From Promethearchaeota archaeon (GTDB lineage Archaea > Asgardarchaeota > Lokiarchaeia > Sigyniarchaeales > SOKP01), in NCBI GenBank assembly GCA_016840085.1, contig JAEOTA010000004.1, positions 79,809 to 143,808 on the forward strand: a stretch of 64,000 nt of DNA. The letters run 5' to 3'. Shown here one piece after another: positions 1 to 64,000 of the stretch. A program made the position numbers and the translations under genes. Numbering within the stretch: position 1 is the stretch's first letter; each line of letters opens with the position of its first letter. The notes beneath the pieces were generated by a model. The model was not told the origin of the DNA. It saw nothing but the letters and a program-made list of their open reading frames with translations, and did not search any database.

Positions 1-2
1 AT

Positions 3-632
3 TATGGTGATCTTACAGATATTAGATTTATAACTCCAAATGCTTTTTCTTATGGTTCTAAAGACGGAAAAAAAGTAAATCTGGCTAAACTTAAAGATTT
101 ACTTTTAAATATTAGAGAAATAATTGGTGAGAAAGCTAAAATTTTTTTTGGAACTTTTCCATCAGAAGTAAGACCTGAACATGTAAATCAAGATACTTTA
201 GATTTAGTTTTAAAATATGCTGATAACGATAATATTACTATAGGTGCTCAATCTGGTAGTCAAAAGATATTGGAATTATGCCATAGAGATCATACTTCAG
301 AAGATGTGTATAAAGCTGTTAATCTGGCATTAAAGTCAAAACTTAAGGTTAATGTAGATTTTATCTTTGGGTTACCTGGAGAAATAGAGGAAGATATTGC
401 ACTTACAATTAAAATGATGAGAAATTTATCAGAATTAGGAGCAAGAATTCATGCCCATTCATTTATTCCCTTACCACAGACACCGTTTGCTAAGCAACCT
501 GTTAAGCATTTGAATGAAGCTTATAAAAAAGCAATAAAAAATTTAATATCAAAAGGATATGCGTTTGGAGATTGGAATAAACAAGAAAAGATAGCATTTA
601 AAATTGCCCAATATTTAAAAAATAACATTTAA
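3..632 (+). CDS. Radical SAM protein, B12-binding type, MJ1487-like (C-terminal part)
   Basis: The reading frame is open from base 3 to the stop at 632, so the gene begins upstream of the window; the first internal ATG (270) is not the true start. What is visible is the second half of a radical SAM barrel. The segment [13 protein letters not shown] and the stretch [12 protein letters not shown] followed by CHRDHT are typical of the archaeal MJ1487-like family, which joins a cobalamin-binding domain to a radical SAM domain. DFIFGLPGE is the usual late barrel strand. The N-terminal B12 domain and the CxxxCxxC cluster would lie before the window. The substrate is unknown. It converges on the glycosylase gene, with only 12 bases between the two stops. 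Confidence 0.8.
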
Positions 633-644
633 ATAAAGTTAAAT

Positions 645-1505
645 TTATTTAACAAGTCTGATCTTATTTTCTTCTTTCTTTATAAAACCTTCTTTTTCTA
701 ATTTATTAAGCACATTTTTAACTCTCTTTTGATCAAAATTGACGAATTTTTTTTCAAAGTCTAATTTATGGAGCGTTTTAGTCTTTATTAGAATTTTTAA
801 AACTTCTCCTCTAAGTTGTCTGTTCGATCCTTTGAAAGAGGTTTGCTTTCGATAATGAGCACTCTTTTTATTTAATTCAGGGTGAGTTTTTTTTAACATA
901 ACTCCGTAATCCATAAGCGCATAATACCAGTCTCGTGGGTTTTTTTTATCAATTGTTTTCTCAACAAAAGGTGAAATTTCTTTGTCTTTTACGTGATTTT
1001 TGTTAGCAAAAAAGAAGTAGAGGTATACATTTCTGATATTAGTTTCAATAAAGATTGTAGGTTTATTAAACGCAAACGTAACAATTGAGGATGCTGTATT
1101 ATGTCCTATTTGAGGAAATGATTTTAGAATCTCTATAGAATTAGGCATCTTACCATCATAATCATTTATTATAATATCAGCTATTTTTTTTAGTGCAACT
1201 GCTCTACGATTATACCCTAGTCCTTTCCATACCTTAAGAACCTTATCAAGTGGAGCTTTTGAGAGGGTAGAAAAATCAGGGAAACTTTCTAAAAACTCTA
1301 AAAACTTCTCTGAGACTCTCTTTGTTTGAGTTTGTTGTAGCATAATTTCTGAAATCAAAACTTTATAAGGTGTGATTTCCTCTCTGAAAGGAAAATCTCT
1401 TTTAAAATTTTTGTAATAGGAGTAAATAATTTTTTGGAATGATTGAACTAATTCAGATGTTAATCCAGATGTTTTATAAAGCTTATGAAAATCAGTAATA
1501 AGCAT
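645..1505 (-). CDS. HhH-GPD DNA glycosylase, MutY/EndoIII-related, without Fe-S cluster
   Basis: Base-excision-repair glycosylase fold, probably A/G-specific. Residues 51-60 read ISEIMLQQTQ, which holds the MutY catalytic Glu (E53). The helix-hairpin-helix is FPQIG (about 130-134). The usual catalytic Asp position reads IETN (E154), so Asp is replaced by Glu. The four cysteines that bind 4Fe-4S in MutY/EndoIII are absent after the ALMDYG motif; instead there is a basic stretch ending in a FKGSNRQLRG motif and a winged-helix-like C-terminus (about 225-286). I recall both features from a MutY-like subfamily of anaerobes, so they are probably family traits rather than decay. Specificity for A:8-oxoG is unproven. 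Confidence 0.75.
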   Translation of the reverse strand: MLITDFHKLYKTSGLTSELVQSFQKIIYSYYKNFKRDFPFREEITPYKVLISEIMLQQTQTKRVSEKFLEFLESFPDFSTLSKAPLDKVLKVWKGLGYNRRAVALKKIADIIINDYDGKMPNSIEILKSFPQIGHNTASSIVTFAFNKPTIFIETNIRNVYLYFFFANKNHVKDKEISPFVEKTIDKKNPRDWYYALMDYGVMLKKTHPELNKKSAHYRKQTSFKGSNRQLRGEVLKILIKTKTLHKLDFEKKFVNFDQKRVKNVLNKLEKEGFIKKEENKIRLVK

Positions 1506-1620
1506 TTTTTTGATAATAAAGGAGTTAAATATACATTAATTGAATATTTGATAGAAATAAAGCTATAAATAAAAAGAATTTATGGATTTCAAAGTATAAA
1601 AGTTATTTGAAAATACCTTA

Positions 1621-3528
1621 TTAAGAAAGATCAAATGCAAATACGGTTGTTCCATCTTCAATTTTCTTAAGTTTAAGAGAATATCCTGAGCTATTTATTA
1701 TTTTTAACATAGCTTTATTTTCAAGTAAGATTGTCCCTCCAAATGTTTTATAATTAAGCTCTTTGCCAATTTTAACTAAATAATTTAATAAAAATTTTGT
1801 TATCCCAAATCCTCTCCAGTTTTTATGAACCACAAATGCTAATTCAGCAATTGAAGGTTGATATGCTTTAAAGAAAGCTCCCATTGCAACGATTTTTTCT
1901 TCACCATTTTCACTGAATTCTCCTACTAAAATCATATCTGTGGCGTAATCGATATTGACCATTGGTTGGATTCTTCTATGCCGAAAATCTTTCATGGGTG
2001 TAAAGAATCTTAGATACCTATCTTTTTCATCTAATGAATAATGGAGCTCTTGTATCATTCTTTCATCAGTAGGTTTAACAGGCCGGATCTTTATTTTTTT
2101 ACCATTTTTAAGTTCTAAAACAGTCTCATACTTTTCTGGATAGACGCTTATTCTTCCATCAATAGAAAGGGGTAATTTTTGGTCTGTATAGATATATTTC
2201 CATTTTTTTGCATGTTCTAATAATTCTTCTCGAAAATCAGGATGAGCAATATTGATCATTTCAAGAACTCTTTCTCTGACGCTTTTTCCATAGAGGTATG
2301 CTATCCCCCATTCGGTAACTACATAATGAATATCTCCTCTTGTTATTACTACACCCGAACCGGGCTCAAGAAAAGGTGATATTCTCGACACTACAGTTCC
2401 ATCTTTTAAAGTAGCAGTAGAGGGTAATACCATTATTGGTTTTCCTTCTTCAGCTCTCCCAGCACCTCTTACAAAATCAACTTGACCTCCTATTCCACTA
2501 TAAAATCTATGTCCTAGTGAATCTGAATTTACTTGACCTGTTAAATCCACACTTAAAGCTGCATTTATCGCAACTTGCTTCTTATTTTTACTAATAATAA
2601 AAGGATCATTTGTATAATCACAGGGATGGAATTCTACCATTGGATTATCATGAACAAAATCATACAACTTTTTTGAACCCATTACAAATGAGCATATAAT
2701 TTTATCTCGATGTATGCTCTTTTTTTTACAGGTAATAACACCTTCTTCTACAAGTTCAACTATTCCATCTGAAAATACTTCACTATGAACACCTAGATCT
2801 TTTTTATCAATTAATTCTCGTGTAACTGCATTTGGTATCTGTCCTATTCCCATTTGTATAGTAGATTCATCTTCAATTAAAGATGCTACAAATTTTGCTA
2901 TTTTGATAGAAACATCATCAAGCTCACCATAATTGAATTCAATTATCTCATGATCACTTAAAACAAAAGCATCAATATCATCCATATGTATGAAAGAATC
3001 ACCTAAAGTACGAGGCATATTAGGATTAATCTCAGCTACCACATTTTCAGCCGATTCTGCAATTGGTTTAACAATATCTACGTTAATCCCATAACTACAA
3101 AATCCATATCGATCTGGTGGACTAACTTGAATGAGTGCTGTATCCATATGCATCTTGCCAGATTTAAATAATTCTGGAATTTCTGAAAGCAACATTGGAG
3201 TATAGTCTGCTTGTCCTCTCTCAATATATTTCCGTAAGGACTTTCCTATGAAAAATGCATTATGTCTAAATAAATCCTCTATTCCTCCAGCAGTTTCATA
3301 ATAATCAAGGTCACTAAGGCTTAGAAAATGCAATATCTCTACATCAGGTAGCTTACGACCATATTCAATTAATTTCTTTGTAAGATCTAAGGGTTCTGCG
3401 CAACCAGAATCAATAAAAATTCGGTCACTTGGTTTAATATAATTTCTAATTGCATCATCAAGAGAGACTTGCTTTTTATTATAATCTTTTATCAAACTAG
3501 AAATGTCTTGATTTGGAGTAAATGGCAT
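1621..3528 (-). CDS. Acetyl-CoA hydrolase/CoA-transferase fused to GNAT acetyltransferase
   Basis: Residues 1 to about 460 form an acyl-CoA transferase of the acetyl-CoA hydrolase/4-hydroxybutyrate CoA-transferase class. The motif HSEVFSDG carries the probable catalytic Glu (E250), and the C-terminal part has GIGGQVDFVRGAGRA and VVTEWGIAYLYG. Residues about 470-635 form a GNAT domain with the acetyl-CoA-binding stretch NWRGFGI. This two-domain architecture is known in bacteria and archaea. The GNAT half may acetylate a protein lysine or use the acyl-CoA that the other half handles; both are inferences. The ATG at 3528 follows an AGTGATTTA leader that fits the ribosome sites used elsewhere here. 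No operon partner is evident. Confidence 0.87.
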   Translation of the reverse strand: MPFTPNQDISSLIKDYNKKQVSLDDAIRNYIKPSDRIFIDSGCAEPLDLTKKLIEYGRKLPDVEILHFLSLSDLDYYETAGGIEDLFRHNAFFIGKSLRKYIERGQADYTPMLLSEIPELFKSGKMHMDTALIQVSPPDRYGFCSYGINVDIVKPIAESAENVVAEINPNMPRTLGDSFIHMDDIDAFVLSDHEIIEFNYGELDDVSIKIAKFVASLIEDESTIQMGIGQIPNAVTRELIDKKDLGVHSEVFSDGIVELVEEGVITCKKKSIHRDKIICSFVMGSKKLYDFVHDNPMVEFHPCDYTNDPFIISKNKKQVAINAALSVDLTGQVNSDSLGHRFYSGIGGQVDFVRGAGRAEEGKPIMVLPSTATLKDGTVVSRISPFLEPGSGVVITRGDIHYVVTEWGIAYLYGKSVRERVLEMINIAHPDFREELLEHAKKWKYIYTDQKLPLSIDGRISVYPEKYETVLELKNGKKIKIRPVKPTDERMIQELHYSLDEKDRYLRFFTPMKDFRHRRIQPMVNIDYATDMILVGEFSENGEEKIVAMGAFFKAYQPSIAELAFVVHKNWRGFGITKFLLNYLVKIGKELNYKTFGGTILLENKAMLKIINSSGYSLKLKKIEDGTTVFAFDLS

Positions 3529-3659
3529 TAAATCACTATATTTTTATATTAATTTCATTTAAATTAGTAGTTAAAGAATTTTAAATATATTTACATAAGA
3601 TTATTAGAGTAAATTATAAGTCTAAATCCTTTTTCACAAATTTTCAAATATTATTCTAA

Positions 3660-4352
3660 ATGTATATTAACATAATTATTATAAGCGCAATATTAAGAGA
3701 AATTAGCGAGAGTGTATTTAAAATGTGTATATTATTTCTTTTTAATATAATAAGTCTTGTTTTAATAATGCCCTTATATTTTTTATCTGTTGAGCATTTA
3801 AAACTTCAGGAGAAATACGGAAAGGAGAAAGGATTACAAATTACCAAGATTTGTGGATTAATTTCAGGATGGGGTTTTTTCTTATTTTTATTTGGGATTT
3901 GGATTTCACCCCAGCCAAGATTTAGAATCTCATTCTTCCAAATCGCTTTAACTTTAATTCCAATTATCGGGTTTTCTATTTCGATTTTCCAGTTAATTAT
4001 ATCAGTTCCGCTTATTTTTATTGGTGCTTGGTTTGGGATTGTAGGTGTAAAAGAAATTACATTAAAAGTAGCTGAAACTCATAGACCAGAAAAAGTTATA
4101 AGTACAGGAATTTATTCCAAGATTAGGCATCCACAATATTTTGGTGCAATTCTATCTCATATTGGAATTACATTCTTGCTTTCCTCCTTTTATTCACTAT
4201 TGTCAACTCCTTTAATAGTTTTTATAATTTATCTTATGTCATGGAAGGAAGAAAAAGAATTAATAAGAGAATTTGGTAAAGAATACAAAAATTATAAAGA
4301 AAATGTGCCAATGTTAATACCAAGATTAAGAGTCAAAGAATCTAAAAAATAG
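3660..4352 (+). CDS. Isoprenylcysteine/phospholipid methyltransferase-like membrane protein
   Basis: Integral membrane protein with about five hydrophobic segments. The C-terminal half carries the ICMT/PEMT signature: GIYSKIRHPQYFGAIL, then after the last membrane pair a KEEKELIREFGKEYKNYK stretch. In this family the RHP..G motif and the EE pair bind S-adenosylmethionine, and the enzyme methylates a lipid or prenylated-protein carboxyl group at the membrane. The substrate cannot be told from sequence. The first ATG is at 3660; an internal ATG at 3723 starts directly at the first hydrophobic segment and may be the real start. It stands alone between the CoA-transferase (divergent) and a small helical protein. 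Confidence 0.75.
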   Translation: MYINIIIISAILREISESVFKMCILFLFNIISLVLIMPLYFLSVEHLKLQEKYGKEKGLQITKICGLISGWGFFLFLFGIWISPQPRFRISFFQIALTLIPIIGFSISIFQLIISVPLIFIGAWFGIVGVKEITLKVAETHRPEKVISTGIYSKIRHPQYFGAILSHIGITFLLSSFYSLLSTPLIVFIIYLMSWKEEKELIREFGKEYKNYKENVPMLIPRLRVKESKK

Positions 4353-4443
4353 AATTAAAATAATTGCATAATAATCAATAATAAAAAATTTAATATTTTT
4401 CTAAAATTTATAAAAATATACCCATTGATTTTCAAAGTTACAT

Positions 4444-4782
4444 ATGTCAAATGATAGAGTTGAAATCGCGGATTTAGAAGCATTTATCGATGGTTTAAAG
4501 GTTTCAATTGACACCTTAGAAGATGTTGATCCAAGTAAAGCTAAAGGGTTTCAAGCGCAACTAGCGAAAGCTATTTCTGATTTAAGAATAAAAAGAGCTG
4601 CTAAAATTGAACCGCTACCCGAACATATAGGTCATTTCACTAAGGAGGATCTAAAGAATTATTTATTAAAAGAATTAGAATCCTTGCAAGATCATTTGGA
4701 TTCTACCGATTATAATTGGAGTAGAAAATTTGATTTGGTAAAAAAAATCGCTCTATTAAGAGAACAGATAAATTCAATGTAG
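4444..4782 (+). CDS. Small helical protein of unknown function
   Basis: A 112-residue acidic, almost wholly helical protein with no Cys, no membrane segment and no recognised domain. Two regions of regular hydrophobic spacing (about 8-60 and 70-112) suggest a pair of coiled or bundled helices. The ATG at 4444 has no clear Shine-Dalgarno sequence and lies just behind an AT-rich promoter-like stretch, which suggests a leaderless transcript. It precedes tatD by 19-28 bases on the same strand and may be co-transcribed with it. No function is assigned. Confidence 0.65.
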   Translation: MSNDRVEIADLEAFIDGLKVSIDTLEDVDPSKAKGFQAQLAKAISDLRIKRAAKIEPLPEHIGHFTKEDLKNYLLKELESLQDHLDSTDYNWSRKFDLVKKIALLREQINSM

Positions 4783-4810
4783 TTTTTCTTTTTTTTAAAA
4801 GGTGTTTATT

Positions 4811-5566
4811 ATGTTAATTGATATTCATTGTCATGCCAATCTATTCTTAGTTTTAGATGAGGTACTTAAAGAAGCTAAAAATGTAGGAGTAGAAAAGATA
4901 ATTTCTGTTGGGATGAGCTTTACTAGTTTAGGAAGAATATTAGAAATATGTGACAAATATGATACAATTTATCCTGCGTTAGGAATCCATCCTGAAGAAG
5001 TGAAGATGAATAAAGATATTAAAAATCAATTAGATTTAATAGTGGATATTATAAAAAAAAATAATGAAAAAATCTGCGCTATAGGCGAGATCGGTTTAGA
5101 TCATCATTTTGTTAAAGAAAAGGAGCTATATCCTCTTCAAGAGGATATCTTTAAGATTATGCTTAGATTAGCTCAAGAATTGAAGTTACCTATTAATTTA
5201 CATACAAAGGGGGCAGAAAAATTAGTATTTGACATACTCCCCTCATATACTATCCCCCATATTAATATTCATTGGTATTCTGGACCTGAACAATTTTTAA
5301 ATTTAGGAATTGATCGAGGATACTATTTTTCAATTACTCCTGCTATCAGTTATTCACCTGCAGTTAAAAATACTGTCTTAAAAGTTGATAAAGAATTCAT
5401 TCTTCTCGAAAGTGATGGACCGGTAAAATATTCTGGAAAAATCGGCACTCCTGCAATGATTAAAGACGTGTTAAATACAATCTCTAAGTTAAAGAAAATT
5501 GATACTAAAGAATTAGAAAAGCAAATAGAAAATAATACGAAATTAGTTTTCCCCAAAATCTTTTAA
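4811..5566 (+). CDS. TatD-family metal-dependent hydrolase
   Basis: Amidohydrolase-fold enzyme of the TatD/YcfH/MJ1582 class, usually a metal-dependent DNase. Metal ligands are visible in order: DIHCH at the N-terminus, ALGIHPEE, AIGEIGLDHH (the bridging Glu), NLHTKGAE, INIHW and the late Asp in LLESDGP. I place the start at ATG 4811 because AAAGGTG lies 6-7 bases ahead of it; the GTG at 4802 sits inside that ribosome site. This gives about 251 residues, normal for the family. The cellular substrate (DNA ends, or another phosphodiester) is not known. Confidence 0.85.
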   Translation: MLIDIHCHANLFLVLDEVLKEAKNVGVEKIISVGMSFTSLGRILEICDKYDTIYPALGIHPEEVKMNKDIKNQLDLIVDIIKKNNEKICAIGEIGLDHHFVKEKELYPLQEDIFKIMLRLAQELKLPINLHTKGAEKLVFDILPSYTIPHINIHWYSGPEQFLNLGIDRGYYFSITPAISYSPAVKNTVLKVDKEFILLESDGPVKYSGKIGTPAMIKDVLNTISKLKKIDTKELEKQIENNTKLVFPKIF

Positions 5567-5675
5567 GGAATAATTATAGTCATATCTCTTATTTTAATCA
5601 ATTATTAAAATTATAGCATCTAATATTTTCTTGGAAAAATGTTTTTAATTCTTTTCTAATTTAGTATTTAATTAG

Positions 5676-6551
5676 TTAATTAGTTTTGTTGGCGATAATA
5701 AATACATGATATTCTGGTACAACTGGTTCATCAATTCCAACATATTTAGTTAAAATCACTTCAAATCCATATGATTTCAGAAGTTTTTCCCATTCTTTCA
5801 CCTTAAGAAAATTGATAGGTATATTGATATCTTCGTCCCCAATTACTCGATTGTAAAACCAATCAAAAAAACTGTTAGTAATCCTAAATTCATCATCCTC
5901 AATATAAGCTTCTTTGATTAATAAGCGCTGTTTGGTTACTCTTGCTGCTTCTTCCAATAAATGTTTGGGATCGCTCGCGTGATGTAATACAGTATAGAGA
6001 ATGGTAGTATCTACTTCCTCATCTGCTAGAGGTACTTTTCCCTTTGGATTGTATAAAATTAATGGTAGATCTGTATAATTATAATCTACAATATCAACTA
6101 GCACAACTTCTTTATTAAGTTGTTCTCTTACTTCTAAGGCTAAAAGCCCATTTCCTGCACCAAGATCAAGTATCTTATTTCCTACGATATAATTTTTTAT
6201 TTTTTCAAACCTCTCTTTAGCATTTTTGAATTCTTTAGGCTTTAGATCTTTTTCATTATCTGCATGTTTTCTGATAAATTTTCTCAGTGTTTCTTCAACT
6301 TTAATAAGAGAAATTCCTTTTTTCAGACCTTTAGTAATGATTCTGTTCACATATAACCAAAAAATATGTCTTTTAAAATAATCCAAACCAGCATTTTTCA
6401 TGGCAGATAAAAATAATGACCGAATTTCATTCCAATAATGCTTATCTTTTTCATTTTTCTTAGAAAATATTGGATATATGAGACTTTCCACAAGATCTAT
6501 ATCATTTTGATTAGTAGGTTGGTAAAATTTAATTGTTTCTTCTTGAATCAT
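5676..6551 (-). CDS. SAM-dependent methyltransferase
   Basis: Class I methyltransferase. Residues about 112-220 hold the Rossmann core: motif I is KILDLGAGNGLLALE, the acidic end of strand 2 is VLVDIVD, and VLHHASDPKHLLEEAARV is the family's post-motif region. The N-terminal 110 residues are helical and basic and may bind the substrate. No substrate can be named. The gene is divergent from a TetR regulator, and the shared intergenic region holds a near-perfect palindrome (6580-6603), so the methyltransferase is likely the regulator's target. It may modify a toxin, lipid or small molecule that the TetR protein senses; this is inference. Confidence 0.85.
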   Translation of the reverse strand: MIQEETIKFYQPTNQNDIDLVESLIYPIFSKKNEKDKHYWNEIRSLFLSAMKNAGLDYFKRHIFWLYVNRIITKGLKKGISLIKVEETLRKFIRKHADNEKDLKPKEFKNAKERFEKIKNYIVGNKILDLGAGNGLLALEVREQLNKEVVLVDIVDYNYTDLPLILYNPKGKVPLADEEVDTTILYTVLHHASDPKHLLEEAARVTKQRLLIKEAYIEDDEFRITNSFFDWFYNRVIGDEDINIPINFLKVKEWEKLLKSYGFEVILTKYVGIDEPVVPEYHVFIIANKTN

Positions 6552-6579
6552 TTATTTTTCACATCCATTAAATTTTTAA

Positions 6580-6603
6580 ATAAGTGAGTATTTACTCACT
6601 TAT
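6580..6603. promoter_or_regulatory. Perfect inverted repeat, probable TetR operator
   Basis: Two 11-base arms, ATAAGTGAGTA and TACTCACTTAT, are separated by TT and match without error. The site lies between the divergent methyltransferase (start 6551) and TetR regulator (start 6641) and partly overlaps a TATA-like TTTTTAAATA. Its size and symmetry are those of a TetR dimer site, so autoregulation plus control of the methyltransferase is the simplest reading. Confidence 0.75.
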
Positions 6604-6612
6604 AAACTTTAT

Positions 6613-6624
6613 GAGCAATTGCTC
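6613..6624. promoter_or_regulatory. Second short palindrome GAGCAATTGCTC
   Basis: A perfect 12-base palindrome 9 bases after the larger operator and 16 bases before the TetR start codon. It could be an auxiliary binding site or a hairpin in the leader; chance cannot be excluded. Confidence 0.4.
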
Positions 6625-6640
6625 CTTTAATATTACTATA

Positions 6641-7255
6641 ATGTCAAGTAAAAAATTTTCACGAAATAAAAAAGATAAAATTAACCTGATTTATGATACA
6701 TTTTTTAAACTAATCTTAAAAAAGGGTTATCACAAAACCAGTACAAATCATATCGCAAAATCAGCTAAAGTTAGTATTGGTACGATCTATAGATATTTTC
6801 CGAAAGGGAAAGAAGATATTATAAGAAAATATTTTGAGGAATCGATGGGAAACTTTTTGGACAGTCAGGATTTAAGTATTGTGAATGATGAAAATATAAG
6901 AGATTTTCTCAATCGTTTTGTTTTAGATTTATATAAGAATCACGAAGAAAATAAAGGATATAATCTAGCTTTTAGATCTGCTATACAATCCGATAAAAAA
7001 TTGTATAATTCACACAAAGAGAAAATTTTAATTTTTTTTAAAGATACAGTGCAGAAATTAAGGAAGACAAATAAAAACTTTAAACAAATACCTGAGGATA
7101 GATTGGTTGAAACATTTACCTTTATTTATAATCTTATAAATGCGATTTTATATCATCATTTATCTATAATGGAATTATTTGATACAGAGGATAAAATTGT
7201 CGAATATCTTTCAAATTTAGTAATTTTTTCATTGAAGTATTTACTTAATAATTAA
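6641..7255 (+). CDS. TetR-family transcriptional regulator
   Basis: About 204 residues from the chosen start. The N-terminus has the TetR helix-turn-helix: KKGYHKTSTNHIAKSAKVS followed by IGTIYRYFPKGKEDI, with a helical ligand domain after it. A GTG at 6584 would add 19 residues but lies inside the operator palindrome, so the ATG at 6641 is preferred. The regulator probably binds that palindrome, represses itself and the divergent methyltransferase, and releases DNA on binding a small hydrophobic ligand, as is usual in the family. The ligand is unknown. Confidence 0.88.
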   Translation: MSSKKFSRNKKDKINLIYDTFFKLILKKGYHKTSTNHIAKSAKVSIGTIYRYFPKGKEDIIRKYFEESMGNFLDSQDLSIVNDENIRDFLNRFVLDLYKNHEENKGYNLAFRSAIQSDKKLYNSHKEKILIFFKDTVQKLRKTNKNFKQIPEDRLVETFTFIYNLINAILYHHLSIMELFDTEDKIVEYLSNLVIFSLKYLLNN

Positions 7256-7276
7256 AGATATATTAAAAAATTGTAT

Positions 7277-8302
7277 CTATGATTTTTCTTCTCTTTCCAT
7301 TATTTGAATAATTTCTTTAGGTAATTCTCCTCTGCTTTTCATTCGATCTAGCATATCTTTTATTTCAGAAAACGTATTACCATAAATATGAAGTGAATTG
7401 CTAAAATCTAAATAGTGACCCATCTCAACATCGAGCTCATCAGCAATACTCTTTTGAATTCTTATCATTCCATTAACATTGGCTTCCCAAGCTCGGAATA
7501 GGTCTCGGCTCCTCCAGGTTGTTTGCATAATTAGTTGTCCGTTTTTAATTCGCATAAATACTCTCTGAAGACAGGGAGGATCCACATGATATGGATCCAC
7601 TAATGGTCGCCAGGTTATAGCTTGCGCTCTGCGTGAATAAGGCTTTTCTTTTAATTTCTGTATAATATATTCCATTTGATTAATTCTTGGAAAATTAAAC
7701 ACTGCGATAGGAATTTTCTCAAATCCTACTTGTTCAGAGATTTTTTTATCTAAATCAAATTCTACTCCATTTTTTAATTTCCAAATATTAGATTCAGCAG
7801 TGCTTCTAATTTTCTCCGCTTTTATCAATTTCTTATGAGTTTTTACAAAATCATTATCAACTAGTTCTAAATCATAATTTTTATGAATACTATCTTCAAG
7901 AGAAAAAGGAGAATAGTTAAAAACTCTATCATGGTAAGAATAAGGAAAACTTACATCAGAATCAAATAAAAAGTGATCATTCACACCTTCCATGATTTCT
8001 TCGATATAACCACTCTGTATTGAGCCTATTAAATATGTGTCTGCTATACAACCAAATACTTCATATGAATTACCAAATTTTGATCTAATTTTCATAATTT
8101 TATCCTTTCTCATTATTGGATCACTCATAGGGTAGTTAATCTCAATTAATACAGAAGCATCTTTAGAAGGAGGATCCTCTGGTTTATCATATTCTGTTTT
8201 TATATCATCTCCATTATATAATACTTGCCCTATAGCAGAAAGCCACGCGTCTCGAACATTAGGTTTTGAAATAAAAAAAACTTTAGCCACTTTTGAACAC
8301 AC
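7277..8302 (-). CDS. thyA: Thymidylate synthase (ThyA family)
   Basis: Catalyses, in the family, dUMP to dTMP with methylene-tetrahydrofolate or methylene-tetrahydromethanopterin. Key residues are all present: the phosphate-binding SRRAQ arginines, the nucleophile Cys in DPPCLQR, TTWRSRDLF (Arg and Asp), Asn in the EANVNG stretch, and HIYG near the end. The N-terminal 180 residues are longer and more divergent than in bacterial ThyA, as seen in archaeal forms; dCMP hydroxymethylase is an alternative within the same superfamily. The start is GTG at 8302. The gene converges on the TetR gene with about 20 bases between them. Confidence 0.85.
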   Translation of the reverse strand: MCSKVAKVFFISKPNVRDAWLSAIGQVLYNGDDIKTEYDKPEDPPSKDASVLIEINYPMSDPIMRKDKIMKIRSKFGNSYEVFGCIADTYLIGSIQSGYIEEIMEGVNDHFLFDSDVSFPYSYHDRVFNYSPFSLEDSIHKNYDLELVDNDFVKTHKKLIKAEKIRSTAESNIWKLKNGVEFDLDKKISEQVGFEKIPIAVFNFPRINQMEYIIQKLKEKPYSRRAQAITWRPLVDPYHVDPPCLQRVFMRIKNGQLIMQTTWRSRDLFRAWEANVNGMIRIQKSIADELDVEMGHYLDFSNSLHIYGNTFSEIKDMLDRMKSRGELPKEIIQIMEREEKS

Positions 8303-8576
8303 TCATAAATTATTTTATGCTCACATTGATATAGAGATTCTTCTATTACAATAATTAGTATTTATCTGTTAAATAATTAATAACCCTTAGTCGAATTTTA
8401 TAAAATTTTAATTAATATTTTTGTAATTAGTTTTTTGACAAACCTTCATCAAAATATTTATAAAACCTAAATTAACATTATTTTATTATAGGAATATATT
8501 GATTAACTTACAAATCTCATTCAAAAATTTAAATAATAAGAGTAAAATAATTAAATAAACTATAGGATGAAGTATA

Positions 8577-8774
8577 ATGGGTGACGATGAGAAGAAAAAG
8601 AAAAAAGGTTTTGGAAAGTCATTAAAGAAAGGTTTTGCGAAAGGTTTAGGTAAAATAGTGGAAAGTGTTTCTGGCTCCGAAGCAGCAGGCGCTGGCGTTA
8701 AGAAAGCTGTCAAGAAAGGCAGTATTAAGAAAGGAATTAAAAAGGGTCTTAAAGAAGCCAAAGAAGATGATTAA
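8577..8774 (+). CDS. Small Lys/Gly-rich amphipathic protein
   Basis: A 65-residue protein, strongly basic in the middle with acidic ends. It has two Lys/Gly-rich helix-like segments (about 7-28 and 39-62) with repeated KKG and KKGIKKGLK spacing, linked by a small-residue hinge (SGSEAAGAG). A GGATGA site lies 7 bases before the ATG, so translation is credible. The pattern resembles membrane-active amphipathic peptides or small nucleic-acid-binding proteins; neither can be decided. A Pro/Phe-rich open frame on the other strand is its shadow. Confidence 0.65.
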   Translation: MGDDEKKKKKGFGKSLKKGFAKGLGKIVESVSGSEAAGAGVKKAVKKGSIKKGIKKGLKEAKEDD

Positions 8775-8894
8775 TTTATTCTAAATTGACCTACTAAATT
8801 ATTATCTATTTTTATTTTTTATTAACAACAAATTTTTAATAATTATTTTGTTTTAAATTCTTAAGATAATCAAACTGATGGCTTTAATTATAAT

Positions 8895-9185
8895 ATGAAA
8901 TTGCATCTTGAATTCTCTCCCCCATTTAATGAAGTTACTAAAAAGTTATTTGAAACATTTGAATTTGATAAAGAGTTAATTCTAAAAGAATTATTAGAAT
9001 TCTTTCATGAGACGTATGGAAAAGCTTTTACTGATTTAGTCTGGGAAAAAGGAAAAAAAGGGGAATTTAATAAGCTTCTTTCTCTGATTATAAATGGACA
9101 TAGTTATCGTCATGATAAATTTTTAAACACTATTTTAAAAGATGGTGATCAGATAGTCTTTATTTACATTTATTTTGGCGGTTAA
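8895..9185 (+). CDS. MoaD/ThiS-like ubiquitin-fold protein ending in Gly-Gly
   Basis: A 96-residue beta-grasp protein. It starts MKLHLEFSPPFNEVT, typical of MoaD/ThiS/SAMP, has the penultimate strand LKDGDQIVFIYI, and ends exactly at FGG. The C-terminal di-glycine is the part adenylated by E1-like enzymes, so it may act as a sulfur carrier (molybdopterin or tRNA thiolation) or as a SAMP/Urm1-type protein tag. No E1, MoaE or JAB gene lies nearby, so its pathway is undetermined. Confidence 0.75.
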   Translation: MKLHLEFSPPFNEVTKKLFETFEFDKELILKELLEFFHETYGKAFTDLVWEKGKKGEFNKLLSLIINGHSYRHDKFLNTILKDGDQIVFIYIYFGG

Positions 9186-9200
9186 ACCTTTTTTTAAAGT

Positions 9201-10232
9201 TTATAAAATTATTATTAACCACATTCCAAATCCAGTTAACATTGGATTCAAAATATTATCAGAAATATAATTAGCAAATGCATCTACTAATAAAAATAAA
9301 GTTGTAGCCACTATCGCCATTAAGATGATTTTTTCTATGGATATAGGTATCCACGCATAATATATCATAGGAATAATAAGCACTATTAATAATGTTGCTA
9401 ATCCACCTGCAATAAAACCCTCAACAGTCTTATCCGAATTCTTTCTTAAACTACGTTTTCCAAATTTTTTTCCTATTACACAAGCAGCAGCGTCAGCTCC
9501 GGTTGCTATTAAAGCAACCATTCCAAAAATAGGAAATGGCGCAAAGAGGAAGGGAGTAAATGATAATACTAATGCTGTAGAGGCGATAAAGGTACATTGC
9601 TCTTCCTGTCGCATAGACATATACCATCGCTTACTCCATTTAGGAAGTAAGTAGAATTTGTTTAGTCGTGCTAGATCTCCTATTTGAAACATAATAACGA
9701 AACCAAAACCCACAGTTATGATCAACCAATATGAAAAACTATAATTATCTAAACCCCATTGGGTCAGAAGTCCAAGATCATCAAGAACAAGTCCTAACGT
9801 CCAAAAGAAAAAGATTACAAAACATGTAAATAAATGTAAAAATTTCCTACCAAATTCATTTTTCAAATCATCTACCCAATTTTTGTTGAATTCTTCACAA
9901 TATTTATTATAATCTCTCTCTGCCATAATTTCGGGATTTCTTTGAGAAATGATTCCATTATAAAGTAACATAATTACCCATATTCCCATCTCAACTATAA
10001 AAAAGGTTGATGTAAATAACCATAAATAATTCAATGAATTTTGACTTAAATCAGGTGAATGAAATTGATACATAAAAGGAAAAAGAACTCCAGCTATCAA
10101 AAATAGTAAAGCAATTAAAATTTCATTTATAATTAAATGATTTTCTATTTTGATTTTTCTGTTTTTAAATATGTAAATTAAAGTTAAAATTGAATACCCA
10201 ATTAAAATGATGCTTGTAGGTAAATAATACAT
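9201..10232 (-). CDS. CTP-dependent polyprenol kinase/cytidylyltransferase-like membrane protein (copy 1)
   Basis: About nine hydrophobic segments. The cytoplasmic motif GADAAACVIGKKFGKRS followed by DKTVEGFIAGG and the late NYISDNILNP match the SEC59/phytol-kinase/CTP-transferase-1 group, which phosphorylates long-chain isoprenoid alcohols with CTP or activates lipid phosphates. Another motif, EFGRKFLHLFT, precedes the core, as in those kinases. It probably acts in isoprenoid or archaeal lipid metabolism; the exact substrate is open. A paralog lies directly upstream on the same strand, about 50 bases away. Confidence 0.72.
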   Translation of the reverse strand: MYYLPTSIILIGYSILTLIYIFKNRKIKIENHLIINEILIALLFLIAGVLFPFMYQFHSPDLSQNSLNYLWLFTSTFFIVEMGIWVIMLLYNGIISQRNPEIMAERDYNKYCEEFNKNWVDDLKNEFGRKFLHLFTCFVIFFFWTLGLVLDDLGLLTQWGLDNYSFSYWLIITVGFGFVIMFQIGDLARLNKFYLLPKWSKRWYMSMRQEEQCTFIASTALVLSFTPFLFAPFPIFGMVALIATGADAAACVIGKKFGKRSLRKNSDKTVEGFIAGGLATLLIVLIIPMIYYAWIPISIEKIILMAIVATTLFLLVDAFANYISDNILNPMLTGFGMWLIIIL

Positions 10233-10281
10233 GATGTTAACCTTTAAAGTCTAATAATATAAAAATTTTTACTACTAAATA

Positions 10282-11385
10282 TTAAATCCACGCTAAAATA
10301 ATTGTATAGAAATCTAATTTAAAGAAGAATCGAACAAATATATAAAGTAACCCACATCCAATAGGGATTAATAAATTATCTGACAAGTTAATTGGTTTTC
10401 TGGTTAAGATATCAGAAATTAGGAAGGTAATAGAAAATATAATTGACCAGAAATGACCAACAAAGAAGAAACATATCGCATAAGTTGTTAATGTACCTGC
10501 TATTGTACCTTCCCAGGTCTTTCTTTCATTCCAAGAAATATGATGTTTCCCATAGCGTATTCCAATTTGGCTCGTCATTAAATCGGCAATTGAGCTTATA
10601 CCTAATATTGCAAAAAATATCATTGGAGGGCAAATAAAAGCTACGAACATGTGTCCGATTGCATAATAAAGGTAAGTTCCATAATTTTCTTTTTCTTCTT
10701 CAGTTAGATAAATTTTGGGAAACATAGTAAAAGGGAAAGAAAAAAACCGAGATTTTCGGCTATATTCATTTGTAATCATTATTAAACATATCGTATAAAA
10801 AAAGAAAAATAGAAGATAATAAAACCATCCCAATGCATACATAACTTCAGCAATAGAATCTTGTTCGTTAAATATTTGCAAATATAATAAAAGCATATTA
10901 TTTTCTTCAGGAATCATTCCTGCTGAGCTACCTGTATAAAATTGTACAACATATAACCCAATATACCAAACAATAAATAGAGCAACAAAAATTAATACGT
11001 GATTCAATTTCCGGAGTGTATCTTTCTTCGCTTTACTCAAATTCTTTTGTTTTAATTCTAATTTTTCTGAAAAATTGGAAAGATCTTTCTTTAAAACTCG
11101 TTTACATATTTGCTCTATTCCAGTAGAAATTATTAATAAAAATAGAACTACTAATAAAGGTATTCCAAGCGACAATAACCACAAAGGCATTATAGATGAA
11201 CGGAGCTCAGTATCTTGATTCATTAATAATAAAAACAACAGAATATGGATAAATACCAAAAATAATGCACTAAATCCAAAAATATTATTAAGAATATCCT
11301 TCCTAAGTGAAAGATACATATAATTAAAGAGGATAACTAAATAAGAAAACAAAAAAAAAATAAACCAAAAAAAGAAATATTCCAT
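10282..11385 (-). CDS. CTP-dependent polyprenol kinase/cytidylyltransferase-like membrane protein (copy 2)
   Basis: Paralog of the next gene downstream, with the same late motifs in weaker form: SIADLMTSQIGIRYGKHH, then RKTWEGTIAGTL, then LSDNLLIP. About ten hydrophobic segments. The core Asp, Gly-rich turn and KT-EG pair are kept, so it may be active. The two genes are likely one operon; they could form a heteromer or act on two chain lengths or on successive steps. The family is inferred from motifs only. Confidence 0.68.
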   Translation of the reverse strand: MEYFFFWFIFFLFSYLVILFNYMYLSLRKDILNNIFGFSALFLVFIHILLFLLLMNQDTELRSSIMPLWLLSLGIPLLVVLFLLIISTGIEQICKRVLKKDLSNFSEKLELKQKNLSKAKKDTLRKLNHVLIFVALFIVWYIGLYVVQFYTGSSAGMIPEENNMLLLYLQIFNEQDSIAEVMYALGWFYYLLFFFFYTICLIMITNEYSRKSRFFSFPFTMFPKIYLTEEEKENYGTYLYYAIGHMFVAFICPPMIFFAILGISSIADLMTSQIGIRYGKHHISWNERKTWEGTIAGTLTTYAICFFFVGHFWSIIFSITFLISDILTRKPINLSDNLLIPIGCGLLYIFVRFFFKLDFYTIILAWI

Positions 11386-11523
11386 AACTAAACTTGTTTA
11401 TAAGTATATATTAAATATATGCATTTTCTCATAGACTTATATTATTAATTTCAGAATAAACTCTTTAATAAAATTTACAAAAAAATTAATCTTATAATTA
11501 GATAGTATAAAATTTCCTTCTCT

Positions 11524-12141
11524 ATGGCATCAAAATTGAAGAAAATTATCTTAGCTTCGAAATCCGTTGATCGAAGTTGGCTCCTAAAACAAGCAGGAAT
11601 TTCTTTTGAAGTAATTGCTACAAATATTGATGAAGAAGAATATAAAATAAATATTTCAGATCCTATTGAATTATCAAAAGAATTAGCTAAAGCTAAGGCT
11701 TTATTTGCTAAAAATTTATTAATAAAAGATGATTTTGATTGTGCTATTATCGCAGCAGACACAATTGTGGAACTTAATGGAGAGATAATTGGTAAAGCAG
11801 AAAATGAGGAGCATGCTTTTGAAATTCTTAAAAAATTAATTGGTAAATCTCATAATCTTATAACAGGAATTGCCATTACCGATACAATTACATCTAAGAT
11901 TATTGTTGATTATGATATTACATCTGTAGAATTTCTTGCACTTTCTGATAAAGAAATTAGGGGATACATAAAAACTAATGAATGGAAAGGACGTGCTGGA
12001 GCCTATTCAATAAGAGATAAAGCAAGTTTATTTGTAAATAAAATAAATGGTTCTTCTTCGAATGTAATTGGTTTACCAATGCAAAAACTCTATAAAATCT
12101 TAAAAAAGGAATTTAATGTAAATTTATTTCAAAGGAATTAA
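11524..12141 (+). CDS. maf: Maf-like nucleotide pyrophosphatase
   Basis: House-cleaning NTPase that hydrolyses non-canonical or excess nucleoside triphosphates (dTTP, UTP or modified bases in the family). Motifs are complete: ILASKSVDRSWLLKQAG (the SxSxxR phosphate loop in variant form), AADTIV with the catalytic Asp, GKAENEEHAFEIL, and WKGRAGAYSI near the end. At 205 residues it is of normal length. It lies 13 bases before a DUF84 NTPase on the same strand, so the two probably form a nucleotide-sanitising operon. Confidence 0.88.
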   Translation: MASKLKKIILASKSVDRSWLLKQAGISFEVIATNIDEEEYKINISDPIELSKELAKAKALFAKNLLIKDDFDCAIIAADTIVELNGEIIGKAENEEHAFEILKKLIGKSHNLITGIAITDTITSKIIVDYDITSVEFLALSDKEIRGYIKTNEWKGRAGAYSIRDKASLFVNKINGSSSNVIGLPMQKLYKILKKEFNVNLFQRN

Positions 12142-12154
12142 ATATATAATAATT

Positions 12155-12727
12155 ATGAAGAAAATTCATATCTGTGTAGGGTCTTTAAATCCAACAAAAA
12201 TTAATGCTACAAAAATAGCATTTGGTAAATATTATGATAATATTCAAATTTATAATGTTAAAGTAGATTCAAAAGTTTCAGATCAACCTATTGGTCTAAA
12301 TTTAATTCTCGAAGGGGCAATTAATCGAGCTAAAAGTGCTTTAAATTTTCTTATTAACGAAAAAATGATTAATCAAGGAATTTTTGGGGTGGGAATTGAA
12401 GCTGGATTAGTTAATGTACCTTATTCTAACACAAATTATATGGATTTCCAATTTTGTGCTATTATAGATGAAAAGAAACAACTTTCTCTAGGTTCTGGAG
12501 TAGCATTTGAATACCCTCACTCTGTTATTGATCAAATTTTGAAAAATTCAAATAAAGAAATTGGTGAAATTATGGGAAAACTAGCAGGTAATATGAATTT
12601 GAAAAATGAAGCAGGTGCTATTAGTTTTTTAAGTAAAAATACTATAACTAGAACTGAAATTTTAACTCAATCAGTAATATGTGCTCTATTACCCTATATG
12701 AATAAAGGTTTATATCAATTTTATTAA
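12155..12727 (+). CDS. Inosine/xanthosine triphosphatase, DUF84/YjjX family
   Basis: Begins HICVGSLNPTKINAT, the nucleotide-binding start of the YjjX/DUF84 family, followed by SDQPIG, GAINRAKSAL, FGVGIEAGLV and the LGSGVAFEYP strand. These enzymes remove ITP and XTP (deaminated purine nucleotides). It is co-directional with maf, 13 bases downstream, and the shared role of the pair in removing damaged nucleotides supports both calls. Confidence 0.85.
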   Translation: MKKIHICVGSLNPTKINATKIAFGKYYDNIQIYNVKVDSKVSDQPIGLNLILEGAINRAKSALNFLINEKMINQGIFGVGIEAGLVNVPYSNTNYMDFQFCAIIDEKKQLSLGSGVAFEYPHSVIDQILKNSNKEIGEIMGKLAGNMNLKNEAGAISFLSKNTITRTEILTQSVICALLPYMNKGLYQFY

Positions 12728-13114
12728 AAAAAGAGGAGGAGGGTTTTTTAATTTACTTTTATAATTTTTTTATACTTTTTAAATCTTCATAGAACCTTAG
12801 TATTTTTTCAAATTTGCTAATCAAATTCTCATAATAATCTTCGTCAGCATATCTCATTTTAGATAACTCTCTTGCAACGGCGATTTCGTTTCTGTATCGT
12901 AGTATTTTTTCATCAATCACATAGTTTTTTCAAATAAGTTTTTATTTAAAATACAAAAATATCACAATATTATCACCTGAAAAACTAGCAATAAAAGAAG
13001 AGAATTTTGATATTTTTTTGTAATCGAAAAGTAATAGTCTTTTTTTTAAAACTTAAATGCTTATATAATGTAAAAACTTTATACAATTTAAAACACTAAT
13101 TAAGAGGATATAAA
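12728..13114. other. 387-base interval with one small open frame and an AT-rich promoter
   Basis: After the DUF84 stop there is an A/G-rich stretch and T-runs that may end transcription. The left part is covered by a short minus-strand open frame (12759-12920). The right part (about 13000-13110) is AT-rich with a GAGGAT ribosome site just before the membrane-protein ATG at 13115. Nothing else is recognised. Confidence 0.5.
12759..12920 (-). CDS. Possible 53-residue helical protein (GTG start)
   Basis: An open frame from GTG 12920 to TAA 12759, with an in-frame stop just upstream of the start. The product begins with IDEKILRYRNEIAVA and ends LKSIKKL. It looks coding: charged and hydrophobic residues alternate with helical spacing, and the first codon positions are purine-rich. 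There is no clear ribosome site, so it may be leaderless or a remnant. No family is recognised. Confidence 0.4.
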   Translation of the reverse strand: MIDEKILRYRNEIAVARELSKMRYADEDYYENLISKFEKILRFYEDLKSIKKL

Positions 13115-13447
13115 ATGGCTAAAACGCATTACAAAAACGAAGGAATTATGAAATTCCTAACTGTTATTGGAGGTTTAGTAGCATTAGCAAGTCAATTATT
13201 CGCAATTTTTGGAGGTCCATGGCCCATTCCTCAATGGGTTGGATTATATAGCATAATATATGCAATTATTGGAATTTTTATTTCAATTATAACAATTTAT
13301 ACAGCAATTAAGCCCGATAATCCTTTTCCGTTTCATTGGTTATTCTTATTTGTATTAGGTATATTACTTATAATCTTTGCTGGAGGAATAATAGCCTGCG
13401 TTCTACTAATTATTGCTGCATTAATTGGATTGATTGAATCCTTATAG
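13115..13447 (+). CDS. Small membrane protein, unknown
   Basis: A 110-residue protein with about three hydrophobic segments (roughly 13-31, 41-62 and 72-106). A GAGGAT site precedes the ATG. The central loop reads GGPWPIPQWVGLYS. No catalytic or transport motif is visible. It stands alone, converging on the RimK-type ligase gene. Confidence 0.6.
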   Translation: MAKTHYKNEGIMKFLTVIGGLVALASQLFAIFGGPWPIPQWVGLYSIIYAIIGIFISIITIYTAIKPDNPFPFHWLFLFVLGILLIIFAGGIIACVLLIIAALIGLIESL

Positions 13448-13518
13448 AGAAAGAAAAACCAATCTTTTCAAAATTTAAATTATTATTTTTTATCTTTTTT
13501 CAATTATAAATTTCAAGT

Positions 13519-14385
13519 CTAAGAGTTTTCCAAGAAATAATTAACAATTTCTTCTGCTAAATTGATATCTGTGACTTTTTGTAATGCTGTGAATCCTGGA
13601 ATAGAATTCACTTCTAAAACAAGATACCCTTTTTCACTTTCTAATATATCAACTCCAGCTATTTCAGTTTTAGTAACTTCTGCTGCTTTTATTGCTAATT
13701 TTTCCAATTCATTATTTATTTCAATTGGTTCTGCTCTAGCACCCATATAAATATTTGTTTTCCAACTATCACCAACCCTATACATACCAGCAACAACTTT
13801 ATTACCTAAAACGAATATTCTAATATCTCGATTCTGATGTTTAATGAATTCTTGTAGATAAAACACTTCATTAAGTCGACCAAGAGAATATATGACGTTT
13901 TCAGCAAAACCTTTATTGTTTAATCTAGTTATACCTATACCCTTTGATCCAAAGAGTGGTTTTAAAACACAATCTTCTCCCAATTCTTCAAAAGATTCTA
14001 AAGCAGTGTGAGGATCTTCACAAATTATTGTTTTAGGTGTAGGGATGTTATGCTTTTCCAAAAAAATAGAAGTTAGAAATTTATCACTCGCAATTTCTAA
14101 AGACTCTCTTGAATTTATTAATTTAACATTATATTCTTCTATTGCTCTTAAAATATCTAACCTAAAAAATACTTTTTGGGTGATCCCTGCACCAAAACCT
14201 CTCACAAGAGCCGCTTTAGGCTCAAGATTAGTAAATTTGTCTTTAAATTTTTCTTTAAAAGAAATAGATAGTTTCACTGTAGAGGGAATGAAATATTGGA
14301 TGTTATACCCTTTCTTTTCAAATTCCTTAGTTAATAATTGAACTTCAGGATCAGAAGGATTTGGAGTAATTATCATAGATTCCAT
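13519..14385 (-). CDS. RimK-family ATP-grasp ligase (MptN/CofF/LysX-like)
   Basis: ATP-grasp amide ligase of 288 residues. The preATP domain (1-95) is followed by SDKFLTSIFLEKHNIPTPKT, the ATP-binding CVLKPLFGSKGIGITRL with Lys and the flexible Gly loop, YLQEFI, DIRIFVLG and the Mg-binding LVLEVNSIPGF. In archaea this family adds Glu to tetrahydromethanopterin (MptN) or F420 (CofF), or acts on the lysine carrier protein (LysX). The neighbours do not decide among these. GGAG ahead of ATG 14385 supports the start. Confidence 0.82.
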   Translation of the reverse strand: MESMIITPNPSDPEVQLLTKEFEKKGYNIQYFIPSTVKLSISFKEKFKDKFTNLEPKAALVRGFGAGITQKVFFRLDILRAIEEYNVKLINSRESLEIASDKFLTSIFLEKHNIPTPKTIICEDPHTALESFEELGEDCVLKPLFGSKGIGITRLNNKGFAENVIYSLGRLNEVFYLQEFIKHQNRDIRIFVLGNKVVAGMYRVGDSWKTNIYMGARAEPIEINNELEKLAIKAAEVTKTEIAGVDILESEKGYLVLEVNSIPGFTALQKVTDINLAEEIVNYFLENS

Positions 14386-14468
14386 TTTAGTTCTCCTTAA
14401 AAGTAAATTAGTTTATTAATCTATAGCACACTAATTTTTAAATAAATTTATTTTCTTATAAAACATAT

Positions 14469-15089
14469 ATGAAATCAATGGATCGTGAAGATAAAGACCG
14501 AGAAATAGAGAAATTATCTAAAATATTAAGCAAAATTCAAAATCTTTATTATAAAAAGAAAGAACAATTAGAAGAATTACAAATAGAGATAGATGAATTA
14601 AAGGAAGTGCTAAATTTCTTAAATTCTCTCATTTCAACCAAATCTTTCTTTAGTGCCGATGAAATTTATCAACAAACTCTAAAAGAAGAAAAGAAACCTA
14701 TCGATGAAAAATATTTTATTGAAGAAATTCCAAAAGAAAAAGTTAAAGGAACAAATATTAAGAGAAAAATTTTTACTAAAGATAAAGATAAAGAACCAGA
14801 TCTATTATGTGTGTTAAATTTTTATGATCTTAATTCAGTAGAAATTAAATTAATTAATCCTGAGAAACGGTCAATAAAAGAAACCTCTGAGGATTTTATA
14901 CGAATTTTCTTGAAGGGGGCTCTTATAAAAATTAAGGAATCTAATTCTACTATGAATTTGGAATATCATCATTTTAAAAACACAGATCTAATCGAAATCA
15001 TAAAAATTTCCAATTTAAATTCAATTTCTGAGTATGATTTAATAACTTCAAAGATAAGCGAATTGTTAGCAAAAGAAGTTATTAATTAA
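14469..15089 (+). CDS. Coiled-coil protein of unknown function upstream of the GTPase genes
   Basis: Residues about 1-60 form a charged coiled coil (DREIEKLSKILSKIQNLY and onward). Residues about 95-206 look like a compact alpha/beta domain (LLCVLNFYDLNSVEIKLI, then DLIEIIKIS). There is no membrane segment and no recognised motif. It may belong with the following unknown protein and the small GTPase on the same strand, where a coiled-coil plus alpha/beta protein would fit an effector or regulator, but the 156-base gap leaves this open. Confidence 0.6.
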   Translation: MKSMDREDKDREIEKLSKILSKIQNLYYKKKEQLEELQIEIDELKEVLNFLNSLISTKSFFSADEIYQQTLKEEKKPIDEKYFIEEIPKEKVKGTNIKRKIFTKDKDKEPDLLCVLNFYDLNSVEIKLINPEKRSIKETSEDFIRIFLKGALIKIKESNSTMNLEYHHFKNTDLIEIIKISNLNSISEYDLITSKISELLAKEVIN

Positions 15090-15245
15090 CAAAATTGTGG
15101 TGTTGATATAGTTTAATTTAGACTTATTCTAATCATTTGCAAAATATTATATTAGCATAATATTATGTTTTATTAAAATAGGAAAAATTAATTATTCGAG
15201 AATTCTTATTTATTTTATCAAAATCAATATATTGAGTGTGTAATT

Positions 15246-16058
15246 TTGGCGAAGAAGAAATCATGGCTGCAAATGCCAAAGGTTCACTCCAAATTTCATG
15301 ACCCGAAGTTAGAGAGTGTATTAATTAATAAATCTCTAGAATTTTTGACTGGTGATAAAGGTGAACCCCCTTCATTTTTATTCCTTTCAGGTGCATTTTT
15401 TGATGTCAAATCATTTGCATATTCAGGACTAAGAGCTTGGAAGGGCACTGTAAAACCCTCAGAGGATAATGGGGGGAGAAGACCAGTTCTAGAAGCCACA
15501 TTCGCTTCTTTATCAGTATATTTAAGTTCTCTATTAGGATTTCAATCAGATTTTTATTTTGCTTATGATGAGATAAAAGATATCTTATTAGAGAAGAAAA
15601 GGGAAGATCTTTGGACAATCGTCTCAGAAAAATTACCCTTTATTTCTATACCACCAAAAGAAATGTATGGTACTCAAGTCTCTCCAATTTCTCCTTATTT
15701 TATAATTAAACAGGATGAAGATTTAACATTAGGAGAAATTTACCCCTCAGCTTATTTAACTCAAATCATAAAAAATATTAAAACAAGATTCTTTGTATTT
15801 TATCAATTTCAAGGATATTCAGCTTTTGGATTTTTTAATGCATTGCCTGAACTATCTAAATTTGGATTCGAGGAACATGCCAGAGATTTTATTGAAGATC
15901 CAACCTCAGAAAATTTAATAAAATATTCAAAGAATGCTAAAAATCTTAAAGAAATATTAGTAGCACTTATCAATGCGTATAATAACGCGTTTCTCGAACA
16001 ATTCATAATACCAGACTACGAATTGCTCTTAAATAAATTATTAGAGGGAGAAGCATAA
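15246..16058 (+). CDS. Unknown protein translationally coupled to a small GTPase
   Basis: A 270-residue soluble protein starting at TTG 15246. I recognise no domain. It begins with a basic stretch (AKKKSWLQMPKVHSKFHD) and has alternating strands and helices, with an aromatic-rich centre (FFVFYQFQGYSAFGFF). Its stop overlaps the GTPase start by one base (TAATG), the usual sign of coupled translation of interacting proteins. It is a candidate effector, GAP/GEF-like factor or scaffold of the GTPase; this is inference from context only. Confidence 0.65.
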   Translation: MAKKKSWLQMPKVHSKFHDPKLESVLINKSLEFLTGDKGEPPSFLFLSGAFFDVKSFAYSGLRAWKGTVKPSEDNGGRRPVLEATFASLSVYLSSLLGFQSDFYFAYDEIKDILLEKKREDLWTIVSEKLPFISIPPKEMYGTQVSPISPYFIIKQDEDLTLGEIYPSAYLTQIIKNIKTRFFVFYQFQGYSAFGFFNALPELSKFGFEEHARDFIEDPTSENLIKYSKNAKNLKEILVALINAYNNAFLEQFIIPDYELLLNKLLEGEA

Positions 16059-16693
16059 TGGTGAATATTGGATTGTTGGGTGATGTTAGTGTTGGAAAGA
16101 CAAGTATTCTTCGTCTTTTCGTTCGTTATTTAAAAAAAGGTGATATTGAAAAAGTAGAAGGAGGAGTAAAATGTTCTGTAGTTAAAGCAGATTTTTCTGG
16201 AGAAGCAACTGTTCCCGGAGGAAATAAGGAAAGTGCTCTGGACGAAAAAGAAACAAAAACCATCCATCCTAACCGAATTGTGTTTAGAGAAGATGCTAGC
16301 AATAAAGCACATACAATATTCGCACCTGGTGGCGATAGACGTCGTGCAGTTGTCAAAATGGGCATCATTACAATATCTCGTATAGCAACTCAAATAATAG
16401 CTGTGTTTTCATGTGATCGGGATTTAGTTCCTCAATTTGAATTCTTTAATGATGTAAGATTCTTCCCTGATCATATATATGTGTGCCTTAATAAAGTAGA
16501 TCTGGTTGAAGGAGATAAAGAAAAGATAATTGAGGAGGTTACAAATAAAATAAAAGAATTTTTTGAAAAACGAAAAATTGAGATCAATGAGGTTTTTGTA
16601 ACCTGTGGTGAAAAAGTTGAAAATTTTGATGAAGTTGAGAAATACAACAATCGTGTTCCAGAAATGATTTTAGAAATCACTACAAAACAGTAA
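16058..16693 (+). CDS. Small Ras/MglA-like GTPase
   Basis: The P-loop GDVSVGKT (residues 8-15) and G4 motif NKVD (145-148) are clear. The switch II position reads APGGDR (89-94), lacking the usual Asp of DxxG, as in MglA-type GTPases where that Asp is also replaced. An insertion rich in charged residues (about 35-85) lies between the P-loop and G3. The C-terminus has no CaaX lipidation site. Such GTPases are numerous in Asgard archaea. The partner is probably the overlapping upstream gene. Function may be polarity, membrane or cytoskeletal control, but nothing here proves it. Confidence 0.8.
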   Translation: MVNIGLLGDVSVGKTSILRLFVRYLKKGDIEKVEGGVKCSVVKADFSGEATVPGGNKESALDEKETKTIHPNRIVFREDASNKAHTIFAPGGDRRRAVVKMGIITISRIATQIIAVFSCDRDLVPQFEFFNDVRFFPDHIYVCLNKVDLVEGDKEKIIEEVTNKIKEFFEKRKIEINEVFVTCGEKVENFDEVEKYNNRVPEMILEITTKQ

Positions 16694-16781
16694 TATTTTT
16701 CTATTTTTTATGTTTTCACTAAATTCATATCTACAATTAGAAAAAAAATAGAAATTTTTTCTCTAACTTGAAGATAAATTA

Positions 16782-17495
16782 TTAGTGAAGGTTTGCTTTT
16801 TTGATATTTTGGTATAAAAGTATAAAAAATAGAACGATGCTTGTTATTCCTAATATTATAAATGGTATAGATAATCCAAATACTATTCTAAAAATGAATA
16901 TTTCTGGATTGGATATAATTAATCTATCTAGAAGAACACTTAATCCTATATATAAACAAAATATAGATGTCATAATCAATATACTTTTTATTGGTTGAGA
17001 GTAAACCCTCCGGATCTTAAATAGTGTATAAATTAATACTGGAAATAAAATTAGAAAGAAGATAGAATAAATAACCATTTCGTTAATTTGAAGTATTTGA
17101 GCAATCCAATATTCATCACCACCTTTATATATATTTAACATATTTGGAATATACTCAATTATTTTCATCATAGAATTTATAAATGAGAAGGAAATTCCAA
17201 ATATTTTATACTTCTCAGTTTTTTCAACTAAAAAAATTCCAAAATAAGCTAGAATTATAGTGATTAGAGGTCCTATGAATTCAATAATTAAAATACTAGT
17301 ATTATTTAATGGTGTAATAACTTCCCAAGAAAGATAATACATAGTGAATTCTCCTCCTTGAATTATGGTGGCAAAATAATGTCCTAATTCATGCAGAAAA
17401 AGAGACAAAACTAAGCAGGAAATAAAAATACATATAAAGAATTTAGTTATTAAAGTCTCGACTTTTTCAGTAGGATTGAAATCTTTAGAATTCAT
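16782..17495 (-). CDS. Membrane protein with HExxH motif (M50-like)
   Basis: About six hydrophobic segments. The first is followed by LHELGHYFATII, an intramembrane zinc-protease HExxH, and a later segment has EFIGPLITIILAY, resembling the usual N-P-G region of M50 proteases but without a clear NPDG motif. It could be a site-2-type protease or a protein with the same fold and lost activity. It lies 81 bases downstream of the SMC operon on the same strand and might be read through from it. Confidence 0.55.
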   Translation of the reverse strand: MNSKDFNPTEKVETLITKFFICIFISCLVLSLFLHELGHYFATIIQGGEFTMYYLSWEVITPLNNTSILIIEFIGPLITIILAYFGIFLVEKTEKYKIFGISFSFINSMMKIIEYIPNMLNIYKGGDEYWIAQILQINEMVIYSIFFLILFPVLIYTLFKIRRVYSQPIKSILIMTSIFCLYIGLSVLLDRLIISNPEIFIFRIVFGLSIPFIILGITSIVLFFILLYQNIKKANLH

Positions 17496-17576
17496 TTTTG
17501 TTGTTTTTAGTATATATTAGAATATAGGGATTCTCTATTAAATGAATTCTTTTTTCAGATCCTTCAGTTATTAGAT

Positions 17577-18092
17577 CTATTTTTTTAATTTTAACGCTAA
17601 TTTTATAAATAATTTTTCAAGATCAAGTTGATATCCTATAAGAGGGGATAATCTAACTTCTCCCAAATTTTTATTTAATTCTAAATATCCCATTTTTCTT
17701 AATTCATTTAAATCCTCAATAATACCTTTTTTTTTTCTTAATTCTTGAATCTCATGAATTTTACCAACCCCTAAATTCTTCAAACAACAAACTAAGGTAC
17801 AAAATAAGGTTGCAGCTAATCTTGGTTTTCCTTCAAATGGATTTGCTGATATAAAATCCGAAACATCTGAATCAAAGCTAGTAAACCAACGAGAATTCAA
17901 CGGATTAAATCGAATTTGAAGCCCTAATGGTTCAATGTAATTTGATAAATTAGTAATTAGATCTTGGAAATGAATTGATTTATTTTTATCTTTGATATTT
18001 AACGTATTTAAAATTTCTTCTTTTGTTGCTCCCATTTCAAATAAATTTAATTTATTACTTAATAATTGCATTAAAATTGTGATTTCATTCAT
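17577..18092 (-). CDS. ScpB/KITE-like winged-helix protein of the SMC operon
   Basis: A 171-residue protein that fits a tandem winged-helix KITE element. The first half (about 1-85) resembles a winged helix, then RLAATLFCTLVCCLKNLGVGKIHEIQ followed by LNELRKMGYLEL matches the second ScpB winged helix and its recognition region. It ends with strand LSPLIGYQLDLEKL. ScpB-like proteins bind the kleisin in pairs. It lies 17 bases after the kleisin-like gene. The homology is weak by eye, so the call leans on the operon context. Confidence 0.6.
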   Translation of the reverse strand: MNEITILMQLLSNKLNLFEMGATKEEILNTLNIKDKNKSIHFQDLITNLSNYIEPLGLQIRFNPLNSRWFTSFDSDVSDFISANPFEGKPRLAATLFCTLVCCLKNLGVGKIHEIQELRKKKGIIEDLNELRKMGYLELNKNLGEVRLSPLIGYQLDLEKLFIKLALKLKK

Positions 18093-18109
18093 TATTATTT
18101 ATCAACTCT

Positions 18110-18760
18110 TCACAAGTATAAAAAATTACTTTCTTTCTGATATTTTATTTTTCCTAATTGGAGTAAATGTAAAATATAAACAAATTCTTCATAAATTATT
18201 ATTTGATCATGTTCATCTTCAAAGATGTCATCAAAAGAGCAAGGAAGTTTATACTTGATAGCATTGAAAAAGTCCATCATTTTTTCAGTATATTTATGTG
18301 TTGGGACTTCTAGTAAAAAGTCTTCTTTTACTTTCAGTCTTTCTATTGCTTCAATACTAAATGAGTGTCTTTTAGCAGAACTTAGTTTATTTTTAGAACA
18401 TTCAAGGAAATTGATAGAAAGAGGATTAATATTAAATGGTTGTCTCCAACAATCTTTAAACAAATCATTAATTTCTTTATCTTTTGGTTTTGATTTTAAA
18501 AATTCTAAGAAGACATTCTCATTATCTAAGTAATTCATTAAAATTTTAAATTCTTCAAATTTTTGCTTTAGAAGTGTAAAAGCACTTTGGTATGTTTTCG
18601 AATACTTTTCAATATTATATACATTTATTGAGTCCTTTAGATTTTCAAAAATAGGAACCAGTTCTATATCTAATAAAGAAAGATCTCCAGAAAGAACCTT
18701 AGTTCTGATATCCTCAATTCTTTTATTTAGTTCCTTAGAAAAATCTTTTTTCTCAATCAT
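18110..18760 (-). CDS. ScpA-like kleisin of the SMC operon
   Basis: A 216-residue protein. The N-terminal part (LDIELVPIFENLKDSIN...) resembles the ScpA start that binds the SMC neck. The C-terminal part, CSFDDIFEDEHDQ followed by EEFVYILHLLQLGKI, matches the kleisin winged helix that caps the SMC head (in ScpA: F-dlf, then V-FLALLEL-K-G). The middle is a linker. It starts 10 bases after the SMC stop. Identification as a kleisin is an inference from these two ends and gene order. Confidence 0.65.
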   Translation of the reverse strand: MIEKKDFSKELNKRIEDIRTKVLSGDLSLLDIELVPIFENLKDSINVYNIEKYSKTYQSAFTLLKQKFEEFKILMNYLDNENVFLEFLKSKPKDKEINDLFKDCWRQPFNINPLSINFLECSKNKLSSAKRHSFSIEAIERLKVKEDFLLEVPTHKYTEKMMDFFNAIKYKLPCSFDDIFEDEHDQIIIYEEFVYILHLLQLGKIKYQKESNFLYL

Positions 18761-18770
18761 TTCAATTTTC

Positions 18771-21700
18771 TTATTTCTTTTTTATAATTTTCGGCTTAAA
18801 AACTGAAGAAACTTCATTTTTCCCAACCCTAGCGATTCCGATTACTTTTTCAGCAAGAAGAAATAATGAGGTGGAAGATTTCGGTAAAAACATGAATAAT
18901 TGTATTGGGTTTTGTTCCAATGTTGCTTTTATTAATTGATACGCCACTTCAGAATTTTTTTCATCTAAAAACATCCCCGCTTCATCAAACATACAAAGTG
19001 GAGATGGTTTAATCTCTTGAAGAGATAAGATTAAGCAAATTGAAATTAAAGAAACTTGCCCTCCGCTTAATGCAGTAAAAGATTTTAGCTGCTCTTTTGA
19101 GGTAGCCGCTCTTATATTAACACCCAAGTCTTCAAAATTTCCTGAAAGTTCAAGAGAACAATAGGAATTAATCTGAGAATCCTCAAACTTTTGATTTACC
19201 TTAGTCTGGAGACTTTCAAGAACTACACTAAATTTATCATTATAAGTATTTTCTAATTTATTTTCTGCTTTAATAGCTGCTTTAATATCTTTTTCTAAAT
19301 CTTTTTGATTTTTTGAGATTTCTTTTAATGAAGCTATAATTTGATCTCTTTCAACTACAATTGAATCATCAACATCGAAATAATTAAGTAATTTTTTATC
19401 GATTTGTAAGATATCTTTCTCAATTTCCTTGATTGAGCGAAGTTTTATAATTTGCTCAGAAATTAAAGGACCAATTTCAGAATTAATTCTTTTTAAATCA
19501 TTCTTTTTAGATTCAAGATCTTGATTATACGAATTTAACTTAACATTCTCTTGTTCTAATTTTAATATAGTTTGCATGTTATTTTTCTCGATTTCGCTTT
19601 TTTCTTTTTGGAGTTGCATCCTTGTGGCTCTTAATTCTGAAATGGTTTGTTCTATTATATTAATTTCTTCTTCAATATCTTCTAATTGCCTGTAGGTATT
19701 AAAAGCAGATTTATCTGCTTTCCTGAAATCTTCTTTTTTCTTTTCATATTCCGATTTTAATATATTACATTTATTCTTATGCTCGGTTAATTTATCTTGT
19801 ACTTCTTTTAAAATATCTAAGTTTTCTTTAAGTTTTAGATCCCACTTTTTCTTTTCTTCATTTAAAAAAGATAATTCATTAGGTATTTCTTTAACTCTAT
19901 CATTCCATTTAAAAAATTTAGGATCAGTTTGGGATTGTAAATTTTTAATATTAAAATCTAATTCTTGAATCTCTTTTTTTAAGGATGATTTATCTTTTTC
20001 AAAATTATGCATTTTTTCATATAATTGATTCTTTTTTGTTGTTATTCTCTGTTTTTGATTGAAATTATATAAAAGGTCGTTGAATGCTTCTTTTTTTTTA
20101 AAAATTTCCTTTTGGTTATTGTCTAAGCTTGATTGTTTAACTTTTAATTCTGAGATCTCATCATTTAAACTCTTAACCTCTGATTCTAAAATGCTTGACT
20201 GTTCTTTTTGGGTTGCTGCACTTAATAATCCTTTCAATCTCTTAATATAAGGTGTTTCATAGACATACTTATAAGACACTATTTGTTCACCTTTTAAAGT
20301 AACACATTTCCCTCGGAAATTAAGCGAATTATAAAGATTTGTTCCAGAACGATAATCTCTTACAACAATACAATTTTTAACTTTAGAGTAAATAACTTTT
20401 TTAATATCTACATCATTATTTAAAATTTTTATTAATTCTGCTATGTACCCCACAACCCCCTCCGCAGAAATTTTCATTAAGGGTTGAATATTTATATTCT
20501 TTGGTAGATAGATGTTACAATATGCGCCATATTTCTCTTTTAATCTCTTTAATAAACTTAAAGTATCCCAATCCTTAGCAATGAAACTATAAAGTAATTT
20601 TTCACCTAAAACTGATTCTATAGCATAACTTAACTCATCATCATATTTAAGATAATCAATAATAGGACCTTTAACTCTTAACTCTCTTTTTTTTATCTCT
20701 TCCTTTAAAATAGAAATGGTTGATGGAAGAATAACTCGACGTTCTCTAAGCGAAACTTGTAAAATTTTTAATTTGTTTAGTCTTTTAGATTTTTCAATTT
20801 CTAATTTCTTTATTTCAGAATCAATTTCATAGATTTTTAATGAAGCTTCTCTTAATTGTTTATCAAGTTGTTCTAAAAGGTTTTTAGTAGGATTTTCCAA
20901 AAACCATTTATTTTTTTCTAATTTATGCTCTATATCCTTAAAACTCTGAAATAACTGATTGATTTCATCATTTATCGTTTTAATTGACTTTTCATTTTCT
21001 TTAACTTTACTGATTTTTTGAGTTTTTTCGGAAATCACTTGATTATATTCATCTAAAAAGAGGTTATTTTGTTTGATTTTCTTTACTAGTTGATTTTGCT
21101 CTTTTAGTAAATCATCGATTTGAATTTCAAGGTGTTTGATTTCATTCATTATTATTTTAATTTCATTATCTAAGCTCTCTTTCTGCTTTTCAAAGTTGAT
21201 TACTAATTTTTCTATTTTATTGATATTTTGAGAATATGCATCTAATTCTTGTTTTACTAATATTTTCTCTTTTTGCCATTTCTTTATTTTTGCTATTAGG
21301 TCTTTTTGTTTATATTTTAGTTCACCAAATTTTTCTGAAAGTTTATTAATGTTTTGTTCCTCAGCATTAATTTCATTTACTAACTCTACTATTTTTTTAT
21401 CATGCTTTCCTTTTTTCTTTTTAATCTCTTCAATAACAAGCGTGAGATTTTTAACTATTTCTTCAATTCTGATAATTTCTTTTTGCAATTTATCTCTATT
21501 TGCCCATAAAAGTTCATCATGAAACCTGTTTCTAATTACCAATAATTCATTTTTCTTCTTTAGTCGTTCTAATTTAGGTGTCAGAAATTCTAAACTAATA
21601 TTTAATGTATTTTTCTTACTCATTAATGATTTAAGGTCATTATTCAAATTACTAACATTTGATTTTTGTTGTAATATCTCATTTCTCAAGTTCTTCAGCC

Positions 21701-22247
21701 CAATTCCTTCTTCAAGGAAAGCACATAACTCTGTTGGCTTTAAATTTTTAATAGCATCAATTTTTCCTTGACTTACAAAAGCAAATTGATTATCAGGATT
21801 AATATTTAAAGTTCTAATCAATTTTTGAATTTCATATACTTGGATTTTTTTAAATTCTTTATCTTCCTTTAGTTGTATTTTAAAATATGGAGATTGCCCT
21901 CTGATAACATATCTCCTTATTTTTATTATTTCTTCTTCATGTTGTATATGAATTTCAACCATAGCATGATTTTGACCATTCCTAATGAAATCTGACCATT
22001 TAGTATACCTTTCATCTCTTTCATTGCTTCCTAAAGCAAATTTAATCGCTTGAAAGATCGATGTTTTTCCACTCCAATTAGGACCAACAATTATTACAAA
22101 TTTGGCATCTCCAAAATCCACTTCATCTTTTTGAAAGGATAGAAAATTTTCTAAAATGACTTTGTCGATGAAAATCTTCCGATTTTCTGTAAAATTCAAT
22201 TCTTTTTTTCTTGGATTATATCTTGATTGAGAAGCCAAAATTTCCAC
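18771..22247 (-). CDS. smc: SMC ATPase with atypical head
   Basis: A 1158-residue SMC protein. The N-terminal head has Walker A GPNWSGKT (55-62) in place of the usual GPNGSGKS/T, and a Q-loop FVSQGKIDAIK. Two long coiled coils flank a hinge (about 515-670; VKGPIIDYLKYDDELSYAIESV). The C-terminal head has signature LSGGQ (from about 1060), Walker B PLCMFDE (Asp near 1088) and a D-loop LDEKN. The switch His that follows in canonical SMC is absent; the strand reads FMFLPK, reminiscent of the PK motif of SMC5. Start is GTG 22247. It should load on or loop DNA with its operon partners. Confidence 0.9.
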   Translation of the reverse strand: MEILASQSRYNPRKKELNFTENRKIFIDKVILENFLSFQKDEVDFGDAKFVIIVGPNWSGKTSIFQAIKFALGSNERDERYTKWSDFIRNGQNHAMVEIHIQHEEEIIKIRRYVIRGQSPYFKIQLKEDKEFKKIQVYEIQKLIRTLNINPDNQFAFVSQGKIDAIKNLKPTELCAFLEEGIGLKNLRNEILQQKSNVSNLNNDLKSLMSKKNTLNISLEFLTPKLERLKKKNELLVIRNRFHDELLWANRDKLQKEIIRIEEIVKNLTLVIEEIKKKKGKHDKKIVELVNEINAEEQNINKLSEKFGELKYKQKDLIAKIKKWQKEKILVKQELDAYSQNINKIEKLVINFEKQKESLDNEIKIIMNEIKHLEIQIDDLLKEQNQLVKKIKQNNLFLDEYNQVISEKTQKISKVKENEKSIKTINDEINQLFQSFKDIEHKLEKNKWFLENPTKNLLEQLDKQLREASLKIYEIDSEIKKLEIEKSKRLNKLKILQVSLRERRVILPSTISILKEEIKKRELRVKGPIIDYLKYDDELSYAIESVLGEKLLYSFIAKDWDTLSLLKRLKEKYGAYCNIYLPKNINIQPLMKISAEGVVGYIAELIKILNNDVDIKKVIYSKVKNCIVVRDYRSGTNLYNSLNFRGKCVTLKGEQIVSYKYVYETPYIKRLKGLLSAATQKEQSSILESEVKSLNDEISELKVKQSSLDNNQKEIFKKKEAFNDLLYNFNQKQRITTKKNQLYEKMHNFEKDKSSLKKEIQELDFNIKNLQSQTDPKFFKWNDRVKEIPNELSFLNEEKKKWDLKLKENLDILKEVQDKLTEHKNKCNILKSEYEKKKEDFRKADKSAFNTYRQLEDIEEEINIIEQTISELRATRMQLQKEKSEIEKNNMQTILKLEQENVKLNSYNQDLESKKNDLKRINSEIGPLISEQIIKLRSIKEIEKDILQIDKKLLNYFDVDDSIVVERDQIIASLKEISKNQKDLEKDIKAAIKAENKLENTYNDKFSVVLESLQTKVNQKFEDSQINSYCSLELSGNFEDLGVNIRAATSKEQLKSFTALSGGQVSLISICLILSLQEIKPSPLCMFDEAGMFLDEKNSEVAYQLIKATLEQNPIQLFMFLPKSSTSLFLLAEKVIGIARVGKNEVSSVFKPKIIKKK

Positions 22248-22260
22248 ATCTTGTTATATT

Positions 22261-23484
22261 TTATTTACCAAAGGCTTGTTTTATACGATCGACTCTTTTC
22301 TTCGCTTTTTCTAAATTAATTTGTGTCATATTTGGAGAATCATTTAAGATGAAGGGATATTTTGCTAATAACTTCCTATCATTTTCTTCTAATGGGTCAT
22401 TTTTATTCAATTTATCAATAATAATAATAAGTTCATTATAATTTTTTGAAGCAGCATTTTCATATAATTGGTTTAACATAAATTCTGAAATACGCATTTC
22501 TCGGATATCATCAACAAAATTATCAATATTTTTTATCTGATCGACACTTTCTTTTACTTTTTTTGGATAAACATTTTCACTTTCAACCCCTTCCTCCCTG
22601 ATATCTTTAACATTTGTAATTTCTAAAGACTTAGTAGATATGGAGGGTAAATATTCACCTGATTTAATTAAATTAAGTAAACTGTCTGTAATTTCATTGC
22701 TTGTATTATTTAACTCATAATTTAAAAAATGCCTTAAAATTCCAACTTTTAACAATTGCTTAATATCTTTTACTTCCCAATTCTCTGTATTATTTACAAT
22801 AGCACTAATATCAAATACGACCTTTGGGTTATTTTCTAAGAAATCTCGAAGAACTGTCTCTCGTTCAATTTTATTTAACATATTGATTTTAATAAAAAGA
22901 TCAAATGTATTATATAAATTATTTAAAAGTCCTTTAATTTCTTGAAGATTATAATTAATCCACACTAAAATTATGCCTAATTCATTACAATTAAATGAAA
23001 TCTTATTAGTGTGTTGTGCTCTTATAAAAATATCTAATAAATTCTTCTCTTTGAAATTTTGATTATGAAACAGCTTCTGGTCAATTAAAAATAATCGTTT
23101 TTCATTAATTGTGTCTGCTTTTTCTTCTAAATTATCTCTTAATAGCCTAGAAATTGAATTTAAACTTTTGAAAAAATCATCAGGAGTTTTTATTACATCT
23201 TTTTTATTAAATTCAATGAAGTCTATATAATAATTGATTGAAATTAGTCTTAAAAAATCTAAAATGTCTGTTCCAGGATTTACATTAATCAAAATAGCGC
23301 CTTTTGGCTCTATATAACCCTTCAAAGTTATATCTTGATTTTTTGTCAATATTAGCTTAATATAATTTATAATGTCATTATATTTATCTCGATAGAATAT
23401 GTCTTCCTTATTAATATTGATTTCGGAAGGAGAAACCGCTCGAAAATACTTTGAAAATTCTGGAACATTATTTAAACCACTCAT
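22261..23484 (-). CDS. Degenerate AAA+-like protein heading the SMC operon
   Basis: A 407-residue protein that reads as an AAA+ module without its ATPase residues. Walker A appears as VNPGTDIL (68-75), where PGT is kept but Gly-Lys-Thr has become Asp-Ile-Leu. Walker B appears as LFLIDQ (131-136) with Glu to Gln. A sensor-1-like strand VWINYN (174-179) and a helical lid (IERETVLRDFLENN, about 206-219) follow. The C-terminal 110 residues are helical. It ends 13 bases before smc, and the start ATG has an AGAGGT site. It is probably a structural or DNA-loading partner of the SMC complex. This is inferred; ATP binding seems unlikely. Confidence 0.6.
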   Translation of the reverse strand: MSGLNNVPEFSKYFRAVSPSEININKEDIFYRDKYNDIINYIKLILTKNQDITLKGYIEPKGAILINVNPGTDILDFLRLISINYYIDFIEFNKKDVIKTPDDFFKSLNSISRLLRDNLEEKADTINEKRLFLIDQKLFHNQNFKEKNLLDIFIRAQHTNKISFNCNELGIILVWINYNLQEIKGLLNNLYNTFDLFIKINMLNKIERETVLRDFLENNPKVVFDISAIVNNTENWEVKDIKQLLKVGILRHFLNYELNNTSNEITDSLLNLIKSGEYLPSISTKSLEITNVKDIREEGVESENVYPKKVKESVDQIKNIDNFVDDIREMRISEFMLNQLYENAASKNYNELIIIIDKLNKNDPLEENDRKLLAKYPFILNDSPNMTQINLEKAKKRVDRIKQAFGK

Positions 23485-23829
23485 AGAAGACCTCTATTTA
23501 TATGATCAGTGAAATTTATGAACACTATTTACATACCAATTTATACATAAATATTTAGCGGTAATTGTATTTAGCGATAAAAACATCACCGACAAAAACC
23601 ACAAAATATAAATAATAGTATTTTTTTTTATAAACTTTAAAATAATTAATCACACTTTATTTCTTCTTCACATCTAATAGTTAAATCTTTTTTTTAAATA
23701 TTTAAATAAAATTCTTAGAGAAAAATTACTTTCTATTCTATATTATAATGTTCTATTGATCTACTTACTTGAATATCTTCTTATTACGAAAATCGAAATC
23801 TTAATTTTTAAATAACAAATTATTTTATT
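23485..23829. other. 345-base divergent promoter region
   Basis: AT-rich intergenic DNA between the SMC operon (minus) and the transporter (plus). It contains the paired TATTTAGCG repeats at 23552-23580 and several TATA-like stretches (for example TTTTTAAATATTTAAATAAA near 23692-23711). No open frame of note is seen. Confidence 0.6.
23552..23580. repeat. Direct repeat pair upstream of the SMC operon
   Basis: TATTTAGCGGTAA (23552-23564) is repeated as TATTTAGCGATAA (23568-23580), a 16-base period with one mismatch. It lies about 70-95 bases upstream of the AAA-like gene start, in the shared promoter region with the divergent transporter. It may be a regulator site, or a DNA motif the complex uses. 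Confidence 0.5.
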
Positions 23830-25223
23830 ATGGGTGCTATTAACACACCACGCGAATTGCATGGATCAAGACTTTTAGGGTATGCAATAGGTCAATTTGG
23901 TTTAATTTTGACAAATATGTTTGTTAGCGTGTTTATTTTCCAGTTTTATGTTTATACAATTAATTTAGATTCCATACTTACTTCAATCGGGATTTCCATC
24001 CAACTTATTTTTTCAGCATTCTCATCAATTTTTTTGGGATTGTAGCAGATAATAAAAAACCTGGAAAATTTGGGAAACGAAGACCATTTATGCTTTATGG
24101 ATTACCCCTCTGGATTTTCACAAGCATTATTATATGGTTTCCCCCAAAATGTCCTGAAACGAACCAATTATATCTACCTACAGCAATTTTCTTATGGGGG
24201 ATTTTAATTTTAAAAACGATTTCAGGATCATCGATATTAACAGTACATCTATCAATGCTTACAGAACAATCTCAAACTCATAAGAATAGAGAAAAGATAG
24301 CAGCTGTAACTACTATTTTTAGAATAATCTCATCGATTTTTGCTTTATTATTACCATTAATGGTTCAAAGCTTTTTACCAGATCCTGAAAATGTGAAATG
24401 GTGGGAACCTTCGGGAAAAATTATTCTTTCTTATATACCATATGTAGGGATTGGATTTACACTTTTTGGATTAACTGCCATTATTATTACTTTCTTCTCA
24501 ATAGATGAAAGTTTTCATGACATTTCTACTCCTTTTGCAGAGAAAAAAAGTTTTAAATCTCTTTTTCCACAAATGACTGTACCTTTAAAAGATAAAAAAT
24601 ATAGAAAATTTCTTGCTGTACGACTATTTAATGCGATGGCAGGTAGAATACTAGGAGTTATCGTTATACCCTTTTTGACCTATACGCTTCTTTTTAGAGG
24701 GAATAGTTTTTATATTTATGTATTAGTCTCAGTAACAAGTAAATTTATAGGTTTTGTTATTTGGCGTAGAATCCTTAAAAAACACGCGGTAATAAAAACT
24801 TATACAATTTGTATTTTAGCTTCTGCTGTTTCTTCGTTATTAGATTTAATCTTTCTAATTAATAATCTTCCAGCTAGTTTTGAAATAGTTTTATTCATAA
24901 TATCTATCGGTACAATTTTAGGTTCTATGTATGGTTTTGGTCTTTTTAATCCCCCATTAGCTAGCGCATTAGTTTATGAAGCTGCTGAAAATAAAAGAGA
25001 ATTTACATTAGATGAAGCTGTTTCTAATATCTCAGGTGCATATTTTGGATTAAATTCTTTTATTTTATCAATAGGACAGTCAATATCTTCTCTCCTTATT
25101 GGTTTTATTCTTACTGGGGCTAACGCAGAAAACTCAACAATAATAACTCTTACCTTATCATCTATGGGTATATTCTATTTAATTAGTTTATATTTTCTTA
25201 GAAAACTCAAATTAAAGAAATAG
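23830..25223 (+). pseudogene. GPH/MFS-type sugar transporter interrupted by a -1 frameshift
   Basis: Two adjacent frames together make one MFS transporter of the GPH type (about 460 residues, 11-12 membrane segments). The first frame (23830-24045) holds helices 1-2 and stops at TAG 24043. The second continues with GIVADNKKPGKFGKRRPFML, the conserved loop 2-3 motif of this family. The junction is T TTT TTG at 24030-24036; a -1 slip there restores the frame exactly. Options are a lost T in a T-run (mutation or sequencing error) or programmed frameshifting. If joined, it is likely a cation-coupled glycoside importer; the substrate is unknown. Confidence 0.8.
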
Positions 25224-25268
25224 AATAGTAAAATACAAGGAGTAAAAAAAAAATAAAAATTTTTCAAA

Positions 25269-25517
25269 TTACTTTTGTTCCCATGGCATACAGAAAAATC
25301 CCTTTTCTAATTCGTATTTTGAGAACAATCCGCAACCGAAACAACTACAACCCTTATTTTTCACTTGATCTCTGGGTTTAGTTGTTTGACCTCTTGAACA
25401 AAATAGGGCATGCGGCTCAAATTCATTGAGTTGATTTGGTTTGAATGAAGGACAAGGTCCACAGAATTTTCTGCATTCATTCATTGACTCTTCAGTATCT
25501 GGTACTGGTTTTGGCAT
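25269..25517 (-). CDS. DUF2769-like cysteine-rich protein
   Basis: An 82-residue protein with eight or more cysteines in the pattern CRKFCGPCPSF, then LFCSRG, then GCSCFGCGLFSKYEL and FFCMPWEQK. This is the DUF2769 pattern, common in archaea and some anaerobic bacteria. The cysteines probably bind zinc or an Fe-S cluster. No function is established for the family. It converges on the transporter pseudogene. Confidence 0.8.
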   Translation of the reverse strand: MPKPVPDTEESMNECRKFCGPCPSFKPNQLNEFEPHALFCSRGQTTKPRDQVKNKGCSCFGCGLFSKYELEKGFFCMPWEQK

Positions 25518-25688
25518 TATTTTTCACTTCTCTTTTAAGATTTTAAATTATTTTTTCTATTTTTTTTTCAATTTCCGAAATTAATTTAATACCAATTTCG
25601 AATTAAGAAAAAGATAAGTAGGTATTCTTTTAAATTTAATAATTATAAACTATTAATTTTGAAAAAAAGTATATTTTAAAATCTAAGT

Positions 25689-26075
25689 TTATATTAATTC
25701 TTGATTTAATAAATCGAAATATGAATCAATTTGTTCTTTTACAATGTCATAATGAGTAAATTTACCTTTTTTCCATCCTCTAATTAATCCTGCATTTTCG
25801 AGGATTTTTAAATGATGTGATATTGATGGTTGAGATTCATCCAAGACAGCTTCTAATTCGCACACGCATCGATCTTTTTCTCTTAAGATGTTTATTATCA
25901 TAAGACGCTTTATATTTGATAATGCATTCAAAAACGTAATTAAATCTTCAAAATGGGTATCTTGAATTAATCCATCCCCTAGTTCACGTAATTTTTTGAA
26001 GTGAAGATCTGGATTCTTAACATCTTCACATTTTATCAATTTAGCCTTAATTTCTTCCTCATGCTCGATATTCAT
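25689..26075 (-). CDS. ArsR-family repressor
   Basis: A 128-residue winged-helix regulator. The DNA-binding part reads LSNIKRLMIINILREKDRCVCELEAVLDESQPSISHHLKIL, with CVC at residues 70-72 in the place of the arsenite-binding ELCVCDL motif of ArsR. It then has the wing region KKGKFTHYDI. It is divergent from an ACR3-type transporter, the standard ars arrangement, so it is likely an arsenite-responsive repressor. An 11-base inverted repeat in the shared interval may be its site. Confidence 0.85.
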   Translation of the reverse strand: MNIEHEEEIKAKLIKCEDVKNPDLHFKKLRELGDGLIQDTHFEDLITFLNALSNIKRLMIINILREKDRCVCELEAVLDESQPSISHHLKILENAGLIRGWKKGKFTHYDIVKEQIDSYFDLLNQELI

Positions 26076-26144
26076 TTAGAACACTATTCAATATTTAAAT
26101 TTTTAATTATTCAATAATTATAAAGATAAACAAATTTATATTAG

Positions 26145-26178
26145 TTTATTCAAATCAATAAACTTTTATTTGAATAAA
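26145..26178. promoter_or_regulatory. Inverted repeat between arsR-like and ACR3 genes
   Basis: Perfect 11-base arms TTTATTCAAAT and ATTTGAATAAA are separated by 12 bases. It sits in the 165-base divergent promoter, where an ArsR-type repressor would bind. AT-richness of the region raises the chance of a fortuitous match, but an 11-base perfect arm pair is notable. Confidence 0.55.
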
Positions 26179-26240
26179 AATTTTATTATTTAAGATTGCA
26201 CATAAATTTCTAAAAATTAACAGATAAAGATTGAAATATC

Positions 26241-27263
26241 ATGAGTGAAGAGGAAGGTAAAACTATCAGCTTTTTCGATAAGTTTCTACCATTATGGGTG
26301 GCGCTTTGTATCTTTATTGGAATTATTTTTTCTTTGATTATCCCCGGAATAAGTGAAGCTATTAACTCTTTTAGCATTGGGCAGATTTCCATACCAATTG
26401 GTATTTGCTTATTTTTAATGATGTATCCTGCAATGTTGAATCTACAAGTTTCAGAATTAAAAAAATTAGGAAAAAATCCTAAACCTATAATACTAACAAT
26501 CGTATCTAATTGGTTAATTGCTCCATTTATAGGATTACTTATGGCCCGCATATTTTTACAAGGTTATGAGCAGTTGATAGTAGCAATTATTTTATTATCT
26601 AGTTCTCCGTGTACTGCAATGGTTTTAGTATGGGGGTGGATGGCAAAAGGTAACCAAGAGCAAAATGTGATGAATACAAGCCTTAACACAATAACAATAA
26701 TATTTGGCTATGTTCCGATGGTAACTTTACTTACAGGGATTCAAAATATACCTATAGATTGGTTATTATTATTGATTTCGACATTAGTATTCATAGGGCT
26801 TCCATTATTATTTGGTATAATTAGTAAAAAATTGTTGATCCGCTCTAAAGGAGAGGATTGGTTCAACGAAACTTATCGTCCAATTGTTGGAAAGGTATCA
26901 ATTATTGCTCTCTTAACAACTTTAGTTGTCCTTTTTTCATTGAATGGAGATGTGCTGATAAATAATCCCGATTTATTATTATTAGTATCAATTCCTCTCT
27001 TAGTTGGGTTTGGTATTGTCGTTGGATATAATATATTGATTACAAAACTCACTAAATTGAAATACCGAGAAGCCATTATTACAACAATCATCGGATCTTC
27101 AAGTCATTTTGAAATTGCTATTGCCACAGCTATTGCAATCTATGGGATCGGTTCAGTTGCGGCTTTAGGAACAACAATGGGGTTGTTTTGGGAGGTTCCA
27201 GTGATGCTTTCAATTGTCTATTTAGGGAGGTTTCTAAGAAAAAAGGGATTTTGGAAATCTTAA
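26241..27263 (+). CDS. ACR3-type arsenite efflux permease
   Basis: A 340-residue transporter with about ten membrane helices. The key Cys of ACR3 is present in LSSSPCTAMVLVWGWMAKG (C124), and the late helix SSSHFEIAIATAIAIYG keeps the essential Glu. It exports As(III) with a proton gradient. It is divergent from the ArsR-like gene. The usual length, motifs and context make the assignment firm. No arsC or arsM is adjacent. Confidence 0.9.
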   Translation: MSEEEGKTISFFDKFLPLWVALCIFIGIIFSLIIPGISEAINSFSIGQISIPIGICLFLMMYPAMLNLQVSELKKLGKNPKPIILTIVSNWLIAPFIGLLMARIFLQGYEQLIVAIILLSSSPCTAMVLVWGWMAKGNQEQNVMNTSLNTITIIFGYVPMVTLLTGIQNIPIDWLLLLISTLVFIGLPLLFGIISKKLLIRSKGEDWFNETYRPIVGKVSIIALLTTLVVLFSLNGDVLINNPDLLLLVSIPLLVGFGIVVGYNILITKLTKLKYREAIITTIIGSSSHFEIAIATAIAIYGIGSVAALGTTMGLFWEVPVMLSIVYLGRFLRKKGFWKS

Positions 27264-27342
27264 TATTTTTAATTGTTAAAAAGTTTACAATTTTGGGGTG
27301 ATTTAAAAAATTAAGAATATCACGTTTAAGATAAGTATAAAT

Positions 27343-27666
27343 TTGAGTGGTTTACAACAAGGTAAGGAATTTATTGTTCAAGTAAAAGACGATGCTAATT
27401 TTGTTGAAACCTTAGTCATGGTTGATAAATATATATTTAAAAATCCACATGAGTCGATATTTCCTATATTTGAAGGTTATATTCATAATTATTTACAACT
27501 CTTTTGGAATCCTGAAGAAAATAAAGTCTACGAGGATATAGGGCTAATGCCTTATGGTCCTGATGAAGAAGGTAATTTAAGGAGATTTATGCCAATTCGA
27601 GATGATATCAATTTTATATTATTTCCTGATAGTGTAATAGATTTACAACCAGATTCTGGATGTTGA
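27343..27666 (+). CDS. Unknown small protein (TTG start)
   Basis: A 107-residue acidic protein starting at TTG 27343. No domain is recognised. It has a helical N-terminal half and a strand-rich C-terminal half ending in LQPDSGC. Codon use is like that of the neighbours, so it is probably real. It has no clear ribosome site and may be leaderless. Confidence 0.5.
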   Translation: MSGLQQGKEFIVQVKDDANFVETLVMVDKYIFKNPHESIFPIFEGYIHNYLQLFWNPEENKVYEDIGLMPYGPDEEGNLRRFMPIRDDINFILFPDSVIDLQPDSGC

Positions 27667-27675
27667 TGAGAAAAA

Positions 27676-27780
27676 GTGAGAAACCGATTAGATATAGCCA
27701 AGTTTAAACATATCTTAAGAAAAAGATATGGAAAAGATAACGAAACATTTGCACATTACTTTAAATCTAACGAAAAATAA
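27676..27780 (+). CDS. Possible 34-residue basic ORF or gene remnant
   Basis: An open frame from GTG 27676 to TAA 27780, starting 10 bases after the previous gene's stop. The product, rich in Lys/Arg/Tyr (KHILRKRYGKDNETFAHY), reads like the tail of a larger protein. It may be a small downstream gene or a fragment; there is no independent support. Confidence 0.25.
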   Translation: MRNRLDIAKFKHILRKRYGKDNETFAHYFKSNEK

Positions 27781-27892
27781 GAATTGGATGAGATCTTTTA
27801 ATAAATGTTAGTAAAAGATTGACGATAGGATTGTTTCCTATGATTTAATAATTATATCAGAATTAAAAAACTTAAACAATTTAAAATTAAAA

Positions 27893-28861
27893 ATGGATAT
27901 TTTCACACATATAATTATAGGAATTTTAGCATATTTTCCCCTAATACTGACGTTATCTTCAGAAGCAGTTCTTTTTCTGGCTGCTATGGCTATCTTTCCT
28001 GATATTGATCTATTCTTTGAACCAATCTCGAGAAAATATAAATTATATTACTTATCACATAGAGCAGGCACTCACTCATATATCTTTGGTTTATTTTTTA
28101 CGGGTATTCTTAGTTTGATCATATCGATATTAAGAAATGGGTTATTTCTTGAGATTTGGATTGCTGGCTTCATTGGGTATAGTATTCATGTGTCACTAGA
28201 TCTCTTTACTGCTTCAAAAATTCCAATTTTTTATCCAATTTCAAAAAAAGAATTTAGATTAACCGCTGATAGGGCGGTAAATCCTTTATTATTCCTTTTT
28301 TCAAGCATCAATTTTTTAATTTTATTTTCTTTTTTTCATACAAATCCAAATTACTATTTTTTTAGAACTCTTACCTCAATTTACTCTTACATCTATTTAG
28401 GTTATTTTGGAGTGCGAGTAATTTTAAGAATATTAGTACAAGTGAGACTACAAAAACATCAACACTATGTTCCAGGCATTTTACCTTTATTTTACTTTGT
28501 TTATGAAAAAATCATAAATGAGGAAGGTATTACTTTTAAATTGAAGAAAAAATTTGTGTTTTCCTCAAAAAGAAAAGAAATTTTGAACCATAAAATTATA
28601 AAAGAATCAGAGAATATGTTATACTATGAATTAGCTGAGAAAGTAAGTCAAGAATACAGATTCTTTCATAAATGGAACTCAATTATACCTTTTTTCCAAG
28701 AAAGTGAAAATTCTATTCATTTTGTGCTAATCTTAGCCGAAAGTTATTCAAATAAATCTTCTTATTTTCTTTCAATAATTTTTGATAAAGATACCAAACA
28801 AATTAAATTTAAAAAGGAAGGATTCGGTTCTTTTAAAAAATGGAAAAATGATAATTTTTAG
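27893..28861 (+). CDS. Membrane-bound metal-dependent hydrolase, YdjM/DUF457 type
   Basis: Starts MDIFTHIIIGIL, then FPDIDLFFEP and LSHRAGTHSYIFGLF, the conserved D-H-H-H metal motif of the YdjM family. Later IHVSLDLFTASKIPIFYPIS carries the last ligands. It has about four or five membrane segments in residues 1-200, then a soluble strand-rich tail (about 200-322) not typical of short bacterial members. YdjM-like proteins are predicted phosphodiesterases/hydrolases; the substrate is unknown. It converges on the DtxR-like gene and overlaps its end by 4 bases. Confidence 0.78.
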   Translation: MDIFTHIIIGILAYFPLILTLSSEAVLFLAAMAIFPDIDLFFEPISRKYKLYYLSHRAGTHSYIFGLFFTGILSLIISILRNGLFLEIWIAGFIGYSIHVSLDLFTASKIPIFYPISKKEFRLTADRAVNPLLFLFSSINFLILFSFFHTNPNYYFFRTLTSIYSYIYLGYFGVRVILRILVQVRLQKHQHYVPGILPLFYFVYEKIINEEGITFKLKKKFVFSSKRKEILNHKIIKESENMLYYELAEKVSQEYRFFHKWNSIIPFFQESENSIHFVLILAESYSNKSSYFLSIIFDKDTKQIKFKKEGFGSFKKWKNDNF

Positions 28862-29232
28862 ATCAGATCTTTTAAAGCTCCAGCTATATCAGGAGTTATA
28901 AAATGTTCTATTTTACAACAAAGTGTATCTAAAAATGCATTATCTTCTAATTTCAAAATCTCCTTAAAAAATATTTTTAAATTTTCATAACTTTCGAGAG
29001 TATTTTTTGCAATTCCGCGCCCTTTTGGAGTTAACCTAATCTTTTGCCTTGGTTTCCAACTAACTAAACCTCTTTTATTCAATTTATAGAGCATATCAGT
29101 AACAGAAGAAGGTTTAACTTGGAGATATTTAGAAATATTTGTATTTGAAACCCATCCTCCTTTATTTCTTTTTGAAAGTAGATATATTGTTTTCAGATAA
29201 TTTTCATAGCTTTCATTTAATCTATTTTTCAT
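28858..29232 (-). CDS. DtxR/MntR-like metal-dependent regulator
   Basis: A 124-residue protein with the DtxR winged helix: YLKTIYLLSK, then ISKYLQVKPSSVTDMLYKLNKRGLV, the wing IRLTPKGRGIA, and the dimerisation region with CCKIEHFITPD, where the C--EH residues are metal ligands in the family. It lacks the SH3-like third domain, as do MntR-type members. It probably senses Fe or Mn. A tiny membrane ORF ends one base before it on the same strand. Confidence 0.8.
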   Translation of the reverse strand: MKNRLNESYENYLKTIYLLSKRNKGGWVSNTNISKYLQVKPSSVTDMLYKLNKRGLVSWKPRQKIRLTPKGRGIAKNTLESYENLKIFFKEILKLEDNAFLDTLCCKIEHFITPDIAGALKDLI

Positions 29233-29233
29233 T

Positions 29234-29374
29234 CTATGACATTATGCTTGTTATGAATTGTCTTAAACTAAATAAGGACATACCAATTATGAAAAATAAT
29301 ATCAACATTAAACTAAAAATTAAAACTTTCTTCAAACCTTGCTCCAAAATTTTAACATTTCTAGAATTTTCCAT
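29234..29374 (-). CDS. Possible 46-residue single-pass membrane protein
   Basis: From the internal ATG at 29374 the frame gives a short charged N-terminus (ENSRNVKILEQGLKK), one strong membrane helix (VLIFSLMLILFFIIGMSLF) and a short tail. It ends one base before the DtxR-like start, so the two are likely coupled. The longer frame up to 29470 reads through promoter DNA and is unlikely. Confidence 0.5.
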   Translation of the reverse strand: MENSRNVKILEQGLKKVLIFSLMLILFFIIGMSLFSLRQFITSIMS

Positions 29375-29450
29375 TCTTACACACACACAAATTTTCATTA
29401 AATTTTGTTCTAAGTGACTATAACAGATCAACACTATATAAATTTTATTG

Positions 29451-29469
29451 TGTCGATGACAATTCGACA
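29451..29469. promoter_or_regulatory. Inverted repeat TGTCGA-N7-TCGACA upstream of TrmB-like gene
   Basis: Six-base arms around a 7-base spacer, 37-55 bases before the start at 29506. The region is otherwise AT-rich, so the two GC-containing arms stand out. It is a candidate site for the TrmB-like protein or the DtxR-like protein. Confidence 0.45.
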
Positions 29470-29505
29470 TATCATTTAAATAAGATGAAAACTATAATTT
29501 AATTA

Positions 29506-30540
29506 ATGCCGAATGTAAATAAAGAAGAAAAATTTATTCGAGCATTAGAAAAATCAGGTTTAAATTATAATGAAGCATTAGTCTACTTCTCCCTTATAAA
29601 ATTAGGCCAAAAAGGCGCAACAGTATACGAATTAGATCATCATTTTACCCCTTTTCTTAAAAGAACTACAATATATTCTGTCTTGCGGAAATTAATTGAA
29701 TTAGGATGTGTAAGAGAAGGTGAGCAGAAACAAGGTTCCAGAAAGGTAACACTCTTTATTGCCAATAAGCCAGAAGAATATTATGATAGAATTATCTTAG
29801 AAAAAGAAAAGGAGCTTGATATCCTTAAAGACTTAAAGGAGAAATATTCAGATTATTTTGATATTATTTATCAAGAAGGCATGGAATATGTTCTTGAGGA
29901 ACTCGATGAACTTATTCAACCTTATCTTAGACCGTTAGTAGAAAAGGGCTGGAGAATTACTTCATATTTAATTAAGAAGGAAGTTCCTTTATTTGAATAT
30001 ACAGTTTATGACTGCATGTTAAAATCACCAAATGCTAAATATCTTAAAGAAAATAGCTTTCACCTGTTTTTATTTGATGATAACATAGAAAAAGATACAA
30101 CTTCATTGCAATTTTTTATAAAAGGATTGAAAAATAAAACATACGAGATTGTATCTTATTTTAGTGATATTAAAGAGTATAAACTTGAAGAAAAAATGTT
30201 GGAATTCTACAATAAAACTTATCCTGGTTTTAACTTAAGAGTTAAACTTGAGGATTTAAAAAATTCAAAGTTTTTTGATGAAGTTATAGATGGTATAAGA
30301 TCATATTGGAAAAAAGGAGATATAGGAGAACATTTAGCCACAAAATCAAAAGATCTTCAGGAACAAGTTGATATTCATGAAAAAGAATTCTTAACTGATA
30401 ATTCACTCGATATTTGGAAAGCTGTAATAATTCCAATACAAAATAAATTGTTTTTTCTATGGGCAGAATCTTATGAGATTTTAGAAGAAATGGTAGAGCC
30501 GATCTTTATTATAGAGAAAATTCCTTTTAATACAAAATAA
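29506..30540 (+). CDS. TrmB-like transcriptional regulator (copy 1)
   Basis: The N-terminal winged helix (about 10-80) has LNYNEALVYFSLIKLGQKGATVYEL followed by KRTTIYSVLRKLIELGCV, the TrmB pattern, then a coiled linker (EEYYDRIILEKEKELDILKDL) and a C-terminal ligand domain of about 220 residues ending in KLFFLWAESYEILEEMVEPIF. It shares whole motifs with the regulator at 36867-37748 and is clearly its paralog. The downstream CDF-like gene begins 34 bases later, so it may control this operon. The ligand is unknown. Confidence 0.78.
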   Translation: MPNVNKEEKFIRALEKSGLNYNEALVYFSLIKLGQKGATVYELDHHFTPFLKRTTIYSVLRKLIELGCVREGEQKQGSRKVTLFIANKPEEYYDRIILEKEKELDILKDLKEKYSDYFDIIYQEGMEYVLEELDELIQPYLRPLVEKGWRITSYLIKKEVPLFEYTVYDCMLKSPNAKYLKENSFHLFLFDDNIEKDTTSLQFFIKGLKNKTYEIVSYFSDIKEYKLEEKMLEFYNKTYPGFNLRVKLEDLKNSKFFDEVIDGIRSYWKKGDIGEHLATKSKDLQEQVDIHEKEFLTDNSLDIWKAVIIPIQNKLFFLWAESYEILEEMVEPIFIIEKIPFNTK

Positions 30541-30574
30541 CCAAATAGTTAAGCTATAATTTAACATAATAGAG

Positions 30575-31984
30575 ATGGAAGAGGTAAAATTTAAAGAATT
30601 AAGAAAATCACATAAAGGGGTCACTAAACTTTCTTATGAAGTTACTCAGATATTAGAAAGTGATCCAAATAGATCTCCTCTATATGCTTTAATGTACGCG
30701 ATTGAAAAGGGAGAAAATACTCGAGAGAAAATATATAGCTATTTTAAATATTTTTATGTTAATGAATTTGCATATATTAGGCTAAAACAACCTGAATTAG
30801 ATGATTTACTATTAAAAGGAATTCATAAAAATTTAATTCAAAAAGAAAATCATATATTTTCTTTAACAGAAAAAGGAAATGAAGTTTTAGTTAAATCTAA
30901 AAAAGTAAATTTAGTCACAAATAAAGCATTAGGATTTTTTTTTAGCAAAAAAGTCATATTGATTTTCTCTTTAATTTGCCTAATCTTCATGAGCTCTCTT
31001 AAAATAATTACTGGATTGAATTCTGGAAGTGACGCATTATTTAATGAGGGTATTGAGAATTTTACAGATATAATTAAGATATTTATAATAACCTTAAGTA
31101 TTAAATTAAAGAAAGATAGATTAGGCGCAATTGTAATAATTTTATTGATGCTAATAACAGGAATAAATTTGATAATTACTTCTGTATTTTCATTGATTGA
31201 AGCCAATATTGTTACTCCATCATACTTTTCATTCATATTGATGTTTATCTCGATTTTAATAAACTTAATGTTATTGGTTTTAAAGAACTTCGTTGGAAAA
31301 TTACAAGCCAATTTTGCTTTGCTTTCTGATGCTAAGGATAATGTAAATAACATCAGATTATCATTAGGGGTAATAGTTGGATTAATATTTGCATTATTCG
31401 GAATTTATGTGGTAGATTCTATTATTGGTATACTTATTGCTTCTTTACTGATACTTGATGGTGGTGGAACTTTAGTTGAGTTAGTTAAATCAGGAGATGA
31501 TATTGATATTGACAGTTTTAAATTGAGCTTAGATAAGGCTTTTGAATTTAAAATAGCACATTGGATACTATTAGTTATACAAGAAGAGAACTTGTCACAA
31601 ACGCAACTGAATAATAAATTTATAGAAGCAATCGAGAAAGGATATGACACTTTTGGTGTTTGGGCGATATTTGGACTTGCTAATATTGAAAAATTTAACG
31701 TTCAAAAAATTTTAAGCCTTATGAAAAAAAGAGTTCTATTTAGTGAACAAAATAATAAAACTTATCTTACAGATAAGGGAAAAGAACAGTATCATAATGT
31801 TTTATCTCAAGAGATAGCAAGAGTTTCAAGAGATAAGAAAAAATATAAGGATTGGAAACCTCCAAGTACAAAAGTAAAAGTTTTGTGGGGATTATTTGGA
31901 GTTCTTGTTCCACTTATCTTAGTTTTGTTGATAATTTTTGTTGGGCCAATTATTTATGAATTTATCATTAATGTAATAAAATGA
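30575..31984 (+). CDS. CDF-like cation transporter flanked by winged-helix-like domains
   Basis: Residues about 20-105 read as a winged-helix wing region (LLLKGIHKNLIQKENHIFSLTEKGNEVL). Residues about 125-300 form a CDF-type membrane core with six helices: GSDALFNEGIENFTDII is the TM2 site and FALLSDAKDNVNNIRLSLG the TM5 site, with the usual His of HxxxD replaced (E161/D165, D255/N259). Residues about 320-410 form a second winged-helix-like unit (KILSLMKKRVLFSEQNNKTYLTDKGKEQY). A last membrane helix follows (about 435-465). It may transport or sense a divalent cation. The regulatory reading is inference. Confidence 0.55.
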   Translation: MEEVKFKELRKSHKGVTKLSYEVTQILESDPNRSPLYALMYAIEKGENTREKIYSYFKYFYVNEFAYIRLKQPELDDLLLKGIHKNLIQKENHIFSLTEKGNEVLVKSKKVNLVTNKALGFFFSKKVILIFSLICLIFMSSLKIITGLNSGSDALFNEGIENFTDIIKIFIITLSIKLKKDRLGAIVIILLMLITGINLIITSVFSLIEANIVTPSYFSFILMFISILINLMLLVLKNFVGKLQANFALLSDAKDNVNNIRLSLGVIVGLIFALFGIYVVDSIIGILIASLLILDGGGTLVELVKSGDDIDIDSFKLSLDKAFEFKIAHWILLVIQEENLSQTQLNNKFIEAIEKGYDTFGVWAIFGLANIEKFNVQKILSLMKKRVLFSEQNNKTYLTDKGKEQYHNVLSQEIARVSRDKKKYKDWKPPSTKVKVLWGLFGVLVPLILVLLIIFVGPIIYEFIINVIK

Positions 31985-31994
31985 CAGAACTCTA

Positions 31995-32585
31995 ATGCTA
32001 GATAACAGATTTATTTCAAAAGTAAGGAAATTTGCTATTGAAAATTCTGAAAAAGATGATATTCATGGATTTAAACATGTTGAACGAGTTTATGATATAT
32101 GTATTAAAATAGGAAAAAAATTAAATGCTAACATAGATTTACTGAAAATTTCTGTTCTTCTTCACGATATTGGTAGAATAGATGAAAAAAAAGATAATTT
32201 AAAAAGAAATCATGCAGAAATTTCCGCTGAAAAAGCTTTTAAATTCCTTACTTCTCAGGATTTTAATATTTCCATGGATGAAATTGATAAGATTATTCAT
32301 TGTATAAAAGCTCATTCTTTCTCAAATAATTTAGTTCCAGAAACACTTGAAGCAAAAATTTTATCAGATGCTGATAAATTAGATGCCCTTGGAGCCATAG
32401 GCTTATACAGAACTATTGGATTTACAATCAAAAACAAAGGTGGTCTTGATCAAGTTATTGAACATTTAGAAAACAAAATTCTAAAACTAAAAAACCAATT
32501 GTATTTAGATATTTCAAAAAAAATAGCTGAAGAACGCGAACTAATTATTTATGATTTTTATAAAAAAATATTAAAACAGAAATAA
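31995..32585 (+). CDS. HD-domain phosphohydrolase
   Basis: A 196-residue HD-superfamily enzyme. The metal ligands are GFKHVERVY (H28), LLHDIGR (H57-D58), a HAEIS His, a CIKAHS His and ILSDADKLDALGAIG (Asp). This is the uncharacterised archaeal HDc subgroup that hydrolyses nucleotides or phosphoesters. It starts 10 bases after the CDF-like gene, so it is probably cotranscribed with it and with the TrmB-like gene. The substrate is unknown. Confidence 0.8.
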   Translation: MLDNRFISKVRKFAIENSEKDDIHGFKHVERVYDICIKIGKKLNANIDLLKISVLLHDIGRIDEKKDNLKRNHAEISAEKAFKFLTSQDFNISMDEIDKIIHCIKAHSFSNNLVPETLEAKILSDADKLDALGAIGLYRTIGFTIKNKGGLDQVIEHLENKILKLKNQLYLDISKKIAEERELIIYDFYKKILKQK

Positions 32586-32768
32586 ATTTCATAGAAAAAA
32601 ATGTAAATTCAGACTAATTGATGAAATTTTTCAGCATAAATAATAATCTCTTTTATAATTTGAAAGTTTTTATCCTCTCCATGAATTAAAAATAATTTTT
32701 AAAAATACAAATAGTGATAACATAGAGACTTTGTTTAAATTAATGTCTTCACATAGAATCAGAAATAA

Positions 32769-33377
32769 TCATATAATCATATATTCTACAATAAGATCTA
32801 AAAGATTTTCCATAATTTCAGGGAACTTTTTCCTTCCAATATATTCTATAGTCTCATCATCTAATCCAATTGTAAATATAGATTTTAATATACCTGCTAA
32901 AATTTCAGGATCTTTATTAATCATAATGTCCTGTTTTTGCCACATTTTAATAAGTTGGGGAAGATATTCATATGTTTGTAGTTTTTGTTGTAATATCGGA
33001 TTATTATATAATTTTCTAATAAGATATTCTCTTATATTTTTATCAGCTATTTGTTGTATGATTGGATTATCTTTTGGCGCTTGTATATGAAATTTCAAAA
33101 ATTTTTTAAAAGTCTCTTTTGGACTAGTTTTCATTTTTTGTAAAAGATACTGCATTTCATTGATAAATTTTTTTTCTGCTTGATCGAGTACATCTAAAAA
33201 AAGTTCTTCTTTAGAATTATAAAAGGAGTAGAAAGAACCTTTTGAGATCCCTACAGCATTCGTTAGATCTTCAACATTTGTCCTTTTTAATCCATATGAT
33301 CCAAAAAATTCTGCACCTTTTTCAATTAGACTATTTCTTATGATCTTTTTCTCTTCAGTCGTAAAAGCTTTTGGCAT
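32769..33377 (-). CDS. TetR-family transcriptional regulator
   Basis: From ATG 33377 (MPKAFTTEEKKIIRNS) the protein has 202 residues; the longer frame to 33401 starts in a Lys/Ile run. The N-terminal HTH has LKRTNVEDLTNAVGISKGSFYSFYNSKEELF, then a helical ligand domain. It is divergent from an SDR gene. Four tandem 8-base repeats lie between them, close to a TATA box, and are likely its binding sites. Confidence 0.87.
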   Translation of the reverse strand: MPKAFTTEEKKIIRNSLIEKGAEFFGSYGLKRTNVEDLTNAVGISKGSFYSFYNSKEELFLDVLDQAEKKFINEMQYLLQKMKTSPKETFKKFLKFHIQAPKDNPIIQQIADKNIREYLIRKLYNNPILQQKLQTYEYLPQLIKMWQKQDIMINKDPEILAGILKSIFTIGLDDETIEYIGRKKFPEIMENLLDLIVEYMII

Positions 33378-33413
33378 TATAATAATAATAAGGATTTTCA
33401 AACTTAAAAATTT

Positions 33414-33445
33414 ATGACTAAATGACCTAATGACTCACTGACCCA
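33414..33445. repeat. Four tandem 8-base ATGACYNA-like repeats
   Basis: ATGACTAA, ATGACCTA, ATGACTCA and CTGACCCA follow one another without a gap (33414-33445). They lie between the divergent TetR and SDR genes, just before a TATA-like TTTAAATA (33450-33457). An AGTCATA (33457-33463) repeats the same core on the other strand. The helical phasing (about 0.75 turn) differs from a plain TetR palindrome, so several protomers may spread along the array. Confidence 0.6.
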
Positions 33446-33504
33446 AACATTTAAATAGTCATATAAATTATAATATCTTAACAAAAAGAAAAAGTGATAA
33501 TTAA

Positions 33505-34791
33505 GTGTTTATTGAAAAATTAGGTTTAGCAAGGAATTCACTTTCTAATAAAGTTGCGGTTATTACAGGAGCAGGTAGAGGAATTGGCAAAGAACTTGCA
33601 AGAGCTTTAGCTTGGTTGGGAGCAAAAGTAGTTATTGCTGAAATTAATAATTATGGTAAAGATGTTGAAACTTTAATTCGGTCAGAAGGTGGAACTGCTT
33701 TATTTGTAAAAACTGACATTTCTAATGAAGAAGATATCAAGTTTTTAGAGAAAAAAGTTATTGAATCTTATGGAAAAGTAGATATTCTGATCAATAACGC
33801 CTACGCTACTTCAGTGGGTACTCTATTGGAAATTTCAATAGAAGATTGGGATAAAATATATAATGTAAATATTCGAGGCGCTGTTTATGCAATCAAAACT
33901 TTTTTACCCTATATGATTAAACAAAATGAAGGAGTAATCAACACTCTTACCTCTGCGGAAGGATGGCCATATATGGCACCTTATTTTGCTACTAAAACTG
34001 CTCTAACATCAATTGCTAGATCTTTAGCGGCCGAATTAGATGATATAAATATTTCTGTATTTGTATTTGGTCCTGGAATGATTGATACACCGGGATTACA
34101 GGAGTATAGTCGTATTTTAGCACCAAAATATGGTATGACTGAGGAAGAATTTAAAAATCAAGGAATTAACCCAGGATATGATGGATTAATGCCAGCAGAT
34201 CATTGTGCAGCAGGCTGGGCATATACCATAGTACATGCTAAAGAATATCATGGACAAATAGCTGAACCATTCTCTCCTCTCTTAAAATTGGGACTAATTA
34301 AGACTAAAAATAATGAAGTTACTTTTAAAAAAAGAATAATAAAAACTCAAGATGAATTGAATAGTTATATCTCAGAAACTATTGGAAATTCAAAAATTGC
34401 ACTTAAAATTGTAGAAAAACTTCAACAAGAAACAATTGAATTAGGTTTGTTAGCAAGAAAATGGATGAATCGCACTTTTGCAAATAGATGTGGAATGAAA
34501 ATTAATAAATGCGTTGAAATAATATCGGAACTTAACAATGAACTACAAAAATTACCAAATAATGTGCACAATAACAAAATTGATAATTCATTGCCCGTAT
34601 TAAAAAAAATGTCTTGGTTTATTCAAGTATTAAAAAATCTAGCAAGTCACTTTCAAAATTGCAAAGATGATGCTAAGGGATGGATAAAAGATCCTGAAGA
34701 ATTAAAAATTGCCTTAGAAGCACTGGATATTAGAGAACATTCAATGCTAAATTTAATTTCGAATCTTATCCAAATTGAAAGTCAAATTTGA
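33505..34791 (+). CDS. SDR oxidoreductase with helical C-terminal domain
   Basis: Residues 1-270 form a short-chain dehydrogenase: TGAGRGIG (21-28), NNAY (97-100, variant of NNAG), Ser150, and YFATK with Tyr160 and Lys164. The Rossmann part is complete. An additional 150-residue helical domain (about 280-428) has no recognised family and includes paired Cys (NRCGMKINKC). It starts at GTG 33505. It is divergent from a TetR regulator, so the substrate is probably what that regulator responds to. NADPH or NADH preference is not decided. Confidence 0.82.
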   Translation: MFIEKLGLARNSLSNKVAVITGAGRGIGKELARALAWLGAKVVIAEINNYGKDVETLIRSEGGTALFVKTDISNEEDIKFLEKKVIESYGKVDILINNAYATSVGTLLEISIEDWDKIYNVNIRGAVYAIKTFLPYMIKQNEGVINTLTSAEGWPYMAPYFATKTALTSIARSLAAELDDINISVFVFGPGMIDTPGLQEYSRILAPKYGMTEEEFKNQGINPGYDGLMPADHCAAGWAYTIVHAKEYHGQIAEPFSPLLKLGLIKTKNNEVTFKKRIIKTQDELNSYISETIGNSKIALKIVEKLQQETIELGLLARKWMNRTFANRCGMKINKCVEIISELNNELQKLPNNVHNNKIDNSLPVLKKMSWFIQVLKNLASHFQNCKDDAKGWIKDPEELKIALEALDIREHSMLNLISNLIQIESQI

Positions 34792-35088
34792 ACTTCTTTT
34801 AATTTTAATAGAATTTTTTTGCTTTTTTTTTTCGGAATATAAAGCATTTTCATATTTTTATTATTAACGGATACTTGATTTGATTTTTTACCAATAATCC
34901 TTAACTATATTGCTAAAAAAGTTAATAGAATTAATTTACTTAACTCTCAATAGAATAAGGATAATTTTATACGAAATAACAGTGCTGGGGGAATTTTAAT
35001 CAGATCTAAAAGGAAAATATGAATTAAAAGCTGATCTTTTTGATCTATTAGTTTATAATAAAATTTAATCTAAAAATTGGGTAAAAAT
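34792..35088. other. About 300-base interval with T-run and a dispersed repeat copy
   Basis: The left part holds long T-runs (near 34814-34831) that may end SDR transcription. The right part contains the first copy of a GC-richer dispersed motif (34971-34999) and A/T-rich promoter DNA. No credible open frame was found. Confidence 0.55.
34971..34999 (+). repeat. Dispersed motif, copy 1
   Basis: The core ACGAAAT[A/C]ACAGTGCT occurs here and again at 36810-36838, followed in both by a GGGAATT stretch. About 24 of 29 positions match, and a short ATAATTT precedes each. The two copies flank the AbrB/methyltransferase locus. They are too short for an IS end and have no open frame. Confidence 0.5.
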
Positions 35089-35556
35089 ATGCCACAAATT
35101 GTAAAGGGAGGAAAATACTTATTTGGATGGTCAAGAGTGGGAAATCAAGGTAAAATTAAAATTCCTCCCGAAGCTTATGAGGAGTATAATTTAAAAAAGG
35201 ATAAATATGCCATCTTATTTTCAGGTAGCAAAACTTCAGGTGGATTTGGGTTAAGTTCTGTGAGGATTTTAAAAAATTCTAATTTGAAAGAATTAATTGA
35301 CAAAAATACTTTATTAGCTAATTATAAGATACCTAAGGGAGAAGTCATCGAATTAAAAAATAAAAAGTACTGTTGGTTAAAAATCTATGAAGATAAAAGT
35401 ATAACTCTGCCAGATAGAGCTTTAAAGGCTTTTGGAATAAAAGAAAATGATAGTTTGCTTTCTGGAAGAGGTAGTCATTTAGCTATAGGATTTATCGCAA
35501 AAGGTCCCATTTTTAATGAAGCGAAGAATCATCCTGAAATTGAAATTTTTGAATAA
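35089..35556 (+). CDS. AbrB/SpoVT-like two-domain protein
   Basis: Two swapped-hairpin AbrB-like units are suggested: YLFGWSRVGNQGKIKIPPEAYEEY (near the start) and YCWLKIYEDKSITLPDRALKAFG (second half), each a strand-turn-strand with a helix, as in SpoVT/AbrB. A TTG at 35077 gives four more residues, but the ATG at 35089 fits better. It sits just before the next AbrB-type gene, which has the same organisation, so they are probably paralogs. It likely binds DNA as a dimer. Confidence 0.7.
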   Translation: MPQIVKGGKYLFGWSRVGNQGKIKIPPEAYEEYNLKKDKYAILFSGSKTSGGFGLSSVRILKNSNLKELIDKNTLLANYKIPKGEVIELKNKKYCWLKIYEDKSITLPDRALKAFGIKENDSLLSGRGSHLAIGFIAKGPIFNEAKNHPEIEIFE

Positions 35557-35588
35557 AGATAGGCAATACATTTAAATAGTATGATTCG

Positions 35589-35626
35589 TATGATCATATT
35601 AATATGATCATACTAATATGATCATA
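35589..35626. repeat. Three perfect TATGATCATA palindromes, 14-base period
   Basis: TATGATCATA occurs at 35589-35598, 35603-35612 and 35617-35626, each separated by four bases, with partial copies on both sides. A TATA-like ATTTAAATAG lies just upstream (about 35570-35580). The array directly precedes the AbrB-methyltransferase operon and lies between two AbrB genes, so it is a good candidate for cooperative AbrB binding and autoregulation. Confidence 0.75.
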
Positions 35627-35644
35627 CCAATATGAATTATGAAA

Positions 35645-35657
35645 GGTGATTAAAATA
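35645..35657 (+). promoter_or_regulatory. GGTGA ribosome site before an apparent AUA start
   Basis: GGTGA (35645-35649), a 5-base spacer, then ATA (35655-35657) in the frame of the AbrB-like protein. The next gene in the operon has the same GGTGA and 5-base spacer before ATG 36091. No ATG, GTG or TTG lies at the expected distance here; the in-frame GTG at 35646 is inside the ribosome site itself. Confidence 0.5.
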
Positions 35658-36104
35658 ACTGAATTTCCTGGTAAAAAAGGAAACTACTTTTTTGGCTCAG
35701 TAAAGGTTGGTGAACGAGGTCAAATTGTTATTCCCCTTAAAGCAAGAGAAATCTTTGGAATTGAAGCTAAAGATGACGTATATATTTTTGGGGAATTAAA
35801 TAAAGGTTTAGGTCTTACTAAAAGTTTAAAAATTGATACAAAAGAACTAGAGAAACATGAATATTATTTTGGTACTGCTAAAGTCGGTGAGAAAGGACAG
35901 ATTGTCATTCCACAAGATGCTCGAGAGACTTTTAAAATAAACTTTGGAGATTTAATCCTCGTATTTGGAGATATTGAAAAAGGACTTGGCTTTATGAAAT
36001 CAACCAAATTGAAAAATTTTGCTGTCAAACTGTTTCAAGCATTTGGAGGAGGTTTACAGGATATTCAGGAAAATAATAGAGGTGATATAAATGAAGAAGA
36101 ATAA
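35655..36104 (+). CDS. AbrB/SpoVT-like protein with two similar halves; probable AUA start
   Basis: Two AbrB units are plain: YFFGSVKVGERGQIVIPLKAREIFGI and YYFGTAKVGEKGQIVIPQDARETFKI, almost repeats of each other, each the AbrB swapped hairpin (GQIVIP) and helix. Starting at AUA, the N-terminus is (M)TEFPGKKG. It likely binds the palindromic array upstream. The gene overlaps the methyltransferase start by 14 bases, so they are cotranslated. A GTG at 35646 is the alternative start. Confidence 0.75.
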   Translation: MTEFPGKKGNYFFGSVKVGERGQIVIPLKAREIFGIEAKDDVYIFGELNKGLGLTKSLKIDTKELEKHEYYFGTAKVGEKGQIVIPQDARETFKINFGDLILVFGDIEKGLGFMKSTKLKNFAVKLFQAFGGGLQDIQENNRGDINEEE

Positions 36105-36624
36105 AAAACAATCAAATATCGATTTTAGGTTTATGTCATTTTTCTTTAAAATTCGTGATAAGTTTCACCCTCCTATAAATAAGATTAGAAACGCTAATAT
36201 TAGAGATGGAGAAATAGTTTTAGATTATGGGTGTGGATCAGGAAGCTATACAATTGCTACTGCACAGAATATAGGATCAAGTGGTAAGATCATTGCTGCA
36301 GATATTCATCCATTAGCATTAAAAAAGATTAGAAAAAAGGCAGAGAAAATGGGTTATATTAATATTGAGACAATTCAAACAGATTGTGCTACGGGATTAG
36401 ATGATGAGAGCATCGATAAAATAATTTGTTTTGATGTACTTCATAATATTCCTAATAAAAATAAAATATTAAAGGAGTTTCATAGAGTATTAAAGCCAAA
36501 TGCGATGCTCTCTTTTGATGATCATCATATGAATGAAGAGGAGATTAAAGAGTTCATAACTTCTAAAGGGCTCTTCGAATTATCTGAGAAGAAAGATAAA
36601 CAGTATAATTTTATTAAAACATAG
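36091..36624 (+). CDS. SAM-dependent methyltransferase (AbrB operon)
   Basis: A 177-residue class I methyltransferase: VLDYGCGSGSYTIATAQNIG (motif I), IIAADIHPLALKKIRKKAEK, then ICFDVLHNIPNKNKILKEFHRVLK. It has the compact form of UbiE/arsenite-methyltransferase-like enzymes without their substrate domain. A strong GAGGTGAT site precedes ATG 36091, inside the AbrB gene. The regulator-enzyme pair suggests control by its substrate or product. Confidence 0.82.
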   Translation: MKKNKKQSNIDFRFMSFFFKIRDKFHPPINKIRNANIRDGEIVLDYGCGSGSYTIATAQNIGSSGKIIAADIHPLALKKIRKKAEKMGYINIETIQTDCATGLDDESIDKIICFDVLHNIPNKNKILKEFHRVLKPNAMLSFDDHHMNEEEIKEFITSKGLFELSEKKDKQYNFIKT

Positions 36625-36809
36625 TTGCATAAAAGATATAGAACAAATTTCTGAATATGGATTAAAACTGAAGTATTAAATTGAGTTTTTATCTCTTTTT
36701 TTTATGATACTTTATAATTTTTTAGTTTTGATTCAACTCTTGGAATCTGAAAAACAATTGTAGAAAAATATACGAATAATTTAAGGAATTTTTTTCTTTT
36801 TGATAATTT

Positions 36810-36838
36810 ACGAAATCACAGTGCTTAGGGAATTGTGA
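36810..36838 (+). repeat. Dispersed motif, copy 2
   Basis: Second copy of the motif described at 34971-34999, in the 242-base interval after the methyltransferase. Same orientation, about 1.8 kb away. It lies 29 bases beyond the stop of the second TrmB-like gene (36867, minus strand). Confidence 0.5.
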
Positions 36839-36866
36839 GTAAGAATAAATCCGAATGAATAATAAT

Positions 36867-37748
36867 TTATCTTGATATTCTTTCAACATTAAATATAGCA
36901 TATACCATCTCCTTCACAAATTCGTATGTTTCAGCCCATAGAAAAAAAATCTTATCTCCTATTGGTAAAATAACCGATTTTGTTAATTCTTGGAAATCTT
37001 TTGTATTCTCCCATAAAAATTCTGTTTTAAATGAGTGATACATGTTATCATAAAATTCAATTTTACTATCTGAAATTTTGAGATCTTTAACACCAATATC
37101 TTTATTTAATACTTGCTCTTTTCCAATTCTTTTTAGTAAATTGATAATGAAATTTAGAGTATCTATATCTTTTTCTACTATATGATCAAATTTTATAATT
37201 ATAAATCCGCAATCTTTTACAAATTTAGCATTGGGTATTAGAAGTGCACAATCATAAATGTCAAACATATAATTCATTCTACTTTTTTCTATGGTGTGTT
37301 CAATTACTTTCCATCCTTTATCCATCAAGGGTTTAAAATAAGGTTGAAGAAACTCATCAATATCTTTAAAAGAGTATTCCATACTCTCCAAATATACACT
37401 TTCTAATTTATTTGCTAAATTAGATCTTATATCTTCAATTATTTTAAGTTCCTTTTTTTTCTTCCTTATTGTTTCATCAATAAATACGGATGGACTTGTA
37501 GCTACAAAAATCTTAGCTTTTTTTGGTGCATCAGATTTTTCAGCTATTTTTACGCATTTTTTCTCAATTAATCTATTTAAAATTGAATAAATTGTGGTTC
37601 GTTTCAATGGAATATGATAAACTAAGTCTTTTACATAAGTGCCTTTTTTGCCATGACGTGTAAGTGTAAAATAGACTAAACTTTCATCATCTGTTAAACC
37701 AATTTTCTTTAATCCTTCAATATATTCTTCCGTTATTTTATCTATCAT
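36867..37748 (-). CDS. TrmB-like transcriptional regulator (copy 2)
   Basis: Paralog of the regulator at 29506: GLTDDESLVYFTLTRHGKKGTYVKDL and LKRTTIYSILNRLIEKKCV form the winged helix, followed by the linker FIDETIRKKKKELKIIEDI and a ligand domain ending in KIFFLWAETYEFVKEMVYAIF. It is 293 residues, about 50 shorter than its paralog because of gaps in the ligand domain. It is divergent from a membrane-anchored methyltransferase and probably controls it through the GTCAT repeats between them. Confidence 0.78.
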   Translation of the reverse strand: MIDKITEEYIEGLKKIGLTDDESLVYFTLTRHGKKGTYVKDLVYHIPLKRTTIYSILNRLIEKKCVKIAEKSDAPKKAKIFVATSPSVFIDETIRKKKKELKIIEDIRSNLANKLESVYLESMEYSFKDIDEFLQPYFKPLMDKGWKVIEHTIEKSRMNYMFDIYDCALLIPNAKFVKDCGFIIIKFDHIVEKDIDTLNFIINLLKRIGKEQVLNKDIGVKDLKISDSKIEFYDNMYHSFKTEFLWENTKDFQELTKSVILPIGDKIFFLWAETYEFVKEMVYAIFNVERISR

Positions 37749-37790
37749 TAATAATTATATTGTATTAATTATTTAAAAATCTGACGGAAG

Positions 37791-37836
37791 GTCATGACAC
37801 AATAACATTTATAAAGTCATAACACTTAGTCACATT
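37791..37836. promoter_or_regulatory. Repeated GTCAT[G/A]ACAC boxes between TrmB-like and methyltransferase genes
   Basis: GTCATGACAC (37791-37800) and GTCATAACAC (37816-37825) are 25 bases apart, with a third partial copy GTCACATT (37829-37836). They surround a TATA-like ACATTTATAAAG. The first contains the palindrome GTCATGAC. They are candidate TrmB-type sites controlling the divergent genes. Confidence 0.55.
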
Positions 37837-37876
37837 AATAAAATAATAATCAAAAATTAAATAAAGATAAAGAAAA

Positions 37877-38650
37877 ATGAATAAAGAAGAACCTAAGTAT
37901 GGATGGTATGTGAAGAATCTAATTATTGGATTCAATATTGTAGGATTATTAGGGTTGTCTGCATTTGTTTACGGATTTTTAATAGATGGTGTCGTAAAAA
38001 TAATTCTAATAATTTCAGGATTAGGTGTTATTTTAGTATTTTTATGGCCAGGTATTGGAATGATAATAATGCATCTACTTTTATTGAGAAAAATGCCAAA
38101 AATAGATTTAATGGCTAGAATGAAAGCATTAGATGAAATTGATAATCCACAGATTTTAGACGTAGGATGTGGAACTGGAAGAACCGCAATTAGGATTGCT
38201 AAAGCATTAATGAATGGAGGACATTTATTTGGAATTGATATTTATTCGAAATTAGCAATTCCGGGAAACTCTTTAGATACTGTACAAAATAATGCTATAA
38301 TTGAAAAAGTCGAAGACAAAACTACGTTTCAGTATGGATCTGCTACAGATATCCCATTCGAAGAAAATAGATTTGATATTGTTAATGCTTCTTCAGTACT
38401 TCATGAAGTGCATGACCCAAACGGTCAAGATAAAGCAATGCAAGAGCTTTATCGTGTTTTAAAACCGGAGGGATATCTGTACTTAAGCGAGTGGAACCGA
38501 ACATCTTGGCAATGTATAGCATTTTGTGGGTTATGTTGTTATGCTTTTAAGAAGAAAGAATATTGGGATAAACTACTGAAAGAAAATAATTTGAAAGATA
38601 TAACCTATGAGAATATCACAGGTTTCGGGATTTTTTCTGCGAGAAAATAA
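37877..38650 (+). CDS. Membrane-anchored SAM-dependent methyltransferase
   Basis: Residues about 12-80 contain two membrane helices (NLIIGFNIVGLLGLSAFVYGFL and IILIISGLGVILVFLWPGIG). The rest is a class I methyltransferase: ILDVGCGTGRTAIRIA, LFGIDIYSK, FDIVNASSVLHEV and ELYRVLKPEG. It ends with a Cys-rich stretch (CIAFCGLCCYAF) that may bind metal or thiol. It probably methylates a membrane lipid, quinone or hydrophobic toxin. It is divergent from a TrmB-like regulator, suggesting inducible expression. Confidence 0.82.
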   Translation: MNKEEPKYGWYVKNLIIGFNIVGLLGLSAFVYGFLIDGVVKIILIISGLGVILVFLWPGIGMIIMHLLLLRKMPKIDLMARMKALDEIDNPQILDVGCGTGRTAIRIAKALMNGGHLFGIDIYSKLAIPGNSLDTVQNNAIIEKVEDKTTFQYGSATDIPFEENRFDIVNASSVLHEVHDPNGQDKAMQELYRVLKPEGYLYLSEWNRTSWQCIAFCGLCCYAFKKKEYWDKLLKENNLKDITYENITGFGIFSARK

Positions 38651-38657
38651 ATTTTTT

Positions 38658-39200
38658 TTATCCTATTTTTTTATATTTAAAAATAATGCCTTCTTCAATC
38701 CAACTCCAATGAAACATTGGTCGTTTAAATTGCTCTTTAAATTCAAAACCAGCTTTTTTTATTTGTGCTTGGACTTTGTTTAAATGAATTCCATAAGAAC
38801 CTATATGAGTAGCAAAATAAGACAGAATCCCATAATTGCTCTTTAAAACTCGATATATCTCGTCCAATAATTTAATTCGATCGTCCTTGTCAAGTAAATG
38901 ATAAACATCATACATTAATACTACATCTAGAGAATTGGATTTCAATGGAATCGATATTTTTTTCGAAGTTTTTATGATTTCAATATTCTTAATATTTTGA
39001 GTTTTAATTTTGTCAGACAATTCCTCTAAAGGATCTTCATCATAATCAAGAGCATAAATTTTACCAGTATTTCCTACAATTCGTGAAGCAATTACTGAAT
39101 ATACCCCTGTTCCACATCCAAAATCTAAGATTTTTTGTCCACTTTTTATACCAAACTCTCTAAGTATAATTTCTCCCTTTGAATTTAGCCATTCTTCCAT
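38658..39200 (-). CDS. SAM-dependent methyltransferase
   Basis: A 180-residue class I methyltransferase: KILDFGCGTGVYSVIASRIVG, IYALDYDEDPLEELSDKI, DVVLMYDVYHLL and LLDEIYRVLKSN. It is similar in form to the enzyme at 36091. It converges on the membrane-anchored methyltransferase with 7 bases between them. The substrate is unknown. Confidence 0.82.
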   Translation of the reverse strand: MEEWLNSKGEIILREFGIKSGQKILDFGCGTGVYSVIASRIVGNTGKIYALDYDEDPLEELSDKIKTQNIKNIEIIKTSKKISIPLKSNSLDVVLMYDVYHLLDKDDRIKLLDEIYRVLKSNYGILSYFATHIGSYGIHLNKVQAQIKKAGFEFKEQFKRPMFHWSWIEEGIIFKYKKIG

Positions 39201-39295
39201 GTTTATTTCTACTTTTTATTATTTATTAAAACAAGGGTTATACCAAATTTCTATAATAAAAAAAAATTAATATATATTTAAATACATTACAAACA

Positions 39296-40009
39296 GTGGA
39301 AAAAATGCTAAAAGATATTGTTGGAGTGTACTTTGATCTTTTTGGTACATTAATCGATTCATATCATACTCTGACTATTATTTGGTCTCGAATTGCTAAG
39401 AGGCTAGGTACAGACATTACTCCTGAAGACCCACGTATATGGGAAGGTATATTGAGACAAATTAAAGAAGCAAAACGATTAACTAAACCTTGGGTGGTTC
39501 TGTCTAGTAAGGAAATGCACAAATTAAACATTAATGTTCTGGATGCTATGGGAGTCGATCGAAAGGCATCAAAAGTGATAATCGCCGGAGAATTTGAACG
39601 TGAATTTCGCAATGGTACGACCTTTCGCTTAAATCCAGGGTGTAAAAAAACATTGGAGAAAATTTATAATTTGAATATGAAAACTGGAGTTCTCACAAAC
39701 GCTTCCTCTATGCTTTGTAAAGCTAGAATGGATGAATTAGGAATTATAGAATTCTTTGATCTCTTTATCCATGCTGATGAAGTTGGTTATAATAAGTCTC
39801 ATATAGAAATTTATGAAATTGCCTTGGAAGCAATGAGTACTAAGTATCCAGAGAAAGTATTACATATTGGTGATGATCCACTTATGGATGCCCTAATGGC
39901 ACAAAAAGTAGGAATGACTCCAATTCTTTTAGATCCATACAATCTGCATTCATTAGATAATGTTATTAAAATTAGAAAATTACCAGAATTATTGCTTTAT
40001 CTCCAATAG
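39296..40009 (+). CDS. HAD-superfamily hydrolase
   Basis: Motif I is VYFDLFGTLID, in the D-x-F/Y form seen in 2-haloacid dehalogenase-like members, where the second Asp of phosphatases is missing. Motif II is VLTNAS, the Lys is in GYNKSHIEIY, and motif IV is LHIGDDPLMDALMA. A cap of about 90 residues lies between motifs I and II. The start is GTG 39296 or ATG 39305; neither has a clear ribosome site. It may be a dehalogenase or a small-molecule phosphatase. Confidence 0.8.
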   Translation: MEKMLKDIVGVYFDLFGTLIDSYHTLTIIWSRIAKRLGTDITPEDPRIWEGILRQIKEAKRLTKPWVVLSSKEMHKLNINVLDAMGVDRKASKVIIAGEFEREFRNGTTFRLNPGCKKTLEKIYNLNMKTGVLTNASSMLCKARMDELGIIEFFDLFIHADEVGYNKSHIEIYEIALEAMSTKYPEKVLHIGDDPLMDALMAQKVGMTPILLDPYNLHSLDNVIKIRKLPELLLYLQ

Positions 40010-40013
40010 AACT

Positions 40014-40427
40014 CTATAATGAACCCAATGATGATATTACTTTATATTGATCTCCTGATATTTTATCTTTTATTACCTCAAAAAGTTATAGAAGCACATT
40101 GTCAGGAGCTGCTGCCATTACATACTTTAATGGACCAAAACTCTTTATTTTGTTGATAAATTGAAACCCCTTACTTTTCATGTGTGCTACTAGAACCTCT
40201 ATATCGTCTGTTTCAATACCCAAATGATGAATTGATCCACGCCTTTGGTCTTTAGGTGGTTGATCATAAAAATTAATCTTTGATGATCCAATTGCGATCA
40301 TTACATTTCGAGCCCCTGCCATCTCTAAATCAAAAAGCACTTTAGCACCAAACATTTCACGATAGAATTGAATACTTTCTTCTATGTTTGAAGCAAACAG
40401 ATGAGCATGATGGAGTGAAGTTTTCAT
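40014..40427 (-). pseudogene. Glyoxalase/VOC-family protein with a premature stop
   Basis: From ATG 40427 the protein is a VOC fold: HHAHLFASNIEESIQFYREMFG, then INFYDQPP, HHLGIETDDIE and YVMAAAPDNVLL, where a TAA (40086-40088) follows. Reading on in the same frame gives LFEVIKDKISGDQ, the normal tail of the family (usual form: ILLELFE), and then a stop at 40014-40016. So the TAA stands where the metal-binding Glu (GAA) is expected. It is one base from an intact gene. The truncated 113-residue form would lack that ligand. Confidence 0.7.
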
Positions 40428-40479
40428 AATTCTTTCCCATTTAACTTTATTTTTATTTATAAGTTTTTATTTCTACAGG

Positions 40480-40911
40480 TTAATTCTTTTTTTTTGGTCT
40501 AATTAGGATAATATGAATAGAAACTGCGACAGCTATACAAATTAACAAAATTTGGACCCATAATAAATCCATTAGAAATAAAATTGAGATGGCAATCGTT
40601 ATCCATAACAATAGCAATGTGATTACTTTAATTTTTAATGGCATTCCTTTACCTTCCTTATAATTTCTAATGTAAGATCCAAGTATCTTATTGTTTAATA
40701 GCCATCTATTAAATTTTTTTGATGATTTGGCAAAAGCAGCTGAAGCAAGTAGCAAAAAAGGCGTTGTGGGAAGGATTGGTAAAACAATGCCTATTATTCC
40801 TAAAATTAGCGATATAAAACCTCCTAAGAAAATTAAACGCTTAACAAATCTTTTTTCCTGAACATCCTCATTTTCGTTAGCTTTTTGCTTACTTTCTTTG
40901 TTATTTTTCAT
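40480..40911 (-). CDS. DUF454 (YbaN-like) membrane protein
   Basis: A 143-residue protein with three to four membrane helices. The family motif is clear: GIIGIVLPILPTTPFLLLASAAFAKSSKKFNRWLLNNKILG. Function is not known; bacterial members are often near haem or iron genes. Here it sits just downstream of the Fur gene on the same strand, with about 60 bases between, which fits that association. The N-terminus is a short charged cytoplasmic stretch. Confidence 0.85.
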   Translation of the reverse strand: MKNNKESKQKANENEDVQEKRFVKRLIFLGGFISLILGIIGIVLPILPTTPFLLLASAAFAKSSKKFNRWLLNNKILGSYIRNYKEGKGMPLKIKVITLLLLWITIAISILFLMDLLWVQILLICIAVAVSIHIILIRPKKKN

Positions 40912-40969
40912 TATATCAAAACATTATATTAAACTTATAAATAAATATCATGGAAGTATAGATGCCATT

Positions 40970-41383
40970 TTATTTACAATCTTCACATTCATAATAAATA
41001 TCAATACGTTGTCCTTTAGGTTTAATTCCTAAATCTGATATAATAACGTTCCATAGCTCTTTGACATTAGCAGCCTTGTAATCATATATTTTTCCACATT
41101 TAGAACATACCATATTTATATGAAGTTCCATATCTGGATCATACCTTATACTTCCTTCATTGAAACCAAGTTCTTGTACTAATCCTAATTCTTTTAATAA
41201 ATGTAAGGTCTTATAAATTGTTCCTAAACTTATCGTTGGATATTCATTGCTTAACCCTTGATATATTTGTTCCGCAGATGGGTGATCCTTTCGTGATAAT
41301 ATAAATTTACATATTGCTAATCGTTGAGCTGTCACCTTATATCCATTTTTTCGAAAAGTTTTGATTATCTCTTGAATATCCAA
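40970..41383 (-). CDS. Fur-family regulator (PerR-like)
   Basis: About 137 residues: winged helix NGYKVTAQRLAICKFILSRKDHPSAEQIY and ISLGTIYKTLHLLKELGLV, then the dimer domain with HINMVCSKCGKIYD and the final CEDC, the two CxxC zinc-site pairs. The start TTG 41383 is chosen since GGTGA lies 5 bases ahead of it; the ATG at 41395 overlaps that ribosome site. It is divergent from catalase, and two Fur-type boxes precede katA, so a peroxide sensor of the PerR type is likely. Confidence 0.88.
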   Translation of the reverse strand: MDIQEIIKTFRKNGYKVTAQRLAICKFILSRKDHPSAEQIYQGLSNEYPTISLGTIYKTLHLLKELGLVQELGFNEGSIRYDPDMELHINMVCSKCGKIYDYKAANVKELWNVIISDLGIKPKGQRIDIYYECEDCK

Positions 41384-41481
41384 ATTAATCACCATTTTAA
41401 GCGTTTTTAATATGAATTATTATGTTTTTTTAAAATACTTTTATAATAAAAGCATAAGTATTTTTAAGGATGGTAACAATT

Positions 41482-41513
41482 TTACAATGATTCTTATTTA
41501 ATAATGATTCTTA
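41482..41513. promoter_or_regulatory. Two Fur/PerR-like boxes upstream of catalase
   Basis: TTACAATGATTCTTA (41482-41496) and TAATAATGATTCTTA (41499-41513) are 7-1-7 inverted repeats; the second has 6 of 7 arm pairs, the first 5 of 7. Their centres are 17 bases apart, and a TATA-like ATATTTAAATAAA follows directly. Binding here would block the transcription machinery at the catalase promoter, and possibly the fur promoter. Confidence 0.7.
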
Positions 41514-41624
41514 GATATTTAAATAAATACTCAATAATCTATAAGAAAAATTGTTAAATATGAATTTAATCGAATTATCATGCCAAATCAATAAATTATT
41601 ATAAAACTAAGAGTCTGAACTATA

Positions 41625-43103
41625 ATGAAAGAAAAAGATAAAGATAAGAAAATACTAACGATGGCAGGTGGCGCCCCTATAGCAGATAATCAAAATACTA
41701 TAACTGCCGGGGAAAGAGGACCAGTACTCATGCAAGATGTACATTTACTAGAAAAATTAGCCACTTTTGCTAGAGAGCGTATACCTGAACGAGTCGTTCA
41801 TGCTAAAGGAGCAGGTGCATATGGTACTTTCACGGTAACTCATGATATTACAAAGTATACTAAAGCTAAGATTTTTTCAAAAATAGGAAAAAAAACAGAG
41901 CTTATTGTTCGTTTTTCAACTGTAGCTGGTGAAAGAGGTTCAGCTGACACAGTTAGAGATGTAAGAGGCTTTGCAATAAAGTTTTATACGGAAGAGGGTA
42001 ATTGGGATTTAGTAGGCAATAATACTCCCGTGTTTTTTGTCAGAGATCCACTAAAATTTAGTGATTTTATCCACACTCAAAAGCGGATGCCTCAAACAAA
42101 CCTTCGATCTCAAACAATGTGGTGGGATTTTTGGTCATTAGTTCCTGAATCGTTACATCAAGTAACTATACTTTTTTCTGATAGAGGTATACCACGAGGG
42201 TTCCCCCATATGAATGGTTATGGAAGTCATACCTATAGTTTTATTAATGCAGATGACGAGCGTTTTTGGGTAAAATTCCATTTTAAAACAATGCAAGGTA
42301 TTAAAAACTTTATGCAAGAAGAAGCAGATAAAATTGCTGGTACTGATCCAGATTGGGCAACACGTGATCTTTTCGAGAGAATTGAAAAGGGTGATTTCCC
42401 AAAGTGGGAATTATCCGTACAAATCATGCCTGAACTAGAAGCTGAATCATATCGTTGGAATCCATTTGATTTAACTAAAGTGTGGCCTCATGGAGATTAT
42501 CCATTAATTAAAGTTGGTGTAATGGAACTTAATCGAAATCCTACAAACTATTTTGCTGAAGTGGAGCAAGCTGCTTTTGATCCTTCCAATAGAGTTCCAG
42601 GAATCTCTTATTCACCTGATAAGATGCTGCAGGGTAGACTTTTTTCATATGCTGATGCACATCGATATCGACTTGGAGTTAATTATCAATCATTGCCCGT
42701 GAATCGACCTAAAGTTGCAGAAGTTAATACATATCATCGTGATGGTTTTATGCGATTTGATGGTAATGCTGGAAACGCAGTTGTCTATGAACCAAACAGT
42801 TTTGGGGGACCTAAAGAAAATCCTGCCTTTAAAGAACCTCCATTAAAGATTTCTGGAGATGCAGATGCATATGACCAACCTACAACTGATGATGATTTTA
42901 TTCAACCAGGAAATCTGTACAGATTGATGCCTCCTAACGAGCAAGATAGACTTATTAAAAATTTTGTTAATAGTTTAAAAACCGTACCTGAATTCATTCA
43001 AGAACGAATGATAAAACACTTCTTTAAAGCAGATCAAACTTGGGGCGAAAGAGTTGCAAAAGAATTAGATTTAGAGATTTCTCCAGCAGTAGCTGCTAAA
43101 TGA
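41625..43103 (+). CDS. katA: Haem catalase, small-subunit clade
   Basis: Decomposes hydrogen peroxide. The active-site His is in [13 protein letters not shown], the Asn in [12 protein letters not shown], and the haem-ligand Tyr in [14 protein letters not shown]. At 492 residues it is of the small-subunit (clade 3) size with NADPH-binding-like C-terminal helices. It has the Fur/PerR boxes and Fur gene directly upstream. In an otherwise anaerobe-like archaeal window, catalase suggests oxygen exposure and may be of bacterial origin by transfer; its protein has higher GC-rich codon content only locally, so transfer is not shown here. Confidence 0.96.
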
Positions 43104-43175
43104 AGCAATTCAATTTTAAATATTTAATTTATTCTTTTTTTTATTATTTCTTCCAAAGTAATTTTCAAGTTAATG

Positions 43176-44216
43176 TCAATATCGCTTCATCTTTTTAGAA
43201 TATTGTTGAAAAGGTGTTCTAGGTTCTAGACTAAACCAGTCTGTATTCTTATCTAAATGAGAGAATGTTCTCAATAAATCAAAGGTTAACCATCGAGATG
43301 CTTGAGGATATAAAGAACATTCCCACATGCCATATTCACCTTGTTCTCCTTTGACAAAATCAACCAATTCTGAAATCCTTTCATCGTCTAAAGAAGCACC
43401 AATTTTCCAACAGAGACTTAAAATGTGAGCTGCATCCATTTTAGGATAATATGTTCTCCATCCTCTTGATTCCTCTAATCCTATAAGACGAGAAATTACG
43501 AAACCCAGTAAATTTTTTTGCTTCGTTTCACATCCTAAGATCAAATCAAGTGCTCTTTTAGCCGCACTACTTCTTCTTCTCTTTGGATGATAAGCCAAAC
43601 AATTTAGCACCGCAATTGTAGATGATCTGCAGCCCCAACGAGAGTGTGCAATTCTACGATAACCGGCAACTCTTCCGTAAACACCTGAAGCAGTCCCTGT
43701 AGCCCATGCTCCATCATCAAGTCGTTGATCCATTAACCAATCATAAGCTTTTTCAGCTCGTTTATTGGTGGAATATCCACAAGCTGCTAATCCTTCTAAT
43801 GGGGTTGCAACCTGCAAAGGTATCATATCATATCCATGAATTTCTTCAGATGGTCCTTGTTTAATAGTTGGAATTGGCCATGTATAATCTTCTTCTTGTT
43901 TCGAAAACATATAATCAGCAGCTTTTCTGACAAATTTATGATCTTTATCAAATCCAAGATACCCTAATCTCACTAATGCTTGAGAAGTTGCCTGAAGGTT
44001 TCCCGTATTTGATATTTTACCTGAAAGATCTACACTACTCCAAGAGCCATCATGTAGCTGAGTTTTAATGAGCGATTCGACAATTGGGTCTTTATCACGT
44101 AAGATGAGTAATTCTCGTACTTCTTCATCATCCTCCGAGCGGTTTAATAACTTCTTTAATACAAGTAATCTTAAGTTTGGTGAAGGATCAGTTAATAATA
44201 ATGGTATCCAAGTCAT
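43176..44216 (-). CDS. Alpha/alpha-toroid (prenyltransferase/squalene-cyclase-like) repeat protein
   Basis: A 346-residue helical repeat protein. Units of QLHDGSWSS, LMDQRLDDGAWAT, KQEEDYTWP and GEQGEYGMWECS resemble the QW-like repeats of terpene cyclases and prenyltransferase beta subunits. No DxDD cyclase motif or zinc triad is obvious, so it may be a binding scaffold rather than an enzyme. Its ATG overlaps the UvrA-like stop (ATGA), so the two are translationally coupled, and it probably works with that protein. Confidence 0.65.
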   Translation of the reverse strand: MTWIPLLLTDPSPNLRLLVLKKLLNRSEDDEEVRELLILRDKDPIVESLIKTQLHDGSWSSVDLSGKISNTGNLQATSQALVRLGYLGFDKDHKFVRKAADYMFSKQEEDYTWPIPTIKQGPSEEIHGYDMIPLQVATPLEGLAACGYSTNKRAEKAYDWLMDQRLDDGAWATGTASGVYGRVAGYRRIAHSRWGCRSSTIAVLNCLAYHPKRRRSSAAKRALDLILGCETKQKNLLGFVISRLIGLEESRGWRTYYPKMDAAHILSLCWKIGASLDDERISELVDFVKGEQGEYGMWECSLYPQASRWLTFDLLRTFSHLDKNTDWFSLEPRTPFQQYSKKMKRY

Positions 44217-47200
44217 GCAATCTCCTCCAAGACTTCTTTTATGTAAGGTGCTGTTGGCGTTTTCCCCGCTGCAATCATTTCAGGCGTGCCAGTTGCAATT
44301 AATCTTCCACCATCATCACCAGCACCTGGACCAAGTTCTATTAACCAATCACATGCTGCCAACAAGTGAGGGTGATGCTCAATAACTACTACAGTATGGC
44401 TATTTTCAACTAATTTATGTAATACATTAATAAGAAGAGAAACATCTTCCATATGTTGTCCTACGGTTGGCTCATCCAAAATATACATCGATTTCTTTAT
44501 ACTCTTTTTACTCAGTTCCTTAGCAACTTTGAGTCTCTGTACTTCTCCGCCAGATAATGTGTATGCAGGTTGGTTTAAAACTAAATATCCTAAACCGACA
44601 TCCTTTACGAACTTCAATTTTCTTTCAATAGATTCTTCTTCCTTGAACAACTCATAAATCTCATCAATAGTCTTATCATTTAATTCAGGAAGTGATACAC
44701 CTTTAACTTTGACTCTCCAAGCATCCATGGAGTAGCCGGTTCCGTTACACACTTCGCACACATCGTAGATGTTTGGTAAGAACCCCATATCCGTCTTTAT
44801 TGTACCATCTCCTTTGCAGACAGTACATTTCTTATTAAGAACTTTTTCACTTAAACCTAATGATATTGCATCTTCACTTTCAGCAAATATCTTGAAGAAA
44901 TTTTTTCTTAAACCAAGGTAATTCATTGGGCTTGTAACACTGGCTCTGGTTTGGTCAATGATTATGGTTTGAGATAATTCACCTTCGATTTTATTATATT
45001 TTCCTGGTTTGATGGGCTCTCTTGCCATTGATGTAGTATGTTTTTTTGGAGATAGTACCCTTCCAATCGTATCTATCAATAGCGTAGATTTACCCGAGCC
45101 TGATACACCGCATATTCCTACTAGAAAACCGTGGGGGATTTCTATTGTTTCTCCTTTCAGATTGTTTTCTTTCGCACCATATATTTTTAACCATTTCTTA
45201 GGAATTCTCTCTTGCTTAATGAAATTAAATTTTTTTTTACCATTCAACCAATTTGCTGTTATTGTGGTTTTCTTTTTAAAATCTATCGGTGAGCCTGTCG
45301 CAACTATTTTACCACCCTCAATTCCAGCTTTTGGACCTAAATCAACAATGTAATCTGCTGATTTAATAAGAAACATATCATGTTCCACCATTAGGATAGT
45401 ATTACCCACATCTCGTAATTCCTCAAGTGCTTCCAATAATGCTTCAAGTTCTGAAGGGTGTAATCCTCTCGAAGGTTCATCCAAAATAATTGTAAGAGAA
45501 GTAAGACCACTACCCAAAACTCCTGCTAATCTGACCCGCTGAGCTTCGCCTGCTGAAAGAGATGCTGCTATTCTATTCAAATGTACATATCCTAACCCTG
45601 TTTTGATTAAGAACTTTAAACGATCTAGGACAGTTTTATGACTATTTTGAATTATAGCGGAAATCTCATGATTTACAGAAATGTCTTCTATGACTTTTAA
45701 CAAATCTACAAAAGGAATTTCACTCAATTGATGCATATTATAACCATTTAAAATGAAAGCTAGAAATTCCGGTCGAAGTTTAGCACCTTTACAACTGTCA
45801 CATGTTTTTATATCAGTATATGTGCCACCAATGTCCCATTCACTTACCCATCCATGGTAAAATCCAATAAATTTCCCTATTCTGGTATATTTTTCTCCTT
45901 TACGGTTCTCATAATGTATTTCCAATGGCTCATCACATCCGTATAAAAATACATCTTGAGCTTCCTTAGATATTTTATTCCAAGGTGTATTAGCTGGATC
46001 AAAATTATAACGTCTTGCAAGTGCTTGAAGAACATAGTATCCCCCATTGAATGGTTTACATAAATATCCCTGTGGAAAAAATCCGGGGGAATACATTGCA
46101 CCCTTACACAATGGTTTTTCCGGATGAATAATTAACTTATCTGGTTTTGGGACATTAATAGTTCCTATACCATGACACTTTCGACAGGCTGCTTGATATG
46201 ATGAAGGATCAAAGTGAACAGGTTTTGGTATTGGTAACCTAATATTACATTTTTCACAAATCCACTCAGTCTTTTTTATCATTGAAGCACCACATTCTGG
46301 ACATATACACTTACCTAGATATGCCAATAAATTCGCAATATGATGGGTAATTTCTGTGGCCTTTCCAATTGTGTTTCTTATGTTGAAATTGCGTGAATGC
46401 ATAGCTTTAGTTGATATAACATGAGAAGTAACACCAAGCCCAGATATTTCGTCTACCATTACTTCAGGACCTTCACGGATCCCCTGACGCTCATACATGG
46501 ATAAAGTTTCAAAGAAGCGACGTTTTGCTTCAGCTTCGATTATATCGCTTACTAAACTAGACTTTCCACTTCCAGAAACTCCTGTGACCACGTTAATTGA
46601 ATTTTTCGGGAATTCGACATCAATTCCTTTTAAATTGTGAATGTGAGCATTTTTGATGGTGATTTTTTTTGATATTTTATTTTTTCCTTTTTTTGAGCTT
46701 GGTATTATTGATTCATCCAATTTCAAGGCTTTGGCTGTTTGTGAATCTTCACACTCCAATAATCCGTCAACTGGACCGGAATAAATTACGTGACCTCCTT
46801 CATCACCTGCTCCAGGACCAAGATCAATAACCCAATCTGCTGTTTTGATAACATCCAAATTATGTTCCACAATAATAACCGTCGCCCTTGCTCTAACTAA
46901 TCTATCCAAGATTTTTAATAAACCCTTCAAATCCTGAGGATGAAGTCCCGTGCTTGGTTCATCTAATATAATAATCTGGCTTTTTAGGGACGATTTTCCT
47001 AAATATTTTGATAATTTGAGACGTTGAGCTTCTCCTCCAGATAGAGAGGGTGAAGGTTGCCCAAGAGATAAGTATCCTAAACCTATATCTTTAAGAGTTC
47101 TTATCATTTCTTTTAAATTTTCTAAATCATTTAATGACAAACGGTTTTCTTTTTCCATTAAGTCAGCTATTTCAGATATAGATAGATCATAGATTTCAGC

Positions 47201-49102
47201 GATAGAATAAGATTTATCATCAAAATCAACTTTAGCGCCAATAATTTCTTCCTTAAATCTTGCTTGTTTGCAGTCTGGACAAGGAACCCAAGATGATGGC
47301 AAGTGACGCATTTTTATTTCCAGAGCACCCATTCCCTTACAAGTTGGGCAAGCACCTTCAGGTCTATTAAATGAAAAATGCGACATACTTAGCCCCGTTT
47401 CTTTCGCATATAGTTTTCTTAAGATTTCCGATATTTTTGTATAGGTAGCAGGATTTGAACGGGGATTTTTTCCAATAGGACTTTGATCAACGATTACTGA
47501 TTTTAAAGAGGGTCCGATAATTTTCTTACAACCAATAGGTTTTTTCTTTTTTAGTGAGGCATGAAGAACTTCTTCGATCAAAGTGCTTTTTCCTGACCCT
47601 GAAACTCCCGTTATCACAGTTAATCGATTTAAAGGAATTTGAACATTTATCTTTTTTAAATTGTGCTTATTTGCTCCTTGGATTTTTAAGAAGAGATTAG
47701 TTTTTGATCTTAATTTAGGCGTGATAACTTTTTTTCTTAAACTAAAAAATTCTCCTGTAGGAGTATTGGATTCCCATAATTCTGAAGGTAAACCTTTAAA
47801 AACAATTGATCCACCACTAGATCCCGCTCCAGGTCCTAAATCAATCGCATAATCCGCAGCTGCAGCTGCAATTCTATCATGTTCTACAAAAATTACAGGT
47901 CCAGGTAATTTGTGAAAAATTGGTAAGAATTTAGTAACATTTGTAACATGTTGACCGATCGTTGGTTCATCGAGTACATGCAAAACATCTTCCAATTGGT
48001 TAATTAAAGTGAGTGCAATCCGTACTCTTTGTGATTCCCCTCGGGATAAAGTAGGAGATGATCGATCTAGCGTTAAATAATCGAGTCCTACTTCTTTTAA
48101 CGCGGTTAATCGTTTTGTTATTTCAGAAAGCAAACGATTCGTAGAAGCTGATAATTTGATATTTTCGAAAAGCTTTAGAGCAGCTTTTACTGAATATCTT
48201 AAGAATTCGGTTATAAGTAGCCCTGAAAAATACACAGAAGAAGCCAATGGATGTAACCCTGTATTATTGCAGTGCTTACAACCCTTTCTTTTACAGAATG
48301 GGCAGCCCATATGAAAATGTTTAGGTTCAACCTGCTTTAACCATGTACCGCATTCCGCGCAAGATGAGATTCCTGTAATCTTCTCGATTCTTTTACCAAT
48401 CTTTATTTGAAGTATATTCGAGCCTAATGCTTGACTTTTTATAGTAATATCTCGTATATATTCAATTGACGTTGAACTATCCACTTGAGCTATTTTAATT
48501 AATAATTTATGGTGATCATGCGGATTGAGTTCAATACCATCCCATTTTTTACCATCTATGTATAAATTCTCTAAAAGAAATTGTTTTGATAAAAGTTTGA
48601 GCAAGGTTTTATGGCTTCCAAACACATTATTTAGCAGTTGACAATAAACAACAACAGAATTTTTAATAGCCAAATTATGAAGATAATCAACTATTTCATC
48701 TTGGGTTAAGATAACTACATTAGCACCACAATTTGGACATTTTCTTATTCCAAATCGTGCATAAAGCAGTCTAAGTAAAGGATGTAACCCTGATGCTGTA
48801 GCTAAAGTAGAATTTGGATTTCTATTTAGCAAATTCTGTCCAACAGCAACCGCGGGACCTAATCCTGTTATTGAAGCTACTTTTGCAGGAGCTAGCTTAT
48901 AAGAAGATCTCTGACTTGACCATTTTCGACTATAACCGAATAATTCAACTAATCGACGATTTGATTCATGATATAATGTATCGAAAACAAGTGACGATTT
49001 CCCTGAACCAGAAATTCCAGTGACAACAGTTAAACCATCTCTGAAGGTGACATCGATGTTTTTTAAGTTATTTTCTCTCGCTCCTTTAATCTCTATTTCC
49101 AT
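44213..49102 (-). CDS. uvrA: Tandem UvrA-like protein with four ABC units
   Basis: At 1629 residues it is almost two UvrAs in one. Walker A motifs (G[I/V]SGSGKS[S/T]) lie near 29, 500, 844 and 1334; ABC signatures (LSRGESQR, LSGGEAQR, LSAGEAQR, LSGGEVQR) near 352, 690, 1182 and 1516; CxxC zinc modules are in each half (CPNCG, CPTCKG, CPECG, CTVCKG). The first half has the long insertion between the zinc pairs where UvrB binds; the second half lacks it. Chlamydial UvrA is, as I recall, a similar fusion. It may form the normal UvrA dimer within one chain. No uvrB or uvrC is here. Confidence 0.88.
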   Translation of the reverse strand: MEIEIKGARENNLKNIDVTFRDGLTVVTGISGSGKSSLVFDTLYHESNRRLVELFGYSRKWSSQRSSYKLAPAKVASITGLGPAVAVGQNLLNRNPNSTLATASGLHPLLRLLYARFGIRKCPNCGANVVILTQDEIVDYLHNLAIKNSVVVYCQLLNNVFGSHKTLLKLLSKQFLLENLYIDGKKWDGIELNPHDHHKLLIKIAQVDSSTSIEYIRDITIKSQALGSNILQIKIGKRIEKITGISSCAECGTWLKQVEPKHFHMGCPFCKRKGCKHCNNTGLHPLASSVYFSGLLITEFLRYSVKAALKLFENIKLSASTNRLLSEITKRLTALKEVGLDYLTLDRSSPTLSRGESQRVRIALTLINQLEDVLHVLDEPTIGQHVTNVTKFLPIFHKLPGPVIFVEHDRIAAAAADYAIDLGPGAGSSGGSIVFKGLPSELWESNTPTGEFFSLRKKVITPKLRSKTNLFLKIQGANKHNLKKINVQIPLNRLTVITGVSGSGKSTLIEEVLHASLKKKKPIGCKKIIGPSLKSVIVDQSPIGKNPRSNPATYTKISEILRKLYAKETGLSMSHFSFNRPEGACPTCKGMGALEIKMRHLPSSWVPCPDCKQARFKEEIIGAKVDFDDKSYSIAEIYDLSISEIADLMEKENRLSLNDLENLKEMIRTLKDIGLGYLSLGQPSPSLSGGEAQRLKLSKYLGKSSLKSQIIILDEPSTGLHPQDLKGLLKILDRLVRARATVIIVEHNLDVIKTADWVIDLGPGAGDEGGHVIYSGPVDGLLECEDSQTAKALKLDESIIPSSKKGKNKISKKITIKNAHIHNLKGIDVEFPKNSINVVTGVSGSGKSSLVSDIIEAEAKRRFFETLSMYERQGIREGPEVMVDEISGLGVTSHVISTKAMHSRNFNIRNTIGKATEITHHIANLLAYLGKCICPECGASMIKKTEWICEKCNIRLPIPKPVHFDPSSYQAACRKCHGIGTINVPKPDKLIIHPEKPLCKGAMYSPGFFPQGYLCKPFNGGYYVLQALARRYNFDPANTPWNKISKEAQDVFLYGCDEPLEIHYENRKGEKYTRIGKFIGFYHGWVSEWDIGGTYTDIKTCDSCKGAKLRPEFLAFILNGYNMHQLSEIPFVDLLKVIEDISVNHEISAIIQNSHKTVLDRLKFLIKTGLGYVHLNRIAASLSAGEAQRVRLAGVLGSGLTSLTIILDEPSRGLHPSELEALLEALEELRDVGNTILMVEHDMFLIKSADYIVDLGPKAGIEGGKIVATGSPIDFKKKTTITANWLNGKKKFNFIKQERIPKKWLKIYGAKENNLKGETIEIPHGFLVGICGVSGSGKSTLLIDTIGRVLSPKKHTTSMAREPIKPGKYNKIEGELSQTIIIDQTRASVTSPMNYLGLRKNFFKIFAESEDAISLGLSEKVLNKKCTVCKGDGTIKTDMGFLPNIYDVCEVCNGTGYSMDAWRVKVKGVSLPELNDKTIDEIYELFKEEESIERKLKFVKDVGLGYLVLNQPAYTLSGGEVQRLKVAKELSKKSIKKSMYILDEPTVGQHMEDVSLLINVLHKLVENSHTVVVIEHHPHLLAACDWLIELGPGAGDDGGRLIATGTPEMIAAGKTPTAPYIKEVLEEIA

Positions 49103-49159
49103 TTATTGTCTTGATAATTTTTATGGATACTAACTTAAATATTTTTTAAAATACATAAA

Positions 49160-51661
49160 TTAATTTAAATAAAACCCCGTATTGGAATTTTGATTGTTTT
49201 TGATTTCTTCAGGAGTTCCACTCGCAATTACTTCTCCTCCCTTTGGTCCTCCTTCAGGACCTAATTCTATAAGATAATCACAATAAAACAAGATATCGGG
49301 GTCGTGTTCTATGATTATCACACTATTTCCATCTTGTACTAGTTGTTCAAGTAATTCCATCAGTTTTACAGCATCAAAAAATGATAAACCAACTGTAGGT
49401 TCATCTAGAATATACAAGGAATTTCCCTTACGTGCCTTTCCTAATTCCTTTGCCAATTTTACACGCTGGGCTTCACCTCCACTCAAAGTTGGAGCAGGTT
49501 GTCCAAGCGTCATATATCCCATACCGATCTCATCAAGGATTTTTAATACTATTGATATATTTGGGTGGGATTTAAATAGTTCTAATGCTTCACTTACTGT
49601 CATATCTAAAACCTCTGAAATTGTATGATCTTTATATTTAACCTCTAAGATTTCTGGTTTATACCTTAGACCTTTACATTCTTTACAAAGGATAGTAAAA
49701 CTACTGAGAAATGAAATTTGCAAATCTTGTTCACCAGTACCTTTACAATTAGGACACCTACCATTATCGGAATTATAAGAAAAATGTCCCGCCTTATAGT
49801 TTCTCTTTTTAGCTTCAGGTGTTTTGGCAAATAAATTTCTAATTTTATCCCAAATACCAATGAAAGAGCATGGCGTCGATGTTTTTACTCTAGATATTGG
49901 TTTTTGATTAACTACAATAACCTCATCCACATATTCCCATCCTTCTATAATCCCAGAATATTCTAAAAGGTCTTCGCCATTTTCTTCTTCTTCCTCATTG
50001 GTATTGTCCTTCTTTTTTTGTTCTTTTTTTGTTCCTCTTTTAAAGTGAGGTTTTAATAAAGGAACCAATGTATCTAATATGAGAGAACTTTTACCGGAGC
50101 CTGATACACCTGCGATCCCTATCATTACTCCTAAGGGTATTTTTACAGTAATATCTTTTAAATTATTAGTATTAGCATTTCTTAAGATTAAGTAATTGGT
50201 TGTTTTATCGATGATTCGTCGTGTTTCAGTTTCTTTATTTGGTAATTTAATATTCCCCGCTAGAAATTGACCCGTATATGAATTTTTTACTTTTACAATC
50301 CCTTCAAGTGAACCTTGATACACTATTTCTCCACCGTTCACACCTGCGCCTGGACCAATATCAATCACCTCCTCAGCAATATTTATAAAATGCTTATCAT
50401 GCTCAACAATAATGACAGTATTTCCTAAATCTTTCAATTTTTTTAATATATTAATTAATGATTCCTTTTCTTGTTCATGTAAACTCATACTGGGTTCATC
50501 TAATATATAAATAAGGGAATCAAGACCACTATCTAAATGTATCATGAGCGATAATCGCTGAAGTTCCCCACCACTCAATGTAGGTAAGGAACGATGTAAA
50601 TGTAGATAGGAAAGACCAACATTTATCATACTTTTTAAACTTTCTAATAGACTATCTAACATTGATTTACCTTGTGGACTTTTCACATGCTTTTCATCTA
50701 TGTTTTCTAAAAATTCTTTCAATTCATCAATAGTCATCATTGCTAGTTCTCCTATGTGTTTATCTCCAATTTTTATCTCTCTTGCTTGATCATTTATACG
50801 ATACCCATCACATTCGTCACATTTTTGCTTTACCATGAAATTTTTATGGATCTTATTTTGTCTATAAGTACTTTTACTTTCGATTAAAGCCCTTTTAATA
50901 TGTGGAATAATTCCCTCAAATACACGTTCCAACTCTCCACTAAAGGTTTTTGATTCCCATTGAAATTTAAGCTTTCTTCCACTTCCATATAAAAAAACTC
51001 GCTTAACATCCTCAGGTAAATCCTTATAGGATATGTTAATATCAAAATTATAAAATCTCGGTAATTGTTCGACAAATCGAATTTGATCTGCAAATACTCC
51101 TGATCCTGCTCTCGTAATTTGTATAAGATTTCTATTATAATCTTGCACTATCATTTCTTCTGTAATATTTAAAGTATAACCCCTCCCTTTACAATTCAAA
51201 CACATGCCAGAAGGTTCATTAAATGAAAAATGTTTAATTTGCTTTCTTTCTATAATCATTCCACATAAATCACACTCTAAATTATCATTAACAGGTTCTT
51301 TACAAATCGGACAGATTAAGACTCCTTCAGTAGCATATAGCATTCTCAGTAGTCCATAAATCCCTGTTTTAGTTCCAACAGTAGAACGTGGATTAAATAC
51401 ACGTGTGGTTCTCTGTTCCACTGCAACTGTTGGACTTAATCCTTCAATCATATCAAATGGTTTCTCATCCTCAAATTTTGGGGGAAACCCAATTGATTGA
51501 AGATATCTGTTCATCCCTTCATCGAATATAATATCAAATGCCAAACTAGATTTACCCGAACCTGAGACCCCAGTAATAAGTATTATTTTTCCTTTAGGTA
51601 TATTTACGTTGATATTCTTAAGATTATGGATCCTTGCGCCTATAACTTTAATTTCATCCAT
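49160..51661 (-). CDS. uvrA: UvrA-like ABC protein (UvrA2/DrrC type)
   Basis: From ATG 51661 (MDEIKVIGARIHNLK) it has 833 residues; the longer frame to 51715 overlaps the methyltransferase and is not needed. There are two ABC units: GVSGSGKSS near 34 and 522, LSGGE signatures near 364 and 727, and zinc CxxC groups (CPICKEP, CDLC, CPNCKG). The UvrB-binding insertion is absent, as in UvrA2 and drug-resistance DrrC proteins. A charged EEEEENGED linker (about 560-575) is unusual. It probably confers resistance to or detection of DNA-binding agents rather than core repair. Confidence 0.88.
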   Translation of the reverse strand: MDEIKVIGARIHNLKNINVNIPKGKIILITGVSGSGKSSLAFDIIFDEGMNRYLQSIGFPPKFEDEKPFDMIEGLSPTVAVEQRTTRVFNPRSTVGTKTGIYGLLRMLYATEGVLICPICKEPVNDNLECDLCGMIIERKQIKHFSFNEPSGMCLNCKGRGYTLNITEEMIVQDYNRNLIQITRAGSGVFADQIRFVEQLPRFYNFDINISYKDLPEDVKRVFLYGSGRKLKFQWESKTFSGELERVFEGIIPHIKRALIESKSTYRQNKIHKNFMVKQKCDECDGYRINDQAREIKIGDKHIGELAMMTIDELKEFLENIDEKHVKSPQGKSMLDSLLESLKSMINVGLSYLHLHRSLPTLSGGELQRLSLMIHLDSGLDSLIYILDEPSMSLHEQEKESLINILKKLKDLGNTVIIVEHDKHFINIAEEVIDIGPGAGVNGGEIVYQGSLEGIVKVKNSYTGQFLAGNIKLPNKETETRRIIDKTTNYLILRNANTNNLKDITVKIPLGVMIGIAGVSGSGKSSLILDTLVPLLKPHFKRGTKKEQKKKDNTNEEEEENGEDLLEYSGIIEGWEYVDEVIVVNQKPISRVKTSTPCSFIGIWDKIRNLFAKTPEAKKRNYKAGHFSYNSDNGRCPNCKGTGEQDLQISFLSSFTILCKECKGLRYKPEILEVKYKDHTISEVLDMTVSEALELFKSHPNISIVLKILDEIGMGYMTLGQPAPTLSGGEAQRVKLAKELGKARKGNSLYILDEPTVGLSFFDAVKLMELLEQLVQDGNSVIIIEHDPDILFYCDYLIELGPEGGPKGGEVIASGTPEEIKNNQNSNTGFYLN

Positions 51662-51681
51662 TTTTTCATACTTCTCTTCTA

Positions 51682-52353
51682 CTATTTGATTTTTTGCAAT
51701 ATGTAAGTTACACAATCAAATCCCGCAGGATCTTTCTTGACCATTTCTATTTCCATTACATGACGTTTAATTTCTTCAATATCATCGAGATTATCATACT
51801 TTTTACGTAAAATATTAATCTTTTCCTCCAAGGGGGAATAATATTGCATCCACCAGCATTCTCTTTCCCAAGGTATTTGCTTGATGAGCTTGAAGCCAAA
51901 TTTAGGGAAATGCTTGAGCTTCCTATTTGCCCAGTTATTCGCTTCACCTGTAACCATAAAACCATTCAATTTCAGGACCCTATTACATTCTGTTAAGGCT
52001 CTTGTGAGATCAAGTAAATGTATAACTCCTTCCTCCCAAATGATATCAAAACTCCCATCCTCAAATTTTGTATCATATACTGAACGATTATACACTTTGA
52101 CCCTGTCTGAAAGACCTTCTTGCTTAATCTTAAGATTTAGTTTATCCAAGGCTCCTTGATCAATATCAATTCCAGTTACCTCACCATTACTTAACTTCGC
52201 TAACTCTAAAGTAGGCATTCCCGTACCGCATCCAATATCGAGGATACGAGGTTTGTTTCTCTCTGGAATACTTTCAAATGCTTTTCTCGTATATTTGAGA
52301 AAAACTGAGCGAAATCCTTCAGCATCAAGTTCCCTTAATATTTCTTCAGACAT
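51682..52353 (-). CDS. SAM-dependent methyltransferase (UvrA cluster)
   Basis: A 223-residue class I methyltransferase: RILDIGCGTGMPTLELAKLS, VTGIDIDQGALDKLN, FDIIWEEGVIHLLDL and CNRVLKLNGFMV. The C-terminal 80 residues include a Trp-rich WERECWWMQYYSPLE stretch and likely bind substrate. It lies 20 bases before the chosen UvrA2 start and is co-directional with it. A role in modifying a toxic compound would suit the neighbours; this is inference. Confidence 0.82.
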   Translation of the reverse strand: MSEEILRELDAEGFRSVFLKYTRKAFESIPERNKPRILDIGCGTGMPTLELAKLSNGEVTGIDIDQGALDKLNLKIKQEGLSDRVKVYNRSVYDTKFEDGSFDIIWEEGVIHLLDLTRALTECNRVLKLNGFMVTGEANNWANRKLKHFPKFGFKLIKQIPWERECWWMQYYSPLEEKINILRKKYDNLDDIEEIKRHVMEIEMVKKDPAGFDCVTYILQKIK

Positions 52354-52415
52354 TTTCTCTTCATTCTTCCTTTATAATATTATAAATTTTCCACTTGTTC
52401 CACATATTTTTAATA

Positions 52416-52847
52416 TTAATATGTTTTATTTGGATTAATTCTCTTACTACAATTATAGCATTCCATATCGTGAACGCAAATTTCTCCCCCACATTCAGGG
52501 CAAGTATAGAGATCTACTTGCTCTTTTAACCATTTTTCGGTCCCTATCTCTTCAATTCTTTTTAAGTTATTAATCATATTAACATTATATTTTTCTTGAT
52601 AATGAAAATTAATTTTTTTTAAATTTTGACAAGGAAATTTATTACATTCATAGCAAAACTCAATTTGCTTGTTTCTTAAAAGTGAACAATCTCTTCTGAT
52701 AAAAGCACAGTTTTTATTTCTGATTCTACATCCTTTACATCCTATTTTATAACCTCTCTCTTCAAGCAAATCCTTTTTCCAGAGAAGATATTGTCTACAA
52801 GCTCCACAATATATTCCACATGGAGCTAATAAATTATTATCTACCAT
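52416..52847 (-). CDS. DUF3795-like zinc protein
   Basis: Begins APCGIYCGACRQYLLWKK, then CKGCRIRNKNCAFIRRDC, FCYECNKFPC, and a C-terminal zinc ribbon CPECGGEICVHDMECYNC. This is DUF3795, frequent in methanogens and Bacteroidetes, with an added ribbon. About 16 Cys probably bind several zinc ions or an Fe-S cluster. Function unknown. It lies between the BtrH-like and methyltransferase genes on the same strand. Confidence 0.82.
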   Translation of the reverse strand: MVDNNLLAPCGIYCGACRQYLLWKKDLLEERGYKIGCKGCRIRNKNCAFIRRDCSLLRNKQIEFCYECNKFPCQNLKKINFHYQEKYNVNMINNLKRIEEIGTEKWLKEQVDLYTCPECGGEICVHDMECYNCSKRINPNKTY

Positions 52848-52858
52848 CTTAACCTCAT

Positions 52859-53992
52859 TTAAATCTTTATTTTTGATAATATTTTGAATAAATCTTCTTC
52901 TTTTGAGAGAATGTTGAGGGCTATATTATGTAATTCACTCAAATCTACATGGTTTAAACAATCGTCTTTGTATTCATACGCGGCATATTTTAAAGTTTCT
53001 GCGATCAAAGACCAATTTTTAGCTGAATCATCAATAATGGGAATAGTATCTTCGACAATCTTGAATTCGTCAATTGTCCACGCTCTTGAGCCTTCTTTTA
53101 ACTCTGGATGGGTCAATAATTCTTCAAGGTATTTTTTATATAAATTTCTAAATAATGCACCCCCAGTCCCCCAAGTTTCAATATAACCATGTATCAATTC
53201 AAACATTAATCTTGCACGCGAGATTGTGTTCCCTTCTGGATCCATCGTTTCACCTTGTAATTTGATTTTCCATTCTGGAATTGAACGTGTTAATAATTTT
53301 AACCCTTGAATACCGTTATTATTCATTGAGGGACGCAACATATTATTTACTACTTTTTGTATTGCAAGTTTAACCCCTGCAGCTAAAGGAGGATGCTTTC
53401 CATCTGCTCTTTTTTGCATAGAAAATTGAGTGTTTTTCGGGTGCATAAATTTTGGTCCATATTCAGAACTTCGACCTCTCTTTAATTGCTCTATCGTAAC
53501 CTCTTTCAATCCTTCAAATTCAGAATCTCCTACAAAGACAATCCCTTTTTCCTCATCATATCCAGCCAATGTGATTGCATGTCCACCGAAGTGAAAATTT
53601 CCTTCTTGTTCGAAATAAGGTAAATATCCTAAGTCAATTTGAATAATTAATGGTATATCTTGATTAAGTAATTTTTTTGATTCTTCCCATGCTTTATTAG
53701 CACTAGAAAAAGACTGTTTTCTTAATATAATTCCTAGTAAACGGCATGCTAATGAGTTAGGTTCAATAGTACCTTGCTTACCTCCCAAGAAAAAAGGTAC
53801 ATCTGATTCTGGAATAAAAGATACGCTACTTGTAGTATCCAAAAAACCAAATCCCAATGTGGCATCTAAACCAAATACCATTTGTTCTGACATTGGAAAG
53901 CTATAAAATTCAAAAAGATCTCTCATTGAGGAAGATTCACAATGATTTCCAACTCGGTGGACAAATCTATTTATCTTGTGTTTTTGAACCAA
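52859..53992 (-). CDS. BtrH-like acyl transferase/cysteine-protease-fold protein
   Basis: A 377-residue protein with the BtrH N-terminal domain (HCESSSMRDLF with the probable nucleophile Cys18; GGHAITLAGYD with His138) and a DUF4872-like C-terminal half. BtrH transfers an amino-acyl side chain in butirosin synthesis; other members act in peptide or aminoglycoside-type tailoring. The TTG start at 53992 has a GAGGG site ahead of it and overlaps the PadR gene by 26 bases. It suggests a small-molecule or peptide modification function in this cluster. Confidence 0.78.
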   Translation of the reverse strand: MVQKHKINRFVHRVGNHCESSSMRDLFEFYSFPMSEQMVFGLDATLGFGFLDTTSSVSFIPESDVPFFLGGKQGTIEPNSLACRLLGIILRKQSFSSANKAWEESKKLLNQDIPLIIQIDLGYLPYFEQEGNFHFGGHAITLAGYDEEKGIVFVGDSEFEGLKEVTIEQLKRGRSSEYGPKFMHPKNTQFSMQKRADGKHPPLAAGVKLAIQKVVNNMLRPSMNNNGIQGLKLLTRSIPEWKIKLQGETMDPEGNTISRARLMFELIHGYIETWGTGGALFRNLYKKYLEELLTHPELKEGSRAWTIDEFKIVEDTIPIIDDSAKNWSLIAETLKYAAYEYKDDCLNHVDLSELHNIALNILSKEEDLFKILSKIKI

Positions 53993-54548
53993 TATTACCC
54001 TCTTCTTTTTTAATTTCTCCTAACACCCAATTCAAAAATTCAATGTCGATTCCTAATATTTTAATAGGATGTACAAAAAGACCTCTTACGTTTAACGGCA
54101 TATGGGAATTTTTTTCTAACATATCTTCTAATTCCTTTTTATGCTTCTTTATTTTATTTAAAGAACTATTAATTGCTTCAATTTGCTGTTCATTAGTTAA
54201 TATAGGGAGCAAGGAAAACGCAACGTAAAAGTCTTCGTCTTTCTTTCCTATAAAATCTTTAAGAATATTGTAGACATTCTCCTTAAGAGTTTTAAATCCA
54301 TTTTCCGAAATTGAATATACTTTACGAATTCTATTATCAACTTCTTCTCTATAGGACTCAACTAATCCATTTTTTTCTAAATTATTCAAATCATTATATA
54401 TTGATGATTTTCCAATACTAGTCCAATCTCTCATTCCTCTTTCATCAATTCTTTGATTAATACTGTAAGCATGACTGGGATATTCTGCTATCAGACCTAA
54501 AACAACAAATTCGCGATGATTTAATTCATAAATTTCTTCTGAAGCCAT
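53967..54548 (-). CDS. PadR-family transcriptional regulator
   Basis: A 193-residue regulator. The winged helix reads FVVLGLIAEYPSHAYSINQRI, then IGKSSIYNDLNNLEKNGLV and the wing RKVYSISENG, followed by a helical dimerisation region with a KIKKHKKELEDML coil. It leads the BtrH-DUF3795-methyltransferase-UvrA cluster and is probably its repressor, by analogy with PadR proteins that control drug-response genes. A set of AATATTC/GAATATT boxes lies before it. Confidence 0.88.
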   Translation of the reverse strand: MASEEIYELNHREFVVLGLIAEYPSHAYSINQRIDERGMRDWTSIGKSSIYNDLNNLEKNGLVESYREEVDNRIRKVYSISENGFKTLKENVYNILKDFIGKKDEDFYVAFSLLPILTNEQQIEAINSSLNKIKKHKKELEDMLEKNSHMPLNVRGLFVHPIKILGIDIEFLNWVLGEIKKEEGNIGSKTQDK

Positions 54549-54869
54549 CTTTATTTAAATTTATTTTTGAATAATTATCCAATATTCCATATATAGAATA
54601 TTATCTAATAGGAATATTATTGAACGAGAATATTTAAATGTTTTTGAATTGTAAAAATTAATAATTACAAACGTATAATTACTGATTTCTAGAAATTTAT
54701 AATTATATCTTATTTGTTGAAAAGTATAGATAAATTTAAAATTCCTTATTCCAAAGTTAACGAAAATAGGCTTTTATTGATAAAAGCAAAATGTTATTAA
54801 CAAATTTGTATTAAATTCTTTAGAGATATTGAATAAATCGTTTTTTAAGCCAATTTAAGGAACTAAATT
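54549..54869. other. 321-base divergent promoter region of the PadR cluster
   Basis: Contains the AATATTC inverted repeat (54581-54602), more GAATATT copies (to 54634), and an AT-rich stretch up to the BpsA-SpeD ATG at 54870, which has no strong ribosome site. No open frame was found. Confidence 0.55.
54581..54634. promoter_or_regulatory. AATATTC/GAATATT boxes, probable PadR operator
   Basis: AATATTC (54581-54587) and GAATATT (54596-54602) form an inverted repeat with an 8-base spacer; GAATATT recurs at 54612-54618 and 54628-54634. The set starts 33 bases before the PadR ATG. PadR sites are commonly ATGT-N8-ACAT, so this is a different sequence with the same 8-base spacing. Confidence 0.6.
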
Positions 54870-56294
54870 ATGGATACTGAAGCAGAAAAAATCTTAGTTA
54901 GCATCGCTGAGAGAGCACAGTTAGCTGAAGGCATCGAAGGTATTCGTTCAATTTTATTAACAATGTATCGCTTCCCTTCCCTTAAAAATAAGATCTTAGC
55001 TCAAAAAACTGGAATTGCAATTCCCACAATTGCCGCTGTTAGAAGTGAATTAGTCAAAGCTGACATTATTGAAAAGAGAAATTTTCTTGGAATAAAAGGA
55101 AGAGAATGGGTAAGAACAAAATTAAAGTTGATTTTTGATTATGATCCCCTTCCAGGAAACTTCGATAGTGTCATAAAAGAAATACCAGAAGAATTTTCTT
55201 ATTTAAATAAAATTAAAGAATTTATTAATAACCGTCCAACTCCAGAATTTTCTCTTGACCAATCCCATGCAGATTTCCCTACAATTATAAAAAAAACGTT
55301 ATATCTACTTAAAAAAGGAGATATTGAGGGAAGAAGGATTATTTTCTTAGGCGATGATGACGTTATTTCATTAGCAGTAGGTATGACTAAATTAGCGAAA
55401 GAAATAACAGTACTAGACTTAGACAATAGAGTTTTAGATTTCATCTCCCAATCGGCTGAAGAACTCTCTTTAAATAATTTTAATGCTCTATCTCATGATC
55501 TAAGAGAACCAAGTCCTAGTACTATTATTAACAAATATGATCTGGTTGTAACGGATCCCCCTTATACTAATGAGGGATTAAGATTATTTTTAAAAAGAGC
55601 TAGAGAAGTTTTAAAATCGAATGTTAGTATTGATAGTAAAACCTATCCTATAATAGGCAAGAAATGCCTTCTCAGTTTTGGAAATAAACCACCCGAAGAA
55701 ATGCAGAAATTACAAATGTCAATATTAGATCATGATTTCATAATTAATGAAATGATCCCTGATTTCAATCATTACGAGGGTGCAAGTATAATTGGCAAAT
55801 TTAGTCATCTTTATTACCTACAATCAGTAATGAATCCAAACAGTAGGTACACACTTAACCTTACTTCATACCCTATCTACACTTCTGAAATAAAAAATAA
55901 AAGTGAATCACTATTTCGTCCTATTGGATATCACTTTGTAGGAGAAATGCGTTTTAATAATCAAAAATCACTTTTAGAGAATAAACGAATTCAAAAGATA
56001 TTTTTGGATTCTCTTATTGATGCAGATTTAATAATACTTGATGTATACCATCATAATTACCATCCTTTTGGCTATAGTATTATTGCTATATTAGAAACTA
56101 GTCATGCTGCCCTTCATACGTGGCCAGAGCATGGCTATATTAGTATAGATATTTTTATATGTGATGAATATTCAAAAGGTTTGAAAGTTATTAATTATTT
56201 AAAAAATCAATTTAATCCTATTAAATCTGACTTTTTCTATATGGAACGTGGTAAAAAATCGAAGATTACATTTGAACCAATCGAAATGCAATGA
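54870..56294 (+). CDS. bpsA: BpsA-type aminopropyltransferase fused to AdoMet decarboxylase
   Basis: Residues about 20-90 form a winged-helix-like N-terminus and 95-340 the BpsA (DUF43) domain: FLGDDDVISLAVG (GDDD 161-164) and VVTDPPYTNEG (229-233), the acidic and DPPY motifs of branched-chain polyamine synthase. Residues about 350-474 are a SpeD-type AdoMet decarboxylase: HHNYHPFGYSIIAILETSHAALHTWPEHGY. Ser411 is the probable pyruvoyl precursor, with His412, His416 and Cys431. The fused enzyme would make decarboxylated SAM and use it at once. Self-cleavage before Ser411 would leave BpsA plus the beta chain. Confidence 0.87.
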   Translation: MDTEAEKILVSIAERAQLAEGIEGIRSILLTMYRFPSLKNKILAQKTGIAIPTIAAVRSELVKADIIEKRNFLGIKGREWVRTKLKLIFDYDPLPGNFDSVIKEIPEEFSYLNKIKEFINNRPTPEFSLDQSHADFPTIIKKTLYLLKKGDIEGRRIIFLGDDDVISLAVGMTKLAKEITVLDLDNRVLDFISQSAEELSLNNFNALSHDLREPSPSTIINKYDLVVTDPPYTNEGLRLFLKRAREVLKSNVSIDSKTYPIIGKKCLLSFGNKPPEEMQKLQMSILDHDFIINEMIPDFNHYEGASIIGKFSHLYYLQSVMNPNSRYTLNLTSYPIYTSEIKNKSESLFRPIGYHFVGEMRFNNQKSLLENKRIQKIFLDSLIDADLIILDVYHHNYHPFGYSIIAILETSHAALHTWPEHGYISIDIFICDEYSKGLKVINYLKNQFNPIKSDFFYMERGKKSKITFEPIEMQ

Positions 56295-56463
56295 TATTTT
56301 TCTTGAATCTTGAATCTTATTCATTTTTACAAATAAATAAGCAACTTCTATAGATTCTAGTTTAAAAAAAATAAGTTTGGAAAATCATAGATATAACGAT
56401 ATTACCTTCTTTTTAATTAAACATTTCAATATTTATTACAGTATTTATAATCTATTTTTAACT

Positions 56464-57144
56464 ATGCCAAATCATATTGGAACATTACATGAAAGTTCTC
56501 TTCATGCTGCTTTAAAACAGTGGTATAAAGAACCATTTGATCAACTTGAAATGCCAATTGATAATTTTGTAATAGATATTGTTCGAAATAACCTTTTAAT
56601 TGAGATCCAAACAAAAAATTTTTCAATGATTAGAAGAAAACTTGAAAAATTAATACAAAATCATAAAGTTCGTTTAATATATCCTATTATCCAAGATAAG
56701 TGGATTATAAATATAGATTCACAGTGGAATATAATTCGAAGGAGATTGTCACCAAAGCATTGTACCTATATGAATATTTTTAAGGAATTGATTAGAATTC
56801 CTAATTTGATTTCTAATCCGAACTTCACAATTGAGGTAATTTTAGTTCAAACAGAAGAAATTCGTAAAAATGATGGTAAAGGAAGTTGGAGAAGAAATGG
56901 TTGGAGTATTTATGATCAGAAATTAGTAAACATATTAGACAGAATGGAATTTTGTAATCCGAATGATTTTCTTATGCTTATACCTAAAAAACTGTCTAAT
57001 CCCTTCACTAATCTTGAATTAGCAAAATGTATCAAAAAACCAATAAGTTTAGCTCGAAAAATGAGCTATTGCTTAAGAAAGATGGAATTACTTAAAGTTG
57101 TCGGTAAGAAGGGAAAAACTTTACTTTTTGAATTTGAAGAATGA
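56464..57144 (+). CDS. Conserved unknown protein, PD-(D/E)xK-like core
   Basis: From ATG 56464 (MPNHIGTLHESSLHAALKQWY) the product has 226 residues; the longer frame to 56377 reads through AT-rich promoter DNA. Residues 30-60 read FVIDIVRNNLLIEIQTKNFS, a strand-turn-strand with Asp and Glu-x-Gln in the place of a PD-(D/E)xK active site. The end is winged-helix-like (ELAKCIKKPISLARKMSYCLRKMELLKVVGKKGKTLLFEF). I recall similar proteins from several bacterial and archaeal phyla but no function. It could be a nuclease-like DNA-binding protein. Confidence 0.55.
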   Translation: MPNHIGTLHESSLHAALKQWYKEPFDQLEMPIDNFVIDIVRNNLLIEIQTKNFSMIRRKLEKLIQNHKVRLIYPIIQDKWIINIDSQWNIIRRRLSPKHCTYMNIFKELIRIPNLISNPNFTIEVILVQTEEIRKNDGKGSWRRNGWSIYDQKLVNILDRMEFCNPNDFLMLIPKKLSNPFTNLELAKCIKKPISLARKMSYCLRKMELLKVVGKKGKTLLFEFEE

Positions 57145-57289
57145 ATCAAAATCAATTAAATTTTTAGTAAATAACTCAGGAACTTCATATATCACTTATA
57201 GCAACAATTTTTTAATATTTTTAGTTTAAAAGTAATTATTTAGAAATTGAGAGCGATAAGTATTTTAAGATAATTATCATAGTATAATT

Positions 57290-57838
57290 ATGCGAGTTTT
57301 AGGAATTATCGGTAGTCCACGTGTAGGTGGAAACACCGAAATTTTAGTAAATGAAGTGTTAACTGGAGCTGAAGAAGCTGGTGCATCAACTGAAAAAGTT
57401 TTTTTAAATAAATTGGATATTAAACCATGTCAAGCATGCAATAGTTGTTATAAAACAGGACATTGTGCTCAAAAAGATGATATGGAACCTTTACTTGAAA
57501 AGATGGAACAAAGTGATTTATGGATCTTAGGAACACCAATATACTGGTGGGGTCCAACAGCACAATTTAAAGCTTTTTTAGATCGATGGTACCACCCAAA
57601 ACACCAGAATTTCAAGGGAAAACATGTTATTATTGTTATACCATTAGGAGGAGGACATGAAAGATATGCTCGCCATACAGTTGGTCTACTCGAGGATGTC
57701 TTAAATTACTTAAGTATAGAATTAGTTGAAACTGTACTTGCTCCTGGTTTTAATCGCCGTGGCGAGGTAAGGAATGACACTGATTTATTAATTATTGCTC
57801 ACAATGCTGGAAAAGACGCAATAGAAAATAGTATTTAA
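57290..57838 (+). CDS. Flavodoxin-fold FMN reductase/iron-sulfur flavoprotein-like
   Basis: A 182-residue protein: IIGSPRVGGNTEILVNEVL binds the FMN phosphate, CQACNSCYKTGHC is the Cys motif of iron-sulfur flavoproteins (Isf-like, compact CxxCxxC), and ILGTPIYWWGPTAQFKAFLDR contacts the flavin. These proteins move electrons and help detoxify oxygen or peroxide in anaerobes. It stands alone and no redox partner is adjacent. Confidence 0.85.
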   Translation: MRVLGIIGSPRVGGNTEILVNEVLTGAEEAGASTEKVFLNKLDIKPCQACNSCYKTGHCAQKDDMEPLLEKMEQSDLWILGTPIYWWGPTAQFKAFLDRWYHPKHQNFKGKHVIIVIPLGGGHERYARHTVGLLEDVLNYLSIELVETVLAPGFNRRGEVRNDTDLLIIAHNAGKDAIENSI

Positions 57839-57888
57839 TGTTTTATTAAATCACCAATTGAAAGATAATTACATAAAAATTTTTTATT

Positions 57889-57945
57889 ATGGGAATAAAG
57901 ATAGCAAGTGAAAACGATAAACGAAAATTAATTGTGGTATGTTAA
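57889..57945 (+). CDS. Possible 18-residue ORF (very weak)
   Basis: ATG 57889 to TAA 57945. The product begins MGIKIASENDKRKLIV, which recalls the start of NifX/dinitrogenase-cofactor-like proteins. There is no continuation, so it may be a fragment or chance. Confidence 0.15.
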   Translation: MGIKIASENDKRKLIVVC

Positions 57946-58044
57946 TTTCATTATAAATTAAGTGAAATAAATTTATATAATAAGATTGAATTTTTCATCT
58001 TTAACATTTAAAATTTCTTATAAACTTATAAGGTTGAATTAAAA

Positions 58045-58482
58045 ATGAGTAAAACTGAAAAAAGAGATTCAAACGAATTATTAAATTTCTTAATGATTAT
58101 AATCGGGCTTCTTTTTATCCTTAAAGCGGTTATGGAATTTTTAGCTTGGGCCGGTATTTATACCCCATCATGGTTGGAAGATCCTGATTTAGCTGATGCG
58201 TTAAGTATTTTTGGCGGGAAGGCTGTAGTTTCAATCCTTTTAGGATTCTGGAGTCTAGTCTCTGGAATTGGTATGTTTAAAGAAGAGGAGTATGCAATGG
58301 GCATGGGATTAGTGGTGCTAAGTATTATGGCGGCAGCAGGTATCATGGCAATTGTTGGCTGGATTACAACTCCAGGAACTTTTGATGCCGCATATTGGCC
58401 AAACTATGTTGTAATCGTCGCAACTATCGTGGGTGTTCTAGGATTTTTCTGGTTACTCTTCACATATAGAAGATACGACTAA
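58045..58482 (+). CDS. Four-helix membrane protein, unknown
   Basis: A 145-residue protein with four hydrophobic segments (about 11-33, 46-70, 80-105 and 114-138). An AAGGTTGA site precedes the ATG. It begins with a charged SKTEKRDSNE stretch. There are no functional motifs. Confidence 0.62.
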   Translation: MSKTEKRDSNELLNFLMIIIGLLFILKAVMEFLAWAGIYTPSWLEDPDLADALSIFGGKAVVSILLGFWSLVSGIGMFKEEEYAMGMGLVVLSIMAAAGIMAIVGWITTPGTFDAAYWPNYVVIVATIVGVLGFFWLLFTYRRYD

Positions 58483-58618
58483 ATTGAATTTTTATTCTTT
58501 ATTTTTAATTAAAATTTTTTTTCTTTTTTTCTCAGAAGAACAATTTTAGAAGAATATTAGATTAAGTATTTATAATATTGGTCTATACTATAAATAAAGA
58601 TTTAAAGAGCCTACCAAT

Positions 58619-59026
58619 ATGCTGAGAAGAAAGAAGAAAGAGATTCCTTCCGATAATTTTTGTATAATTTGCGGAAGATATACTAACGATAAAAAATTTC
58701 CTCATGATAATTGGACTAACCAATTTTTCGTGTGTCATACATGTAAAAAAGTTTGGTGTGGATCCTGCATGGGACAAATTACAGGTCACGGTCCTAGAAA
58801 AACTTTTAATCTGGGGAAAAAAGGGAAAGTGTCATGTCCAGATTGCGGAAATTTTGCCGCAATGGTTAAATTACCTGAAAATTTACCGTTTAAACAAACT
58901 AAACCTCAAGAATTAGCTTTAATGAACTCTGAAAAGACTGTAAGTAAAAATTATTGTAAATTTTGCGGTGAAGGCATTCCAGAAAATGCTGATTATTGTC
59001 AAGTATGTGGTGCCAAACAGAATTAA
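58619..59026 (+). CDS. Zinc-ribbon protein
   Basis: A 135-residue protein with three zinc sites: CIICG with CHTCKKVWCGSC, CPDCG, and a C-terminal zinc ribbon YCKFCGEGIPENADYCQVCGAKQ of the zinc-ribbon_2 type. The middle is basic. It may bind nucleic acid or act as a scaffold. No specific family is recognised. Confidence 0.6.
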   Translation: MLRRKKKEIPSDNFCIICGRYTNDKKFPHDNWTNQFFVCHTCKKVWCGSCMGQITGHGPRKTFNLGKKGKVSCPDCGNFAAMVKLPENLPFKQTKPQELALMNSEKTVSKNYCKFCGEGIPENADYCQVCGAKQN

Positions 59027-59301
59027 AATTATTTTTAAATTTATTATATTATAAATTGAACTCTATTAATGGATAATTAATGCCTTTTTTTTGAACGATA
59101 AATTATAAAGAAAAAGATTCTCCCATTTTTAAAGCTAAGATTTCGATATCCGAACAGGATTCTAGAGTATCTTTAAGAAGTTAATTTCCCTTCTTCATAA
59201 GGAACTTTTCAGGATCTTTTATAATTAGTACACCTGCTATTATGTTTAATCCTGCCATTTTAAACTTATGAAAGATCAATGGAAATATGATAAAATGGAA
59301 T

Positions 59302-59328
59302 AAAACCAGTATTTTTAACTCTGGTTTT
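59302..59328 (+). terminator. Hairpin followed by T-run
   Basis: Arms AAAACCAG and CTGGTTTT with an 11-base loop, followed by Ts. It is about 275 bases after the zinc-ribbon gene. It may be a terminator or a remnant stem; archaea do not depend on hairpins. Confidence 0.35.
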
Positions 59329-59363
59329 TTTATCATGGGGATTTTTTGAAAAATTAAAGGAGA

Positions 59364-59528
59364 TCATCCTTCTTGACAATGGGGACGATAAAAAACTTGC
59401 CCTCTTCCTACTCTAAGTTTCTCTATACCCGAATCACAATCAGAACAAGTCTTTCCTTTCATATTGGATCTCATAGCGGGTACATATTGACATTTTTTAC
59501 CGTACAAATCAACAAACTGATATTTACT
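59364..59528 (-). pseudogene. Fpg/Nei-family DNA glycosylase, C-terminal remnant
   Basis: The open frame ends FVDLYGKKCQYVPAM, then MKGKTCSDCDSGIEKL and VFYRPHCQEG. This matches the Fpg/Nei zinc finger (usual form: DLYGrpG-Y, C--C--I-K, YYCP-CQ). The third zinc-ligand Cys has become Arg (codon CGT, one base from TGT). The rest of the enzyme is missing upstream; the sequence before SKYQFVD is not Fpg-like. It is a tail without a body, so a relic. Confidence 0.6.
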
Positions 59529-59680
59529 CCTTATTCTTATCCGTAAAAATGCCTAAAAAAAGAATAATTAAAAATTTTTTAATTTCATTGAAAAAACGTA
59601 AAAGAGATGGTCATTTTTCCAGTTTATTTTTGATATGTACAGCGATCACAGACACCTTTGTTAAATACATATTTAATATT

Positions 59681-60514
59681 TTAATCTAAGCCTTCCACAT
59701 CTAATGGTGCACGTGGCGTAGTCCTGATGTATTTGATTGCTGGATAGCCTAATGTCATCGCTCCTAGCACGAGTCCTTTAATTCCTAATATCTCTAATAT
59801 TTCTTCCTTTTTTACAGATATAGCTCCTAAAAGAACGTTCATCCAACAAGTTCCTAAACCAAGACTCTCTGCGGCAAGTCTACCATATGTAATAGCGATA
59901 CCAGTATCAACTCCCCATATAGCATACATAGTATTATTTGGAATTTTTCTTTCTAAATAGAGAATTATAACAATCGGGGCTTTATTAAATATATCTTGTC
60001 TACCCATAGAATCAAAATATTTCTTTGCTTGTTCATATGAATTAAATCCCCAATATCGATACATTGTTCTTGATATAACATCACCTAATTCTTTGATTTT
60101 TTCTGGATTGGAAAGAACTTTATATTTCCATAATCTTGCGTTACCAGCACTTGGGGCATATCTCATTGCATTAAATACTTTATCAATTAATTCTCTTGGA
60201 ACATCCTTCTTTTTATAATTTCTGGTTGAGCGGTTCATTCTTAATAACTGCAATGTCTTTTCATAAGAGACGATCTGTTCTGAATATGTCTCTACATCAT
60301 CTTCCCAGTTAAAATTGCGTTTTATTGCATCTTCAGGACAAGCAGCAATACAATGTCCACAAAAAATACAGCGATCGGTGAGATTTTTATATACAATATT
60401 CCCAGATGAATCCTCTTGAAAATACCTTCTATCACATACTTTTAAGCAGATTTTGCATTTTGAACATAATTCTTGATTGATCCCTGCAATTAACATAGTT
60501 ATTATAGAACTCAT
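59681..60514 (-). CDS. Ferredoxin-nitroreductase fusion
   Basis: Residues about 10-65 hold two 4Fe-4S clusters (CSKCKICLKVC and CIFCGHCIAACPEDAI). Residues about 90-277 form a nitroreductase domain: LRMNRSTRNYKKKDVP (FMN), MRYAPSAGNARLWKY, DTGIAITYGRLAAESLGLGTCWM and GAMTLGYPA. Such two-domain enzymes reduce nitro groups, flavins or other compounds with ferredoxin electrons in anaerobes. It lies beside the pseudogene interval, with its 5' end facing the interval at 60515. Confidence 0.88.
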   Translation of the reverse strand: MSSIITMLIAGINQELCSKCKICLKVCDRRYFQEDSSGNIVYKNLTDRCIFCGHCIAACPEDAIKRNFNWEDDVETYSEQIVSYEKTLQLLRMNRSTRNYKKKDVPRELIDKVFNAMRYAPSAGNARLWKYKVLSNPEKIKELGDVISRTMYRYWGFNSYEQAKKYFDSMGRQDIFNKAPIVIILYLERKIPNNTMYAIWGVDTGIAITYGRLAAESLGLGTCWMNVLLGAISVKKEEILEILGIKGLVLGAMTLGYPAIKYIRTTPRAPLDVEGLD

Positions 60515-60836
60515 AAGAATATAAAATTATTTTTCAAATTTCTGATTTTTCAAATCAAGGTTTATATAGAAAAAAAGGTATCAAATCTTACTTAGTCGAT
60601 AGAGGATATAAATGAAAAGATCAATAAATCTAAATAGTTTTTTTTTTAATTTAGATAAATCCCGATCTGTCAATTATTTATAACACATTAAGCAATCCGA
60701 CATAGAGGTTTAATCTCATGTGATGGAGTCTCCTTGTTAAAAAATTCTAAGATTTAGGTTAATAGTTCAATTTCATTAAATTATAATCAATTAACTATTA
60801 AGTCATCAATCCATTATTTTTATAATAATTTAAAAT
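60515..60836. other. 322-base divergent promoter region
   Basis: Contains a TATA-like TTTATATAG near 60561, a possible 23-residue ORF with a GAGGATATAA site (60612-60683), and an 8-base hairpin (arms ATCTAAAT/ATTTAGAT at 60628-60635 and 60649-60656) inside it. The right part is AT-rich DNA upstream of the FKBP gene. Confidence 0.5.
60612..60683 (+). CDS. Possible 23-residue leader-type ORF
   Basis: ATG 60612 follows GAGGATATAA, the same site as at the 13115 gene, behind a TATA-like box about 40 bases upstream. The product (MKRSINLNSFFFNLDKSRSV and on) is too short for a domain. An inverted repeat lies within it. It may be a leader peptide or chance. Confidence 0.3.
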   Translation: MKRSINLNSFFFNLDKSRSVNYL

Positions 60837-60839
60837 TTG

Positions 60840-61343
60840 ATGACAATGGCTGTAAAAAAAGGAGAATGGATAAAAGTCGAATACATAGGGACTTTTGATG
60901 ATGGGACAATGTTCGATAGTACAAAATTAAACGGAGGGAATCCTTTAAAATTTCAAGCAGGAATGGGACAATTAATTAATGGATTCGATGACTCTGTTAT
61001 AGGTAAAAATCTTAATGAAGAATATGCGATTAGACTTGAACCATCCGAAGCCTATGGTGAATATAAGGAAGATATCACTCAAGAAATTCCAAAAGATCAA
61101 TTTCCTAAAGGTCCTGAGCTCCAACCAGGTTTGATGTTGATGATTATGGGACCACAAGGTCCAATGCCTGCCACAATAAAGTCAATTGAAAAGGATCATG
61201 TTGTTATTGATCTAAATCATCCAATGGCAGGTAAGGTTTTAAATTTTAAAGTTAAAATTATTGACACCAATTGTGAGCCTGATCCACCCAACACATGTGA
61301 TTGTGGGCACGATCATAACCATGAACATGGTGGATGTTGTTAA
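60840..61343 (+). CDS. FKBP-type peptidyl-prolyl isomerase, SlyD-like
   Basis: FKBP core: GEWIKVEYIGTFDDGTMFDSTKL, PLKFQAGMGQLINGFDDSVIG, then an inserted flap (about 75-130; IPKDQFPKGPELQPG) as in SlyD/archaeal FKBPs, and VIDLNHPMAGKVLNFKVKI. The tail is rich in Cys and His (TCDCGHDHNHEHGGCC) and likely binds Ni or Zn, as in SlyD. It assists protein folding and possibly metal delivery. The start is ATG 60840 or 60846. It has no operon partner. Confidence 0.92.
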   Translation: MTMAVKKGEWIKVEYIGTFDDGTMFDSTKLNGGNPLKFQAGMGQLINGFDDSVIGKNLNEEYAIRLEPSEAYGEYKEDITQEIPKDQFPKGPELQPGLMLMIMGPQGPMPATIKSIEKDHVVIDLNHPMAGKVLNFKVKIIDTNCEPDPPNTCDCGHDHNHEHGGCC

Positions 61344-61406
61344 TTTTTTTAGGAATTCAAATTTTTAGCATTACATTTTTTTTGTTTTTTATTATTTATT
61401 CTGATT

Positions 61407-61739
61407 CTATTCAGGTAAACCTTTAAGGAAATCGTCCATCTTTTGTCTATAATCTCGAAATGCATTTCTACCTTCATTCGTTAGACTAAGGAGAGTGCGA
61501 GTCTTCTTACCAACAAATTCCTTTTTAACATTTACATACCCAGCATCTTCGAGCTTAGTAATATGGGAAGATAAATTTCCCCAAGTCATACCAGTTTGAT
61601 TTTTCAAGAAAATAAAATCAGCTCCTTCAACTACATAGAGATAAGACATAATCATCAAGCGAGCAGGCTCATGTATTATCTTATCTATTTCTACAGGATA
61701 AGGAATATCATCGCTAATTTTTTTTGCGTCCTTAGCCAT
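61407..61739 (-). CDS. Winged-helix regulator (HTH_34-like) at the end of a membrane-protein operon
   Basis: A 110-residue single winged helix: IIHEPARLMIMSYLYVVEGADFIFLKNQTGMTWGNLSSHITKLEDAGYVNV, then the wing KTRTLLSLTNEG. This is the family often paired with small membrane proteins. An AGGAGGTGAC site precedes ATG 61739, and the gene overlaps the upstream membrane protein by 8 bases, so it is coupled to it and probably autoregulates the operon. Confidence 0.85.
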   Translation of the reverse strand: MAKDAKKISDDIPYPVEIDKIIHEPARLMIMSYLYVVEGADFIFLKNQTGMTWGNLSSHITKLEDAGYVNVKKEFVGKKTRTLLSLTNEGRNAFRDYRQKMDDFLKGLPE

Positions 61740-62397
61740 CTGTCACCTCCTGTTTTGGTATGTCTTTTGGTAAAGGAAATTGTTTTAAGAAACGAATAAA
61801 ATAAATTAAACCAATTATAAGTATTACTCCTCCAATGCCGCCAAAGATGAGAATAGTATTCAAAGGATTACCTAAGGTCGGTTCTAGTAAGTAAGTCAAA
61901 AACAGTCCTATTCCTAATGAGAAAGCATAATAATATAATCTTGTGAAATCCAAAAAGTATGCTACTACGCAAAAAGGAAACGTGAAAAATCCAAATCCTA
62001 ATAAAAGAAATATAATATATTGTTCGATTTGAATATAGCTTGTTATCCCCGAAAAAGGCAGAATGAATAAGATAATGTTTACAATAAATACAATAAATAG
62101 AAACAATTTCAATTTTTTTTGTTTTGCCTTGCGCTTTGGTCCAAATTTTACAAATCCAATACGTGGGACTGTGATGTATTTTTTACCAAAATAGAATATC
62201 AGAAAAGCAAGAATATTCACTCCTAAAGCTGGAATAATATCATTCCAAGGATCTGGTATATTGAGAAGTAAGCTAAATAATGGTGCAACTCCTATACTTA
62301 AAATAATCAATGAAAGAAATATGTCCCAAAGACCATCTTCAAAATAACGTTGGTACACTTTTTTCTCGAGTACTTTTAAATCAATATCTTCTGTCAT
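61732..62397 (-). CDS. Membrane protein of a three-paralog set (copy 1)
   Basis: A 221-residue protein with about six hydrophobic segments. The N-terminal motif is EDIDLKVLEKKVYQRYFEDGLWDIF, and the middle motif FYFGKKYITVPRIGFVKFGPKRKAK; both recur in the next two genes. Function unknown; such proteins are common next to HTH_34 regulators. An AGAGGAGATGG site precedes ATG 62397. Confidence 0.7.
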   Translation of the reverse strand: MTEDIDLKVLEKKVYQRYFEDGLWDIFLSLIILSIGVAPLFSLLLNIPDPWNDIIPALGVNILAFLIFYFGKKYITVPRIGFVKFGPKRKAKQKKLKLFLFIVFIVNIILFILPFSGITSYIQIEQYIIFLLLGFGFFTFPFCVVAYFLDFTRLYYYAFSLGIGLFLTYLLEPTLGNPLNTILIFGGIGGVILIIGLIYFIRFLKQFPLPKDIPKQEVTDG

Positions 62398-62400
62398 GAT

Positions 62401-63039
62401 CTATGCCATCTCCTCTTTTAGTAGTGGATATTTTTTAAGAAAACGCACAAAAATTACTAACCCCATAAAAAAAATGATACATCCAATGATTCCAAATGAG
62501 AAAAGCCATCTAATTCTATAATCAGTGGAAGTATAAAATAGTTCATTGATGAAAATAGCAACCCATATTAGCATTCCTATTAAATATAATCTTGGATATT
62601 TAAGTAAATAAGCGATTATAATGAAAATAGGCATAAAAAATAAGCCTATAAGTAATATAAAAATAATTCCTCCTACTTGTATTCCAGAACCTATACCTAT
62701 AAATGGTAAAATAAAGATAATTAATAAAAGTATAAAATGTATTAAAACAACTACGAATATTTTCTTTCTAATAGATCTTAGTGTGGGACCAGGTTTGGCA
62801 AACCCCATTCTTGGTTGTATAATGTATTTAACAACAGTGAAAACTAATATATTAGCTATAATAATAAGGATTAGTGGCCATAGAAAATATTTATATGGTG
62901 CAGGTAAACTCTCACGGAAAATAGGACCAAACGCCATTCCTCCAACAACAAAACCGATTATCATATCAAAAAAACCGTGTTGGTGAGCTGTTTTAAGTAC
63001 GTTTTTCTCAATAGTCTTCAAATCAATATGTTCTGACAT
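62401..63039 (-). CDS. Membrane protein of a three-paralog set (copy 2)
   Basis: A 212-residue paralog: EHIDLKTIEKNVLKTAHQHGFFDMI, then VVKYIIQPRMGFAKPGPTLR. Hydrophobic topology matches copy 1. It ends 3 bases before copy 1 and starts directly after the stop of copy 3. An AGAGGAGATGA site precedes ATG 63039. The genes behave as one operon. Confidence 0.7.
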   Translation of the reverse strand: MSEHIDLKTIEKNVLKTAHQHGFFDMIIGFVVGGMAFGPIFRESLPAPYKYFLWPLILIIIANILVFTVVKYIIQPRMGFAKPGPTLRSIRKKIFVVVLIHFILLLIIFILPFIGIGSGIQVGGIIFILLIGLFFMPIFIIIAYLLKYPRLYLIGMLIWVAIFINELFYTSTDYRIRWLFSFGIIGCIIFFMGLVIFVRFLKKYPLLKEEMA

Positions 63040-63681
63040 CTATTCAGTCATCTCCTCTTTTGGTAATGGATATTTTCGAATAAATTTAATCAAAAATACA
63101 ACTCCTAAGAATATAACAATACCACCTATAGTACCGAAGGTTATTATCGTGTCTAAAGGTTCTGGTATAAAAATTGCTAATAATTCAGACAAAAAGAAAC
63201 TTATCCCAAACAAAATCGCGTAAAAATATAATCGGGGATATTGCAAGAAATAAGCAACAAAGAATAAAGGAGCTGTTATAAATAATAAGCCAATTATTAA
63301 TCCATCTAAAATTCCTGGAAACCTAAGTATTGAATCTGGATTTGTAAACCTTATTAAATTAATAATTAATAAAACAATAAAATTGATCGCTAATATAATA
63401 ATAGTCTTTATCTTGCGAACTTTTTGTTGGAATCCAAATTTAACAAATCCAAGTCGAGGTTGGGTAATATACTTTTTCCCTAGAATAAAGAAGGTTAACC
63501 CAATTCCAAGAAAAATTGCTACTATTATAAAATCTAAAGGATCAGGTAAAATATGACTTAAGGTCATGCCCATACCAATTCCTAAAATTACTATACCAAA
63601 ATAAATGTCTAAAATTCCATCTTCAAGTGTAGATCTCCATGTTTTTTTCTCAATTTCCTTTAAATCAATATTTTTTTCTAT
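63040..63681 (-). CDS. Membrane protein of a three-paralog set (copy 3), probable AUA start
   Basis: The first ATG (63573) would give only 177 residues and cut off the N-terminal motif. Reading upstream in frame gives EKNIDLKEIEKKTWRSTLEDGILDIYFG, aligned residue for residue with EDIDLKVLEKK and EHIDLKTIEKN of the paralogs. Its first codon is then ATA at 63681, where the paralogs have ATG. GGTGA lies 6 bases before that ATA. The total is 213 residues, like the paralogs (221, 212). The middle motif KKYITQPRLGFVKFG is also conserved. Confidence 0.72.
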   Translation of the reverse strand: MEKNIDLKEIEKKTWRSTLEDGILDIYFGIVILGIGMGMTLSHILPDPLDFIIVAIFLGIGLTFFILGKKYITQPRLGFVKFGFQQKVRKIKTIIILAINFIVLLIINLIRFTNPDSILRFPGILDGLIIGLLFITAPLFFVAYFLQYPRLYFYAILFGISFFLSELLAIFIPEPLDTIITFGTIGGIVIFLGVVFLIKFIRKYPLPKEEMTE

Positions 63682-63692
63682 TTTTTTTCACC
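63679..63692 (-). promoter_or_regulatory. GGTGA ribosome site before an apparent AUA start
   Basis: On the minus strand GGTGA (63692-63688), six A residues, then ATA (63681-63679). An alternative is initiation at the GTG (63691-63689) inside this site with a one-base deletion in the A-run; that would need a frameshift. Confidence 0.5.
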
Positions 63693-63713
63693 TTTGAATT
63701 AACACTAGGATAT

Positions 63714-63818
63714 TCATTTCAAATACAGCATAAGAAACATTACAAAAGTTGATATAAATATAATGATTATAATGAATCTAATGAGTAAATCCTTATCCTC
63801 TTTTCTCCTCCCTTTCAT
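63714..63818 (-). CDS. Possible 34-residue single-pass membrane protein
   Basis: ATG 63818 to TGA 63714: a basic head (MKGRRKEDKD), then one strong membrane helix (LLIRFIIIIIFISTFVMF) and a short tail. It has no clear ribosome site. It is co-directional with and directly ahead of the paralog set, so it may be part of that operon. Confidence 0.45.
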   Translation of the reverse strand: MKGRRKEDKDLLIRFIIIIIFISTFVMFLMLYLK

Positions 63819-63901
63819 TTATTTTTTTTTATTCTTTAATTGATAACATATCAGAAAAAAAAAAGAAAAAAAAATGTATATATTTTTCAGCTTAGATTTT
63901 A

Positions 63902-64000
63902 TTATTCCAATTTATTCAATTTTTTCATGCCAACGTACATCAGTGGAATGCCAATACCAAGATTATAGAGAAATACAGGTCCTAATAGAATAAGTCTAGC
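63902..64000 (-). CDS. C-terminal end of a membrane protein (partial)
   Basis: Open from the window edge to TAA 63902: LILLGPVFLYNLGIGIPLMYVGMKKL, a membrane helix and basic tail. The rest is beyond the window. It is co-directional with the paralog set. Confidence 0.5.
   Translation of the reverse strand, partial: ARLILLGPVFLYNLGIGIPLMYVGMKKLNKLE

Follow-up and report, generated by a model that had tools for sequence, protein, structure and literature searches.

Four open reading frames lie on the minus strand at positions 17577–23484 of the window, which is the whole 64,000-nucleotide stretch of DNA that was analysed, and they encode, in the order of transcription, an AAA-like protein without the residues of an ATPase (pseudo-AAA), an SMC protein, a kleisin, and a KITE (ScpB-like winged-helix) protein, separated by intergenic gaps of 13, 10, and 17 bases. 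All features of the window described below are on this strand. A preliminary description, made from the sequence alone, had proposed a four-gene operon with these gaps and had called all of the gene identities weak except that of the SMC; the open reading frames were found exactly as described, and all four identities held when examined by profiles, HHalign, structural models, and Pfam matches of orthologues. The window is part of contig C19 in a genome of 4.68 Mb; an Asgard affiliation, as assumed in the preliminary description, is consistent with our observations. A canonical SMC and ScpB are encoded in the same genome on a separate contig (C85), and thus the four-gene operon represents a second, separate SMC system.

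The SMC encoded by the second gene (18771–22247, 1158 aa, GTG start) exceeded the Pfam cut-offs for SMC_N and SMC_hinge, and its alignment indicated that the Walker A motif (GPNWSGKT), the signature (ALSGGQ), the Walker B motif (FDEAGMFLD), and the hinge were all intact, fulfilling the general motif criteria for an SMC of the SMC-kleisin-KITE type. The products of the third gene (kleisin, 18110–18760, 216 aa) and the fourth gene (KITE, 17577–18092, 171 aa) were identified mainly by HHalign, in which gene 3 matched the kleisins of three-gene TACK SMC operons at 94.9% over 212 columns and gene 4 matched the KITE proteins of these operons at 96.4% over 148 columns, the off-diagonal controls being 0.9% or lower in both cases. 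This comparison shows that the two proteins are homologous to the partners in archaeal SMC5/6-related operons. The matches to the canonical partners were weak (26% for gene 3 against ScpA and 7% for gene 4 against ScpB), and a single KITE orthologue, in genome G042, exceeded the Pfam SMC_ScpB cut-off (28.4 against 27.4 bits). Both proteins also matched solved structures only weakly; the kleisin profile found the C-terminal domains of ScpA in PDB with E values of 0.05–0.16. In the kleisin model (pLDDT 78), the N-terminus was helical and the C-terminus formed a winged helix, the latter at a pLDDT of about 90, and the best structural neighbours of the model, albeit weak, included the C-terminal domains of kleisins (ScpA and Scc1) and chains of Smc5/6 structures, with no match at an E value below 0.001 in the structural search.

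The first gene (22261–23484, 407 aa, ATG start) encodes the subunit for which a structure prediction had been set beforehand as the test of an AAA fold. The AlphaFold2 model (mean pLDDT 79) comprised an AAA module (residues 14–275, 22660–23445) joined by a disordered linker to a helical domain at the C-terminus (residues 332–404, 22273–22491), and the top Foldseek matches were p97, FtsH, and Msp1 (E 3e-8; TM 0.63 to p97 D2 by target length), so that the AAA fold is shown in the predicted model and the claim held. Profile and HHalign analyses support this. A Pfam scan gave nothing significant for the pseudo-AAA or the kleisin of the window, and the orthologues of the pseudo-AAA matched Pfam AAA (E 7e-11) and AAA_lid_3. 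A profile of 23 orthologues matched Cdc48/p97 in PDB (E 5e-25), and a profile built from the window's own family alone (f1; the Asgard groups in our survey are designated by codes such as f1, f8, and f22) gave no PDB match, indicating that the AAA identity rests on intermediate sequences and the model. This result, retained as a negative control, is the main reservation about the assignment, and it is answered by HHalign with Loki-type sequences only, which gave 93% against p97 and 97% against the AAA of lineage f22, with unrelated controls at 0.4% or lower. The HHalign comparison between f1 and Thor excluded L137, a misplaced f1 sequence.

Alignment to p97 D1 and D2 placed the Walker A position at VNPGTDILD (residues 68–76, 23257–23283; GPPGSGKTL in p97) and the Walker B position at LFLIDQKLF (residues 131–139, 23068–23094; IIFIDEIDS in p97). 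The alignment supported the preliminary motif reading, according to which Lys-Thr of Walker A is replaced by Ile-Leu and Glu of Walker B by Gln. Among the 61 homologues in the set, the Walker A Lys was present in none of the 59 alignable there and was mostly replaced by Ile or Phe within a new G-T-D-(I/F) motif, the Asp of which was found in 50. The position of the catalytic Glu was occupied by Gln in 36 of 60 homologues and by Glu in only 4, and the Arg fingers were mostly lost; the lid Trp was almost invariant (60 of 61). We call the subunit a pseudo-AAA because of these absences, and its operation as an ATP-driven ring is unlikely, since the P-loop, catalytic, and Arg-finger residues have been lost. 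The C-terminal domain was the best conserved part of the protein, with a mean pairwise identity of 0.36 compared with 0.17 for the AAA module, and its helices were modelled at a pLDDT of about 90.

The preliminary description had named the absence of the gene order from related genomes as a refuting condition, next to a structure prediction without an AAA fold; neither condition was fulfilled, and its interpretation was supported. Of the 64 loci that carry this SMC, 61 (in 58 genomes) have the pseudo-AAA gene immediately upstream of the SMC gene in the same orientation, the other three loci being truncated at contig ends, and the kleisin and KITE genes followed the SMC gene in nearly all loci. 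Homologues of the pseudo-AAA were found in 50 of 58 relatives, and the kleisin profile matched 103 of the 228 genomes of the phylum. The operon was near-universal within the window's own family, and several families, from three or more of the phylum's higher groups, shared the gene order. A contig survey using the SMC alignment relied on over-general peptide patterns and yielded two TACK loci only. Because the order is kept in 58 genomes and the Walker A Lys is lost in every alignable homologue, the observed pattern is more than chance. The data show that a kleisin, a KITE, and a pseudo-AAA are co-encoded and co-inherited with an SMC that has kept its ATPase motifs and hinge.

A sister operon with the order AAA, SMC (850 aa), kleisin, and KITE was found in lineage f22 (G133–G136), where it is split across two contigs in G133, and in G047; since G047 belongs to another family and has 9% contamination, its copy could possibly be a product of contamination or transfer. 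The AAA of these operons keeps a P-loop (G-x-(P/S)-GTGKT), the Asp of Walker B, TNRP at sensor 1, and, in the finger position, an Arg, and has FIDN where FIDE is expected, i.e. Asn in place of the catalytic Glu. Full-length HHalign of the f22 AAA against the window family gave 99.3% over 297 columns, and the C-terminal domains alone gave 88.6%, with controls at 2.4% or lower. An AAA partner is not needed everywhere, because no AAA gene was found within reach of the TACK SMC operons, and in f25 and f26, likewise without an adjacent AAA, the genes that follow those of the SMC, kleisin, and KITE encode the large subunit of DNA primase and a ThiF-like protein. The adjoining primase large subunit may be a hint at genome maintenance.

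To place the SMC, a tree of the heads of 40 SMCs was inferred under the LG+C20 mixture model. A canonical clade (support 100/100) excluded the window SMC, and an SMC5/6-related clade (100/99) contained eukaryotic Smc5 and Smc6, the short SMCs of TACK archaea, and f22. The window SMC fell into a third clade (99/97) outside both, and an earlier LG+G4 tree was in agreement. Joining the window clade with f22 was rejected (AU p 0.005). The tree did not include SMC3 and SMC4, the C-terminal head of human Smc5 was truncated, and the eukaryotic heads were taken from PDB alignments, for which an Smc6 query served only to retrieve the PDB letters. Because the long branches of a Rad50 outgroup broke up the tree, it was kept unrooted or drawn with the canonical SMCs as outgroup. 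The third clade is apparently new, since Yoshinaga, Nakayama and Inagaki (PMC9389158) present only two sub-clades, canonical and SMC5/6-related; a 2021 paper by the same authors reportedly defines an archaeal SMC5/6-related set, and it is possible that some sequences of the third clade are within that set.

With moderate confidence, we favour a homodimeric SMC-kleisin-KITE complex that carries a non-hydrolysing AAA scaffold, which could be a loader or regulator resembling Nse5/6, although its assembly is inferred from gene order and there is no direct evidence for the regulator role. An SMC dimer, the kleisin, and the KITE would form a DNA-entrapping, ATP-driven ring as in other SMC-kleisin-KITE complexes, and the pseudo-AAA would dock on this ring mainly via its conserved C-terminal helical domain. 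The AAA module would be a rigid platform that does not hydrolyse ATP and that governs the loading of DNA or the engagement of the heads, by analogy to yeast Nse5/6, which keeps the Smc5/6 heads unproductive and the ATPase inhibited until DNA is bound (PMC8327961). Nse5/6 are not known to be AAA proteins, and the suggested parallel concerns role and not family. It may be possible that an ATP-binding switch decayed into a scaffold, because the f22 subunit still has a P-loop for ATP binding, with Asn in the place of the catalytic Glu. The putative complex would probably serve chromosome maintenance alongside the canonical SMC set and not as its replacement. The roles suggested in the preliminary description, namely a loader, a ring clamp, or a DNA anchor, could not be told apart by our analysis, apart from an ATP-driven ring being improbable.

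Several alternatives were considered. The pseudo-AAA might be a DNA-binding anchor or clamp that, instead of controlling the ATPase, holds the ring at chosen sites, its AAA module gripping DNA as in ORC or AAA proteins of the clamp-loader type. The classical AAA fold and the conserved G-T-D loop replacing GKT, which suggests that a non-nucleotide role has been kept, are consistent with this; however, the AAA module is less well conserved than the C-terminal domain, Pfam detected no known DNA-binding domain, and the Arg fingers, which work across AAA ring interfaces, have been lost, and hence we consider it unlikely. It is also improbable that the pseudo-AAA is an adaptor for a separate MoxR ATPase and its VWA partner, which would remodel the SMC complex from outside by ATP hydrolysis. 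A MoxR and VWA pair divergently adjoins the operon in almost all f8 loci, immediately precedes it in the same orientation in G057, making six genes in a row, and VWA homologues also adjoin another SMC-ScpB set in seven genomes; in the window's lineage, however, the pair is not beside the operon, a VWA homologue being on another contig, and there is no evidence of binding. A Wadjet-like defence against plasmids or phages, with the pseudo-AAA as a sensor, is very unlikely: Wadjet uses SMC-kleisin-KITE sets and the window SMC weakly matched the JetC and LmuB models of PADLOC, but the operon has no JetD-like nuclease gene, PADLOC gave no Wadjet or Lamassu partner for the other three genes, and the near-universal, broadly vertical occurrence within families is unlike that of a patchy defence locus. 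A strict Smc5/6-type complex, belonging directly to the SMC5/6-related clade, is improbable, because, although the kleisin and KITE are homologous to the partners of TACK SMCs grouping with Smc5/6 and the f22 operons with the same four genes lie inside that clade, the window SMC is in its own well-supported clade and its union with f22 was rejected.

A bolder reading is that the AAA-SMC-kleisin-KITE set is ancestral to both the window clade and the SMC5/6-related lineage, because it is present on both sides of the split, in the window type and in the f22 type. The AAA would have disappeared from TACK archaea and from the line leading to eukaryotic Smc5/6, in which its place was taken by other regulators, and in Loki- and Thor-like lineages it would have degenerated into a dead scaffold. 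The balance leans against this reading at present; if it is true, the Asgard complex would be an extant outgroup of Smc5/6 with a fourth subunit that Smc5/6 has lost. The pseudo-AAA SMC operon occurs in many of the Asgard archaea, the closest archaeal relatives of eukaryotes, and its relatives are informative about the origin of Smc5/6. Furthermore, the lineages range from f22, whose AAA has a P-loop, to the Loki- and Thor-like ones, in which it is fully dead, and this series makes the change from motor to scaffold testable.

A comparison with known systems delineates the operon further. No AAA subunit of any SMC complex, and no such four-gene complex, was found in the literature searched, outside of which were bioRxiv and most subscription journals, and, as far as this search shows, an SMC complex with a pseudo-AAA has not been described before. 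The archaea-specific SMC-related proteins (ASRP; coalescin, Sph) are likewise archaeal members of the SMC superfamily, but the window SMC has a hinge and is 1158 aa long, compared with 593 for the ASRP model, and its score of 88 bits against the NCBIfam ASRP model (cut-off 300) excluded membership. Wadjet (JetABCD) and MukBEF share the SMC-kleisin-KITE principle, whereas the window operon has a different four-gene set and its SMC is not MukB-like; Wadjet membership was rejected, as the JetD nuclease and a MukB-like JetC were absent in the PADLOC search. Canonical Smc-ScpAB (prokaryotic condensin) also co-encodes an SMC with a hinge, a kleisin, and a KITE, but the window operon differs in its extra pseudo-AAA, in the clade of its SMC, and possibly in its kleisin and KITE, which match ScpA and ScpB weakly, with one KITE orthologue above the Pfam ScpB cut-off. 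Membership was rejected, since the SMC is outside the canonical clade and scored 201 bits against TIGR02168 (cut-off 567). The pseudo-AAA resembles Cdc48/p97-type AAA ATPases in its AAA fold, lid, and profile match, and is distinguished from them by the missing Walker A Lys, the mostly missing catalytic Glu and Arg fingers, the added C-terminal helical domain, and its tie to an SMC operon. The archaeal SMC5/6-related SMCs are alike in having homologous kleisin and KITE partners and, in f22, the same four-gene order, whereas the window SMC is outside their clade and, in the TACK members, the SMC is shorter and an AAA gene is missing; eukaryotic Smc5/6 offers a possible parallel in its accessory regulator Nse5/6. 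SMC complexes are classed by their non-SMC subunits, a kleisin with KITE or HAWK, and a conserved AAA-derived subunit would represent a new kind of partner.

In the SMC proteins of the window's own family (f1), the P-loop had Trp where its second Gly is normally found (GPNWSGKT; about 22060-22090 in the window SMC gene, near the N-terminus), and a Trp at this position was absent from the other lineages in the alignment. The ABC signature was SEGQ, not SGGQ/E, in the SMCs of two genomes of another family, f4 (L073:4989-8486 and L078:4044-7541). A partial second copy of the kleisin gene and that of KITE, a ScpB-like winged-helix protein, was observed at a contig end in the genome G000 (L136, G000:C23, 4062 bases), with similar neighbours. 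The contamination of this genome was 7.6%, and the copy is likely to represent another strain or contamination.

With respect to gene neighbourhoods, the focal-type operon was adjoined by a pair of genes for a MoxR ATPase and a VWA protein in the lineage f8 and the genome G057 (L069:56-3484, L070:1478-4790, and L120-L134). VWA homologues were also present in several Loki-type genomes (G022, G024, G032, G035, G042, G045, and G050), beside a different SMC and ScpB set instead of the focal-type operon. Elsewhere in the window, a methyltransferase gene precedes two large adjacent genes of the UvrA-like ABC ATPase type (44213-51715; 1629 and 851 aa), which PADLOC marked as mad3/mad8-like, probably because of ABC ATPase domains in common.

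In f25/f26 (L248, L250, L251, L253, and L254), the SMC-kleisin-KITE genes continue into those for the DNA primase large subunit and a ThiF/E1-like protein. This gene run also includes a small coiled-coil gene, at least in L250 and L254, and the small gene of L254 is similar to the N-terminus of the AAA protein of the sister lineage f22. In TACK archaea, the operon consists of three genes, SMC, kleisin, and KITE (L117, L118, and L143-L165), and its SMC, with a length of 570-640 aa, groups with Smc5/6.
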